A DNA stretch of 64,000 nucleotides, from positions 1,119,914 through 1,183,913 of the forward strand of contig BCJJ01000014.1 in NCBI GenBank assembly GCA_039545355.1. Direction: 5' to 3'. Below the pieces are notes generated by a model. The model was not told where the DNA came from. It did no database searches and was given only the letters and a program-made list of their open reading frames with translations. This document shows, piece after piece, positions 1 through 64,000 of this stretch. Each line of letters begins with the position of its first letter. Position 1 is the stretch's first letter. This DNA comes from Trichosporon coremiiforme (Eukaryota; Basidiomycota; Tremellomycetes; Trichosporonales; Trichosporonaceae). A program made the position numbers and the translations under genes.

Positions 1-865
1 GGTACCTCCCGCAGGCTCTGCCCGTCATGCGAAGCAACTCGGCCAAGAGCGACAAGAGGCAGAACGACCTGAGCAAGTGGGTCGAGGGTCGTGAGGCCGC
101 TGGCGGACGAACGGGAATGAACAAGCGTCTCCAGCAGCTGCAGAAGGACGGTCTCTCGCCCGTCGGAACTATGATGTTCGCCGAGACTGAGCGTCGTCTC
201 GACGTCCTCATCTTCCGCTCGTGCTTCGCCCGCTCTGTCTGGGCCGCGCGCTCTTATGTCGTCCAGGGTCACGTTAGGTTGAACGGACAACTCGTGAGTT
301 ACCGGCGCTCTGACAGCTGGAGTAGTATGCCGAAGCTAATACTCAGTGCCGCAACCCTAACACGCTCCTGAATCCGGGAGACATGTTCACGGTGGACCCC
401 GCGATGATCCCGTTCATCAACCCTCCCCCGGCGAAGGAGGCGAAGGGAGCCTCCGAGAAGGCTGAGGAGGATGCCGACGAGGCCCTGGCGAACAGCGAGA
501 ACAGCGACGAGCCCGTCGAGGCTGAGGCTGCCGAGTCTGCGGCCGAGACGGAGGGAGCCGAGGAGGCCGAGGAGAAGAAGACGAAGAAGGTGATCGCTCC
601 CGGCTCCTACTTCCGGCTGCCGGACTACGCGCAGCCCTTCATCTTCGTCCCCGCCTACCTCCTCCCGTCGTACCTGACGTGCTCGGCCGTGTACGTCCGC
701 CACCCCACCGCGCGTGCGGCGTACTCGGAGATCCCGTCGCCGTACGACGCCGCCGGACCGCTCATGTCCATGACTTGGGAGTGGTACCAGAAGGTCGCGC
801 CGCGCATGCGTCCCGCACGTCGCGCACGCCTCCTCGGTCCCGAGCGCAAGAACGACCGCAAGTAG
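1..865 (+). CDS. NAM9: Mitochondrial ribosomal protein uS4m (Nam9), 5' partial
   Basis: Small-subunit protein of the mitochondrial ribosome; it binds 16S-like rRNA through an S4 domain. The frame is open from base 3, so the N-terminus lies left of the window. The S4 core is visible from [16 protein letters not shown] through the exon junction to [12 protein letters not shown], the usual uS4 loop. One intron, 294..346 (53 nt, GTGAGT donor, GCTAAT branch motif, CAG acceptor), joins in frame to exon 347..865. A Glu/Ala-rich acidic insertion sits between the S4 domain and a C-terminal extension ending in basic residues, as is common in fungal uS4m. The gene converges on the glutaredoxin gene, with about 250 bp between stops. 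Confidence 0.85.
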
Positions 866-1121
866 TTATATAGCATCGCATGGCATCATGATCACATTTC
901 TCTTACGCGCAGCCTGGGCCAGGGCCGAACCTGGCCGGTATGCGGTCACATTACACGCTTGTACAAGTGAAAGCCGCGGGACGCTGAGAGATTGGGGTCT
1001 CTCGGCCACTCGAGACGTAACTTGGTAGGGCTGTCAGTGTCAAGTGCGGTTGTCAGTCCTAAAACCCAGCACAAGCCGGTGTCCAGCAGCATGATAAGAT
1101 ACATTAATTGACAGTGCAAGT

Positions 1122-2019
1122 CTACTTCGACTCCTCCTCGAGGGGCGGGAGCTCCGGAGCAAGGCCCTCCTTGACGAGGAGCTTCTCGAGTTCTCCGTCC
1201 TGGTGCACTGTAGGGTCAGCTTGGATGCAGTGGAGTAAGCTTACTGGAGAGCATGATGTCGCAGCCGCCGACGAACTCGCCCTTGACGTAGACCTGGGGG
1301 ATCGTGGGCCAGTCGCTGCGGTGTCAGCTTTAAGGATGTCCGAGACGAAGCTGCCCAGAGAAGGTGCAGAGCGGTGAAAATGGTTTGTGGGTCGTGGTTT
1401 CTCCCACTCGCTACTGACGAGCGATCCCGAGAGAGCCAGATCCAGATCCCCAGTAGCACAGCACCCTCGCCCCGATTTGGGCGCGGTCCGGGCATCACTG
1501 TCGCCACTGGCTGGGCAACCAACCGCTCGCCTGGCTCTTGCTTACTCACGAGTACTCCTTGATGCCCTCACGCAGCTCGGGGTCCTCGAGACAGTTGTAG
1601 CTCACGATCTTCTCGCGAGGAACACCCTGGACCTCGAGGATCTGGCACACAGCGCGCGAGAAGCCGCACTGCGGCTGCTCCGGCGTGCCCTTCATGAAGA
1701 CGACGAGGGGGTTCTCGTGAACGGCCTGGGTGTTAGCTAACATGCGGACTGGGAAGCTTCATATTCCTGTCGTCCCTCTAACTCTGCTGACTGTACTGCC
1801 AACACAGCTTTGGGCGCGAGGGAACGGCCAGCTAGAAGAAACGTACATTGTCAATGAGCTTGCGCGCCTCGTCGGAGAGAGCGCGGCGCTGGGCGATCTG
1901 CTGCGAGACCTGGGCGAAGCGAGCGCGGGGGAGGGAGTTCTGTCCATCAGCTTTCTCCCCGTTCACAGTTTGTTGTCGGGTGAACGTACAAGGGTGCGGA
2001 GACCAGCACGGGCAAACAT
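1122..2019 (-). CDS. GRX5: Monothiol CGFS glutaredoxin, mitochondrial (Grx5-like)
   Basis: Mitochondrial iron-sulfur cluster transfer protein. Five exons on the minus strand: 1990..2019, 1847..1939, 1550..1725, 1245..1315 and 1122..1207, all joining in frame. The CGFS active site is in [13 protein letters not shown]. The downstream glutathione/cluster-binding part ([20 protein letters not shown]) is encoded across the third and fourth exons. The ATG at 2019 gives an Arg-rich, acid-free leader ([10 protein letters not shown]) that fits a mitochondrial presequence. Met of 'SMHQDGELE' is created across the last splice junction. The donor and acceptor of the last two introns were deduced from frame and family similarity. 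Length of about 150 residues fits the family. Confidence 0.88.
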
Positions 2020-2361
2020 GGCTAAAGTGGTGATGAAGTCGAACCGTCAAGGCAAGCCCTGGTGGAGGAAAAGTCGAGCCGAAGCTCACCGCGAGTGTGT
2101 CATGTTCGAGGTCTTATTGGTTCCGTTCGGCCGAGCCGACGAGCCATGACTCACCGACCCAGCCAGCCAGGTTGGGTTGGCCACCCGCACGCGACGGTTT
2201 GTTGTTGTTGCTGCAGCCACCTTTGCATGCTTGCCCGACTCCGCCCATCCTTGACCCAGCTCCGCGCCGCATACCCTGTTACTGCACGATACCAACTGAA
2301 GAGCACTCCTTCCGCTCGCAATCTTTCCCAGGACCAAAAGAGCCGTTTGGACAAGTGGAGA
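2020..2361. promoter_or_regulatory. Divergent intergenic region, Grx5 / rhodanese phosphatase
   Basis: About 340 bp between two divergent start codons, so it must hold both promoters. It has a GTTGTTGTTGCTGCAG-type run near 2200 but no TATA box that I recognise. Small open frames here look like chance. Confidence 0.5.
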
Positions 2362-3172
2362 ATGTCCCTCGCCCCGTCGTACCGCTACATCAACGCTGAT
2401 GTGAGCTAGTGTGCCAAACACAGCTGACAGGGCAGGAACTCGCAACGTTGATCAAGGCTAACCCCACCGGCAACGGACGGGAGTACGCCGTCGTCGATGT
2501 GCGCGACAGCGACTTTGCCGTGAGTCCGCTTGGACCTTCCCCTCAACCTCCATCCACATACCAGGCCGCCAGCTCGCAACCTGCCCTTTGGCAAGCGCGA
2601 AGAACTGATGAAGCTGGGAACACTTCAGAGGAACGGGAGAGGGGAGGGGAATGGAGCTGGAGTTGAGTGTTGCTGAGCTGAGACATGCAGGGTGGCAACA
2701 TTGTAGGATGCCTGCACTACCCCTCTGACGAGTTCATGGGCAACATCACCGAGATCGTCGACAAGGTCAAGACTGGTACGCTTGGGCGAGGTGTCATAGC
2801 TGACTGCAGTCCCGAAGGTCGTGTTCCACTGCGCTCTGTCTCAGGTCCGTGGTCCTAAGGCGGCGAGGGTGAGTCTCCTAGGCGAGTGCGCTCGTCTTGT
2901 CGCCTGCACGCATCTTCCTCCGCCCAAAGTCGCCGAGATAATGCCGAGCTACAAGGAAGAAAGAACGTAGCTAACATCCCAGCGGTACATCGAGGCCCGC
3001 GACATGCTCCTGAAAGAGGAGGCGCCGAAGGATCAGGAAGTGCTCGTGCTCCGCGAGGGCTTCGAGGGCTTCCACCCGCGGTACCGCGTGAGTTGGACTC
3101 AGTCGTGATGGAACTGACAGACAGGACGACCCCGTGCTTGTTGAGAAGTTCAACAAGTTCTACCACGACTAG
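2362..3172 (+). CDS. Rhodanese-fold Cdc25/arsenate-reductase-like phosphatase (Ych1/Ibp1 type)
   Basis: Single-domain rhodanese phosphatase of the Cdc25/Acr2 superfamily. Six exons: 2362..2400, 2436..2519, 2691..2775, 2810..2868, 2983..3087 and 3125..3172. The loop HCALSQVRGPKAAR carries the catalytic Cys and Arg as HCX5R, typical of active Cdc25-class enzymes. The N-terminal YINADELATLIK and VVDVRDSDFAGGNIVG segments match the rhodanese entry motif. The first intron is only 35 nt; its acceptor was chosen because it restores 'YINAD-ELATL'. About 140 residues. The physiological substrate (phosphotyrosine, arsenate or other) cannot be told from sequence. Confidence 0.82.
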
Positions 3173-3399
3173 ACAGTAGACTGCATGTATCATTAGCATT
3201 GGCTCTACTGCTCCGAGCGATGGCAGTGTTGCGGCACTACACTCACAACTGCCTGAGAGGCTGGAATTGACTCGAGAGGTAGTCCGGAGACACTCTCATC
3301 CCTCTGGCCAACTATTCTCCTGAGTGCGAACCTCCATCTCGACACCACCAACGCCAGTCCCCTTGGGCGCCAACGAGGACAAAAACGCAAAAGATATAA

Positions 3400-3486
3400 C
3401 TTCCTGACGGAGAATCGAACTCCGATCTCCCGCGTTCGACCAGGAAAGGTGACAAGCGAGCATACTAGCCGTTATACGATCAGGAA
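3400..3486 (-). tRNA. tRNA-Asp (GTC) with intron
   Basis: Reading the minus strand, a perfect 7-bp acceptor stem (TTCCTGA/TCAGGAA), a D arm, a CTCGC/GCGGG anticodon stem and a perfect CGGAG/CTCCG T stem with TTCGATT loop are visible. The loop reads TTGTCA then about 15 extra nt before C38, so the anticodon is GTC with an intron at the canonical 37/38 site. A T-run for Pol III termination follows just downstream (A-run near 3381 on the plus strand). Confidence 0.9.
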
Positions 3487-5007
3487 TGTGGCACCCACGT
3501 GGTGAAATCTTGAGATTCACTGCCGCGGCTGTCATTTATGAGTGTTGAAACCGTCACGTGCGTCTTCAGCTTACTGGCTCAGTGAAGAGGAGAGGCGACG
3601 GGGCGCGTCGTAGGCGGACGTGACGCGACCATTCGTGCGCGTACCTTCTTTCTTACCTGCGTCTACTTTGGGCAGAGTGGGTCGGGGGCGTTCCGGACGT
3701 TGCTTGTTTCAGCAGACCCAGCAAGGGGGGAGGGACGAGCGATAAGCAGCAGATATGACGTGATCCTTTCCGACGACGCATCCACGCATCTCCATGCACA
3801 CCCGAGCTGGATGCTCAAACGAATATTCGACAGATGGCGTTAGGCCACGTCTCAGCCGTAGAGTGAAGTAGGCTGGTGCCGGTTAAACGTGCGCTGAAAC
3901 GCGGCATATGCGCCAGTCACCAGCACTAGACAGTCCGGCGCAGCGCAGTCTGGCTTCCGGTTCCTGGACGCTTCGGTCACTGGCACGATTCATGCGACCG
4001 GGGCGCCCCCGCCGTAGTGTGGGCCGGGCTGAGACAAGACTCGAGTCGAAAACAGACGCCAGAGCACCAGCTACAGCGCACACTCAGCGTTGCGGACGTG
4101 CCGAGGTACGAGGCAAGCAAGCGCTCGGACCCAGCTCTCGACTGTCGGTGGCCGGTGGCTGACAGGCACCACTCGTAGATTACAGATTATACTTCGGCCG
4201 CCTTTACGCGCTTAAACGCTGGGTAATCCGACAAACTAACTCGGGCTCGGCTCTCCGTTATCAATTTCCCGCAATACGGGGTCCACCATGGCTTTACTGC
4301 CTCTGTGTGCCATGCACACTCGGCGACCTCCGTCACCTCCGTAGCTCAACGGCGAGCTCCGTAACAGTTGTCTACGCCCGGGGCACGCACTGCGCCCTAC
4401 CTGCCCTACACCCTACACATGCGCCGGCTTCTGCCCGCGCTTTGCACAGAAGCCCGAGGAAGAAGGTAGGGCGCACCAGATACGAGATACCCACGTGCAG
4501 CCCTTGTTCTTTCCCTTGGAGAGGACCGTGCGTCACTGGGCCAACTGGGGACCACTGGGGGACGCTGTTAAGGCTCCTAGATCCCCAGCCTGCATGCACA
4601 GGCTACCAGCCAGTGATCGCACGATTGCAAAGGCAGGGGGAGGCAGGGTAGGGGAGGGTCCGAAATTCCGATGGGAGCAGCGACAGCCGTGCAGAAAATT
4701 TGATCCCGCCCGCCTCCGACTGGCTCTTACCGCACCGTACGCCGTAGTCACCGTTCCACACACGCGCGTCCAGCACTTCAGTTATGAGCACGCCATACGC
4801 GTCGACGGAAGCAAATCAGAAATGGGCGCTCTCCACGTTATGTCCCTTGCACCCTACTTACCACCTTGGGCTGGACACCGGCGCGCTGGCGGGGCTCGGC
4901 CCATACCACCCCGTCCTAGGTACCTAGGGTAGGTTTTCTTAAAATCCTGGCCTTCTTCTTTCTCTTCCCAACCTCTTCCCTCTCAAACCTCTCCCAAAAA
5001 CACAAAA
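3487..5007. other. Intergenic, upstream of SAM synthetase
   Basis: About 1.5 kb without a supported gene. Open frames such as 4307..4651 and 4495..4932 overlap each other, show no family similarity and contain no splice-linked continuation. The final 60 bp are pyrimidine-rich (CTTCTTTCTCTTCCC), as expected for a 5'UTR of a strongly expressed fungal gene. Confidence 0.5.
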
Positions 5008-6420
5008 ATGACTGCGACCACCAACGGCAACGGCCCCAACCACCACCTCGCCCCCGGCCAGTGAGTACTACGACGTGCTGGGAGCTGTCGTCGTCGCCGC
5101 GCTCCCTGCAGACAGCACCGCGGAGTCGGAGTACCCGAGCGGAGCTACATTCCGACTCGTGGCTCCTGCCAGCTCGACGCACGTTTTTTCGCAGGACAGA
5201 CCCGCTGACGAGCAGCTTCCTCTTCACCTCCGAGTCGGTCGGTGAGGGCCACCCCGACAAGATCTGTGACCAGGTCTCGGACGCCATCCTCGATGCCTGT
5301 CTTGCTGAGGTGAGTCGATGATTATGGGTCGATTGGCCCGTGCGCCGGAGTTGATGACGCCGAAGCTAACTTTCAGGACCCCAACTCCAAGGTCGCTTGT
5401 GAGACCGCCGCCAAGACCGGTATGATCATGGTCTTCGGTGAGATCACCACCAAGGCCAAGATCGACTACCAGAAGGTCATCCGTGACACCATCCAGAAGA
5501 TCGGCTACGACGACTCTGAGAAGGGCTTCGACTACAAGACCTGCAACGTTCTTGTCGCCATTGAGCAGCAGTCGCCCGACATTGCCCAGGGTCTTGACCA
5601 CGGTGACCTTGAGAACCACGGTGCCGGTGACCAGGGTATCATGTTCGGTTACGCTACCGACGAGACCCCCGAGTACATGCCCCTCACCATCATGCTTGCC
5701 CACAAGCTGAACAAGGCCATGGCCGACGCCCGTCGTGACGGCTCCATGGGCTGGCTCCGCCCCGACTCCAAGACCCAGGTCACCGTCGAGTACAAGAAGG
5801 ACGACAACGGACACCTCCACCCCCTCCGTGTCGACACCATCGTTATCTCGACCCAGCACGCTGAGGAGATCACCACTGAGGACCTCCGCCAGCAGATCGA
5901 GGAGAAGATTATCAAGAAGGTCATCCCCAAGGACCTCCTTGACGAGAACGTCGTCCTCCACATTCAGCCCTCTGGCCGCTTCGTCATCGGTGGTCCCCAG
6001 GGTGACGCCGGTCTTACTGGCCGTAAGATCATCGTCGACACCTACGGTGGTTGGGGTGCCCACGGTGGTGGTGCCTTCTCGGGCAAGGACTTCTCCAAGG
6101 TCGACCGTTCGGCTGCCTACACTGCCCGTTGGATCGCCAAGTCGCTTGTCGCCGCTGGCCTCGCCAAGCGCTGTCTCGTCCAGCTCTCGTACGCCATTGG
6201 TGTTGCTGAGCCCCTCTCCATCTTCGTCGACACCTACGGCACCGGCAAGAAGACCGACCTCGAGCTTGTCGACATCATCCGCAACAACTGGGACCTCCGC
6301 CCCGGTGTTATTGTCAAGGAGCTCGACCTCCAGAAGCCCATCTACCGCCAGACCGCCGCTTACGGCCACTTCGGCAACCCCGACTACAACTGGGAGAAGC
6401 CCAAGCAGCTCAAGCTCTAA
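5008..6420 (+). CDS. SAM2: S-adenosylmethionine synthetase
   Basis: Makes S-adenosylmethionine from methionine and ATP in the cytosol. Exons 5008..5060, 5195..5309 and 5377..6420 give 403 residues, the normal family length. Recognisable blocks: [21 protein letters not shown] (ATP/Met site), [12 protein letters not shown] and [15 protein letters not shown], the glycine-rich signature. The start is in an A-rich context (ACAAAAATG). A short Asn/His-rich N-terminus precedes the catalytic core. Codon use is strongly biased to C-ending codons, a sign of high expression. A long antisense open frame over this gene is a by-product of that bias. Confidence 0.97.
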
Positions 6421-7577
6421 GCTCGCAGCTGTTTGTGTCCCCAAACGTTATAATCTAGTAGTTTAGGCATCTGAACCCAAGCCCCACACCTCACATCTTC
6501 ACCTCCGACCATCGGGACGCCCTTGAGCACAAGGGCCCCCGCGTGAGTTCCACCTCGCGCGCTCTCCTACCCCTCCTCATATCACCATACCCACGCATAT
6601 ATCATTCCCTCGGACAGTTACCCCACAACACACCTTCACCCTGGCACCCAGCCCAGTGGTGTATACCCCCGGACGATCCCCGCGCTTTATAGACTTAAGT
6701 GGCGCGGGCCCCGGTTCATATCACGGTACTTCATATGAAAGGCTTCAACCGCCACGGTTATTGGTTGCAGGTTGCACTGTTCTAACTCTCTACTAACTGG
6801 AGGCTGATGTGACGATAGGATTGGCTCGAAGCGCCCGGGGATGCGCAAGAAGGAGGGAAGGGAGGACATGTGTGCAAGAAGTTACTGTGAGCTGGAAGAA
6901 GCCTGCGATCGTCAAGTTCTCGGGGGTCACGGTGGCGGCTCTGTCGAATTGAGATGCCGAGAAAGGTCGCTGTGTCAGACACGTCACGAGCAACATCTGC
7001 TGCGGTGCCAGATCGACGCCTTGAGGCCGTTCATGATCGTCGCAGACGCGTCATAGAAGTGCACAGGTGTCTCACCGATCTTCGTATGGAACCAAACACG
7101 CCTGCACACGTCAACCGACCGGTACACCTGCACACTCGGCTCTATCGGTCTTTCTCACTTCCTTGTTCACACTCAGCGCCTCGACTGACTCTGTACACTC
7201 TTCACATACTCCCAACTCTCGTAGTGGCCCACCCACACCCCGCACCGAGCTACGCCCTCTCAGTGTCGTGTACGTCGCGTGCACTCGCACCGTCGCGCCC
7301 TCCCGCAAGTTGCCATGTCGGCGATACCTACTCCCAAGGCCAAGGGAAACGCCAGCTGACAGTTGGACTCTGGGTACCGCCCATGGCTTATGACACTGTT
7401 TCGTCGTCCTTCTTCACACCTCACTTCATCGTTGTTCACTTGTGAACTTTCGCCCGCCTCCTGCACCTCTTCGACTTCTGCCAGCTTCTGCCCACCTCTG
7501 ATGACTCTATCACTCGTCGTGGCAATCGTTCTGCCGTCGGGGACGGGCTACGTCGAGTGGCGAGAGGTGTGCAAGGC
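6421..7577. other. Intergenic, SAM synthetase 3' side to micro-exon locus
   Basis: About 1.15 kb. The ATG at 7501 begins a frame with a hydrophobic start (MTLSLVVAIVLPSGTGY) running into the GTGAGT donor at 7584, but in that phase it meets a stop soon after the first splice, so I did not use it. ATG at 7315 ends after 14 codons. No other supported feature. Confidence 0.45.
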
Positions 7578-10316
7578 ATGGACGTGAGTCTTCCCCTCCC
7601 CCCCTTCCGTAACCGGTTGGCAGCTGTTGGACGCGGTGTTGTGGCGAGATATAAGGAGGAACGGAGGGGCGAAAGTCACGGGACCTGTGTGGCACACTCC
7701 CAACACAGCTGGCGTTCGCCCAGAGAGCTGACAGGCAGAACTCACATAAACCCGAAGCCGGCCAACTCTCCTCCTGCACTGCATGCTGTACCACGGCATC
7801 GTATCCGAGCCCACTTGACACTCGAGCAAAGCTACGCATCCGCTATGGGCATTGTGTAAATGGGGACAGAGCAAGCTGAGTCCATCGACCTGAGGCTCTT
7901 CGGGGGAGCTTACGTGGTGTCGAAAAGCTAACTATCCGGCCGAGAGTGAGCTTCACGGCTTTGTGTCCCAGCTGACCTCCAGAGTGGAGGTGAGCTTGCG
8001 AAACAGGTGTGGCAAGCTGAGGACAGATGGTGAGCTATCCAACTGATCAGGAGCTGATATCAGGACGCGGAGAGTGAGCTCTGAAGCTCTCTGGCTAGCT
8101 GACAGCAGTTGGGAGGGTGAGTTTGTTCGTGTTCCATGGCTGGGTTGGAGTGGACTTAGTATGCTCCGGGAAGTCGTCTGAGCTGACACTTGCAGCCATG
8201 GGTATAAGCTCATGATGTCAAGGACAGCTGATTGTCAGTCAGAGGGTGAGCTGGAGCATGCAGTTTCCACAGCTGACTTAAGTTGCAGGGTGAGCTTTAG
8301 GACAGATAAGTTGAGCTGACGGCAGTCGGTGGAGTATGGGCTCTGCAACCACTGCCCCCAAGCTGACTGCAGACCTTGAGCGGGGTGAGCTTTGACGTCC
8401 GTGCGTACAGCTGAATCGTCAGTCTTGCAGTGAGCTGAAAGGGCGCTACGTTCAAGCTAACCACAGGGATACAGTCACGCCACGTTGCCACCTCGGTAGC
8501 GGCAGTTGGTGAGCTGGTCCTTTGTTCTTAAGCTCATGCCAGGTTGGAGGGCGGGCAAGCTCAGCCTTTCCTCGAGTATGCAGCTGACGGCCAGTAATTG
8601 GGTACGCTAGAGTAGGGCTTCGCGTTGTAGCTGACAACAGGGGAGGAAGATACGCTGCCCAGAGTGAGTAGCTGATGACAGAGCGGAGAGCTTCGAAGGT
8701 TAGGCAGACAAGCTGATTCCAGACTGTGGACTTGTGAGCTGCCACGGAGTTGTCAAAATTAGCTGATCGCCAACCGTTGGGTATCCTGTGGGGGTTTGAC
8801 TTCAGAGCTGACAACAGGCATGAAGTTGCGCCATGGAGTCGTCTGTTAGCTGTCAGCAGACAGATCAGACCGGGGCAGGTGAGCTGTCAGATCCCGCAAG
8901 GATGAGCTGACACCAGGCTGTGGCATGGGTTATTAGCTTATATTCCCCGTACTTCTAGCTCATTACCAGCTGTAGGGTAAGCTGGGGAGTGCTTTCACGG
9001 CAGCTGACCGCAGAAGGTGAAGGTGTACTATGAGGCCGTTTGGGTCAGCTGACGACAGGTGGTGAGCTACCCTGATGTCGTGGAGCTTACGCCAGGCTGT
9101 AGGACTGTAAGCTGACAGAGAGTTGTACTTAGCTGATCGCCGGACAGCATGGTGAGCTATACCGCCGCGACAGATACATGTGTATCTGTCAGCAGACATG
9201 AGCTAGAAAGTCGCCAGTGACTGACTCCAGGTGGGATGGGTGAGCTGGCTAACCGTGCCCATAGCTAACCGCCAGTCTTTGGCTGAACTGGAACACGCTG
9301 CCTACCAGCTGATCTCGATGTGTATGAGGCATCCTTTGGAGACATCGACAGGCAGAAGGCAGACCGTAAGCTACTCCTGTTTTTGCCGAGCTGACGCCAG
9401 ATCTGTGGATGGCCGGCCGTCGTACCGTACTGAGCTGAATTGGCAGCCCTTGAGTCAGCTGTGAACCGGCCGCATCTTGACTGATGACAGCACAGGTGAT
9501 GAAGGGACATTTCTGAGTCGTCATGCGTAGCCGACAGCAGACAGGAGGAGGTGAGCTAGCTGTGTCACGGCAAGCTCGTTCCAGACTGCGAGATAGGTGA
9601 GCTGAAGGACCCCGCCTGTAGCTCATTACCAGTCGAGGGTAAGCTCCCCGTCGGAGGTTCGAGCTGGCTGCAAAGGGTGAGTTTCGCTCAACGGAGCTAC
9701 GCTGATGTCAGGTAGTGGCACGGGTAAGCTGCCGGCTCGTTTTGATTAGCTGACCTCCAGCCGTTAGGTATGCTGAACGAACGGCCACAGCTGATTGCAA
9801 GCAGTGAGCTATCACGACGAGCTAAGAGCCGATGATAGGCTATGGGAAGAGTCAGCTTCTTCGCCGCGGCCACCCAAGCTGATGTCAGTGAGCCACGAGG
9901 TTCGAAGTGGCGGGGAGTTGTCGATGACAGGAAGCTGAAAGTCCGCTGGCTCGATTCAGCGTAAAGCTGAAGGCAGATGGTTAGCTGGATGGAATCTCCC
10001 TTGAGCTTACGACTAGCCTGTGTTAGAATGGGCGACCTTGCACCGGCCCCAGAAGCTGAGATCAGGTTCAGCTGAGAGGTACCGCTTGCAAATGTGTAGG
10101 TGCTGACAGCTTGCCCCCCTAGGCTGTAAGCTGCCCAATACTCCGTTGCAGCTGACATCAGGCGAAGAGAGTGAGCTTGCTTCGCAAAGTTTACCCCAGC
10201 TGACAGCAGAGGCCCGTGAGCTATCGCTCCAGAACATCAGGAGGGCCGTGAGCTGTTCCGCCTCTGCGTCTGATAGCTCACTTCAGCTCGTTTCAAATGC
10301 GGAGGTTCACACCTAA
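7578..10316 (+). CDS. Candidate micro-exon gene: about 50 tiny introns, protein of unknown function
   Basis: The tract consists of intron-like modules, mostly 34-42 nt, running donor GTGAGCT (variants GTAAGCT, GTATGCT, GTACGCT, GCAAGCT), then AGCTGAC, then NNCAG. Exon-sized gaps of mostly 2-23 nt lie between. My model starts at ATG 7578: 7578..7583, 7624..7686, 7724..7800, 7832..7853, 7895..7945, then micro-exons such as 7983..7989, 8027..8029, 8064..8073, 8109..8116, 8151..8158, 8196..8201, 8239..8245, 8283..8289, 8326..8333, 8373..8384, 8423..8429, 8467..8508, 8543..8554, 8595..8601, on to 10241..10247 and a last exon 10287..10316 ending in TAA. The joined frame is open for about 248 codons, including stretches such as WSEVAGRWNLERVLQDT and LAELEHAAYQLISMCM. 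About ten junctions had alternatives and I chose those keeping the frame open, so the exact protein is a hypothesis. The alternation of splice signals itself is plain. No family recognised; a non-coding or satellite origin remains possible. Confidence 0.5.
7946..10286 (+). repeat. Degenerate tandem array of intron-exon units
   Basis: Seen directly: GTGAGCT or a close variant recurs every 40-60 bases, always followed by AGCTGAC(or AT)NNCAG before the next donor, over 2.3 kb. Some units are related beyond the splice sites. 8759..8787 and 9745..9773 share TTAGCTGA, CC, CCGTT and GGTAT blocks; several exons begin CTGTAGG or GCTGTGG (8917, 8970, 9096, 10123). In the 8759 copy the acceptor CCAG has become CCAA. 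The array therefore seems to have grown at least partly by duplication of whole intron-exon units, with later drift. Interior intron sequence is mostly dissimilar. Confidence 0.7.
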
Positions 10317-11055
10317 TATATGTTAGCCGCGCACTACCAGCGCATCCCACGAGTCAGTAAGACCTTCGCTCTGGTAGTAGCATGGGTTGGGGGACGATGC
10401 CTAAATTCGAGATCTGGGTGCAAGTCAGTTACGATAAGGAGTCAAATTGGCCGAGCTCGGCGAGTAGACTCGCGGCCTCTGCCTCATTTTTGAGTCCCTA
10501 CCATCGCTGCTATGCTTAGACAATTCTACGATAACCCAGCTGGAACCTCGCTGGAACCTCGCCAACATCGTAGCTGGGATCTCGGCCTACATCAATAGGG
10601 GTTGACACTCAGTTGTGACCTTGTTGCATTGAGACTCACCCTCGATTTGTCACCCAGCCCATCGCCGCACGTTGCAGTCTCTCATCTGTCGCGTAGACAT
10701 TCGATAGCTGACTCCAGGTCGGTCGCTGACCTTGCATGTTGTGTGCATGTCCCTCCGATGGGACTTATTCACTGGCCGTCGGCTAACATCACCGTCACAA
10801 GGCTGAAGCCGGCCAACACCACGTTCAACGCTCGCGTCGGCTTGAGCTTCATGAACGTGATGTTAGTTGACGACCAGTGATGCGGTATTCTGTTTTACGC
10901 TGCGTTCGCAAGGTCGCTTATACGCACCGTCAGCTCCTATGTAAGCTGTTGCTCGACGTCTTAGCTGACATCAAGGGCCTGCCAATGACGCCACCAGGAA
11001 CCTCTGTACTTCATTCATGTCATCGCTACTCGCTACTGCTGACTACTCGTCGCGC
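10317..11055. other. Intergenic, with one further intron-like module
   Basis: About 740 bp. A 35-nt GTAAGCT...TTAGCTGACATCAAG module at about 10939..10974 looks exactly like those of the upstream array, and an isolated AGCTGACTCCAG occurs near 10706..10717. A 92-codon plus frame at 10602..10880 has no recognisable similarity. CTGGAACCTCG is directly repeated near 10540..10561. No gene can be supported. Confidence 0.4.
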
Positions 11056-11694
11056 TTAGGGGAACGAGACCTGGCCCTTGAAGTCGGCCGAGAGGGAGTT
11101 GCCAGAGTCCTTCTTGGTCTGGAACTGGCCCTCGCCAGCGGTGCCCTGGAGCTGGCCGGAGCCAGACTGGGGGAACCATACCCACTCGGACTTGAACTGG
11201 CCGTCCTTGGCCTCACCGCGCTCACGGATCATGATGGCGCCCTCCTTGCCCTTGATCGTGCCCTCGAAGAGGATCTGGCCGTCTTGATTGTCAGTGGGTG
11301 GTCTCACATGTCGTCATCGTCCGTCAACCCTTTCGGCCATAGCTATGGGGGGCTGAGAGGCGAGAGGCAAGTAAACTACTCACCGTAGGCAAAGTGGTCG
11401 GTGCCGTCACGCTTCGGCTCGCCGCTGTCGTTCTTGTCGGGGATGTAGGTGATGACGTATGAGCCGCATCCCTTGCCCTTCATGTCGTCCGAGTTGAACT
11501 CGTAGTCGGCGCCAGCGGTGTCGTGGTTGACAGCGTGGGCGTGCTGCGAGGGGGTAACCTTCCAGGGCTTGGAGGTGAACTTGATAGCGACTGAAGTGTC
11601 AGCCCAGCTCTACTCGTGGCTAGGGCGGCGCCTTAGTCGTGTCCAAGACCGAGGCCGGGGACGGATGTGGGGGCCACTCACTGTTCTGGGACAT
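11056..11694 (-). CDS. Small DUF3224-like beta-barrel protein
   Basis: Three exons on the minus strand (11682..11694, 11384..11590, 11056..11282), 148 residues. The C-terminal half has the layout of DUF3224 proteins: a 'G-I-KG--GAI-IRE-GEAKDGQ' strand block followed by W-FPQSGSGQLQGTAGEG. That family is common in bacteria and in some fungi and has no settled function. No signal peptide or membrane segment. A TATAAA-like element lies about 60 bp upstream (11757..11762, minus). The last acceptor is AAG rather than CAG, chosen because it restores FAY-DGQILFEG. Family assignment is by pattern only. Confidence 0.7.
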
Positions 11695-13286
11695 TTCGGC
11701 TGAGCTTTCTTGGGTGGAAGTAAGGTGGAGAGGGCGGTCATGAGACCCAGGCGTGCATTTATATGGGAGCCTGCGAGCTCGCTGCCATCTCGTCATCGCA
11801 AAGCTCCAGCAGAGCTCCAGCAAAGCTCCAGCAAAGCTCCAGCAAAGCTCCGTCAGGCTCCTGCCAGCCGCTTGCCCGAGGCTATGACATCGTTGATCGT
11901 GCTGCACGTATCGCAGGAACCCGGCCCGGGTTTCCGCGAGGCTCGATGAGGCTCGGTCAGCTTCTGTGAGCCTGGCTGGGTGAGAGAGGTGCACATGGCG
12001 TGAGAGGGACGGAGCTCGGTGATGGGAACTGGTGATTGAGAATGGAAAGGCACCTACCCAGTCCATCGTGTTCCATGTCCTACGAGCGGCCACAGTCGGT
12101 CCAGGTCCACCTCGTTCCTGGCCTTCAATGTGCCACAACCGAAGAACATGCGTTTGGCTGCCTGCGAGGGCTGGCTCAGCTCGGTCTTGACTTCGGTCAA
12201 CATCAACACGTGAATGGACACCTCACGGCAGTCCGTTTCATGCTGCAAGCGATGCTGGCTGTGCAAGGCTCCCCCAGACCACACACATAGCCTGGCGGGG
12301 CTCGGTCATCTTTCACGGGCACCCCCCGTCCATCCGTTGCGCTTGCGATGAAGTGACGTATAGTGAGCAACACAGCGCTGCATATAACCCTACGCGCTTG
12401 CTTTCACTGGTTCGCGCTCGCTAAACCCTGCTCGAAGTCTATCGTTGCGCCGTAAGTGCCGAAGCGGTCCGCGATCAACCCGAATCGAGGCAATGTCCGA
12501 TTCAGTATTCGATCGGCGTTCTTCCATGGGCACTTCTCACTTCCACCGCTATGACAGCCTGCTCCTCCCTACTTACACCTGCTTCACGCGCAGCTCACGC
12601 TACGAGCTCACGTGCTTCGTGGCCAGAGAGTGTTGAGATCGAGATGGAAGACACTGACCTCCGAGGAGAGCTCCATGCGGAGCTGTTCCGAACCCACCAC
12701 CGGCCACAGCCTACGTGGGCCATCTCTTGCTCCGTCCGTCTCGAAGAGGTATGGCTACCTGAAACGGAACGTAGACACCCCACTTCCCACCCCAACGACA
12801 TCGACGTCACTGCAACCATTCCCTCGTTCCTGGCTCTATCTTTGACAGCATGTCTCGGCGCTGTGGGGAGCTGAACGCTTGTTGATCACTCATAGCAGAT
12901 GTACCGAAACGTCCGCGACATCGGTTGGAGTAAGACGCCGAAGCTCAACCTCGGACCTGGTCGGCAATCTATAGAACTGAACGTCACTTGTAGCCTCATC
13001 TCGAGTGCTCTAACAATGGACTTCCTGTTGCAGACAGCTTGAGGATGCACAACTTGGTGCGATTTCTGATGAGCCATTTCTGATGAGCCAAGGGTCGCTC
13101 CGTGCCGAGGTTGACCAGTGTCGGGGATGACCGACGTCACCCCCGCATTCCTCATGACCTCACCCCTCAGTCATTCGCGCCAGCCCACCTACTCCTTCAT
13201 CGTCTCTCCTGCTTCGATCACCTCTATCTTCGTCTGCCGTTTTCAGCACTCCTCAAAAGCATACTCACCCCTCGACGCCCGCCCCG
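11695..13286. other. Intergenic, DUF3224 promoter side to carboxypeptidase
   Basis: About 1.6 kb, the shared upstream region of two divergent genes. It contains the 11-bp repeat listed separately and a direct duplication of ATTTCTGATGAGCC near 13062..13090. Frames 12036..12290 and 12551..12874 are short, overlap others and show no similarity. No gene supported. Confidence 0.45.
11799..11851. repeat. 11-bp tandem repeat (AAGCTCCAGCA)
   Basis: Four to five head-to-tail copies of AAGCTCCAGCA, nearly perfect (one A-to-G change), about 100 bp upstream of the DUF3224-like start codon and next to its TATA-like element. Confidence 0.85.
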
Positions 13287-15250
13287 ATGTCATCTCTACC
13301 CCTGTTCAACCCCTCCGATCAAGGCGACACCATGTCGGAGAAACAACAGCAGCAGCCTCAGGAAGAAGCGCAGGACAAAACGCTGCGCCAGCCGTATGCC
13401 CTCGGCGTGCGGCCAGGACAGCGCGAACGCCGTTCCCGCTGGGTGCTCGTCGGCTTCGTGGTCCTCGCAATTCTCGCTACGATCCATCTCTCTTCGCCCA
13501 ACGGACTCACCGGCTGCCTGCACGCGCCGTTCCGCTCCCACTCCAAGTCCTCCCACTCCTCCCACGGTCACAGTCATCACCACAAGCACCACGGCCACGG
13601 ACTCAAGGCTAAAAACATTGGCGGCAAGAGTCCTTCTTGCCCCGCGCAACCCGATCCGATCCAGCCTGAGACGAAGGTCGACTGGACCGAGGAAAGGAAG
13701 AAACACAGCGCCGAGCTGCACGCCCAGGCCGTGCAGCACGCGACACAGAGTTATGACGATAACGGCGAGCCAGGGGAGGATGAGCGGTGGGAGCCGTTCC
13801 ACACTTTCTTGGAGTGGTGGAGGGGCGCGTTCCCTACGGCTGTGGAGAGGGCCAACATCGAGATGATCAACAGTGAGTTGACAGGGCTGAGCAGCCGACA
13901 GGCTGCGATGGCTGCATGGGCCGGAGGGCTATGGGGCCTGACCTCACTGCGCTCGCTATTGCTCGCTAACGCCCAGCCCTCGGCATCCTGGCCACGTTCG
14001 AAGGCAGCGAGCCCGACCTCAAGCCCCTGGTGCTCATGTCGCACTACGACGTGACGCCCGCGCCGGAGAACACATGGGACCGCTGGACCTACCCTCCCTT
14101 CAGCGGGCACAACGACGGGACCTACATCTGGGGCCGAGGTAGTGCGGACGACAAGTCCCTCTTCGTCGCCGAGTGGGAGGCAGTGACCTACCTCCTCGAG
14201 TCGGGGTGGACGCCCCGCCGGACGCTCATCCTCTCGCACGGCTTTGACGAGGAGGAGGTCCATGCCCGCAGGGGACAGGGCCACATCGCGCCTTTCCTTG
14301 AGGAGCGATACGGCAAGGACTCCCTCCTGATGGTGGTAGACGAGGGAAGTGGGCTGCAGGAGGACTTCTTCGGCGCCCCCTTCGCACTCCCCGCCATGGG
14401 CGAGAAGGGATACCTCGACGTGCGCATCAGTGTCGGCACCGACGGCGGACACAGCTCCATGCCGCCCAAACACACGGGTATCGGCATTCTGTCCGAGATC
14501 GTCGTCGCGCTCGAGAAGGCGCCCTTCCCCGTGAAGCTCACCGAGCGCTCGCCCTTCCTGACCACCCTCGCCTGTGGAGCCGCGTACGCGCCCAAGTTCC
14601 CGAAGGAATGGAAGAAACTCCTGAAGAAGGGGCCGAAGGGATGGGAGAAGCTCAGCAAGGGTCTCGCGGCCAAGGACAAGATGCACGCGGCGCTGCTGCA
14701 CACGACGCAAGCGGTTGATGTCTTCCACGGCGGGGCCAAGGTCAACTCGCTCCCCGAGCTCGCGGAGGTGGAGATCAACTACCGCATCGACTTTGACGAA
14801 AGCGTCGAGAGCACGCAGAAGCATATCGAGAAGATTGCCCGCAAGATTGCCAAGGAGCACGACCTCAAGCTTGACGCGTGGCCGCAGAACGCTACCACTG
14901 CCAGCGGTAAGGTTACGCTCAGCATGATTGGGAAGGCGCTCGAGCCTGCGCCCAACACGCCGGCGCACGGCGGGGCTTGGGAAACGTTTGCCGGTACTGT
15001 GCGTGCTGTCTTCCAGCCGCCCAAGGGTAAGGAGCTCATCGTCGCCCCCTTTGCCACGACGGGCAACACGGATTGCAAGATGTACTACAACCTCACGAAG
15101 AATGTGTATCGCTTCATGGGCCTTAGGATGGACGACATCTACGGCATCCACACCATCGACGAGCACTCCAGCCTCAAGGGACACCGCGACATCGTCGACT
15201 TCATGCACGCGCTGATCCAGAATGCGGACGCTTATGATGGCAAGGAGTAA
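13287..15250 (+). CDS. CPS1: M20 carboxypeptidase S (Gly-Xaa carboxypeptidase), membrane-anchored
   Basis: Vacuolar zinc metallopeptidase that releases amino acids from small peptides. Exons 13287..13872 and 13977..15250, about 620 residues. A single N-terminal membrane anchor (WVLVGFVVLAILATIHL) follows a Gln-rich cytosolic tail. Metal ligands and catalytic residues of M20 are visible: LMSHYDVTP, GRGSADDKS, the EEE of SHGFDEEE, the DEGSG block and the final GIHTIDEHSS. A luminal His/Ser/Lys-rich linker just after the anchor is unusual. Start choice: 13287 is the first in-frame ATG; 13332 has the better context (CACCATG) and may be the true start. Convergent with Pfa4, 86 bp between stops. 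Confidence 0.92.
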
Positions 15251-15336
15251 GGGGGTTAGGCTATTAGTACATCTGCGCTCTTGTATCTATCTAGAATGTG
15301 AATAGGAAATGAAAGATATGGACAGTTCGACACTCG

Positions 15337-17218
15337 CTATGCCTCGCCGTAGTCCGCCTCCGGGACATAGGTCCTGTACCGTCCCGGCTGCTCCCATGCC
15401 GGCCGCTCCCACACTGGCACCTCGTTGCTCCAGCCCTGCCGCCCGGGACGCACCTCCCATCCCTCGCTGCCTCGCCTAACACGCATGCTGCTCGCGTATG
15501 CCAACGGACGATCGTCCTCCTCATCCCAGTCCGAGTGGTACGGCTCGGGGCTGGACGAAGAGCTCGTGTCCTCGTCGTCGACGGCGAACCCGTTCTCGTC
15601 CAGCCGCGTGTCCCATGCCGGCACATAGCAGCTGTCGCGCGCGCGCTTCGCCATGCTGCTCGGCTTGAGGGAAGGATTCAGCCCGTCCCCATACACAAAT
15701 GGACGGTCTGGCATGGGCGCAGGTTGCTGGTAGTACTGCGGGTCGCGCGGGGGCCACGAGTACTGCGCCGAGGGCTCTGGATAGTCAGCTTGAGAACCTG
15801 GCGTCAATCGGTGCCATGGGGGGAGAAGGGGCAAAACTCACCTCTCACACCATCTCTTCTGCATTGTTCAGATGCGAACGTAGACGCGCCTGCGCCTGGC
15901 TGTGTCCTGATGACAGACCGACGTCCTTGCCGTCAGGCGGCGCAGCCTGGTCCGGCGCGACGGCGTACGCCCACTCCTGCGCAGACTCACCACCGGCATC
16001 GGGATTGACAGCGTAAGACAGCCCGTCGCCCTCCATCTCCTGCGGCCAGAGCCACAGAAGCGGGTTGCTGCCGAGCACCGACTTAATGTTGGCGATGCGC
16101 CCCAGGTTCTGACGTCAGCTCGCAGAGGACTAGTTAGCTACACACGTAAGGGTATGTGATCTCCTCGATCTTTCCGCGGCGGACAAGCGTCGCCACCTTG
16201 TCCTTCTCCCATCGCTCGACTGTCGTCGTGTTGCTCGAGATCAGGTACAGGTGGTACCAGCTGAATAGGCCGACGCAGATCCATACCGGAATACACGCCG
16301 TGAAGTTGAACACGAGGAAGATGATGTCCGAGGCAGTGGGCTCGTTCTGAATGTCAGCTAAAGCGAATTGCTGGGTGAGCTGCGGTACGCACAGAGACAT
16401 TGTCAATGATAGCCTTGACCTTGGCGACCATCATGACTAGGTGATACGTCGTCGCAAAGTCAACCCACCACAGGAAGCGGATGAAGTGGCCGTGGTTGTA
16501 GTAACCGACGCAGTTTGCGATCCATGGACAGTGGTCTGGGATTAGTTACCCACCAACGTGCCGGCAACAGAGCGAAGGATGCGCGCGAGTACATACGGTC
16601 AAGCTGTTGTTAGCTGCAATCCAACACGCCGAAGCTCACCTTCAGAACACAAGTCTTGCACTGACGGCAGTGGTGCGCGCGCGGCGGCTTGTAGTGGCCG
16701 CACATCTTGCAGAACCTCGGTGCCGAGTTACCGCGCTTGACCTCAATGTACTCGGAGCCCTGCATGTTGGGTCGCTACGTGTAAGCTCAGTGTGAACGCC
16801 TGGCTAGCTGGAGTGATATCGGTAACCTTCAAAGAGAAGCGTCACTACAGCGTGCAGGACGGCTAGCGTCGGTCCATTTACATAGGAAGGAGTGAAGGGT
16901 TGCGGCAAAAGATGACTCACGTATCCGAGGGGCACGCTCCCCGGCGGCGTTCTAACGCAGAGATAGTAGTTCCAGAACACCATGCCTACGAGCAGACTGT
17001 CATGTCAGCTAGTCACCCCGTATGCCTTAGCTCACTTGAAGGGAATGAGGAGCTTGAGCAGCTCAACGGAGACCACGCTCCCGTACCATGGCCAGATGAT
17101 AAAGATCTGGGACGAGTACGAGATGAACGCAATCAGGCAGACCGTGCCGGTGGCCCTGGGGTCAGCTGAGCAGAGGATACGAAGCTCACCAAGCGGTCTT
17201 GGACCAGTCCATGGTCAT
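15337..17218 (-). CDS. PFA4: DHHC palmitoyltransferase, Pfa4-like
   Basis: Endoplasmic-reticulum protein S-acyltransferase; in yeast Pfa4 palmitoylates chitin synthase Chs3. At least nine exons, first exon 17190..17218 ([10 protein letters not shown]), last stop at 15337. Two N-terminal helices ([25 protein letters not shown] region), the cysteine-rich domain [23 protein letters not shown], catalytic DHHCPW, then two more helices ([19 protein letters not shown]). A 7-nt micro-exon, 16597..16603, encodes the Leu-Asp of K-LD-HHCPW; without it the DHHC motif is lost. The C-terminal tail is long, acidic and Pro/Tyr-rich. Only the main exon junctions were worked out. Confidence 0.88.
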
Positions 17219-17507
17219 GGTGACGGATAGTCTTACGGCGACTCGAGACGGGTGAAGGAAGAAGGGAGGAGACGAGGAAGTGATCGATCGAAAGGACGGG
17301 TGGAGGCACGCGTGAATACGTAGGTGACTGGAACCCAGGGTCGTGTTGCGCGGCGGACTACGCCAGACAGTCCGCAAAACGCTGACCATCCGACGGAAAA
17401 GCGCACCCAGCTTGCCATGCAGGAATCACGGTCGCATCGCATCAACAGCACAGCAGCTAGCTAGAAGCACATATCTATCAGTCGCTCAGCTTTTGCATTA
17501 TGGCCCC

Positions 17508-18794
17508 TCAGTCAGGCTTCCTATCGCCCGGTACCAGGCTTTTCGACGTCTCGCGGACCTGGATGTTTTTCAACGCGACACAGATCTGGCTAACAAGAAA
17601 GAGGCACTATGACGACTTGCTCCGTCTCACCTTTCGCATCGGAGGCGCGGGAATGAATCCAAGCACGCCAAACATGAGAACGTACACGGCCGTCGCTGTC
17701 TGTCAGCGCGAACCTATCCTGCAAGCTCACCTCCACACATGGCCGCTAGCCGGCTCATCTCGAGCTTCTCCTCGAGTCCGAGAGCGGCGCGAATCGCGCT
17801 CCGGATCGGACCGCGCGGGTGCGAGTGCGAAGCGTGGCTGAGCGCGAACGCGAGCGCACTCCATCCGCTCAGGATCGTGACGAAGAGGAGCTGGACGTCA
17901 GTACTCGGCGATCGGTTTTCAGACGGCTTCGCAGATCGGGGTCGTTCCCATCCCCTCATCCCACGTTTCAGAGCGGTATGCGGCGTACTCCTGTGCTTGC
18001 CGCCGGCAGCACCGGCGCTATCACGCAACACGCCTTCAGATAGCTAGCTTTGGATGACGCGGCATAGCACAGCGACGGCTGGGAGTCTGGAGCGCAGGAC
18101 GTAGGACGTAAACAAAACCCCGATCCCCAACTTTTGGTCTAGGCACCGTTAACCGCGCCGCTGGCCGCTCGCCGCGCCGTGACGGAAGGGTGGGACGTGG
18201 GCCGTTAAATGTGCAACTCACAGGAACAATAACACGCAGACGGCGCGACTTCTGCCATTTGGGGTACTGCTCGTCAGCTATGATCTTCCCTAACACAGCT
18301 GCAGGCGTGGGCACTCTAGGCGAGGAATACTCACATTCGGGAGCGCGCACTGGTACCATGGCAGATAGACCACGAGGTAGAGGAAGAGCGAGACCGTGAT
18401 GAGCTGCAGGCCAACGGCGGCCGAGAACGCGGTACTGTCCTGTCAGCATTGTATCATTCGGCGAACGTTGTGCGTCCCAATCCCGGTCCCGGACGGCTCC
18501 GTGCGCCCAGTTCCTCATACCCGGGGGCGCCGGACAGAGTCTGGGAACGGAACGCTCGGCGAGCGCCCAACAGTCCTAAGAGGGAAATACTCACTGGCCC
18601 CATCCGCGGAGTGCGCGAACCTGCGCGGTGGCAGCGGGCAGGTCGAACCACCAGATACCCAGCAGGCCGGCGGCGACGTACTTGCCGTGCTTGACGAGCG
18701 CACCCGCAAAGCCGGCGGGACGGTCGATCTCGGCGAGCGCGCGCTCGCTGCTGCTTCCGCGTCGCTTGGCGGGGAGGGATCCGGCTGTGCTCAT
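17508..18794 (-). CDS. Multipass membrane protein of unknown function
   Basis: Six exons: 18595..18794, 18335..18434, 18222..18266, 17731..17890, 17631..17695 and 17508..17585, joining in frame to 215 residues. At least three hydrophobic segments are clear: AAVGLQLITVSLFLYLVVYL (near residue 75), LLFVTILSGWSALAFALS (near 118) and AVYVLMFGVLGFIPA (near 172); a weaker one precedes them. The N-terminus is Ser/Arg/Lys-rich and lacks a signal peptide. The second acceptor was picked between two adjacent AGs by frame. I do not recognise the family. Same strand as Pfa4 and the aldo-keto reductase. Confidence 0.75.
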
Positions 18795-19004
18795 TGTATC
18801 TGCTGAGAGAGTGGGAGATGTCGAAACGAGGATGAGAGATGGATGCCCGATCGCAAGCGAGACTGAACGCACGCCCTGGATAAGGGTCCTCCACTATGTA
18901 CGCCTCCACCTGCAACCCCGCATCCGGTATCCCGGACCTGACCTCATTCCGAGGTTTCCCCCGTGATCACAATAAGATTCTGCTGTATACATCTTTCTCT
19001 ACGA

Positions 19005-20684
19005 TTACCAAACCTGGTTCTTCTCGTTCTTCTCCTCGGGCTCGTTGAAGATGTTGATCGGCCACCTGTCACGTCAGCATTGTTTTGCACAGCGCCCTCG
19101 CGTTTCCCGAACCCAGCAAGATACACAAATGTCAGGGTGATCAATCGCCCCAATAGAATCCACAGAATCGAGGAGCAGAGCAGCTCCGCGGGCTCGGGGC
19201 TCAGGGGAAACCCTAAACGAGCCGCAGCACGCGGCCGACTCTACGCCGCCTCCTGGCAACCACTGGCGTCGCAAGAGGCCGCCGCAGCAAGCGTCGCAAC
19301 GCCGCATCTCCGTGCACACGGAAGTGGCACTTGAGCAGCTCCGCGTCCACACGTACACGCTTCTCATGTCTGCTGCCAGACAGTGGTACTCCAGTGTCCG
19401 GAAAACCATACTCACTTGGGCTTGTACTCGACGGGAATGTTGCCGCGGGTGTAGTTGCGCTTGCCCCAGGCGCTGATGGCCTCAAAGTCCTTGTCGTCGA
19501 GCTCGACGGCCTCAAAGTTGCTCTTGATGCGGTCGGGGGTGACGGACTTGGGGATCTCGATGAAGTCCTGCTTCAGACCCCATCCAATGAGGACCTGGGC
19601 GGGGGTCTTACCGAGCTTCTCGGCGATCTCCTTGACGGGCTCAGCGTCAATGTCGCGCGGCTTGCCCGTCACATTGTTGCCGAGCGGCGAGTAGGCGGTG
19701 AGGTGGATATTGTTGTCCTTCAAGTACGAGAAGAGCTCGGGCTGGATGAGCGTCGGGTGCGCCTCGACCTGGTTCACGGCGGGGACGACGCCGGTCGCGT
19801 CGATGATCTTCTCGAGGTGCTCGATGGTGAAGTTCGAGACACCGATGGCGCGGACCTTCTTCGTCTCCCTGTAGATACGAACGACCTCCTTCCAGGTGTC
19901 GATGATCGAGGGACCGCCAATGTCGAGGAGAGCCTCACCGTCCTTCGAGGGAGAGAGCTCCTTACCCGGCTGGAAGGGGACGGGCCAGTGGATAAGGTAC
20001 AGGTCGAGGTAGTCGGTGCCGAGCTGCTTCAGCGTCGTGTCGAGGTCAGCCTCGACGTGCTCGGGGCGGTGCGAGTTGTTCCAGAGCTTCGAGGTGATGA
20101 AGATGTCCTTGCGATCGACGCCCGAGTCCTTGATGCCCGCAGCGACCTCTTCCTGGTTGCCTGGGGAGTCAGTCAGCCGTCCAACATCAGTTCTCCTTGT
20201 CTTCCGCGTCTTCCATCACCTTCTTCAACCTCGTCCCGACGTTTCTCGACCTTCTAACGCGCGTAAAACTCGAGCGGGCCTCACCATAGATTAGGGCCGC
20301 ATCAATATGACGGTAACCGACCTTGAGGGCCTCTGCGACGGCCTTCTCGACCTCTCCAGGCTTGGCCTGCCAGGTGCCGAATCCGATCTGGGGGATCTTG
20401 ACGCCGTTGTTACTGGGTGGCGGTTAACTCAGTGGAAACTATGGAAATTGTGGCGAACGCGTGGCCACTGGGCCATGCATGTCTCTGCGCCCCTGGGGAA
20501 GCGCAGGAGTGTGCTGGCTAGCGCCGGACCACAGGTCGGAACCGCTGGAGGGGGATGCACGCGGCACACGCAGCTCTCAAAGCTGGCGACCTGTTGCCCA
20601 CCTCCACCTCGCTTTAACCATGGCTCGCGCAAGACACCCAGCCATTCCGTACACTCACAGAGTAAGCTCGCGCTTGTTCGACAT
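19005..20684 (-). CDS. Aldo-keto reductase
   Basis: NADPH-dependent carbonyl reductase of the AKR superfamily. Exons 20659..20684, 20285..20412, 19416..20160 and 19005..19065, 319 residues. The catalytic tetrad is present: Asp and Tyr in [10 protein letters not shown], Lys in ITSKLW, His in LIHWPV. The coenzyme-phosphate end [13 protein letters not shown] is intact. The last intron (19066..19409) is long for this genome at 344 nt. A perfect 12-bp palindromic TATA-type element (CCTATATATAGG) sits about 50 bp upstream of the start. Substrate unknown; fungal relatives act on xylose, glycerol or aldehydes. Confidence 0.93.
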
Positions 20685-21754
20685 GGTTGCGTGTGTTGTT
20701 GTGTATGCGGGAGAGTGCGATGGCAGCTGTGGGAACCTATATATAGGTGCGACGGCGGTTTGGGGTTACACTGTTGACGTGGGATGATCAGGAGTGGAGG
20801 TGCTATGACGTGATGACTCGAGGGCCATTGGCCTCCTCCGCCAGCACACCAGCACACCAGACTGACATCCCATCGCGCACTCGCCGCACTCTCACCATCG
20901 CCGCAGCATTGCATGCTTATCGCCGCGATTCACTACGCCACGCTCGTCACTGTGCGACACTGCTGCTCATGACACGACATGACGCACCGCAGCAATGCAG
21001 ATGTCTCAGCTTCCAAGAAAACGGCGTCATGAAATTTCACCTGGTGCCGCGGCGAATCACTGCCGCCGGCAAGCAAGAGCCCTTAGGCATGCGGCACGCC
21101 GGCACGGCGTTTGACGCCTCGTGAACGCCTCTCCGCCTCCACAGAGTATGCTCGGAACTCCAGACGCTGAGATGCCAAGTGCAGCTCCATCATTATGTCT
21201 CAGTCAAAGATCAACGCTTTATGCTTTTGGAAATCATGACTGCTCTTGGCTCCCCGGCAAGCGATCGCTCCACCCTCATAGAGGCGGATCGCATTCGGGC
21301 GTGTCACGCCCCGACGCTGCGCGGGGCCGCCGGTCCGGTTGCCGGGAGGGGGCTCACGGAGTGCGAGGAAGGCGCATCAGAGCAATGTCTCGTCGTGAAC
21401 TTCTGTGACTCCGCATCTGCATCTAAAAGCTCATGGGTCAATCTCGTTCTACACGTGACAAACGCATCCCGTCCTATCCGCGGTATCCCCGTATATCTGC
21501 GTCGACTCGCCTTTGCACCAGGTACGAGGGTGCGCCACATCTTTCGTACCTTGCATGCCAAGGCGCCCGGACGCTTCTCCGAACGAGTCATGCGTTCGAC
21601 TCGTCAACACGTCTCTCGAAGAAACTCCGGCAGGCTCACGGTTAGATAAGTGTTTCCGCATTCCGTGCGGAAAAGCCGACGTCCACGTCCAATTGCACCA
21701 CTGAAATCTAATCATCAACTTACTCTTCGATTCACACTCAAACCTCCAACGACA
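20685..21754. promoter_or_regulatory. Divergent promoter region, aldo-keto reductase / FAD oxidase
   Basis: About 1.07 kb between divergent starts. CCTATATATAGG at 20736..20747 is well placed as the TATA box of the aldo-keto reductase. Open frames here (for example 20747..21124) show no similarity. No gene supported. Confidence 0.55.
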
Positions 21755-23076
21755 ATGGAACTCTTCCCCAAGACCAAGGTCCTGGTCCTCGGCGCGGGCG
21801 AGCTGGGCGCAACGGCCGCCGCCTCCCTCGCCGAGAGCGGGCACTATGACGTGATTGTGCTTGACCGCGCGGCTTCTTTACCCGCCGAAGACGCAGCGAG
21901 CACTGACATCAACAAGGCCGTGCGGGCCGACTACATTGATCGCGACTACGCCGTGCTCGCTCAGGAGAGCATCAAGCGCTGGAAGCAGAAAGAGTGGGAG
22001 GGCGTGTACCACGAGTGAGTTAGCCTCTGCGCGTCGCTGACGACAGGACCGGCGTACTGCAGCGCAACCTCACGCGTCCCGAGGCCGTAGAGCTGCTCGC
22101 GGTGATGCAGTCTCTGGACCGCGAAGGCGTGAAGAAGCTCACCTCCCCCGAGATCCGCGCCAAGCTCGGCCCGGGCTCGGAGGGTTCAGCCGCGCTCCAG
22201 CAGAGCGCCTACTACAACCGCTCGGGAGGCTGGGCGTGGTCCTCTGGCGCGATCGAGAAGCTCTACGCGCGGCTACGCGAGCTCGACGTGCCGATCGTTC
22301 CGTCGGCCGAGCTGTCCGAGCTGATTCGGGACGGCGAGTCTGTCGTCGGCGTCAAGCTCGCTGATGGCCGCGAGATGCGCGCTGACAAGGTCATTGCCGC
22401 TCTCGGGTCCTGGACGGGCGGCCACCCGGCGCTGAAGGGACTGCTGCCCAAGGGCCTGCTCGTGCCTACTGGGCAGACTGTGGCCGCTGTCCAACTCACG
22501 CCCGAGGAGATGGAGATCTACAAGGACATTCCCGTCAATGCGACCCAGGACGGGACGGGGTACTACGCTTTCCCGCCGACGGCTTCGGGGGTAATGAAGT
22601 TCGCCCTGCACAGCGGCGGATACACCGTCCCCAACGACGTTCCGCGCACCGTGCTTGACGCCGCTGCGGCCGCTTATGCGAAGGAGAATGGTGTCGGCTG
22701 GATCCCGCGGAAGCGCCTCGCACTCCTCCGCGAGAAGCTGGGCGAGGGCTTCCCGGCCCTCGCGAAGAAGGAACTCAAGTACACCCGCATGTGCCACTAC
22801 TCTGATACGCCGGACGGGCATTTCGTCATCGACTATGCCGCCCCGGGGCTGTTGATTGCGAGCGGAGGCGCGGGGCACGCGTTCAAGTTCCTCCCCGTCA
22901 TGGGGGAGATCATTCACGCGAGGCTTGAGGACCGGCTGCCGAGCCACCTGAAGAACAAGTGGAGGATAAACCGGCCCGTGCCCGAGGCGCCGAGCGATGA
23001 TGACAGGCAGGGCTTTGGACGGCAGCCGCTGGATCTGGAGAGCCTGGCTACGACGGCGGAGATGGGAGCACAGTGA
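21755..23076 (+). CDS. FAD-dependent amino-acid oxidase (DAO family; fructosyl-amino-acid or sarcosine oxidase-like)
   Basis: Exons 21755..22014 and 22047..23076, 429 residues. An N-terminal dinucleotide fold with GAGELG near residue 14 follows a lysine strand (KVLVLGAGELG). The DAO-family C-terminus is recognisable: a MCHYSDTPDGHFVID block, then a glycine-rich GLLIASGGAGHAFKFLPV loop that closes over the flavin. That is the layout of fructosyl-amino-acid oxidases and monomeric sarcosine or pipecolate oxidases, whose flavin is often covalently bound to a Cys in this region (C of MCHYSD is a candidate). Substrate uncertain. Convergent with the next gene, only 25 bp between stops. Confidence 0.88.
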
Positions 23077-23101
23077 TGTAGCATTTGTTCATTGGCAGAT
23101 C

Positions 23102-23844
23102 TCAAGTATTGACTTGTGAACTAACAGTGTCGAGGCGTGTACTTTTCTTGTTCATCGCCTTCAACCACTTCTCTTCTCGCGCTGCTTCGCCTCGCAACTC
23201 ACAACCTCCAAGCGCCAACTGCATCAAGCCGCCGCACCCCCCTCCACCGGTTCTCGTAGCGACAGCGTCATGTCTGATATTCTTGAAAGGATTCAGCGGC
23301 GGCTTCTCCTCTCTCAGCCAGGCATAATCTTCAGGCCCTCGGGGCCGGTAAGAGATCCCACACCCTGTCTTGAGTTGGGCGAGGCTCTCTCTCACCTCCG
23401 CGATTGACGCCCTTATCTCGACGTTCTCTCTCCGTCTCTCTTCGCTGGTCCTCTCCAGCTCCTCTGTCCATTCCTGCCTCGATCTCCACCTCTCCTCCAA
23501 CTCGGCGTCAAGCTCAACCCGCAGCTCCTGCATACAGCGCCCTGTATCCTCCCTGTGTTCCTCGAGCTTGGTCTCGATCTTGGCGTCAAGGGAGGCGAGA
23601 AAGGCGTTCCCGGCCTCCGCCTGGTATTTGGCTCTCAGCGCGGCGTAGCTCATTTTCGACATGGATGAGAAGACCTGCTGTCAGCTCTTCAGGCCTCATG
23701 TACGGGACATACTTTCTGTGCAGTCGTCTCGCAGACTGCATCACGGTCCGTCATCGGCCTGACGAGGACATGGGACTGCTGGCTGGGCTCGATGCTGTCG
23801 AAGGTCAGGGCTGATGTGTCCCATGACTTGTTGGGACGGGTCAT
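23102..23844 (-). CDS. Coiled-coil protein of unknown function
   Basis: Two exons, 23713..23844 and 23102..23674, separated by a 38-nt intron that keeps the frame; 234 residues. The middle is a Glu/Arg/Lys-rich heptad region (LEEHREDTGRCMQELRVELD onward, about residues 80-150) that should form a coiled coil. The N-terminus is Ser/Thr-rich; the C-terminus has a short Gly run and ends in basic residues. No membrane segment. I do not recognise a family; it may be lineage specific. Confidence 0.6.
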
Positions 23845-24054
23845 TGTGGGTTGAGTAGAGAGTGCAGAAGGTCGAATGCGTAGTGTTCCGTTATGCTGGG
23901 CATGATCGCCGCCCAAAGCCGCGGCTACGAGCTACCAGGCTAGGGACCCAGTTCGACTCGAGTCAACTCCGAGCTTGATGGCTGTTGTGAGCATAATGGT
24001 ACACTCTGTCCACTGCGGACAATAGGGGGGCCATCTCTGATGGGTTTGCATCCT

Positions 24055-25366
24055 CTACAACTTGGCCCTATCATCCCGCCGAATCCGCACGACCGCCTTC
24101 CCAGTGACCTTTCTATTCTCCAAATCCCCCAGTCCCTCCGCAAGTTCCTCCAATCCCTCATACACCCTGCTATGAATTACAGGCCGCATCCCCTCCTTGA
24201 TCATGCGGAAACACTCCCTAATAGTCCTCCTCCCGCGCTCCGGATCCTTCCTGGCCGCCTCCCCGCCTCTAACCCCAACTACAGACACATTCTTCAACAA
24301 GACCAAGTTGGCCGGGATCTTCTCAATCGTCCCGCCTGCGAAACCGACGACGAGCAGGCGCGCGTTCCAGTTCACACATTTGAGGGACGGCACAAGAAGA
24401 CCGACAGGGTCGTAGACTACGTCTACACCCTGGTTGTTCGTGAGCGCCTTAACCTGCTGTGGCCAGTCGGGCTGCGTGTAGTCCACGACGTGGTCGCAAC
24501 CGGCCGCTTTGGCTGCGACGCGCTTGGCGTCCGTGCCGGCCGTGCCGATGACGGTGCACCCGAGGCCTGGAGTTAGCTACCAGCGAGCGGGGCGAGCCCA
24601 ATCCTTCAGAGACGCGGTACACCCCTCAGAAAAATATCGACAAGGGAATGTTGGGATGTGGGAATCAGACGGCAGGGCGACTCACTCTTGGCGATCTGCA
24701 CGGCCGCAACGCCCACACCCCCCGCCGCAGCGTGCACGAGTACTGTCTCCCCCTTCTTCGCGTGCGCCCGCCCAACCAATGCCTCATAGGAAGTCGGGTA
24801 GGCGACATAGAACGCCGCTCCTTGTTCATAGCTCAGCTCGTCTGGCAAAGGCAGCAATGAAGATACGGGGACGCAGACTTGTTCCGCGTAAGCGCCTAGG
24901 CCGCGGCCCATGATCCGGTCTGCATGTCAGCTTATCATCAAAAGCAGCGGAATCTGGCCAAGGAAGGAGACTCACCACCCCGCTTGAACGGACATCCGGC
25001 CGGAATGGGCGAGTTGGCGGCGATACGGCCCGAGAATTCGACGCCGAGCACGAAGGGGAGCGGAGGTTTGTCTTGTTGTCAGCTCAATTAGAAGGCGGTA
25101 GCTTACGCTGGTACAAGTTCTGCGCTTGCAGAACACTGATGTCAGCCCTCATCTGAGTCCTCATAACTTCCACAGAGAAAAAGGTGGACAGAGAGACGCA
25201 CTCGAAGAAGTTCAGACCTGCCGCATACACGTCGATCAAGACTTCGCCGTCCTTTGGCACCGGGGGTGGGATCTCGGAACTGCATGTCAGCTGAGAAGGG
25301 GACGAAGACAGCTTACACGAGGTGTTCTCTCGGATGCGCGTGGTGTCTGATCTGGAACGCTTTCAT
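24055..25366 (-). CDS. Zinc-independent quinone oxidoreductase (MDR superfamily)
   Basis: NADPH-dependent medium-chain reductase of the quinone oxidoreductase type. Six exons: 25317..25366, 25202..25279, 25107..25135, 24976..25071, 24686..24919 and 24055..24566, giving 332 residues. Family blocks: GLNFF-D-VLQAQ at the second splice, FVLGVEFSG, and the coenzyme loop VLVHAAAGGVGVAAVQIAK with AAGGVG. No zinc-ligand cysteines. The third intron uses an AAG acceptor and the second a GTGCGT donor, both deduced from frame and family match. It lies downstream of the Zn2Cys6 factor on the same strand; regulation by that factor is possible but only inferred. Confidence 0.87.
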
Positions 25367-25773
25367 CCTGCCTCCTTGCCTTGCCCTGCTTGTTGAATGG
25401 AGTTGTAGAGAGCGATGAAGTTGTGGGCAACGTCAAGACACTGTTGATCAGTGGACGGATGGAATGTAACCGGTCACTAATCTGGGGATCTGGGGCACCG
25501 GAGGTGACCGACGTGCCTGGGCTGTTCGCCGATAGTTGACGGCCAGCGGGCAACGCCGCCGGCCGCTGACCTCACTACACAGAAACTGAAGAATACGCAA
25601 CATACATCTGGGTCTATGAATACACTGCAATGTCCCAAAGAGTGACGTGTCTCGTCCTCGGTACGTGTACAACCGTTGCCCTTCCAATGTTGGGCTTCTC
25701 TACCGCAGCTTGCTTCTGCGTCACGGCTCGGCCATCGCAGCTCGCACTCGACGCTCACTACCTTTCGGGCAGC
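25367..25773. other. Intergenic, between transcription factor stop and oxidoreductase start
   Basis: About 400 bp; should contain the oxidoreductase promoter and the 3' end of the transcription factor gene. No feature recognised. Confidence 0.5.
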
Positions 25774-28124
25774 TCACACGAGGATCAAGCCCGAGCCGAC
25801 CTTGCGCAGCGCGTCCCGCCAATCCAGCGCCTTGTCGTCGATAACCATGTCGAGCGTCCTGAGCGCGGCGCGGGGACCAACGCTTCCCTTCCAGCACAGG
25901 CGGACCATGAAGTCTCGGAACTGGAGGCGCTCCCTCTCGAGCGCCGCGGTCGAGAGCACCATAAGCGGGATCAGGAGGCCGCTCTCCGTGCCCCACTTTA
26001 TGCTCTGGAGCGAGGAGAGCGCGTGCGCGACGCATTCCTGCACTGCCGTATCGGTGCGGCTGCAGTGGAACACCTCGCGCAGGATTAGAGCTCGCAGAGC
26101 GGCGTGGTGCAGGAGCCGACCGACTGCTTTACGCCGCGCGACTCCCTCGCCGCGTGGCTCGCGGTCACGAGCCTCGAGGTCCGCACAGATAGCGTGTCCG
26201 AGACTGGTAACCAGCTCATCCGCCTCGACCTGCGCCGCGAGCTCGCGGCGCCCGTTCTCTGCGCCATCGCGCATCGCGCCCCGGTACTCCCTGATGACAT
26301 GATATACCCGCATGTGTTCTAGTGCAATGCCGGGCGGGACGGCGAACACGTCCTCGACGGGGGGGCTCAAAGTGAGCGGCTCCCTGGACATTTCGCACAG
26401 CAGAGGCATCAAGGGCTGGTCCAGGATCACGACGAGGTTGAAGTTGTACCATGCCTGGTACAGGGAGATGGCACTGATGAAGAAGAGCTCGTTCGCGCTC
26501 GGCGTGTCTGCTGTTTGGAGGCGGAGGGAGTACGCCTGCAAGAGGCGCGGGAGGAGGCGCGTGTTCCCGTCCACTACGGCGAGGGAGACGAGCTGAGAGT
26601 TAGCCAGAAAGAGGATCAAATAACTCACGATGGCAAGGGCACCGGCGAACTGTTCCCGCTCCAGAGGCGAGGCGCGAGAGAGGATTTCGATGCGCTCGGC
26701 CAGCAGAGCGTAGGCGCGCTTCCTAGCGCTCTGCGCGACCTGGCGGAAGGCTGACGAGCCATCTGTCCCCGTGCCGTCCATGAGATTCGCGCGGTGAGTG
26801 GCGGCGCACGCTTTGAGAGCGTGGAAGGCGGGGTTCCCGTCGTTCGGCCCTGCGTCGGCTGTACTCTCGCCCAGAGCTGCGCTCAGCGCGACGGGGATGA
26901 AGTACGTCGACAGCGGGTTGTCCTCCGTCTCAACGCCGACGCTGATGGTAGCCTGAACGTCGATGTAGTGGTAGAAGAGGCGCGCGTCGGTGTCACTGAG
27001 CGTGGCGAGGACAGGAGCGGGGATGATACCTGCCAGCTCAGCGCGGGGGTCGAGCGGCGCGTTGAAGCGCCGCTGCACGTCCCGCGGTTCCACGTTCGGA
27101 CCCCGGTGCGCTGTCGGCGCAGGAGGCGCGAAGAGGATCTGCATGGCCGACGGCGTCATGTCCGCTGTCGTGCTGTCGAAGAGGTCCTTCAGCAGGCCAT
27201 GGAAGGGGTCGCTGGGGTCAGCTCACGACATCGAGTCTCAAGCTTACAAGTCCTGGCCCAGGCCGAGGTCTTCGAACGATGTCCCCGGCACAACCAAGGG
27301 AGACACGGAGACGTCCACCTGCGGCGAGACGGATGCCACAGGCGGCACGACGTCCATGAGCGGGGCGGGTTCGGCGGCCCTGCCTGTCAGTTAATGTTGT
27401 AGCCTCTCAACTCACTTGCTGGAGGTCGGGCTGGCCCAGTCCCGCAGACTCGATGTCGGGTGCGACACGCGCCCGTTATCCTTCGGTGTAGAGTGGGAGT
27501 GCGGCGGATGCGGCGGGTGGGACGTGTGCGGCGAATGGGCCGGGTGGCCCGCATGACCGGCGTGAGCGGAATGAGCGGAGTGGGACGAGTGGGTCTGGTG
27601 CGCGTGGCCCGAGTGTCCCGAGGGACCCGCGTGAGAGTGCGGTGGCTGGTGGGCGGCGTGCGAGTGCGATGCATGGGTGTGCGCGGTGTGGTGCGACTCG
27701 GCGGGCGATCCAGAGCTCATGCTCCCCTCGTCGCTGCGGAGAGGAGGGAGGGTGGCGACGGGGGTAGCTCGCGGACTCGGCATTGCGCCCGGGCCGCTGA
27801 CGGAGCCGCTGACCGTGCTCGTTCGTCGGCGGTTGGGGAGACGCACGCCGAGAGGGCGGTCGAAGTCACAGCTTGTGCGGCGCTGGGCGCACCGGCCACA
27901 TGCTGGTCGTACCTCATCGCACTGGAGTCAGAACCATCCCGTCACTGTTGTTGTTCGAGGGAGTTGGGAGGCGGAGAGTAGTGCGATGGAAAAGTCGAAG
28001 AGCGAGGTTACATACCTTCTTGCGATCCTGTATGTCAGCTGAGTAAGGGGGATGAGTGACTCACGATGCGACATTGCTTGCAGCCTGTGCGGGAGCGGCC
28101 CTTCGTCTGGCGTATGCTGCCCAT
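25774..28124 (-). CDS. Zn2Cys6 transcription factor with His-rich region (Fungal_trans_2 type)
   Basis: Nuclear regulator. Six exons: 28065..28124, a 12-nt micro-exon 28016..28027, 27416..27921, 27248..27379, 26629..27211 and 25774..26592; 703 residues. Across three exons the binuclear cluster reads GCKQCRI-DRKK-CDEVRPACGRC, continuing to TSCDFD, with spacing C-x2-C-x6-C-x6-C-x2-C-x6-C. Next comes a His/Ser/Pro/Ala-rich stretch of about 70 residues (HASHSHAAHQPPHSH and similar), then a helical regulatory domain like the fungal transcription factor domain 2. The last intron (26593..26628, 36 nt) contains no stop and is a multiple of three, so retention would insert twelve mostly hydrophobic residues. 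Confidence 0.85.
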
Positions 28125-29736
28125 GTGTGGTGGTCGTGTAGAGGATGTTGTCGAATGTCGGCTGGATGTTGGATTGCGAGTGAGGTGGGCACGAGAAGGC
28201 GGTGTGAGCGTAGACGGAGTGACCTTGTGCGGGGTAGTGGGTATAGGCTAAAGCGTTTAGACGACGCTGCAGTGGGGCTACATCCACCACTCTTAACAAC
28301 TCTGATCATGTGATCACTGTTTCTAATCACATCTTACAACCACCCTCCTTTCGACTTTTTCTGACCACCAACATCTGGGCATTCTGCATCATTACTCCGC
28401 TCACTATCACTGAAGCGAGTTCGAAGAGGGATCGAACTGATCCCTGTCCTTGCCTTCGACGTCTCCGCAGGGTCCACTACCCGCTACGCATTCACAACGC
28501 ACAACTAAGGTCAACCCGGTCGTATCGCTTGCTGCTTTTCCTGACACCGTGCCTAATGACGAGAGGGACCAAAGGTGCCCCGAGCGAGCGAGCAAGCACC
28601 GCAAGCGGGCCTTGAGCGCACCGATACTGCGATCATGTTTATCTGCTCTGACGTTCTGCAGGTATCTCTGACTCTTGAATATGCGGCGAGCCCGTGTTTG
28701 ACGGAGCCAGCGCCGCTCCTTACTCAGCGCAGAGAAGCGTTACATTCTCCATTCACCGTGCCCATCTGTCGAGACGAGCTCTGCTTAATTAGCCGTGTCA
28801 TGGACCATGGACGCGTTCGTGCTTCCTGATCCAATCCTCTTCCTAATCCGCGCGCGGAGCACCAATAGCATGGCATCAGTATTTAACCGCATTACTCCGC
28901 ATCCCTTTGCCTTGTCCTTCTTGGGGCCCGCCAGGTTTTCCTTTTTCGGCGCCGTCGACCCCGGCTCACGACCCCAGAGCGTGCTCGATCAGGGCACAGG
29001 AAGCTCAAAGGGTGCACCAGCGGGGCACATGTCCGCAGACTGGCCTGCCGGGCTCAGCTCCACTCGGCATCGCAGGGCCATGGGCAGTTGAAGGATGTTC
29101 CGAGGATATTCCTGGTCTTGGCGGCGGCGACTGATGCCGGTGTCGGCGACTGCTCTCGGCGTCTGAACCTCTGCACGTCTGCGCGTTGCTCGTCTGCCTC
29201 GTCTGACGCACTGCGAAGCAGCCTTGTGTCCGTGCATCATGGATGTCTTAAAGCCTCGACTGTCCGCCTCATAGTGTCCGCCTACCTCGACGTACAGGGT
29301 CAGTCTCCGCCCCACCTCCGAATATAGAAACGGACACTCAGACAAAAAAGAGTCGTCTCAAAGTCGCCTCAGCCGAGGCTGTGTAGGAGGGCTGCGACAT
29401 GACCTCGGTGATGACGGACTAAGGAAGCGATCCCTCGTCTCTTGGCTCCTTCCTCGCCGCGGTCGCCGAGCAACTGCGACAGAATGACAGGGCGACAGAG
29501 CGAGCACACCATTGTTCTGTTGCTCCTCTGTATCTCCGTCGAAGCAACCCGCGGCACCTCCGACAGCACCAAGCCAAAGCACACATGCATACAACGATGT
29601 TCAAACCGATCCCTACCCACTATGTTCTTGAGACTAATGAAATGTTGTCGTACTTGCGGCGGGCACGTTGCCGTCGGGCAACCCGCATTCCGCATCGGCT
29701 GTCGTACAGCCTATCAGGCCGCGGAGGCGCTGAGGC
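28125..29736. other. Intergenic, nothing recognised
   Basis: About 1.6 kb between the transcription factor start and the amidohydrolase stop. Frames up to about 120 codons exist on both strands but overlap and lack similarity. An AGGGATCGAACTGATCCCT hairpin near 28427..28445 looks superficially tRNA-like but has no tRNA fold around it. Confidence 0.4.
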
Positions 29737-31109
29737 TTACTGGGTCCGCTTCGAGTCGTAGCCCAGCACAGCGTCGAGGAGCACCTGCGTTCCAATGGAG
29801 CAGTGCTCGGCGGTAGCGAATTCCTCGGGGTTGTGACTCAGTCCGTCCTTGCAGGGGATGAACACCATGGCGGTCGGGTAGTGCAGCGCAGTGAGGCAGG
29901 AGTCGTGTCCGGCGCCAGAGTAGATGTCCCTCGTCTTCTCCTCGCTGACGGCGTTCACGGCCGCCTCGCGCACAGACCCAATGCAGGCGGGGTCAAACTT
30001 GATTGCGGGGTTGGCGAAGAGGGGCTTCCAGTCGACCCGCAGCGGCTTGGCCTTGTACGGCTTCTCGCCCTTGGCCAGCTCATCGACAGTAGCGCGCAGC
30101 TCCTTCTCCATCTCGTCCAGCTTGGCGTCCTGCATGTGTCGGATGTCCATGGAAAAGACGACCTCGCGCGCAGAGGTGTTGACGCTTCCGGGCTCGAGGC
30201 GGAAGAGCCCCGTCGTCGCGAGACCGGAGTGCTTATGCGCAATGTCGTTGGCGGCACTGATGATGCGCGCAGCGCAGAGCACGGGGTCGGCGCGCGCGTC
30301 GAGAGGCGTCGTACCGGCGTGCGAGTCGCGGCCAGAGACAGTCAGCTCGTACCACCGGTACGCCTGACCGCCCTGCACGACACCGACGACCTTGTCCTCG
30401 CGCTCGAGGATGGGGCCTTGCTCAATGTGCAGCTCGAAGTGGGCCGCGAGCGGCGTCTCCTTGTGCGAACAAGGGACGGTGCCGAGGTATCCGATGCGCT
30501 CGAGTTCGCTCTTCGTCGTGATAGACGAGTCGGTGACGTCGGCAAGCGCGTACCCGTCGTCCTGGGACACGGCGCCGGCCCAGACGGCAGAGCCGTGCAT
30601 CGACTTGGGGAAGCGGGCTCCCTCCTCGTTCGTCCAAGTGATGGCCGCGATGGGGAACTCGGTCTCGATCTTGTTCTCGTCGAGCGTGCGGAGGACCTCG
30701 AGCGCGGCCTGAACGCCCAAGATACCGTCGTAGCGTCCGCCCGTTGGCTGCGTGTCGAGGTGCGAGCCCATGGCGGTCGGAGGGCCCTCACGCTTGCCGG
30801 GACGGACACCGAAGATGTTGCCCATCGCGTCGATCGTCACGGAGCAGCGGAGCTTCTTAAGCTCCGACACGAACCAGTCGCGCACCTGCTTGTCGCTGTC
30901 GCTGAGCGCGAGGCGGCACATGCCCGTCTCGTTGAGTCCACTGGCTGTTAGCCGCTGCTCTCAGTGGGACGTGGTCCGGGAGGAGACACTAGGATGACTC
31001 ACTCGCCCCATCGGTTCGCTTTGCCCCACTCGCACGTCTCGTGCAGGGTAGCGTTGAGGCGCTCGCCGTTGACCTGGTGCGTGCCGGGGATGTAAGTCGA
31101 CTTTGTCAT
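29737..31109 (-). CDS. M20-family N-carbamoyl-amino-acid / allantoate amidohydrolase
   Basis: Hydrolyses the C-N bond of N-carbamoyl-amino acids or allantoate. Exons 31003..31109 and 29737..30940, 436 residues. Metal and catalytic blocks of the hydantoinase/carbamoylase branch are present: MGSHLDTQPTGGRYDG, TWTNEEGARFPKSMHGS, HFELHIEQGP and the last ligand block YSGAGHDSCLTAL. GRDSHAGTTPLDAR is the usual dimer and lid segment. No signal peptide. A TATATA-type element lies about 55 bp upstream (31162..31169). It is divergent from an allantoate-permease-like transporter, suggesting a shared uptake/breakdown role. Exact substrate uncertain. Confidence 0.9.
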
Positions 31110-32515
31110 GATGTGAGTGAGTGGGTGGGTGACGACAACTGCGCTCCAAGAGCCACGAGCTCATATATGCCGGCTTGACACTGTCACGCTGCGTTTGCCG
31201 CTGGCAGGTGACATGACTTGTCCGCGGTAGCTGCGGGCCGGTCGGGGAGTATGTGCCCGAGCTTTCAGCGTGATCAAACGATCAGACGACAACGGTCGCC
31301 GCCGAACGTGCCGGGGCAGACTCCATGATAAAAACTTATACGACGTGCCCACCGCTGCCCACTCGGTTTCCCAGTGGTCAGATCGCCGCAGGTACACGAG
31401 CACACATGACATGACGCAGAAGTGCGTATCTGGGGCAGTGGAGTGGGCAAGATTGCGCGTATCTTGCTGCGGGCTGGGAGTGTTGTCGTATGCTCTGCTC
31501 GTGCTGGTATTGGCCTGACCCCACAGAAATGCCTATCTGCTGTCGTATAAAGTGGGAGATGCACGCCACGCGAGATATGCATGTCTGCAAAACCTCGACG
31601 TCGGAGATGGCCGTGTTCCCCGCTCGAGGGCTGTGGCACAGGAGCCAATGAGCAAGCTGACGGCATAGGGACGGGGTAGGTGCGGGGAAGCTCTGCATCG
31701 GAGGAAAATATCTCACAAAAACAGCCAGAACACCCAGAATTCAACCCAGCAGATCACAAAAAGCACAGAAGCCTTATCCCCTTGGAATCGCTCCTATTGG
31801 AGTGGGACGGCTAAGGTTCGACTGTTAGGGTCATATTTGGATCGCTCAGGAGCCAAGTACCGGTAAACGGCTCAACCCTCTGTATTCCTGCATTCTCGGC
31901 TTCTGCCCCGCTGGCCCCGCTGGGACTCGCCGCCGTGCGCCGCACCACCCGCACCGACTCGAAGTTCGAACTCTGTTCATCGCATGTGACCGATCCTCGT
32001 TTCCGCCAGTCCCGCCAGCCTTTTCCGGATACATCGCACAACGCACTTGGCGTTCCCCGTTCGTCTCGCAGCGCGTGGACTGTACCGCCCACGTTCCCCA
32101 CGCCCACATATCTACAGCATCTTCTCTCTACGCCCCCCGACGCTCCGACCCGATAAGCAACAAACGACGCAGGACGCCCGTGTACGCCCCATCGAGCTCA
32201 GCAGCGCGCACGGCAGCAACCATCTTGGCATTCCTTCTGAACGCCTCGCCCACCTGCGCATCAGGTCAGCGTCTCAGCCGCTACCGCTTCAGCCGAGACC
32301 GCTATCTGCTTTTCGCGCTATCTGCGCCCCTCTTCTGCCCGTATCTTGCGCCTCCTCGGTATCTAGTTTACACGACAGACCGCACACGGGGGGCATGCGC
32401 GGCGCATAACAGTGACGACCTAGGCTAAAGCAGTAGAGTTCATAAAGCGCGTGCTTTCGTTCTTCCGCATCTCTCCACACACGCCAACACCACACAAGCA
32501 TACACGCATATCGCA
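31110..32515. promoter_or_regulatory. Divergent promoter region, amidohydrolase / MFS transporter
   Basis: About 1.4 kb between divergent starts. CATATATG near 31162 is placed for the amidohydrolase; CATAAAG near 32438 for the transporter. GATAA cores (GATAAA 31328, GATAAG 32153) are the type bound by fungal nitrogen regulators, but such short motifs also occur by chance. No gene supported. Confidence 0.5.
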
Positions 32516-34102
32516 ATGTCGCAGCGCCCGGAGCCTGAGCTTGCGGTCACCACCCTGGAGACTTCATGGCCCGAAGACGAGAAGGCCGGGCATGGTAGTA
32601 TCTCGATGGACTCGAAGGGCGAGTCTGGTGACGCTGTGGTCCAGCCCCGCGACGACGCCGAACTGCAGCGCGCGCTGCGCAAGGTCGACCGCCGCCTGAT
32701 CCCGCCCCTCGCCATTCTGTACCTCTTCTCCTATCTCGACCGTGGGTCGCTCGCCAACGCCTCCATTTTCGGCTTCAAGGAGGACCTCGGCATCACGACG
32801 CAGCAGTACAACCTCATCGCGACCGTGTTCTTCTTCACGTACGGAGGCATGGAGGTGCCCGGAGGCATTATCCTCAGCTACGTCCGTCCCAGCCTGTGGA
32901 TTGCGTGCATCTGTCTCGCCTGGGGCATCGTCATGACGTTGAGCGGCCTCGTCCAGAACTTTGGAGGTGCCATCGCTGTAAGGTACGTATGCTCTGCGCT
33001 AGTATCCCCGTGTGCGCGCTAGTGGGCGGCAGCAAGGATCATCAAATCAGCAGCTAACGCCAGGCTCATGCTCGGTGTGACGGAAGCTTCGTTCTTCCCG
33101 TCCGCCCTCGTCCTCGTCGGAAACTGGTACCCACGCATGCAGGTGCAGACGCGCATCAGCGCGTTCTACGTGATCGGCGTGTTCTCCGGCGCCTTCTCTG
33201 GCCTGCTCGCCTACGCAATCCACTACATGGACGGCGTCGGCGGCCTCGCCTCCTGGCGCTGGATCTTCATCCTCGAGGGCATCGCGACCGTGTGCTTGTC
33301 GAGCCTCATCTTCCTGTTCCTCCCCGACGACCCGACGCGAAGCAAGTGGCTCACGGCCTCTGAGCGCGATGCCATTCTCGCCAACCGCGCTGCCGAGGGC
33401 CAGGCGTCCAAACAGCACTTTGAGTGGAAGTATCTCCGCCAAGTCATTGGTGACTACAAGGTGTGGATGTGCACGTGGCTCGCGGGCAGTGTCAACATTG
33501 TCGTGTTCGGCTTCTCCTACACGCTCCCGACCATCTTCGTGCAGATGGGATACAAGGCCGCGAACGCGCAGCTCCTCACCATCCCCGTCTACTGTGCCGC
33601 GTGTATCTGCACGTTCATCGCGGGTCTGTACTCGGACCGCCGTCAACGGCGCAGTGACATGATCGTCATCGGATTCTCCGTCGCACTCATCGGCCTCATC
33701 ATGCTCTACTGCCTTCCTAAAGACCGCATCCCGGGCGTGCGCTACTTTGCGTGCTGCGTCCTGATGAGCGGCATCTACATGGCCTTCCCCGGCTCGCTCG
33801 CCTGGAACAGCAATAACGCCGAGACGGCCGGCAAGCGCAACGTCTCCATGGCGTTTCAGCTCATGCTCGCGTCTCTCGCCACGGCGGCCGGCACGAACTC
33901 GTACCTCGCACACGAGGCGCCGCAGTACACCACCGGCTTTGGGTTCAGCATGGCCATGTGCGCGAGCAGCATCCTCGTTGCGCTGGCGCTGGTTTGGCTC
34001 CTGAAGCGCGAGAACCGAAAACTCGACGAGCGCGAGAGGGAGATCGTGGCGAGTGGCGAGCCGTATGATGAGGCCCAGGTTCGCTTCCGGTACATCCTCT
34101 AA
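32516..34102 (+). CDS. MFS transporter, anion:cation symporter family (Dal5/Tna1-like)
   Basis: Plasma-membrane carrier of the allantoate/nicotinate permease type. Exons 32516..32982 and 33064..34102, 501 residues. The cytosolic N-terminus is acidic and Ser-rich, ending in the typical ACS entry KVDRRLIPPLAILYLFSYLDR. About twelve hydrophobic segments follow in two halves with a central loop (WLTASERDAILANRA). 'LGVTEASFFPSALVLVGNWYP' is the ACS-specific loop after helix 4. Substrate is probably an organic anion such as allantoate, ureidosuccinate or a vitamin; the neighbouring amidohydrolase favours a carbamoyl compound. Confidence 0.93.
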
Positions 34103-35396
34103 GGGCCGTCCACCATAGACATTCACCCACATACCACAACACTAGTACCAACACATCACGCAAATCTAAGTCTCTATAGTCACCGGAGTACAGAGGAGAG
34201 GGAGGGGGAGGTTGTCATCAATCGTTTCAGTTGTACTCTATGCCCAATGCATTGGACTGTTTCTTGGTCGCGGTGATCTCGGCAAGCCAGACACTGACAG
34301 GTGAGTGACGCACCTGAGACTTGCGCCATGCGGGTCAATGGTCGGTGGTACTCAGACAGGGACAGCTCGCGCCTCGACAAGGCGCCCACGAGCAGCACAT
34401 CTGTACGACGCTGGCCAGCCCTGCAGGGTCACGGCGTTGATGGTGAGGCACCAGGGCTCAGCCGGAGCCACCAAGAGGCATCGACCCCGCCGTGCAAGCC
34501 TCGATTGCGTCTGGCCGTGATAATCAGGATCATATCGATCGATCACGCTCAGTGCACGAGGCAATGTGCTGTGATGGCTAGTGCAGACAACGTGTGAGTG
34601 GCCCATGCGCTCAGGTTAGGCTCAGCCTCACGCACAGACCTGGAAGACGACACAGAACACCTGTTGAGAGCCTAAGAGTTGATCGCGGCTCTCTGCAGCT
34701 TCGGCGGAGAAAGAGACGAGGCAGCCGCCCTCAAAAGAAGGGTCGATGAGCTCCATGGTGACCATCTTAGGCACCTGCATACCAGAACTCGAAGCGAGAC
34801 GCATGGACTGCTCAAGGTCCGAAAGATCGATCTTCGCCTCGCATGTTGAGGAGCGATCTTCACTCAGTACTTGCCGTGGAAATGGTGCCCTTTGTCCTTG
34901 GCTCTCAGTCACCTGTGGCGCCCTTGGCAATTTTCGATTGATAAGCCAAGGAAATAGAGAGGAAGATGAGTTGAGTTTGTTGCAAGGAAGGAAGGAGTCC
35001 ACTCCCCTCCTTATCGAGAGCCCCTTTGCGCCGTGACTCTGAAGACCTACCGCAGGCCTGTGTATACAGTACACGTTGTTTGTGGCTTTAGGCAGCATGT
35101 TACTGACACATCAGAGTCTTGCCGGGCCCTACGCCGTCAGCCACTCTCTGGTGGAAGCTTTCACCCCGCCATGAATCCATATGCGCACAGTTCGCGTCAC
35201 ACCATCATAGCTGGTGTTGCGAACAATAAGAGGGAAACGGCGCACGGTGTGGTGGCCCCAACATGACATGCGATGTCGCGTTTTCTCCCTCGGCTATTGC
35301 TCTCGGACACATTCCATGGTAGAGATAAATGCGGCTGGCCCTGGCTTTCTCATGAAGCATCATTGCTTTCGTCTTACCCGTTGCCGACAGCAAATC
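34103..35396. other. Intergenic, one doubtful minus-strand frame
   Basis: About 1.3 kb. A 156-codon minus frame (34628..35098) contains the plausible-looking segment MVTMELIDPSFEGGCLVSFS, and another minus frame (34352..34606) lies just below it, but I could not connect them by good splice sites or find a convincing start. Either a small hypothetical gene or chance. Confidence 0.3.
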
Positions 35397-36245
35397 ATGC
35401 GCTCAAATGCCAGCGCCAGACACGCCGCTTCGCCACCAGACCAGTCGAACGGTGCTACAAAGTCTGGACCCACCTTGGGTACACGCCTGCTGCGCCTGCA
35501 GAAGATGGCGGACGGCATGGCAGCCACAATCGCTGCCAATGACGTGGACGACATGGGGAAACGGGTCGAGAAACTTCGGTCGGAGCTCAGGCTGGTAGTC
35601 AGCCAGCTCGACGCTCTGCGCCGCGTCGACTCGGCCCGCATTCTTCCTGTCATCTTGTACAAGTGGACGAAGAACCACTATCCAGGGTCGACAGAGGTGA
35701 GCTGTTTTCCAGACGTGCGACGCTGACGTCGCTTCCAGCTCCGAGAACACTGTGACAGTGCCATTGCCCAGCTGCAAGGGAAACAGCCTTTGAACGGTAC
35801 AGAAGCTCTTACCCAGTCAAGGGTTGAGAAGCTGAAGGACAAGGACGTTCGGACAGACGATATGATCGAAGTCTTACAGTTTTCACCTGATATTCTCAAC
35901 GAGGACGCCGTCGGCGAGCGGAACAGCGCGGCTCACCCGATCAAGAACATCGTCTCTCTCCTTGAATGGGAGGTTCTTTCCTTGCCTCGCCTACCTACCA
36001 TGGCCGAGCGACGCAGCAAGGCAGACGCGCTCCACATCATGTGCATCTGTGCCACCGCCGCCCCTTATCATGCTGACACAACCAAAGCCCGGGATACTCT
36101 CGGTCGCATGCGGCAGGAGCTGGACCTTGGGAGCTTCGAAGACAGGCACAATGACTCTGGATGGTCGCAAACCCGTGGGGGGAGCAGTCGGCCCTTCAGC
36201 CGCGAGGACTGGGAAAAGTGGTTCCCTGGGCAGTCGTCGGAGTAG
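35397..36245 (+). CDS. Coiled-coil/'LLEWE' paralogue 1, unknown function
   Basis: Exons 35397..35696 and 35739..36245 give 268 residues from the ATG at 35397; further in-frame ATGs upstream could extend it. The first exon is helical and basic/acidic mixed (KRVEKLRSELRLVVSQLDALRR). The second ends in LLEWEVLSLPRLPTMAERRSKADAL, followed by an ATAAPYHADTTKAR segment. The same order, with an intron at the same place, is found in the gene at 36651 (LLEWELATLLRRP, then ALAPWNVDTTDAK), so the two are tandem paralogues that have diverged strongly. No known domain recognised; no membrane segment. Confidence 0.65.
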
Positions 36246-36650
36246 ACGGAACACGGTTTGTGCTGTTTGACTAGTGGCCGATCGTGAAAGCTCTAGATCA
36301 GACTTTGTATGCGGACATGCAGAAGTTGTGACTGGAAGAACTTGGACATTGACAAGGACGCCCATGTTGCAGATGACGCACTCTTACCGGATACCTTTCC
36401 GAGGATGCACCGCTGTTGCGGACACCGCTCTAGGCACGATAGCGTACCACCAACCTGCGCATCGTGTTCGTAACGCATCTGCATCTTGTTTCCTCCACCA
36501 ACACTCTTGCAGTTGCGCAAATCTCGCTGCAATACCACGTCCATCCAGCAGCTCGGCCAATAACTAATCACTCATCCCCGATCATCCTCGACCCACTCCC
36601 ATCTTTTGCAGACCTCCACTCTTCAAGCTCCTGCAATCTACAGATCTACA
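36246..36650. other. Intergenic between LLEWE paralogues
   Basis: About 400 bp, presumably the promoter and 5'UTR of the second paralogue. Nothing distinctive seen. Confidence 0.5.
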
Positions 36651-37474
36651 ATGAGCGTCGAGGGCCGCCTCCGCTCACTCGACCTCCGGTACGAGCGAGC
36701 CTTCAAGACCACGTCGGCGTTGCAGACTCGCATCGACGCCCTCGAGAAGGCGAGCACCGAAGCGCAGCGTTTGACAGACGCCAAGATTCGCGCGCTGCAG
36801 AGAGAGGCGGCGCTCGTGCATGCCCCCGTGGACGCAGCGGCACGCGCACGCCGCGCTCGGGTGATCGCCGGCACGTTGAGTGGACGGAATTTGTGGGCGG
36901 CCGAGACAGCAGAGGTAAGTTCGAATGTCCTGTAAGGGATAGGACACGCCGCTGCCAGCGACACGTCGCGTATCTACCCGGACCGATGAGACCGATCCGA
37001 CCGGGGCTCCGCAAGTGCTGACCACAGGTACGCACCGCCGCCTCTGGCGTACTTGAAGCTCTTGGCGCGCCCGAACAGGCGGGCACAGCGCTCGCGATGG
37101 ACGCATTCCATCAGCTGCAGATCTCCGTTATCCACGCCCAGCGGCTGGAGCGAATCGTGCGCTCGTGCCTAACCGACATCGACTCCGAACCCCCCTCGGT
37201 TGTCTCAGACACCGTCATCACGAACCCTCGCACGCTGCTCGAATGGGAGCTCGCGACGCTCCTTCGCCGTCCCGCTGGAGAACAAGGACAAGCCGTAGCC
37301 GACACGGACGTGCTGCTTGTCTGTGCTGCCCTGGCACCTTGGAACGTGGACACGACGGACGCCAAGAAGGAGCTGGACGAGATCGCCGCGCTCCTCCCGC
37401 CGGAACAGCAGGCTGAGGCCGGACGCCGAGCTGTGCACAACCCCGCCCAGCCGCCACCCTTGTACCAGCCATAG
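36651..37474 (+). CDS. Coiled-coil/'LLEWE' paralogue 2, unknown function
   Basis: Exons 36651..36914 and 37028..37474, 236 residues. The N-terminal 85 residues form a heptad-rich helix (ALQTRIDALEKASTEAQRLT). The second half carries LLEWELATLLRRP and ALAPWNVDTTDAKKELDEIA, matching the preceding gene in order and intron position (phase 0 after about 88 versus 100 codons). It ends in a Pro-rich tail. Start ATG follows an in-frame-stop-free but short leader and is the first ATG of the frame. Function unknown. Confidence 0.7.
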
Positions 37475-37607
37475 GTATACTTGACGTCTAATTTATCACG
37501 CCTTGCGGCCCCTCGACCCTTCCCAAGGCACTACGTCGACATTAGTCATGATGCTGCGTACTAGTAGATTATAAAGCGGTGCAATGTTAAGTGAGTGTCT
37601 GTAGCCC

Positions 37608-38224
37608 TCACTCCTTAGGGTGGAGCGAGGTGGTCCGGGAGATCTCAGCGCTTCCCTCAAGCACAGTGAGGCTGCGGCGCCAGACCTGCTTCGTGTTGCC
37701 ATACCTGCTCGTGATGACAGCGATCTCGAGTCCGACGCCGAGCGCAATGGCTCCTACCGTGACCCACGCCAGCACTCCAGCAACAACAGGCATGCGACAG
37801 TTGATCGTGGGCGTGTATGAGGGGTTGCTCGTGTGATACCTCATGCACACCTGCGAGCCGAAGAAGACATCAGACTGGTATCCAGCCAGCCCGGCGCCGA
37901 GGGCCATGAGCAGCTCGCGCGAGAGTGTCGAGCTCAGGAGAGATGTGAAGCGGGACGCCGGCTTGGCGGCCGTAACTGCCAGTCTGCGTGTCAGTCAGCC
38001 AAAAGTCAAGGGACGCACGAGGAGATGAAGTACGCGAGGGCTACTGCGCCGAAGACGATGCCGCAGATCAGCTGGTCAAAGTACGCTGACATGACACGCT
38101 CCCAGTATGCTGCGATTAGGAGGGCGGCGAGCCCCGCGGCGAACGTGGCCGCGGAGAGGAGGAAGCCGAGCGTGTCGGTGCAGAGGCGAAGGGCGCGGGG
38201 TGATATTGTTCTGGCGGGCATCAT
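37608..38224 (-). CDS. Four-helix membrane protein, tandem paralogue A
   Basis: Exons 38019..38224 and 37608..37983, 193 residues. Helices near residues 15-35 (LGFLLSAATFAAGLAALLIA), 50-66 (LICGIVFGAVALAYFIS), 95-108 (LLMALGAGLAGYQSDVFFG) and 135-158 (VVAGVLAWVTVGAIALGVGL). Conserved with the next two genes: AYWERVMS-like segment, LICG(I/T)VFGAVA, intron after ISS in phase 2, AVTAAKPxSRxTSL, LAGYQS, NC-(R/N/Q)-(M/L)P and ITSRYGNTK. Topology resembles MARVEL-like proteins but I see no diagnostic motif. Cell location is presumably a membrane; role unknown. Confidence 0.75.
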
Positions 38225-38625
38225 GATAGTGGGGGATCGAGGGAGGAGATCAGCGTTGAGGACAGGAAGACAGAGACCGGAAGATGCGCCGAAGGCGACT
38301 GGACCTATGGGCGCGACCGCGAACATGGCGTCGAGGCCCGCGAGTGCGGCTTGGCACGGCCTCTGTGCACACTTTGAATCCGTTCACTAACATATCATGG
38401 AGGACAGCGATCTGTTGAAGGTCTGTGCTGCTACGTGTCACGGACGCGGAAGACATGGCCATGTTTGACCGGTCCCCACTGGCAGGGAAGATACAGCCAT
38501 CGCTCTGACCAGGGGTTACCGTAGTTGTACATGCAGGTTATGATTATGAGGTGTGATAGTATTCGATATTATAACGAGTGTTAACGGCTACAAGAGGAAG
38601 CTGGCAGTTCAGAAGCGGTGAAGCA
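38225..38625. other. Intergenic between membrane paralogues A and B
   Basis: About 400 bp; promoter of paralogue A on the minus strand. Nothing else recognised. Confidence 0.5.
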
Positions 38626-39248
38626 TCAAGCCTTCGGCGGGTTGAGCGACCTCACGTCCTCGCGCACCTCGTTGCCATGTTCGAGTGCGGCGAGGCTGGA
38701 GCGCCAAGTCCACTTCGTGTTTCCGTACTTGCTCGTGACCACTGCGATTTCGACAACAACAGAGATGGCAATCACGCCGACGGTGATCCACGCGAGGACG
38801 CCCGCGGCAAGGGGGAGGTTACAGTTTGCTACAGGTCCTGGGTTACCATCAACGTTTCGGCGTCGGTAGACCCTGCACTCGCGTACGCCGGTGAAGATGG
38901 TCGACTGGTATCCCGCCATGGCGGCGCCGAGGACGACGAGAAACCCGCGTACGATAACAGACGTGAAGAGGGATGTGAAGCGTGATTGCGGCTTGGCAGC
39001 TGTCACGGAAAGACTTGACGAGTCAGTCTCGGGTGGCGAGGCCATGGGACTCACGAGGAGATGTAGTAAGCAATAGCCACCGCACCAAAGACGGTGCCGC
39101 AAATGAGCTGGGCGGCGTAGCCCGAGATGATGCGCTCCCAATATCCCGCGATGCAGACGGCGGAGAGTGCGGTCGCGAACGTCGCCGCGCCGAACGTCAG
39201 GCCGAGCGCGTCGGAGATATTGCGCAGAGCTCGTACTGAGATTGTCAT
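38626..39248 (-). CDS. Four-helix membrane protein, tandem paralogue B
   Basis: Exons 39055..39248 and 38626..39013, 193 residues, exactly the length of paralogue A. Same intron position (after ISS, phase 2), though the acceptor here is AAG. Shared signature segments: GYWERIISG, LICGTVFGAVAIAYY, SVTAAKPQSRFTSL, MAGYQS, NCNLPLAAGVLAWITVG and VTSKYGNTKWTWRSSL. A TATAAG element is about 70 bp upstream (39318..39323). The loop between helices 3 and 4 contains two Cys (one just after the helix, one before NLPLA) that could pair outside the membrane. Confidence 0.75.
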
Positions 39249-39659
39249 GGCGTTGCTCTCGAAAGGAGTGGAGCAGGAGAGATGCAGAGATGGCAAGTGG
39301 AGGCGCGGCTGGGTTACTTATACTACGCCGCTCCCCCCGCGCTCCGAGCTTGGCGGCGATCGCGGCGCGCTAATAGTCTTGGCACTCACCGCCACCACGT
39401 GCCGCAGTTTCGCGATAAGCATATCGGTTCCAAGGTCTCTCGAACCCGACCAAAACGTCAGCGCAATCAACACAGGCACATGCAGCAGAGGATAATCAAT
39501 TCAGGGGAGCTGAAGCGCCGTCGAGACAGGACGGTGTGCATTAGATATTATACGATGTGTTGTTCAATAATGAAATATATTATTCGGTAGGCTGATTAGA
39601 TAGGCAGATTATAACGGGTGCGTCCCGCGCAGTAGTCTAGATGTAGGTCGGGACTCGCT
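39249..39659. other. Intergenic between membrane paralogues B and C
   Basis: About 410 bp with a TATAAG element for paralogue B; the 39540..39600 part is strikingly AT-rich. Nothing else recognised. Confidence 0.5.
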
Positions 39660-40317
39660 TTAGACGTTCAGAGAGCGCTTGTCCTCCTCGGGGAGGCGCT
39701 GAGTGTTGGGCAGCTCCAGGAGGCTAGCTCCCCAGGTGGAGCGAGTGCTGCCGTATCGCTTCGTGAAGGCCACAATCTCGGTGATAATAGAGAGCGCGAT
39801 CTGTGGTTAGCCTCTTCCGAAGACTGGCAGCTTACAGCAGCAACGGTAATCCAGGCGAGGATGCCCGACGCAAGCGGCAGCTGGCAGTTGGCGGCCGAGC
39901 CGCCGCCGTTGAACCGGCGGTAGCGGCCGAAGCGGCTGCGATAGGCTGAGCAGACGCGGTATGCGTCGAAAATGGTTGACTGGTATCCGGCGAGCGCGCA
40001 GCCAATGACGAGCAGGACGCCGCGGAGGATGGTCGTGATCCGGAGAGACGTGTAGCGGGACTGGGGCTTGGCACCTGTGACTGCAAGTCTGGGAAGTTAG
40101 CTGTTGGAAAGAGGGAAACGTACGAGGAGATAAAGAACGCCGTCGATGCCCAGCCGAACGTGGTCCCGCAGATGAGCGCGCCAAAATGGCCTGACATGAT
40201 GCGCTCCTCCGATCCGGCGATGCAGAGGGCGGCGATGGAGACGGCGCCAGTAGCCACGGAGAGCACGAGGCAGATGGAGTCGGTGGCGTTGCGCAGGCCG
40301 CGGGGAGAGAGCGTCAT
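39660..40317 (-). CDS. Four-helix membrane protein, tandem paralogue C
   Basis: Exons 40124..40317, 39836..40088 and 39660..39800, 195 residues. First intron at the same place as paralogues A and B; a second intron (39801..39835, 35 nt) interrupts helix 4 only in this copy. Signature segments: EERIMSGHFGALICGTTFG, AVTGAKPQSRYTSLR, LAGYQSTIFDAY, NCQLPLASGILAWITVAA and TKRYGSTRSTWGASL. TATA-type CTTATA (minus TATAAG) at 40364..40369. The loop before NCQLP is longer and Arg/Tyr-rich. Unknown function. Confidence 0.75.
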
Positions 40318-41012
40318 GGTGGATGTGCTAAGATGGTGTAGGTCAACATATTCAGTTCGGGTTCTTATAGAACTCGACTTTCTTCGTTGTTGTTAGCGGC
40401 CGTTGTTGTTGCTCACGTGCATAGCACCGCCCCGTTAGACACGGACACTTGAAGCGCAGTGCTCCGGCTCCGAGGTCTGCAAGCGCGATAGCGTAGGGTC
40501 GCAAATGCCAAGACATTGCGGTGACAGCTCTGCTCCACTAACGACAGGTGCTGCGGCGGCGGCCGGGGATGCGGTGAAGATATGATACGCACGCCAGCCT
40601 TGCGGGGCAGGAGTGCGGAGAGTTGGGAAGGCACCAGGGTAATTAACGGCATTTTGCTGAATTAGGCATGTGACTGGCATGCGCTTGCCAAGGTGATCTA
40701 CCTGCCTAGCTCAAGGAAACTCTCGCCCTTCGCGGGCAGTTCTTCATGCACTGCGCTGTGCAGAGTTTACTGCGGAACTTCTGCGTACCCTGAACCCCAG
40801 CCACTGACGCAACTTATGCGGTCGTCAGGAGCAAACCGTCGATTAGTTTCCGAGCGGGCAGAAGTCACTGAACCCTGACCGACTACAACTTTCCATATCC
40901 AGAGCCCTTGTCAAGACGTCGCTCTCCACGTTCGCTCTCCACGTTCGCTCTCCACGTGTCTGGTGGCTGCACCTACCCCGGCCACGATCAATTAAACATC
41001 AACAGCACCTGG
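40318..41012. other. Intergenic before tRNA-Ala
   Basis: About 700 bp. CGTTCGCTCTCCA is repeated about three times near 40920..40960. Small open frames only; no gene supported. Confidence 0.45.
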
Positions 41013-41095
41013 GGGCGTCTAGCTCAGTTGGTAGAGCGCGTCATTAGCATTGTCTAGTATTGACGAGGTCTTTGGTTCGATTCCTAAGTCGTCCA
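41013..41095 (+). tRNA. tRNA-Ala (AGC) with intron
   Basis: GGGCGTC opens the acceptor stem and GTCGTCC-A closes it, including the G3:U70 pair that identifies alanine tRNA. D arm GCTCAGTTGGTAGAGC, anticodon stem CGTCA/TGACG, anticodon AGC, with about 10 extra nt after position 37. A T-run follows at 41103. Two stem positions are T-T mismatches (6/67 and 51/63), so the gene may be a weak or ageing copy. Confidence 0.8.
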
Positions 41096-41536
41096 GGTAT
41101 CCCTTTTTGCGTCCTCTGCGCACCCCCTGGAGCTCGTGGAACGCTTTTTGGTCGACGGACGAGCGAGAAACATCGGTTTGAGTTGGAGGGTGTACGGTAG
41201 GTGACAGAGTTGCGGTACCACAATCGACTGCGCGGGAGGGGCGCACACGAGATCTGCGTTCGTGGCACTGCATTGCGTTTTCATCGGTTTCAGCACTGCT
41301 CTGAGCTTATCTCGACGACACTCCATATGTGCGGCTGGTCATCACCATGGGGCAGGACGAAAAGAAGGTTCGAGTTGCCCGGATCGACATCAGAAGCGAG
41401 AACGGTCGCGCAAGACCGCAACCCTCTCCGACACTGCTGCGCGCTCTCTCCGATCTCCCCAACGCCTCGCCGAATCATCCTCCGAACCGATCCAGAAAAA
41501 GGACAGCTATCCAGGTTGCGAGCTCGCGCTCGCATA
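41096..41536. other. Intergenic between the two tRNA genes
   Basis: About 440 bp. Pol III T-run right after tRNA-Ala; an A-run near 41495 serves as the terminator of tRNA-Leu on the minus strand. Nothing else seen. Confidence 0.5.
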
Positions 41537-41642
41537 TGACAAGAGTGGGATTCGAACCCACGCCCGAAGACTGCGAAGTTCTACTGCTCGAAGGAGCACA
41601 AGAACCTGAACACAGCGCCTTAGACCGCTCGGCCATCTTGCC
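41537..41642 (-). tRNA. tRNA-Leu (CAG) with intron
   Basis: On the minus strand GGCAAGA pairs with TCTTGTC (acceptor), GGCCGAGCGGTCTAAGGC is the typical leucine D arm, CTGTG/CGCAG the anticodon stem and TTCAGG the loop with anticodon CAG. The intron after position 37 forms its own hairpin (TGCTCC-TTCG-AGCAG). A long variable arm and a GTGGG-TTCGAAT-CCCAC T arm follow. Length 106. Confidence 0.9.
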
Positions 41643-41862
41643 GATTGCTGCTGATGTTAGCAACGGCGCCGGCGCGCTCCTGCGCTCCTCGGCGTGGCGT
41701 TGCTGACGAGGGGAGGGACAAGATGAACGAGGAGAGGTTGGGTTGCGTAGAGACCAGACGGAGCGGTGTTCAGGGTGATGACTGGCCATTTGTGGATTGC
41801 CCTGAATGGCAGGGGCGGATTGACCGACACGGTCGCAATAAGGCTGCCGGTTCTAGCACTGG

Positions 41863-42844
41863 TCATGAGGCTATGCATGATATGCGACCTATGGATGTGT
41901 CTATGTCGCAGAATGATACAGCCAAAGGGCCCGTAGGCGTTCTGAGTGACCAACCTTGCCTGCTGCTGAAGAGGAGCATGGAGCAGCCCGTCCATCTCTG
42001 CTGAGCTGATGGCCCGTTCACTCCAGCGCCTCCGTGACAGAGGCACTTGTAAGTGCACGGTCGCAGTACTCGCTCTTCAATGCGCCGATTGGGTCCGAAA
42101 GGTCGTTCAGCTCTCGTAACAGCCACGCCATATTTTGAAGCTTGAAATTGAGTCTTCAGCGGGCTGGCGTTGGCGCGGACTGTGGCGCGATTGTCGGTTG
42201 GTGAGGAAGCTGCGAAGCCGAGCGGCGCCTTGGTGAGTGGTTGACAGTGAGATTGGTCGGCGCGCGCATGTATGGCCCGGGCAAAGAGGTCCAGGTACCG
42301 TTGCACTGCGCCTTCGTCAAGCTCGCCGTCCTCGCCGATCAGTCTGTGCGCCATGTGCTCATATCGGAGCGTCGGGGGGAGATCTCTGATCCCCTAAGTC
42401 GGCTTTTCAAAGTCAGGCCAGTGCCGGAGTTCAATCGCGATGGTGCGAGCATCGGTGACGTACACTCGTGTGCACCCTACTCCAATAATGACGCCGTTGT
42501 CCCGTGCGTTCGAGGCCCCGGAGAGAGTCACAGCGCCGGCCAAGATACGGACCAGAGTGACCCGAAACGTCTCCGTTGCGTACTCGTTGCGCAAGCGCGC
42601 TGTGGTATCGCGCATGAAGGGCGTGTTCCAGTGTATCTTCCACTCGAGTTGTTCAGCGTATGCGCTCGGAGCTCGACATCTGTCTTGAGATCAACTGTGC
42701 CCGGCAGCACAACATCATCGAACGCTGCGAGCAGGAGCGGATTCCATAGGATTCTGGGTATCCTTCCTTTTGATCTGGCGCTGGTCGTAAGCACAAGAAT
42801 GTCGTTGAACCCACTTCGACGGCATCTTCAAAGCTGCACGGCAC
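41863..42844 (-). pseudogene. Possible unrecognised gene or decayed gene
   Basis: Several coherent minus-strand segments lie in different frames: LISRQMSSSERIR (about 42680), EWKIHWNTPFMRDTTARLRN through LVRILAGAVTLSG (42400-42640), and GIRDLPPTLRYEHMAHRLIG through VQRYLDLFARAI (42260-42390). The first two abut with a one-base frame change and no splice sites, which suggests a frameshift; the last two could be joined by an intron using GTACGT near 42463 and a TAG acceptor. No known domain. Either a real gene whose exons I failed to assemble or a pseudogene. Confidence 0.3.
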
Positions 42845-42871
42845 AAGCCCGAGCCTCAGATCGACCTTATC

Positions 42872-43496
42872 CTAGTCCCGCCACGCATGCCAGAGCGCAA
42901 TGGATACCATGACCCGGTTGAGGACTTCTCTGTCGTCGAAGGTCCTGATGTTTATCGTAAGCAAGCAGTCTTGGTGGGAACACCGGTCATCTCCAGAGCA
43001 GCCGCATTTCATGAGCGGGCTGAGGTCAGGCTGCGCAAACCAGCCCTTAATCACGTTCCTGCGTTATGCAGGGCTGGCGTGATCGCTTGGCGATAACATC
43101 GGGGTCCCGCCCTTCCCAGTCTTCACGCAGGATCGTCCAGCTGCGGGCGTCCGCAAGGAGGTCCCCCATGCATCTCGCCATAGTCGTCTCGCTTAAACTG
43201 ATGTAGTCTGAGAGGTTGACCATGGACAGTGGTGTGCTGATCCATGGTGAGAAGTATCGGCTGATGCAGATTGGGAAGAAGGGGTTGAGAAAGCGGCAAT
43301 GCAGGTGGCTGGCGGAGTAGTCTAGAGAGCAGTCGAGCTGGGCGTTGAGGACCTTTCGGATGACGCGGAGCCCTGGGTGATCGGGCTCTGATTTGAGGGA
43401 TAGTACCTTCCTGAAGGTATCGAGCTCGTGGGCATAGGTATCTGAATCAGGTGAAGCTGTGGGGACAGAGTCGATGTATGGATGAAGAGTCGACAT
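42872..43496 (-). CDS. Hypothetical protein, about 190 residues
   Basis: Exon 43098..43496 starts MSTLHPYIDSVPT; exon 42872..43045 ends VMVSIALWHAWRD. The intron (43046..43097) uses GTTATC and an AAG acceptor, both non-preferred, chosen because they restore phase. Features: an acidic N-terminus, a Phe/Pro/Cys-rich middle (FLNPFFPICISRYFSPW), and a Cys cluster after the splice (MKCGCSGDDRCSHQDC) that could bind a metal. No known family recognised. Confidence is limited by the unusual splice sites. Confidence 0.45.
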
Positions 43497-43831
43497 GTTC
43501 AGGCGGTGTTGTGGATGTGGTGAATGGAATGTGAGGATTGTGAACAAAGTGAAATAAACGAGGGAAGGAAGACATCAGAGAGGTGTCAGTCATGAACATG
43601 AGGAGTGTCAGATGAAGAGAGCAGAGGGGAAGACGTTGTGAGCTCAACCTCACATCACCCATTGCTGTGAGTGCGTGCCTGACACTAGTCTCTCGATGGT
43701 CGGTTGACTCTGTCGCCTAACGCGAGACTGCGGCGTCCCTCTGACGATGAGATCGCAGTGGTCCACCTGGTACTGGAATTCATGGTAAGAAAGCGCTTGA
43801 TAACATAGTAAGTTAGAGCCCAGCACATGAC
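43497..43831. other. Intergenic, nothing recognised
   Basis: About 335 bp between two minus-strand genes; expected to carry the promoter of the 43.5 kb hypothetical gene. Confidence 0.5.
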
Positions 43832-44612
43832 TCAGGTGCTGAGAGGGGGCAGCTGCTGTCCGTTCTGCATGGCGAACGTCTCGCTGAAGAGCGCGCCCCA
43901 CTCGTCGTGCAGGCGGACAAGGAAGCCGAGCCTCTGGCCGATGGCGTCGTGGAGGGTGGCGACGGCGTCCTCTTCACTGGTGGGGGGAGCGTCCTCGTCG
44001 ATAGTGCCGTTGTCGGTGTACGGCATAGGGCTGGCGGGGTCGGTCGCGAACTGGACGACAAACGCCTCACGGAGGAGGCGGTTCTTCTCAACCTGGAGGA
44101 ACCAGCTGCTGGCGAGCGCAGTGTGCACGCCAGTCAGAAGGGCGACGGCGTCCTTCGCCTCGACGTTCTCGCTAACCCCGGCCTCGGTGTAGGGCAGGGG
44201 CGTGCGGGGCTCGTACCCGAAGCGGTGAACGAAGCCCTCAGCGTCGAGTCGGTTGCGTTCGACCTGCAGGTGCCATAGAGACTGGACCTTGTCGTAAAGC
44301 TTGGACTTGAGATCGTCGCTAGCCTCAACAGAGGGGCAGGTGTCGGCCGAAGTGACGGCTTCGGAGTACGGCATGGCCGTGCTGGGCTCGCATCCCACTT
44401 CGTGGCGGTACCACTCGCGCAGGAGGAGATTGGTCTTGGTTTCGAGGCCAAGCTGCGCGGCAAACGTCTGGTACAGCTGGACGTCGACTTCGATCTCGGC
44501 GGCGGCTGGTGTCAGCTAGACCTCTACAACATGGGCAGCTAAGGGCACTTCGCAATACAGCCAGCTTACTCTGCGGAGAAGTGGCAGGAAAGTCTAACTC
44601 ACCAGTGGGCAT
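43832..44612 (-). CDS. Protein of four ~50-residue internal repeats, unknown function
   Basis: Exons 44603..44612 and 43832..44505, 227 residues. Four repeats share the plan: helix starting L-(Y/L/H), a core of LxxETKTNLLLREWYRHE / LQVERNRLDAEGFVHRF / LQVEKNRLLREAFVVQF / VRLHDEWGALFSETFA, then (Y/C/T)-(E/D)-P-x-(T/S)-(A/P)-(M/L)-P-Y-(S/T)-(E/D) in the first three. Each PY(S/T)(E/D) element is followed by a short acidic linker. Acidic overall, no signal peptide or membrane segment. Repeats suggest a binding solenoid or scaffold. I do not recognise the family. Confidence 0.7.
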
Positions 44613-46134
44613 GTTGGTCAGAAACGCTGGTATTGATTGGCGATGAGTAGGAGAGACGACACGTTGAGGTCATTTATGGCGTCACAGCATGAGCGGGGCG
44701 ATCAGCCATCCTGTAACCGGAGGAGGATCGATCCGGCAATTGAGGACCAGTGCGCAGCACTGAGAAGCATGAGCAGATACTGAGAGCGGACCACACTAGG
44801 GCATAGTCGTTTTGACGATATGGATAAGGGCTGTCACCTCTCCAAGTGGTGGCGTAGAAGGGGACTTCGTGTAGCCTCAGAACGTTGTCTCCTGGAAGCA
44901 ACAGGTCAGGATCCCTCTAGTCGCCCATGGATGTCATTCACTGAGGTCAGCTATTATAAATAGAGAGCCTGGCAGCTTACAAGCAACGTATGGTCCCCTC
45001 TCCCTCAGGGTGCGTTGGGGAACTGTGCGCTCCCATCGTCGACCTCGATAACCGGATAGCGAGGTGACCCGCTGCTTCCAGGCTAGGATCCCTCATTGTC
45101 CTGCTCGATACCAGCTCAAGTGTTGCGGACTCCCAATTCCGCCCTCTAGAAGCTGTGTTTCCTTCGGATCGCTTTGCCTAGCGCCATCTGGGGTCGGTAT
45201 GAGCATTTGCGGGGCGGCTCCGGGTCGAAACCTATGTGCCACTGTCGTCGTAAAGGCCGAAAACACTGAGTCGAAGGGCGGGGTTGCAAACCTCCAAAGC
45301 GAGTTCGAACTCTGTTCGGCGAAGGTCAGCATAGAACTGTTATCGCCGGTAGTGACGGTGTGTCGAGGGCGCTCCCCCTCGTTCCATCCACGCCCTCTCG
45401 CTCTTCGGAATTCGCGACAGAGTCGGACTCCGCCCGAATCGCCGATGCCTAATGTGCGTCTCGCAATTCCTGCTGCATCAGTCTCCATCAGAGAAGCAAA
45501 TCGAAGCTGATAAGCCTTTCGGCATGTGACAGAGTCGAGGCGTCAAGTGTCGTATCGAGTAGACGTTCATCGTCGAGATGTCCGGCTCTCAACTCCGGTG
45601 GTCCGGGCCCAGGTACCCGGGGCATCACGTGTGGAGTCAAGTCTCCCACGCCCGTCCTCGCCACCGTTCACATGAGCCCTGGATCCGCTCATGCTCGACA
45701 TTACGGCCAGGGAGCTCATTCCCGATCGCACACCAGATCCACTACTCTACACTACATCTGCTCGCAACTGACTAGAAGAGAGCAGTCAGAATGGACCAGT
45801 TGACTTGGTAAGCTTATTCCATGGGGTCTAGCTGACGAGACAGGGACTAGTGAGTTCACACACCTGAGGGCTGGTGGACACCGTGCTGACTGCGTTCCTC
45901 ACGCGACATGACCTGCACTGCCTCTTGTCACTATCTACGTTACTCGATCTTCGTTGTTCGTCTTTGCTTCGCTATCTCGGTCTCGACGACCTCATTGGCG
46001 TTCTTCTTACGACCTCATCGACGCCCATCACAATCATCGGGTATCGCCGCTCCCCCGCACGTCCCGCTCGCCCCAACAACAACAACGCCGTCTTCGTCAC
46101 CCCCCCACCCCTCGCCTTCACTCTCTATCGACCG
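44613..46134. other. Intergenic before the Rab GTPase
   Basis: About 1.5 kb. It contains a GAGTTCGAACTCTGTTC block (45302..45318) almost repeated at 31962..31976, which may be an old dispersed element or chance. The 5' side of the Rab gene is rich in CTCG/CCAC. Frame 45064..45510 has no similarity. No gene supported. Confidence 0.4.
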
Positions 46135-47199
<1,065 letters not shown>

Positions 47200-47383
47200 C
47201 AGACTAGGTGGCTAGGTGATTGTATATCATGTAATTTCTCGTTATGTTAGACTTCAAAGTGCTACTGTTACAACTGGTTCTAACGACTCTACGAACAACC
47301 CTCTGACTTTGCGTGTCCCCGCGTGTCGGTTTGAAAACCTCGGGACACGGTCCATCGGCCTGACGGCCGAGCGACTTCGGACC

Positions 47384-49722
47384 TTATCGGAACACAGCCT
47401 GCACCCTGCGACTGATGTCGTCCGGCGTGCCCTTGAGATACTTGTCGTATCCCTTGCTGTGCCCCTTGGTCCAGAACGCCTTGTACCCGGTCTTGACGAT
47501 ATCGTCCGCCTCGGCGCCAACGCGATCCCTCAGGTCGGGATCGGCGCGGTTCAGAGGGTAACTGCGACACTGCGTCTCGAGCTCGGCGAGACGCTCGAAG
47601 AAGGCCGCGGCGGCTTCTTTCGTGGACTGCTTCTCTGATGCTCCGCCGACGCCGAAGCGCGCATGCGCCGTGTGCTGGAGTAACTTTGTCAGGTCGGACC
47701 ATTCGTTCAGATATCGTCTGGGAAGTCAGCTTGCAGGAAGAGTTGAGTAGCTTACGCCTTGGCGTCCCGGAACGCCTTGTTCATCATATTCTCGGCTGAG
47801 ACGCCAACGCAGTCGGCGTTGAACGACGATGTCGTATTTCTTATGTGCGACACTGAGAGTTAGCGCCACCCATGGTCCAACTCACGGTTGTTCAGGAAAT
47901 AGGTGTATGATGCCATCTTGCGCATCGGCGCCGCCTTCTGCTCCAGGTGCTGGATCAGTGCGCCGAGAATGTCAGCGACGTAGAGGTTGAGCACGCCGCC
48001 TTCTTCCTCTGCGCTCTTGGCCGGTGATGGCGGCGGCAGGCCCATGAGCCATGACCGCTCGCCGCGGCCGGAACGGAGGAGCCCGTCGACCACACTTCCA
48101 AATTTGGGCAGCACCTCGAGGTACGCCAACGTCGAGTGCGTGACGGGATCGACGCCGACGTTGGCCACATTATTTCGTGAGGGGTTGCGGATGTCGACGA
48201 GTCGCTCCGGGAAGGAACGCTGGGCGAGCTGCTTCAGCACGGCCATCGCGTTCGGAAGCACGGCGGCAACCTCCTCCGCTTCCCGCGTACCGAACACCTG
48301 GCCCAGCCGTGTGTCCAGCTTGGCCTGGAACTCGGTCAGGTTCGCGTACAGGTCCAGAAGCAGCATCGTCTGCCCCGTCAGGTCCCGCTTGATGCTGGCA
48401 GTAATGTTGTTCATGAGGCCAGTCAGCACCGGCGTCGCATACGAGAGGACCTTGCCGACGAGCATCTCACCGGACGCTCCCGGCATAAGCTGCGACTGCA
48501 GCGCGACCTCCGCCTGGTTGTCAGCTGCGTGGACGAGCACCAAAAGCTTACCTCCCCCGCAGTCAGGAAACCCTCCCAAAGGTTCATGACGGCGCGGACC
48601 TTCTCGCCGCCCTGGTTCGCGTCCCATGACCCGCCGTCCTCGTCCACACGGGCTGCAGCAGGAGCGAGTGACTGCCGGAACCACTCGCCGCGGATACCGC
48701 CGAGATCGGCAATGCAGTCGTCGAAGATGGGGGCGAGGAGACCGGTCGTCTTCGGCGTCGGCTCGTCGGGGTACACCATCGTCGACAGGGGTGCAGACAA
48801 GTGCCGAATGCGTGGGAACTCGGGGAACCACGTCAGCGGTTGCGGCACCGTCGAGCCGGCCAACGACGCCGGGTTGAACGGCCGCGGGAGTCCCTCCTTC
48901 GTCTTCCGGAGCAGGAGTTCGACGAGCTTGCCGTACGCCTCCTCGACGAGGTTGCCGAGTGACTCGACACCGGCTGCCCGGTCGCCTCCCCGTCCCTCCA
49001 GGAGTGCGCGGTTCATGTCCTCCAGCTCCTGGATTACACCCTGCAGTGCACCCATGTACTCGTTCAAGCTCGACAGATCCGGTGCCCGCGACAGCACTCC
49101 CCGGTCCGTGCCAGACGAGATACCCGAGTCCCACTGCGACGCTGGCGGGACCTCGACGCTGGGAGACGCCGCCTCCTCCTCCTGCCACCGGGGCACGTTG
49201 TCTGGCCGAGAGACAGCCCTTCCCCGGTCCATGATCGAGCTGTGTTTCCGCCGCTTCTCGGCTCTGCTCTGCGTCGACACCGCCACGGGCGGCGGGGGGA
49301 CATCATTGATGCTGCTGTGCACGCTTGCGAGGGCTGCAGAGTTGTAGGACTCTTGTCGCGAAGGCTGTGGTCGAGCGGCGGCGGTTGATCCGGGCGCAAG
49401 CGTCTCAAGCACGGCGTCGAGGTTCTTGGACGTGTACGACAATTGGCGAATGCCGAGGGGTGCGACCGACTTGTCGAGTCGGGACAGGCGGGAGTCGAGC
49501 TGAGACAGGATGGCTGCGGTCAGAGAAGGGAAGGAGGGAAGACGAATGATGCTCACTCTTCATGCGCTGACTGAGGGCGTTGGTCTTGATCAAGTGCTGG
49601 TCCTGGGGAAGGTCAGTGACGTCTGTCGCAGGAGTACTCACGAGTAGAGCGAGGTCGGTCTCCTCGTCGACGGAGAGGGAGCCTGAGGCACCGGCCCCGC
49701 CTCCGTCCTGGGTGATGGCCAT
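47384..49722 (-). CDS. EXO70: Exocyst complex subunit Exo70
   Basis: Tethers secretory vesicles to the plasma membrane; binds PI(4,5)P2 and Rho GTPases. Six exons: 49642..49722, 49557..49602, 48552..49513, 47886..48513, 47756..47852 and 47384..47717, all phases consistent, 715 residues. N-terminal coiled coil (LSQLDSRLSRLDKSVAPLGIR), a Ser/Pro-rich linker, then the helical rod: SYATPVLTGLMNNITASIKR, LLLDLYANLTEFQ, ASYTYFLNN and a C-terminal YKAFWTKGHSKGYDKYLKG segment with the basic patch typical of the lipid-binding tip. Convergent with the Rab gene. Confidence 0.88.
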
Positions 49723-51973
<2,251 letters not shown>

Positions 51974-53094
51974 GTTTCCCGAGCGTTTAGCTGCATTGTG
52001 AGTTGAGAAAAGGCAAGAACCGTGCAGAAGAGTAACTTACGCAATCAGTTCCGAACATCATTAAACCCGTGTAGTCTCAACATTGTACATATACTCAAAC
52101 GACAAAATATCCAGCATCAACTGCTTCTAGTGTTTCCACATCCCCCTGCACCTTGATATCTATGAATTCGATGGTTGCAACATGAAAAGTCGGCCTCGCA
52201 AGGTTGCAACATGAGAAGTTGGTCTCGCAAGATTGCTCGAGGGAGTTTGCCGAATTTTCTTGACGGAGGTGCCACTGTCCCCGTTTGGGTGCCATGCCAC
52301 TCCGTCAGCCACGTCTGATGGGGTGTGTCTCACCCAGCCTCGCCGATCGTCTGATCGGCTGACGCATGACGCAACTCTGTAGGGCAAGCCCATGTTTCAC
52401 CACCATGTTACCAGATCAGATACGGCCGGTCCGATTCTGTGAGATGGTCACTTTGCTGCCAACAACACTGGCGCAACCTCATCTGTCAACTCAGTCTGCG
52501 GTCCGCTCCGGTCACTAGTGGTGCAGAAACCAAGCTTGCCAAGGCACTCCTTGCACATGCACACCGACCACAGAGCATCATCAAAGCACCAAAGCCTTCC
52601 AAGGAAGTAGCTCCGTCGAGCCGTATCTCGATTGAACGCAATTGTGCACTGGGCGTGTTCCAAGTGACTGCTGTGATTTCTGTTTGAGACTGACGAGAGC
52701 CGGGGACGAAACAGACAAGCGGCGCCTTTCGCTCCACCCCAAGCCTGGCGGTCTAGACGTCACGGCACTGCAAGCTTCTCAGACGTCTCGAGCACACACG
52801 CAGCAAACATTGCGCCCCCCTGTTGCGCTGCTGCCCCTTCGTGCCATCTCTGCTTTGCTCCGTCTCATAGCTTGCGACGTCACTGCTGATCCCCCTACAG
52901 GTGCAGGATGGCACACACGTCCTCGTCACAGTGCGGAGTCTGCGCCCTCCTCCGCCCCCTTTGCCCCTCGTGAACACAACAACACGGTCGAACAAGCCTT
53001 GCAGCATATAAGGACGAGCTGGCCACCCTCTTCCCTACTTCACTCCTCACTCCCCATCCCCCGTATCCACCACCGGGGCTTTCACCCTCCGATC
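51974..53094. other. Intergenic, with a 29-bp direct repeat
   Basis: About 1.1 kb. Two tandem copies of a 29-bp unit (GGTTGCAACATGA-AAGT-GG-CTCGCAA) at 52173..52201 and 52202..52230, with a few differences. TATAAG at 53007..53012 fits as the TATA box of the next gene. No gene supported; frame 52642..53196 is chance. Confidence 0.5.
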
Positions 53095-54044
53095 ATGAGC
53101 GACGGCACCAATGACGGGATGAAAGAGAGCTGCCCAAGCAGGTGGAGCAAGATGGTGAGTCTGATATTGGCCACAGGCGGCTCTTCACTCTCTTGAGAGG
53201 CATGGAGTCCATGCCCAGCGTACACGGAGAGAAGGCTGTCCATGCCGAGAACAATGCCCAGCTGACCATGTTCAGCCAATGCCCAAAATGGGCCAAGAAT
53301 GGAAAGGCCTATGTCCGCAAAGAGAACGCGCGCATGAAGATAACGAGGACAGGATCAAGGCGCACGTCCGCACCCGGGTTGGAGAGTATTCCGAGGCGCT
53401 GTGCGCCGTGCTTGCTGAGCAGGCCGACCAGCCTGCGTCCGAGTGCGCCGAGTCCACCAAGCCCAAGCCCAAGCTGAAGCCCAAGTCAAAGGCCAAATCC
53501 AAGTCAAAGTCCAAGTTCAAGCCCAACCCCAGCGCGTCCAACAAGGCCATCTGGTGGCAGGACGACCATCTCTACATGAACACGGGGCTCTTCCGGGAGC
53601 GCGAACTGTGAGCTAACCCCCTCTTCCGTTAACTGATCCCAGGTCCCGTTTCTCTTTGATGCCTCACGATTCCTTCGGCGCGGAGATCTTCATTGAGCGC
53701 AAGCCCGGCATGTCCTGGACCGACAAGCCCATCAGTGCCTGGATCGACTTTGTCGATATGCGGATGTACATGGGTTTTGAGGCGGTAAGTCCTGGAGTCG
53801 CCAGTGGGAGTTGAACTGGGAGGAGAGGAGCTGACAGGCAGGCCGTGGAAGGTATGGTGAGCAACAGCGAGCTGCACGTGTGGCGCCACCTGGCATTACG
53901 GCTAGTGACGGGGCCGAGAAGATGACGCAACTGATGCGCGGGGCATGTCTGACGAAGGCGGGGTTCCCCGAGCAGGGGTCTATGGTCGAGGCTGTCATGG
54001 GGCCTGATCGTGGTGGCCCTTGGATGTGGAACCCCGACAACTGA
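53095..54044 (+). CDS. Lysine-rich protein of unknown function
   Basis: Exons 53095..53154, 53276..53607, 53643..53784, a 14-nt micro-exon 53838..53851, and 53906..54044; 228 residues. A central Lys-Pro/Lys-Ser run (KPKPKLKPKSKAKSKSKSKF) is highly basic and probably disordered or nucleic-acid/phospholipid binding. It is followed by a tryptophan-containing globular part (AIWWQDDHLYMNTGLF; MSWTDKPISAWIDFVDMRMY) and a C-terminus ending PDRGGPWMWNPDN. The micro-exon choice depends on phase: using the earlier of two AGs and a GTATGG donor restores the frame. No family recognised. Confidence 0.6.
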
Positions 54045-55468
54045 TAGGGGCCACGGCAGGAAGCGCAGCTGTTTTGCGCTCAGCGTCGTAATCATACCCC
54101 GTTGTTCTGTAGGTTTACCATGAACTGCACTCGTATCCGTGAGACTTGTGTTGCATCAGATTGACCAGGCATCGAGAGTGCTGCCACTCTCATACAGGCA
54201 GCGAACTGGGTCACGTAGCAGAACAGAAGGGCCACTGCAAGTCTCACGTCCTGCACGCGGAGGCACATCCTCGCGACCGCCCCGTCCTCCATGGCCAAGC
54301 TGATGCACTTTAGACACTGTCCCATGCTCGCTCCAATATGAGTCTAGCCAGTACGATCGTACATAGGTGGAGCTAGTGGTTCTATTCTGATCGCAAGAGG
54401 AACGGAACGACACAGGCACGGCCGCAGATAAGATTAGGATGGCACTGCCCGCATCACGGAGTCGAAGCCGAAGCCGAAGCCGGAGCGGTCGCCGTGGTTA
54501 CCTCGATCGTCTCGGCGGACTCCGATGCTGGATGCCCACGGCGACGGAGTGCCCAAGGTCAGAATAGCTCCAGGTCGCCCCGATGTGAAGCATCGACTGC
54601 TCATGGACAAACTTGCAGCTGAGCGCTGAGCGGGCCGTGCTCAACCCTCCACCTCCTGACGTCAGTCCCCATCATCGATCGTCAGCTTCTCTATACTTAG
54701 CAGCGGCGGAGCCGATATCAGAACCTAGCTCCGCTAGCTCGACGACTGCTCCACCCTTCATCTTCTGCCATGCATATCTGCTCGTTCCGGTAACCTGGTC
54801 CCATCAGAAGCTCAGCAGCAATGCGGCGAACACGGGCACGTTCCCCGAATCCGCAGCCCACCTGTCATGGTTAAGTTTGCGCTATCTCGAGACATCAATT
54901 GAGTGCGGGCCAAAGATGCTCGGTCGCTCCACAGCCCTGCCCACTTCGGATCCGGAAGTGTGAGCGTGAGCGTGTTCGTGTGCGTGAAGTGTGAAGTGTG
55001 AAGCATATCCGTGGAAGTGGAAATGCAAGTGGAAGCTATGGAACGTGCCCCGCCCGTGCTTTTACATCCGCAGACGTTGCGGGCAGATCGGCGAGTTGGC
55101 TATTTCTGGTGCTTCTGGCTGCGACCCGTGTCACGCGGAGAACATGCCGGACCGTAGGGAGCGCGGAAGTGCACTGGAGACCGAGATGTCATGTCGATCG
55201 GTCATTTGGCCTAGATCGTCCTGCGAATCCTGAAGTTGGCACATTAGGTGTGCGATCCGACCTGATGCCCGAGAAAGCAAAAGATGGACTGGCGCCGGTG
55301 TCGCACGTGTTGGCGAGTTACGCAGGACGTGGGGAGGAGCTGCAGGGGCGTCGGGGAGTGTGCCGACGAGAGTTGCATCAACTTGACAAGGCGAGCAGGC
55401 TCGAGAAAGGTATATAAGACGGTCGTGATCCGACACTAGACAGCCAAGCTCGCAACAAGCCCACAAAC
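54045..55468. other. Intergenic before lysozyme gene
   Basis: About 1.4 kb. Contains GCCGAA x3 (near 54465), GTGAGC/GTGAAGT short repeats (54961..55003) and a TATATAAG box at 55411..55418 about 55 bp upstream of the lysozyme start. No gene supported. Confidence 0.5.
55411..55418 (+). promoter_or_regulatory. TATA box of the lysozyme gene
   Basis: TATATAAG, well isolated, placed 51 bp before the last base of the inferred first exon. It supports transcription starting just downstream and hence a very short leader exon. Confidence 0.6.
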
Positions 55469-56312
55469 AGTAAGCCGCGCAATCTATCCAGCTCTGACCC
55501 CAGTGCTTCTCTCCGCCCTCACCTCGCTCGCCCTCGCTGTCTCCGCCCTCGCCGGCGGCCCCTACCCCGTCAAGGAGAAGCTCCACTGCCGCTCGGGCAC
55601 GGACACCTCCTCGAAGATCGTCAAGGACTACCCCGCAGGCACAAAGATCAACCTCTCGTGCTACCAGCGCGGCCAGTCGATCGGCGGCAACACGATCTGG
55701 GACAAGACGTCTGACGGCTGCTTCGTGTCCGACTACTACGTGACGACCGGCTCCACGAACCCGGTCGTCAAGGCGTGCACCACCGGCGGCGGGGGCGACA
55801 CCACCTCGCCCTGTGCGTCAATCAACGACGACGGCGTCGCGCTCATCAAGAAGTTCGAGGGCTTCTACAAGAACCCCTACAAGGACCCCGTCGGTCTGTG
55901 GACCGTGGGATACGGCCACCTCTGTGCTAATGGGGGCAAGGACAGCTCCTGCTCCGGCACCGGGTTCAAGTACCCCCTCACTGAGGCGACGGCGACAGAG
56001 CTGCTGAAGAAGGACCTGCCGAACTACACCAAGTGCTTCCCCAAGTACCTCACGAGCGGTGCCAAGCTCAACAAGAACCAGTACGCCGCCCTCACCTCCT
56101 TCACGTTCAACCTCGGGTGCGGCGTGCTCAAGGACTTTGCCGGAAGGCTCAACAAGGGCGAGGACGCCAACACTGTCTTTGCCCAGGAGTTCCCCAAGTA
56201 CGTCCATGCTGGAGGTAAGGTGCTCCCCGGCCTTGTCACGCGCAGGAAGGAGGAGGTCGCGCTCGCGAAGAAGGCCGGTTCCACTGAGGCCTGGCCCAAG
56301 TGTGCCAAGTGA
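55469..56312 (+). CDS. Secreted GH24 lysozyme with N-terminal SH3-like domain; split start codon
   Basis: Cuts bacterial peptidoglycan. No ATG precedes the signal peptide in the genomic sequence. A 34-nt intron (55470..55503; GTAAGC donor, CTGACCC branch, CAG acceptor) joins A at 55469 to TG at 55504, creating ATG. The product begins MLLSALTSLALAVSALAGG, a clear signal peptide. An SH3-like Cys-containing domain follows (LHCRSGTDTSSKIV to CFVSDYYV), then a Gly/Thr linker and a T4-type lysozyme domain. The catalytic triad fits T4 E11/D20/T26 exactly in spacing: Glu in KKFEGF, Asp nine residues on in YKDPVG, Thr six further in LWTVGYGH. 269 further residues after the Met junction. Confidence 0.88.
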
Positions 56313-56577
56313 GCGGTCCTTGTAGTAGACCAGAGCAAGGAGTACACCAGAAGAAGAAGGAAGTAATTGAAGTCGATGCAATCTGATGTTGGTCCTCATT
56401 GGCACTTACACGCATCAACAACCCGGACGCGTGGGCGAGTTATATGCCGTGGAAACGAAGGCCTGCCCACTGCCACGTACTCGAGCACAGACGGGTTAAG
56501 CGCAACATCTGGTCAGCTTCCCATCAGACACCGTCAGTTGACGCTCCAGCCTATGGGTATCTATGCATAACACTAGT

Positions 56578-58958
56578 CTAGGCGTTCATGGCGGCCTCCT
56601 CGTCGGTGGGAGCAGGGGTGGCCTCGGTGCTCATAGCGGGCGTCTCAAGGGGGGTGGGGACGGGCATGCCCTTCTCGGCGGCCTCCTTGGCGGCGGCGGC
56701 GGCCTCGGCCTCCTTCTCCTCGCGGGAGCGCGGCGGCGGGGCAGGCTTGCAAATGTCCTCGCCAAAGACGCGGTTGGAGAGGACGCTCTTCTCGCGCTTG
56801 TCGATGAGGAGGGACATGCTGCTCTTCGCCTTCCAGCACGGCAGGTACAGGGGCAGGTTGAGCTTGCCGCCCGCGCCCTCGCCGGCCTCAAAGTGCACGA
56901 GCATGTTGCCAAACTCGGCCGCCTCGCACGTGTCGCGGAACGCACCCTCGAACTTGGCCACCGGGGGGTACATCTCCTCGAGGAAGGTGCGGAGCTCCTT
57001 GATGGACGCCTTGACGATCTTGTCCTCGGGCACGTAGCGGACAACTCCCAGAATGCCGTCAGACGACACGCGCCACTTGCACTGGATGTCGGAGCGCGAC
57101 TGCGAGTCCTGGCGGATGAACGCCTTGACGCCCGCGCTGATCATGCGCAGCCGCGTGTAGTCATTGTTGAGGATGACGGCCTTGACGAGGTCGTTGACGA
57201 TGTAGATCGTGCGCAACGGGTTGCCGTACTCGTTGCGCACGAGGAGGTTCTCGGACGGGAAGTCGGGCGTCATGCCGAACCACTTCTTGACCGTCTCGAG
57301 CTCGGGGTGCGACGGGTCCACGAATCCGAACGGGTCCTCGCGGAACGCGAGGTCGCGCTTCGCCTTCTTGTCCTGCGGCTCCTGCGGGGCGTCGCTCTTC
57401 AGCTTCTTCGCCTCGCTCTCCTCAGCCGAAGGCGAGAGCTCGCGCTTGGCCGGGACGGCGGGGGTCTCGGTGTTGTCCTCAGACTTCTCCTCGGGCTTGT
57501 CCTCAGCCATAGGCTCAGCAGCCTCGACCTTGGGCTCCTCAAACTTGGACTTGACCTCGCGCTTGACGAGCGACGAGGCGGGGACGACGGTCGGCTCGGA
57601 GGTGCCCTTCTTCTGCAGGACGCAGACGAAGAAACCACCAGTATTCTGGTCGTGGGGGAGGAGACGGAGGGCACGCTCGAGGTGGAGCTCGGCAGCGTTG
57701 GCGGGCGCCCAGCACGAGGCAGGGAGGGGGCTCTTGTTGTCGCGCTCCGAGCCAGACTCGGCGCGGTACGCCTCGTACGCCTCGTGCGACTCGTGCCACT
57801 TGATGTTCTCCTCCTTGTCGCGGGTGGCGACCTTCCACTCGTGGATGCCGGGGCGGCGCTTGAGCTCGGGGAGCTTGTCGGCGACGTCGATGATCTCAAA
57901 GTCGGGGTGGCTGTTGAGCGCGGCAGCAACAACGGCCTCGTTCTCGGACGGGTTGAACGAGCACGTCGAGTACACGAGGCGGCCGCCGGGCTTGAGCATG
58001 TTCATGGCGCGCTCGAGGATGCGGAGCTGGACGGTGTGCAGCGAGTTGCCGTCAAAGGGCGCCCACTTCTTCCAGATCTCGAGGTTCTTGCGCATCGTGC
58101 CGTCACCCGAGCACGGCACGTCGGCGAGGATGCGGTCGTACTTGATGTTGCCGGCGCCAGGGCCGAGGGAGATGTTGGGGAACTGGGTGGCGTCGTTGTT
58201 GACGACGACGAGACCCTTGGAGGGCATGCGGCCCGTCTGGTGCACGAGCATGTGCGTGCGCTTGTAGTCGGCGTCGTTGGCGATCAGCATGCCCGTGCTC
58301 TCGGTGTGGTGCGGGTTGAGCGCCTCGATGATCTGCGCCGTCTTGCTTCCGGGGGCGGCGCACATGTCGAGACAGACGTGGTGCGGCTCGACGTCCATGA
58401 GAAGAGGCGGGATCATGGACACGGCCTCCTGGCGCGACAGGTTGCCGACCTCGGTCTCGCCGACGAGGAAGCGCTGGAACTGCTTGAACGGCTCGCTCTT
58501 GCGCACGACACGCTTGGGGGCGGCAATCTCCCACGCAAGCTGCTCGGGGTACCACGGAATCGGCTTGGGCGGGTCGTACTTGACGCCGTCGAGCTCGACG
58601 TTCTGCATCGTCGGGACGTACAGGTCCTTGATCTGGTTGTTGATAACGTCGGCGTGCGCGCGCGAGCCGGTCACACGGAAGGTGGTGGGGAGCTCGACCT
58701 TGAGCGTGTCCATGAACATGTCCCACTCGCCCTCGGGAACGATCTTCTGGGCCTAGGCGTCAGCTTGACTTCAATAAGATAGCTACCTTGTAGTACTCCT
58801 CGAACTGCTCGTTGACCATCTTGTCCGGGGTAATGTCGTTCCAGCGGGGACCGTTGGTCCTGTTCTGCCTAGGCTCCGCATTCTTGCGGTTCTGTCGTCA
58901 GCTCGACAATATCATGTCAGCTCACCTTCCAAGCGGATGCTCCCTTTCTCCTGCCCAT
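56578..58958 (-). CDS. TRM4: tRNA (cytosine-5) methyltransferase Trm4/NSUN2
   Basis: Nuclear SAM-dependent enzyme that makes m5C in tRNA. Exons 58926..58958, 58787..58891 and 56578..58752, 770 residues. The first exon encodes a basic start (MGRRKGASAWK). RNA m5C methyltransferase motifs: DMCAAPGSKTAQIIE (motif I), the catalytic DVPCSGDGTMRKN with its Cys, and YSTCSFNPSENEAVV with the second Cys that releases the product. A Glu/Lys/Ala-rich acidic stretch separates the catalytic and C-terminal RNA-binding parts; the C-terminus is Ala/Pro/Glu-rich. A very long antisense frame over it is a GC-bias artefact. Confidence 0.94.
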
Positions 58959-59417
58959 GGTTGCTGTTTTTGGTGTTGCTGGACTCGGAGGAGGCGTTTC
59001 TCTGGATATTTGGATCCTGGTCCGGCAACTTTTGAGAGAGTCACGTGAGCCACTCACGTTGTGTCGCCTTTACTCCCGCCCGCTCATCTCCGTGCCTGGG
59101 CGTTATCTCGTTGCCACCGAGTCCGTGCTTGGGCTGGAGGACTGGTCTTATCGGCGGGGATGGTGGACTGCTTTAGAAGTAGGGAGCATGCATAGGAGCA
59201 CGTAGGTGATTATACAGTCATAGGACCTTTTACCGGGAGCTCAGAAGAGACAGAACCAGGGGTTGGACGCGTTGTGTGCCTTGCTGCGGTCGTGGGAAAG
59301 CTCTCGTGTGAGCATGTGGAGGCGGTGTAGGATGTACCCTGGGACAGCGGCATGGTTTCGGGCTGACATCGCAGTCTGTGTTGACATCTGACATCTCACA
59401 ACAACACAGGCGTTGGC
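58959..59417. promoter_or_regulatory. Divergent promoter region, Trm4 / Pfa3-like
   Basis: About 460 bp between divergent starts. No TATA box or other motif that I can identify. Confidence 0.5.
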
Positions 59418-60997
59418 ATGTCCGTCTTTGACCGAATAGACGGCGTCCAACGTCTCGTCCACTTTCTCCCCGTCATCGGTTCGTCATCGTCGCTGGCATA
59501 ACTGACTCCAGGCGTGCTCCTCATCATCCTCTCGACATGGCTCGCCTTCACCTTCGCCGTATCCATTAACGAGGTCCTCCTGCACCGCAAGGACATTCCC
59601 TACTTCATCCTCCAGTGAGCTAAAGGATACGGCATGTGCAGCTGACCTCCAGGGTGGTCGTGTTCCACGTTCTGCTCGGCCTGACGGTCCTGTCGTACAT
59701 CGCCGTGGTCGCCCATCGCCCGCTGGCGCCGGATCTGTCGCTCGCACCGCCCGACGCCCGTCCTTTGCCGGGATACGAGGAGTGGGACGAGGCACATGAG
59801 ACGGCCCCGCCCGAGAATCCGTTGCTCGAGGGTGTTCCCCCGCCCGCCTCGCTGGCGCCGGTCGCGCGGCCGGCGCCGATCCCAGAACCAGATGACGACG
59901 ACATTCCGCTGCGCCTGCTGCGTAGTAGCCCGCGGGAAGACGCCGAGCCCGAAACCGCACCGACGGAGGAAGACGAGACGGACGCCCTGCTCGATGGTGC
60001 CTATGATGGCCCGATCGCCATTATGGCGAAGAGCAACACGGGCGGCCCGCGGTGGTGTCGCAAGTGTGACGCCTGGAAGCCGGACAGGTGCCACCATTGT
60101 CGCTCTTGCCGGCAATGCGTGCTCAAGAGTGAGGTTACAGTCGCGTTCACAGCTAACAACAGTGGACCACCACTGCCCGTGGGTCGCGAACTGCATCGGG
60201 TACCACAACTACAAGTACTTTGTGCTGTTTGTAACCTATGCGGCGCTCCTGTCGCTCTTCGGCTGCAGCCAGTCTGTGCTTGAGGCGTATCGCTTCTTCC
60301 AGGATCCGTCGAGGTACGACGGCGGCGCATACCCAGAGAACGACATGGAGGCACTGCAGCTCACATTCACACCGGTGCTGTTCCTCCTTCTCGCAATCAT
60401 CGGGGGAAGCATGAGCCTAGCGCTCGGCGGTCTGGCGGGATACCACTGGTATCTCTTGATGTAAGCCGACAACCTCTCGCCACAACTGACAACAGGAACA
60501 ACCGGACGACACTCGAGGATATCGACCGGAGTCCGGCAACCGCTTTGCTGGACGCAGACACCCGAGCGACATTGGAAGCCCTCGGCCCGCGCGGCTCGAG
60601 GCAACGCCTCCCCGGCGCCTGGCGGCCAGACCACATCCTGACCCGCCCGGAGAGGACACGGCTGCGCCGCGAAGCGCGCGAGATCAACGTGTACGACCTG
60701 GGGTGGGCGCGCAACGTGCGGCAGGTCATGGTGGGGGACGCGACGCTCCCGGCCGCGAGCTGGGGGGACTGGGCACGCGACGTCGCGCATGCAGCGTGGC
60801 CCCTCACGCCTCCCCGGATGCAGAAGTATGCGCGCGGGCACGTGTTTGCGCACGACCGCGATGCATTGCGCGACCTGAAGGCGCTCACCCGTGAAGTGCG
60901 GCTTGGCCTGGGAGAGGCCGAGGCAGAGGGGAGGGACAGCGACGCGACTGTGAGCGCGGACAGCGACCGGGTGCCGCCGTACCGACGCTACGAGTAG
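59418..60997 (+). CDS. PFA3: DHHC palmitoyltransferase, Pfa3-like
   Basis: Protein S-acyltransferase; yeast Pfa3 palmitoylates Vac8 at the vacuole. Exons 59418..59478, 59512..59614, 59653..60128, 60163..60460 and 60496..60997, 479 residues. Two N-terminal helices (LLIILSTWLAFTFAVS; VVVFHVLLGLTVLSYIAVV), a long acidic Pro-rich cytosolic loop, the Cys-rich domain WCRKCDAWKPDRCHHCRSCRQCV, and DHHCPWVANCIGYHNYKYF split by an intron directly before Met-DHHC. Two more helices follow, then the NRTTLEDI (TTxE) motif. Second DHHC enzyme in this window. Confidence 0.9.
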
Positions 60998-61873
60998 CAT
61001 AGAGATGTATGTATAGAAGTTTGGCGCAGCAGTGCAACGTCAGTGGCGTGGGGTTAGGGGTGCGAGACAAGACATGGTCAGCTAGATCTTATGGTTTTGG
61101 ATGTGCATTGGGAGGGTGCATTGGGAGGGTGCATTGGGAGGGAGTGAAGGGTTGTTGCGGGGAGGGTAACTGAATGAGAAAGAGTGTTTTGGAAGTGATT
61201 GGTCATTGGACGGGGTGCGGGTGCCTTGACATCATTGCATCTTGACCTGGCTCGCTAAGGGACACAGTGATTACCGGCGGGCGGGCAGAAACGGTAGATT
61301 CCCCATCCGCTGGCGCGCTGGCGCGCTGGCGCGCTGGGCAGACGGGCAGACGGGCAGACATGCTGCAAGCGAGCGAGAGAACGAGAAAACGAACGACTCG
61401 CAGAGTCCAGGCTGGGCTGGCCGGGCTGGCGGCGGATGCATGGCGTATGGCTGACTGCGGCACTGCGGCACTGCGGGCGGACGACATGCACTCCCTCCCT
61501 CGCCCGCTGCAAAGACAGTCCGCATGCACCCACCAACACTACTCGCCGTTATCGCGCCCATCGTCATTTTCCCCACCCTCCCACAACCTTCTCTCCTTCG
61601 ACATCTCATCTGCACACACTCCTCGCATCCTCGCATCCTCGCACACCCCGCTCACAACGTTCACAACGCCCTCCACGCCTGCACCACGCACATCCAACGC
61701 CCAACGCCTTCCCCCTGGCCTGAGCACGTCCCCGCACGCCCCCCTCACTCAAGGTGCGTCACCCATCTCTCACTTCATCTTGCGATCCTGTGTTCCCAAG
61801 CCAGTCTGATTTTCTTGCTCTTCATGCTGACATCTCCCTCCTCCGGTACCCTGCTCCACTGCAACCCCGCGCC
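60998..61873. other. Intergenic before the trehalose gene, with short tandem repeats
   Basis: About 880 bp. GGGTGCATTGGGA is repeated three times at 61103..61142; GCGCTGGC x4 and GGGCAGAC x3 follow at 61310..61360. The last 300 bp are C/T-rich and look like promoter plus 5'UTR of the next gene. No gene supported. Confidence 0.5.
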
Positions 61874-64000
61874 ATGATCCTTGAACCACCGCAGCCTTTC
61901 GAGCAGCTCATCGAGCCGTACGAGCCCTTTGAGCCCCACGACCTGCACCGGTGGCCGTCCCGCCGTGTCGTCACCTCCCCCCGTCACTGCAAGCTCAAGC
62001 TCATCGTGACTCCCACCATGGACAAGATGGACGCGATCCACCCGGACCCGACTCCGGCGCCCCCGCCCTCCCTCGCCGACATCCGGGAACAGGTCGCACG
62101 TCTCGAATCGATGCACCGTGCGCGCGGCATGCCCCTGAGCGGACGCATCATCCATGTGTGCCACCACCTCCCCGTCGAGATCATCAAGCTCGGCACCGCC
62201 GAGAGCGCCTCGGACCCTACTCCGAGCCTGCTGTCCCCCATCACCCCCGAGTTCAAGCCCGAGGACACGGCGACGATCAAGAGCCGCGACTCCAAGTGGA
62301 AGATCCACGCCCGGAGGGGCCACACGGCCATGATCTCGGGCATGCGCTCGCTGTCGGATACGCACCGCCAGGTCGTCGTCGGCTGGACGGGCGACATTCT
62401 CTACAAGCCCGCGAACCCCGCCGAGGCAGCCGCGCCAGAGACGCCGACGCCGCACCCGCACCAGGAGAAGATGCTGCTGGCGGACCAGGTCGAGCTGCAC
62501 CCCCTCATTAAGGACGATACGGATGCTCACCTCATGGTTTACAACAATGAGATCACGCCAGACGAGCAGGAGGACATTGAGGGCGAGCTGCGGCGCATCG
62601 TCGAGGTCGAGGACCGCGAGGGCGAGGGCGCGCTCGCATACGTCCCCGTCTTCCTGCCGCCCGACGTTTCCAAGGGCCACTACGAGGGATACTGCAAGAC
62701 GACGCTGTGGCCGCTGTTCCACTACCTGCTGTGGCTCGACTCGACGGCGACGGTACCGTCGCCCGACCCCTCGTGGAGCGCATACGTCAAGGCGAACCAG
62801 CTGTTCGCCTCGCGGGTTGCGCAGGTCTGGCGCCCTGGAGACCTCATCATCGTGCACGACTACCACCTGCTGCTCACGCCCAAGATGATCCGTGAGAAGC
62901 TCGGCCACCAGCTCGGTTCGAACGGTTCCTGGAACACGATCATCAACACGAGCCCGTCCGCCGTGGGGATGCAGCTCGAGAACTCGGCCAACTCGAACTC
63001 TAGCCGGGTCGCCGGGCTGCTCGGCAACGTCAACACATCACTGGGACAGCACCTTCAGGCGGCAACCGACCCGCACGCGGCCGACCCCCTGATCGCGCTG
63101 TTCATGCACACGCCGTGGCCGAGTTCGGAAATCTTCCGCTGCCTCCCGAAACGTCGCGAGGTGTTGGACGGCATGCTTGGGGCAAACCTGGTTTTGTTCC
63201 AGACGTACTCGTACTCGCGCCACTTTGTGTCGTCCTGCATCCGCGTGTGCGGGTACGAGTCGACGTCGAACGGCGTCGAGGTCAACGGGCAGACGGTCGC
63301 CGTGTCGCACTGCCCCATCGGGATCGACGTGCAGCGCGTGTCGCACGACCGCGACAGCCCCGGTGTGCTGCCCAAGAGCGAGTCGCTGCGCTCGCTCTAC
63401 TACGACAAGAAGATTATCGTCGGGCGCGAGAAGCTCGACGCACCCAAGGGCGTTTACAACAAGCTGCAGGCGTTTGAAAAGTTCCTCCAGGTCTACCCCG
63501 AGTGGCGCGGTAAGGTCGTGCTGATTCAGGTGACCACCCCGGCGCTGAGCGAGTCGCCCAAGCTCGAGCGCATGGTCGCCGAGCTCGTGTCCCACATCAA
63601 CGGCACCTACGGCTCGCTTGACTTTACCCCCGTGCACCACTACCACCAGGCGATTGAGCGGGACGAGTACTTTGGTCTTCTGTCTGTGGCCGATCTCGCG
63701 CTGATCACCTCGCTGCGCGACGGGATGAACACGACATCGATGGAGTTTATTCTGTGCCAGGAGAAGACGAACAAGTCGCCCATCGTCCTGTCCGAGTTCA
63801 TGGGCACGAGCGCCGCCTTTGGCGAGGCGCTGATGGTGAACCCGCACGATCTGCTCGGTGTTGCCGAGGCGATCAACCACGGCCTCAGCATGAGCCACGA
63901 GGAGAAGGAGCGGCGGCACGCGTCGCTGTACAAGTCTGTCGTCGGCCACACGTCGCACACGTGGGCCGCAACGATTGTCAAGCTCCTGCTCGAGAATGTC
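61874..64000 (+). CDS. TPS2: Trehalose synthase-complex protein, Tps2/Tsl1 (TPS domain), 3' partial
   Basis: Belongs to the trehalose-6-phosphate pathway; the visible part is the glycosyltransferase-family-20 domain. The frame is open from ATG 61874 to the window end, about 709 codons without an intron. GT20 blocks: VWRPGDLIIVHDYHLLLTPKM, FMHTPWPSSEIFRCLP, LVLFQTYSYSRHF and SLRDGMNTTSMEFILCQ. The last reads NTTSME where true synthases have NLVSYE, and a Ser/Asn-rich insertion sits before the HTPWPSSE block. Both features fit the phosphatase or regulatory subunits (Tps2, Tsl1) rather than Tps1. The deciding C-terminal phosphatase domain lies beyond the window. Gene symbol is tentative. Confidence 0.82.
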   Translation, partial: MILEPPQPFEQLIEPYEPFEPHDLHRWPSRRVVTSPRHCKLKLIVTPTMDKMDAIHPDPTPAPPPSLADIREQVARLESMHRARGMPLSGRIIHVCHHLPVEIIKLGTAESASDPTPSLLSPITPEFKPEDTATIKSRDSKWKIHARRGHTAMISGMRSLSDTHRQVVVGWTGDILYKPANPAEAAAPETPTPHPHQEKMLLADQVELHPLIKDDTDAHLMVYNNEITPDEQEDIEGELRRIVEVEDREGEGALAYVPVFLPPDVSKGHYEGYCKTTLWPLFHYLLWLDSTATVPSPDPSWSAYVKANQLFASRVAQVWRPGDLIIVHDYHLLLTPKMIREKLGHQLGSNGSWNTIINTSPSAVGMQLENSANSNSSRVAGLLGNVNTSLGQHLQAATDPHAADPLIALFMHTPWPSSEIFRCLPKRREVLDGMLGANLVLFQTYSYSRHFVSSCIRVCGYESTSNGVEVNGQTVAVSHCPIGIDVQRVSHDRDSPGVLPKSESLRSLYYDKKIIVGREKLDAPKGVYNKLQAFEKFLQVYPEWRGKVVLIQVTTPALSESPKLERMVAELVSHINGTYGSLDFTPVHHYHQAIERDEYFGLLSVADLALITSLRDGMNTTSMEFILCQEKTNKSPIVLSEFMGTSAAFGEALMVNPHDLLGVAEAINHGLSMSHEEKERRHASLYKSVVGHTSHTWAATIVKLLLENV

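What the first reader, a model, noticed from the sequence alone, without database searches (positions are those of the whole stretch)
7578..10316. A fungal micro-exon gene: about 50 introns of ~37 nt separated by exons of a few bases
Seen: over 2.7 kb, intron-like modules (GTGAGCT or near variant, 15-25 varied bases, AGCTGAC, two or three bases, CAG) follow one another with gaps mostly of 2-23 nt. Joining the gaps gives a frame open from ATG 7578 to TAA 10314-10316, about 248 codons, and it ends just where the array ends. Caveat: at about ten junctions I selected the option that kept the frame open, so openness alone is not proof. Known parallels are the micro-exon genes of schistosomes and the bicycle genes of aphids, which encode secreted proteins; I know of no fungal case as extreme. 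Here the start is not signal-peptide-like. Three ordinary genes in the window carry 7, 12 and 14-nt exons, so the splicing machinery can do this.
Basis: partly seen in the sequence, partly recalled or inferred. Interest (0 to 1): 0.95.

Follow-up and report, generated by a model that had tools for sequence, protein, structure and literature searches.

The report
Non-coding array of tiny introns
A fungal genome carries many stretches where dozens of miniature introns are packed head to tail with only a few letters between them, and they appear to be kept for being spliced rather than for making a protein.

Summary
The modules are real and have the form of this fungus's own introns. 34 are called between 7946 and 10286, all on one strand, with a median gap of 12 nt; dinucleotide shuffles average about one at most. 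The protein reading is not supported: with the called introns fixed, the exon letters carry no more codon signal than intergenic DNA, while held-out coding sequence planted in the same architecture gives z 7-21. If every long gap hides a further intron, power at the window itself is weak (planted z 1.9-5.0, observed 1.7), so that part leans on sister arrays. The array belongs to a genome-wide class: 24 segments with 556 called introns gave z at most 3.4. One array is ten tandem units of about 170 nt; across them splice signals stay 84-90% identical while intron interiors fall to 33% and exons to 47%. The window array shows similar old internal duplication, and the other subgenome's locus lacks the array. 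Best reading: a spliced non-coding transcript selected for splice signals. No transcript data could be examined; function is inferred.

The parts
6830..7583 (+). leader/putative promoter region, weakly alignable to the homeologous locus on C20
   Evidence: pairwise alignment; blastn gap
7584..7738 (+). first, long intron-like stretch GTGAGTC...AGCTGACAGGCAG; donor- and acceptor-like letters also align in the homeolog that lacks the array
   Evidence: the model itself calls 7687-7738
7946..10286 (+). the intron array: 34 called minimal introns with micro-exons between them
7946..7982 (+). array intron
   Evidence: score 22.5
7990..8026 (+). array intron
   Evidence: 16.7
8030..8063 (+). array intron
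   Evidence: 20.4
8074..8108 (+). array intron
   Evidence: 22.6
8159..8195 (+). array intron
   Evidence: 17.4
8246..8282 (+). array intron (AAG acceptor)
   Evidence: 19.3
8290..8325 (+). array intron
   Evidence: 22.7
8334..8372 (+). array intron, weak donor
   Evidence: 11.6
8385..8422 (+). array intron
   Evidence: 15.7
8430..8466 (+). array intron
   Evidence: 21.1
8509..8542 (+). array intron
   Evidence: 17.7
8555..8594 (+). array intron, GC donor
   Evidence: 14.4
8602..8640 (+). array intron
   Evidence: 15.1
8664..8722 (+). array intron (59 nt, contains an inner AGCTGATGACAG)
   Evidence: 15.4
8734..8773 (+). decayed module: good donor and branch point, CAG acceptor lost
   Evidence: direct reading of the sequence
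8781..8817 (+). array intron
   Evidence: 13.3
8879..8916 (+). array intron
   Evidence: 22.6
8977..9013 (+). array intron
   Evidence: 21.9
9023..9058 (+). array intron
   Evidence: 14.6
9062..9095 (+). array intron
   Evidence: 20.1
9107..9147 (+). array intron
   Evidence: 13.5
9152..9206 (+). array intron, weak
   Evidence: 10.4
9240..9275 (+). array intron
   Evidence: 20.9
9366..9400 (+). array intron
   Evidence: 21.8
9454..9490 (+). array intron, weak
   Evidence: 10.9
9551..9584 (+). decayed module: intact donor, branch-point A replaced by G
   Evidence: direct reading
9597..9632 (+). array intron
   Evidence: 17.7
9677..9711 (+). array intron
   Evidence: 18.2
9724..9760 (+). array intron
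   Evidence: 21.6
9768..9801 (+). array intron (AAG acceptor)
   Evidence: 13.6
9804..9838 (+). array intron; preceded by a 2-nt exon
   Evidence: 12.7
9851..9888 (+). array intron
   Evidence: 14.8
9980..10016 (+). array intron
   Evidence: 13.6
10126..10161 (+). array intron
   Evidence: 21.9
10171..10209 (+). array intron
   Evidence: 22.4
10248..10286 (+). array intron, last of the dense array
   Evidence: 19.7
10941..10975 (+). isolated intron-like module beyond the dense array
   Evidence: 18.2
5356..6420 (+). upstream gene, S-adenosylmethionine synthetase (context)
   Evidence: Pfam on 5422-6417; codon score
11056..11591 (-). downstream convergent coding exons (context)
   Evidence: codon score

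Best explanation
The array is a non-coding transcription unit built from spliceosomal introns. A short intron-bearing unit was duplicated in tandem many times. The copies then drifted until introns and spacers hardly resemble each other, while selection kept the donor, branch point and acceptor. The likely mode of action is the act of splicing itself: a + strand RNA, probably started in 6830-7580, is spliced dozens of times as it is made and runs toward the 3' end of the convergent gene at 11056. Shown: intron form, one-strand orientation, no detectable coding signal, tandem similarity, splice signals retained beside strongly diverged sequence, absence from the homeolog. Inferred: that it is transcribed and spliced, that selection acts through splicing, and what the splicing is for.
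For: Intron form equals the genome's own, far above shuffles. No coding signal. Class: the strict pattern intron-microexon(1-24 nt)-intron has 63 matches in the genome and 0 in the reversed control. Of 18 merged loci from the first 30 matches, 17 have at least 10 called introns and 15 of those 17 are non-coding by the test; the other 2 are a Rad51-family pair. Tandem origin: C5:732k is ten units of 130-181 nt, six with three called introns and four with two; in the window array 20 of 37 180-nt pieces exceed the 95% null and 14 exceed the null maximum, against 3 and 1 of 20, and 4 and 0 of 44, in two controls. Constraint: across C5 units donor 0.87, branch point 0.84, acceptor 0.90, interior 0.33, exon 0.47; in the C14:1058k/C20:125k orthologous stretch 0.88, 0.82, 0.76, 0.38, micro-exons 0.45. 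Orientation: the downstream gene is convergent at 6 of 6 independent loci where one is visible.
Against: No transcript was examined. The splice-site constraint is partly circular, since modules are recognised by these signals and the aligner favours them; one-sided annotation lessens this but does not remove it. Spacers are somewhat better conserved than intron interiors among tandem units (0.47 against 0.33 in C5; 0.69 against 0.57 in the window), so some exon constraint cannot be excluded. If the long gaps of the window array each hide a real intron, held-out coding sequence planted there scores only 1.9-5.0 with frame jumps (observed 1.7), so the window alone does not strongly exclude coding. 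Several window modules are decayed. C7:602k shows no self-similarity above the null maximum (0 of 63 pieces), so tandem origin is not shown for every array. The homeolog does without the array.
Confidence: 0.6

Rival explanations
1. A protein-coding micro-exon gene, perhaps fast-evolving like aphid bicycle genes.
For: Micro-exons down to 2 nt are called; a 9-nt exon-like word is identical in both Rad51-family homeologs, so micro-exons may occur in ordinary gene regions. With frame jumps and a simple shuffle the window scores z 3.2. If about 15 real introns are undetected, planted coding sequence in the window scores 4.7-7.8 under that shuffle and 1.9-5.0 under a dinucleotide null, close to the observed values.
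Against: Under the dinucleotide null the observed jump score is 1.7, just above intergenic letters in the same architecture (0.6-1.4) and far below coding letters with complete introns (7.7-21.0). Strict z is 0.7 with 200 shuffles. In C12:443k and C5:732k even the hidden-intron control (4.6-10.7 and 4.7-13.2) exceeds the observed 1.2 and 2.4. Spacer lengths in C5 units vary by non-multiples of three. The homeolog lacks the array.
Confidence: 0.08
2. A dying copy of a former coding gene: the homeolog keeps an ATG followed by a P-loop-like peptide, and both copies are pseudogenes.
For: C20 homeolog reads MPALIVLDGFPGAGKRNAVPEVVRL then stop at the aligned ATG; several window modules are decayed.
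Against: A P-loop scan of the other fetched array loci gave only isolated matches unlike it, though those loci need not include their starts. Arrays elsewhere are equally non-coding. Old tandem units keep splice signals long after interiors diverge, which a pseudogene would not.
Confidence: 0.1
3. The array feeds RNA interference: many, partly poor introns stall spliceosomes and make the RNA a template for small RNAs, as described for the SCANR complex of Cryptococcus.
For: The genome has RdRP (16 matched stretches) and Piwi (7 matched stretches) sequence above the Pfam cut-offs. A mixture of strong and decayed introns is what such a template would offer. SCANR passage read in PMC5851062.
Against: Many called introns match the consensus well rather than poorly. 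No small-RNA data. DNA search finds no near-identical copies of this array elsewhere, unlike an active transposon.
Confidence: 0.12
4. Mutational sink: introns are inserted or duplicated everywhere, and non-coding transcripts simply tolerate them; no function.
For: Presence/absence between subgenomes; rapid turnover between homeologous arrays; spacers little constrained.
Against: Without selection the motifs should be lost once interiors reach 33% identity; they are kept. No recent intron copies found elsewhere by DNA search, though that search skips common words.
Confidence: 0.1
5. Not introns at all: a satellite of protein-binding sites or small hairpins, since GTGAGCT and AGCTGAC are nearly complementary.
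For: Five of 8 folded modules have the donor/branch-point stem in both the energy minimum and the centroid.
Against: Folding is not better than shuffles in most (z -2.3 to 1.0; 2 of 8 below -2). The form equals intron seeds outside the array, including the short distance to CAG and length 34-40.
Confidence: 0.03

Closest known systems
Spliced miscRNAs / lncRNAs of Cryptococcus neoformans (PMC3990503, passages)
   Same: Non-coding, spliced, in an intron-rich basidiomycete yeast; exons as small as 1 bp are reported there.
   Different: 1,434 introns are reported in miscRNAs, with 765 miscRNAs containing spliced introns, i.e. about two each; here up to 41 called introns lie in 3 kb, with tandem duplication.
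Aphid bicycle and megacycle genes (PMC9168663, passages)
   Same: Many micro-exons, fast sequence change, gene structure outlasting sequence similarity.
   Different: They encode proteins, with internal exons almost all in phase 2; here no coding signal and no frame constraint was found.
Schistosome micro-exon genes (recalled, no paper read)
   Same: Strings of very short exons.
   Different: Those encode secreted proteins with symmetric exons (recalled); not so here.
Introners / introner-like elements (PMC4457414, PMC9860276; search listing and abstract start)
   Same: Multiplication of intron sequences.
   Different: Introners are similar copies spread over many genes; here copies are local, tandem, include spacers, and interiors are strongly diverged; no dispersed copies found.
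Mammalian lincRNA genes with conserved exon-intron structure (PMC5041003, listing and abstract start)
   Same: Exon-intron structure studied as a conserved feature of non-coding RNA genes (title).
   Different: Ordinary exon sizes and no tandem intron arrays (recalled).
Microexon switch in Trichoderma Xlr2 (PMC11121469, listing and abstract start)
   Same: A fungal microexon.
   Different: One regulated exon in a protein gene.

Membership tests
Micro-exon protein gene (bicycle/MEG type) | Joined micro-exons form an open, codon-biased frame | tested here: not met
   weak power for the window alone if many introns are undetected
Micro-exon protein gene (bicycle/MEG type) | Exon phase symmetry / lengths preserving frame | tested here: not met
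   exon lengths mod 3 over 24 segments: 163, 195, 174 for remainders 0, 1, 2; C5 units
Micro-exon protein gene (bicycle/MEG type) | Signal peptide | not tested
   no coding frame to test
Spliced long non-coding RNA | No coding capacity | tested here: met
   with the caveat above
Spliced long non-coding RNA | Canonical introns on one strand | tested here: met
Spliced long non-coding RNA | Transcribed and spliced RNA exists | not testable with these tools
   no transcript data available
Introner-like elements | Near-identical intron copies dispersed in many genes | tested here: not met
   DNA search of window 7200-11060 finds only itself and a 52-bp flank match; the search skips very common words
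Tandem repeat / satellite | Tandem homologous units | tested here: met
   C5 array; window array (old, overlapping duplications); C7:602k not above null maximum; Tandem Repeats Finder reports nothing in the window array
SCANR-type siRNA source | RNAi machinery present | tested here: met
   RdRP and Piwi family matches only; SCANR subunits not searched
SCANR-type siRNA source | Small RNAs from the locus | not testable with these tools
   no small-RNA data

The most novel reading that the evidence does not exclude
A class of RNA genes, 'intron satellites', whose selected product is splicing itself: tandemly amplified minimal introns with free spacers, which load or occupy spliceosomes during transcription, for example to tune a convergent neighbour, buffer the splicing machinery or mark the RNA for small-RNA production.
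Probability: 0.35. Interest if true: 0.92.

Novelty: new variant of a known kind. Interest (0 to 1): 0.8.

Why it matters
If transcripts confirm it, this is a natural case where selection holds dozens of consecutive splice sites while the sequence between them drifts freely. It would make two questions directly testable: what splicing is worth to a cell apart from the message it makes, and how introns multiply. It also gives splicing biochemists a natural limit case of intron definition, with many 2-12 nt exons in a row, and warns gene finders that an open micro-exon frame can be assembled by choosing junctions.

Tried and rejected
Protein gene: not supported by the coding tests. The first stop-counting test already gave nothing; a codon-usage model, planted positives, looser penalties, frame jumps, a dinucleotide null and held-out positives followed. 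Against me: the planted genes, the S-adenosylmethionine synthetase control and the window 14720-18380 control come from regions used to train the codon table, so those z values are optimistic; the Rad51-family pair and the planted sequences do not. With frame jumps and a simple shuffle three arrays scored z 3.2-4.2; under the dinucleotide null they gave 1.1-2.4. C9:908k reached 3.4 and 1.4 (strict) under the dinucleotide null. Hidden-intron controls are weak for the window. A P-loop family as common ancestor of the arrays: the regex scan found that start only in the C20 homeolog. Nucleotide alignment of C12:443k with its C6 homeolog: mostly unalignable. Homeolog search for C7:602k found only about 160 bp on C15. 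Hairpin reading: no consistent excess stability. Rfam: only two tRNAs in the window. Identity values that required both copies to be annotated are inflated by construction; I use the one-sided values. Literature: searches listed no paper I recognised as describing such arrays; I saw only the top rows of each list, and the library lacks most subscription journals.

Full report
What was checked. The window lies in a 42.0 Mb, 134-contig genome. For a neighbouring M20 peptidase the two best hits are unnamed (93% and 70% identity) and the best named relatives are Vanrija albida (65%) and other Tremellomycetes, including Cutaneotrichosporon at 61-62%. A second copy of the region exists on contig C20, aligned blocks 76-83% identical, so the genome seems to hold two diverged subgenomes. 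Four hybrid genomes averaging 40.5 Mb are reported in Trichosporonaceae (PMC7026411, passages; see also PMC12820176, passages). I infer a Trichosporonales hybrid; the species is not established.

The modules are introns by form. Intron seeds outside the array have donor GTGAGCT, branch point AGCTGAC, most often 2-3 nt to CAG and length mode 34-40 (112 seed matches to a pattern that fixes the core letters). A model built from 109 such seeds introns in window 7401-11060 at rising penalties, against 6, 2, 0 and 0 on the other strand and shuffle means of 1.1, 0.45, 0.15 and 0. At penalty 8, 34 introns lie between 7946 and 10286. Over 7681-10290 there are 35 introns with median gap 12 nt; 18 of 34 gaps are 12 nt or less. 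At that penalty the - strand gives 7 calls, so weak single calls should not be trusted alone.

Coding tests. I scored, jointly, intron choice and codon usage, and compared with shuffled exon letters. Four coding controls gave z 8.5-15.3; two of them (window genes) were in the codon training set, the Rad51-family pair (11.2, 11.8) was not. 22 array segments gave -0.8 to 3.4, the window array 0.7, and two more gave 1.2 and 1.1. Planting training-set coding sequence into the exon positions of four arrays gave 12.1-32.1; random sense codons gave stop-only z of 3.1-7.3, where the real arrays gave -1.2 to 0.9. Under a dinucleotide-preserving null five arrays gave 0.4-2.1 with frame jumps and -0.3 to 1.0 without; intergenic letters in the window architecture gave 0.6-1.4 and -0.6 to 1.9, coding letters 12.3-21.0 and 13.8-21.3. 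Held-out coding sequence planted in three arrays gave 7.4-20.8 with jumps and 8.7-19.8 without.

The limit of these tests. If every gap of 38 nt or more hides an undetected intron, planted held-out coding sequence scores, with frame jumps, 1.9-5.0 in the window (observed 1.7), 4.6-10.7 in C12:443k (observed 1.2) and 4.7-13.2 in C5:732k (observed 2.4). An earlier version with training-set genes and a simple shuffle gave 4.7-7.8, 7.3-16.7 and 10.3-17.3 against observed 3.2, 3.6 and 4.2. So sister arrays test as non-coding even then, while for the window alone the exclusion is modest and leans on its belonging to the class.

The class. A strict pattern for a 1-24 nt exon between two canonical introns matches 63 times in the genome, and 0 times when read backwards. 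Loci were returned for the first 30 matches; they merge into 18 loci, 17 with at least 10 called introns. Two of the 17 are homeologous Rad51-family genes (Pfam Rad51, E 3.8e-69 on one of them) with ordinary coding signal; 15 are non-coding by the test. With the further loci fetched, 24 array segments hold 556 called introns; 96 of 532 exons are 12 nt or less and 217 are 25 nt or less. Two of the 24 segments are the two parts of one homeolog apparently split by an inversion. The remaining matches were not all visited, and some segments have median exons of 50-84 nt, so the class grades into ordinary-looking spliced non-coding loci.

Origin by tandem duplication. The array at C5:732k is ten units of 130-181 nt, six with three called introns and four with two; the first intron of all ten units has the same 8-nt branch-point-to-acceptor stretch. 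The window array has many overlapping internal similarities at offsets near 375, 676, 727, 992 and 1032. Pieces above the 95% level and above the maximum of a null that keeps the splice motifs: window 20 and 14 of 37; C5:732k 20 and 17 of 22; C12:443k 11 and 2 of 45; C14:1058k 16 and 5 of 53; C1:2036k 20 and 10 of 81; C9:34k 21 and 10 of 45; C7:146k 10 and 2 of 46; C7:602k 8 and 0 of 63; controls 3 and 1 of 20 and 4 and 0 of 44.

What selection keeps. Using the annotation of one copy only, identity across C5 units is 0.87 donor, 0.84 branch point, 0.90 acceptor, 0.33 intron interior, 0.47 exon. In the C14:1058k/C20:125k orthologous stretch it is 0.88, 0.82, 0.76, 0.38 and, for micro-exons, 0.45; in window self-alignments 0.83, 0.87, 0.90, 0.57 and 0.69, the last two inflated by choosing the best local alignments. 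Interiors this diverged beside intact signals argue for purifying selection on splicing, with the caution that modules are recognised by those signals. Exons exceed interiors somewhat, which leaves room for exon constraint.

Surroundings. In the window the array lies between the S-adenosylmethionine synthetase gene (+, Pfam) and a convergent coding region (-, from 11056). At all 6 independent loci with a visible downstream gene (window, C14/C20, C12/C6, C5/C17, C29, C31) that gene is convergent; genes were called by codon score, not homology, except where named. The upstream gene is co-oriented at the window, C14/C20, C12/C6, C1, C7 and C31, but not at C17 and C29. In the C20 homeolog the interval is about 1.1 kb instead of 4.2 kb and the model calls no intron in it; by eye one donor-like and one acceptor-like signal align with window 7584 and 7738.

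How it may work. I commit to a non-coding transcript maintained for being spliced (0.60 for that description). Within it, the purpose is open: co-transcriptional spliceosome loading that affects the convergent neighbour, spliceosome buffering, or small-RNA production. Each single intron would add little, which fits the mixture of intact and decayed modules, but that is inference. RdRP and Piwi sequence exists, so the RNA-interference version is possible.

Against known things. Cryptococcus has spliced miscRNAs and 1-bp exons (PMC3990503, passages), but about two introns per spliced miscRNA on average. Bicycle genes (PMC9168663, passages) share architecture but code. Introners (listing) are dispersed similar copies. 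I therefore rate this a new variant of a known kind, spliced non-coding RNA, with an unusual tandem-intron structure; the bolder class claim is in the novel case.

Noticed in passing
window 1-21582 versus C20:50001-80000 (L013-L015): The window has a collinear second copy, aligned blocks 76-83% identical: a hybrid-like genome that offers homeolog comparison for many loci.
   Followed up: yes
L014 (C20 homeolog of window about 7315): An ATG followed by MPALIVLDGFPGAGKRNAVPEVVRL and a stop, P-loop-like; the aligned window ATG at 7315 lacks the motif. Possibly the remnant of a kinase-like gene start.
   Followed up: partly
C12:443k versus C6:458k and C6:475k (L047, L052, L050, L053): The homeologous array appears cut in two by an inversion whose breakpoint lies within the array.
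   Followed up: partly
C2:508672-508721 and C4:1543759-1543806: Rad51-family homeologous loci share an identical 9-nt exon-like TATCTGAGT between canonical introns, a conserved micro-exon candidate in an ordinary gene region.
   Followed up: no
window 41013-41095 (+) and 41537-41642 (-): Two tRNA genes on opposite strands about 440 bp apart, the only Rfam matches in the window at gathering scores.
   Followed up: no
window 11798-11851: Tandem repeat of the 11-mer GCAAAGCTCCA, about 5 copies.
   Followed up: no
C5:732k array: Several spacers begin with TCCC or CCC directly after CAG and some share words such as GCATATG; a weak exon-sequence constraint is possible.
   Followed up: no
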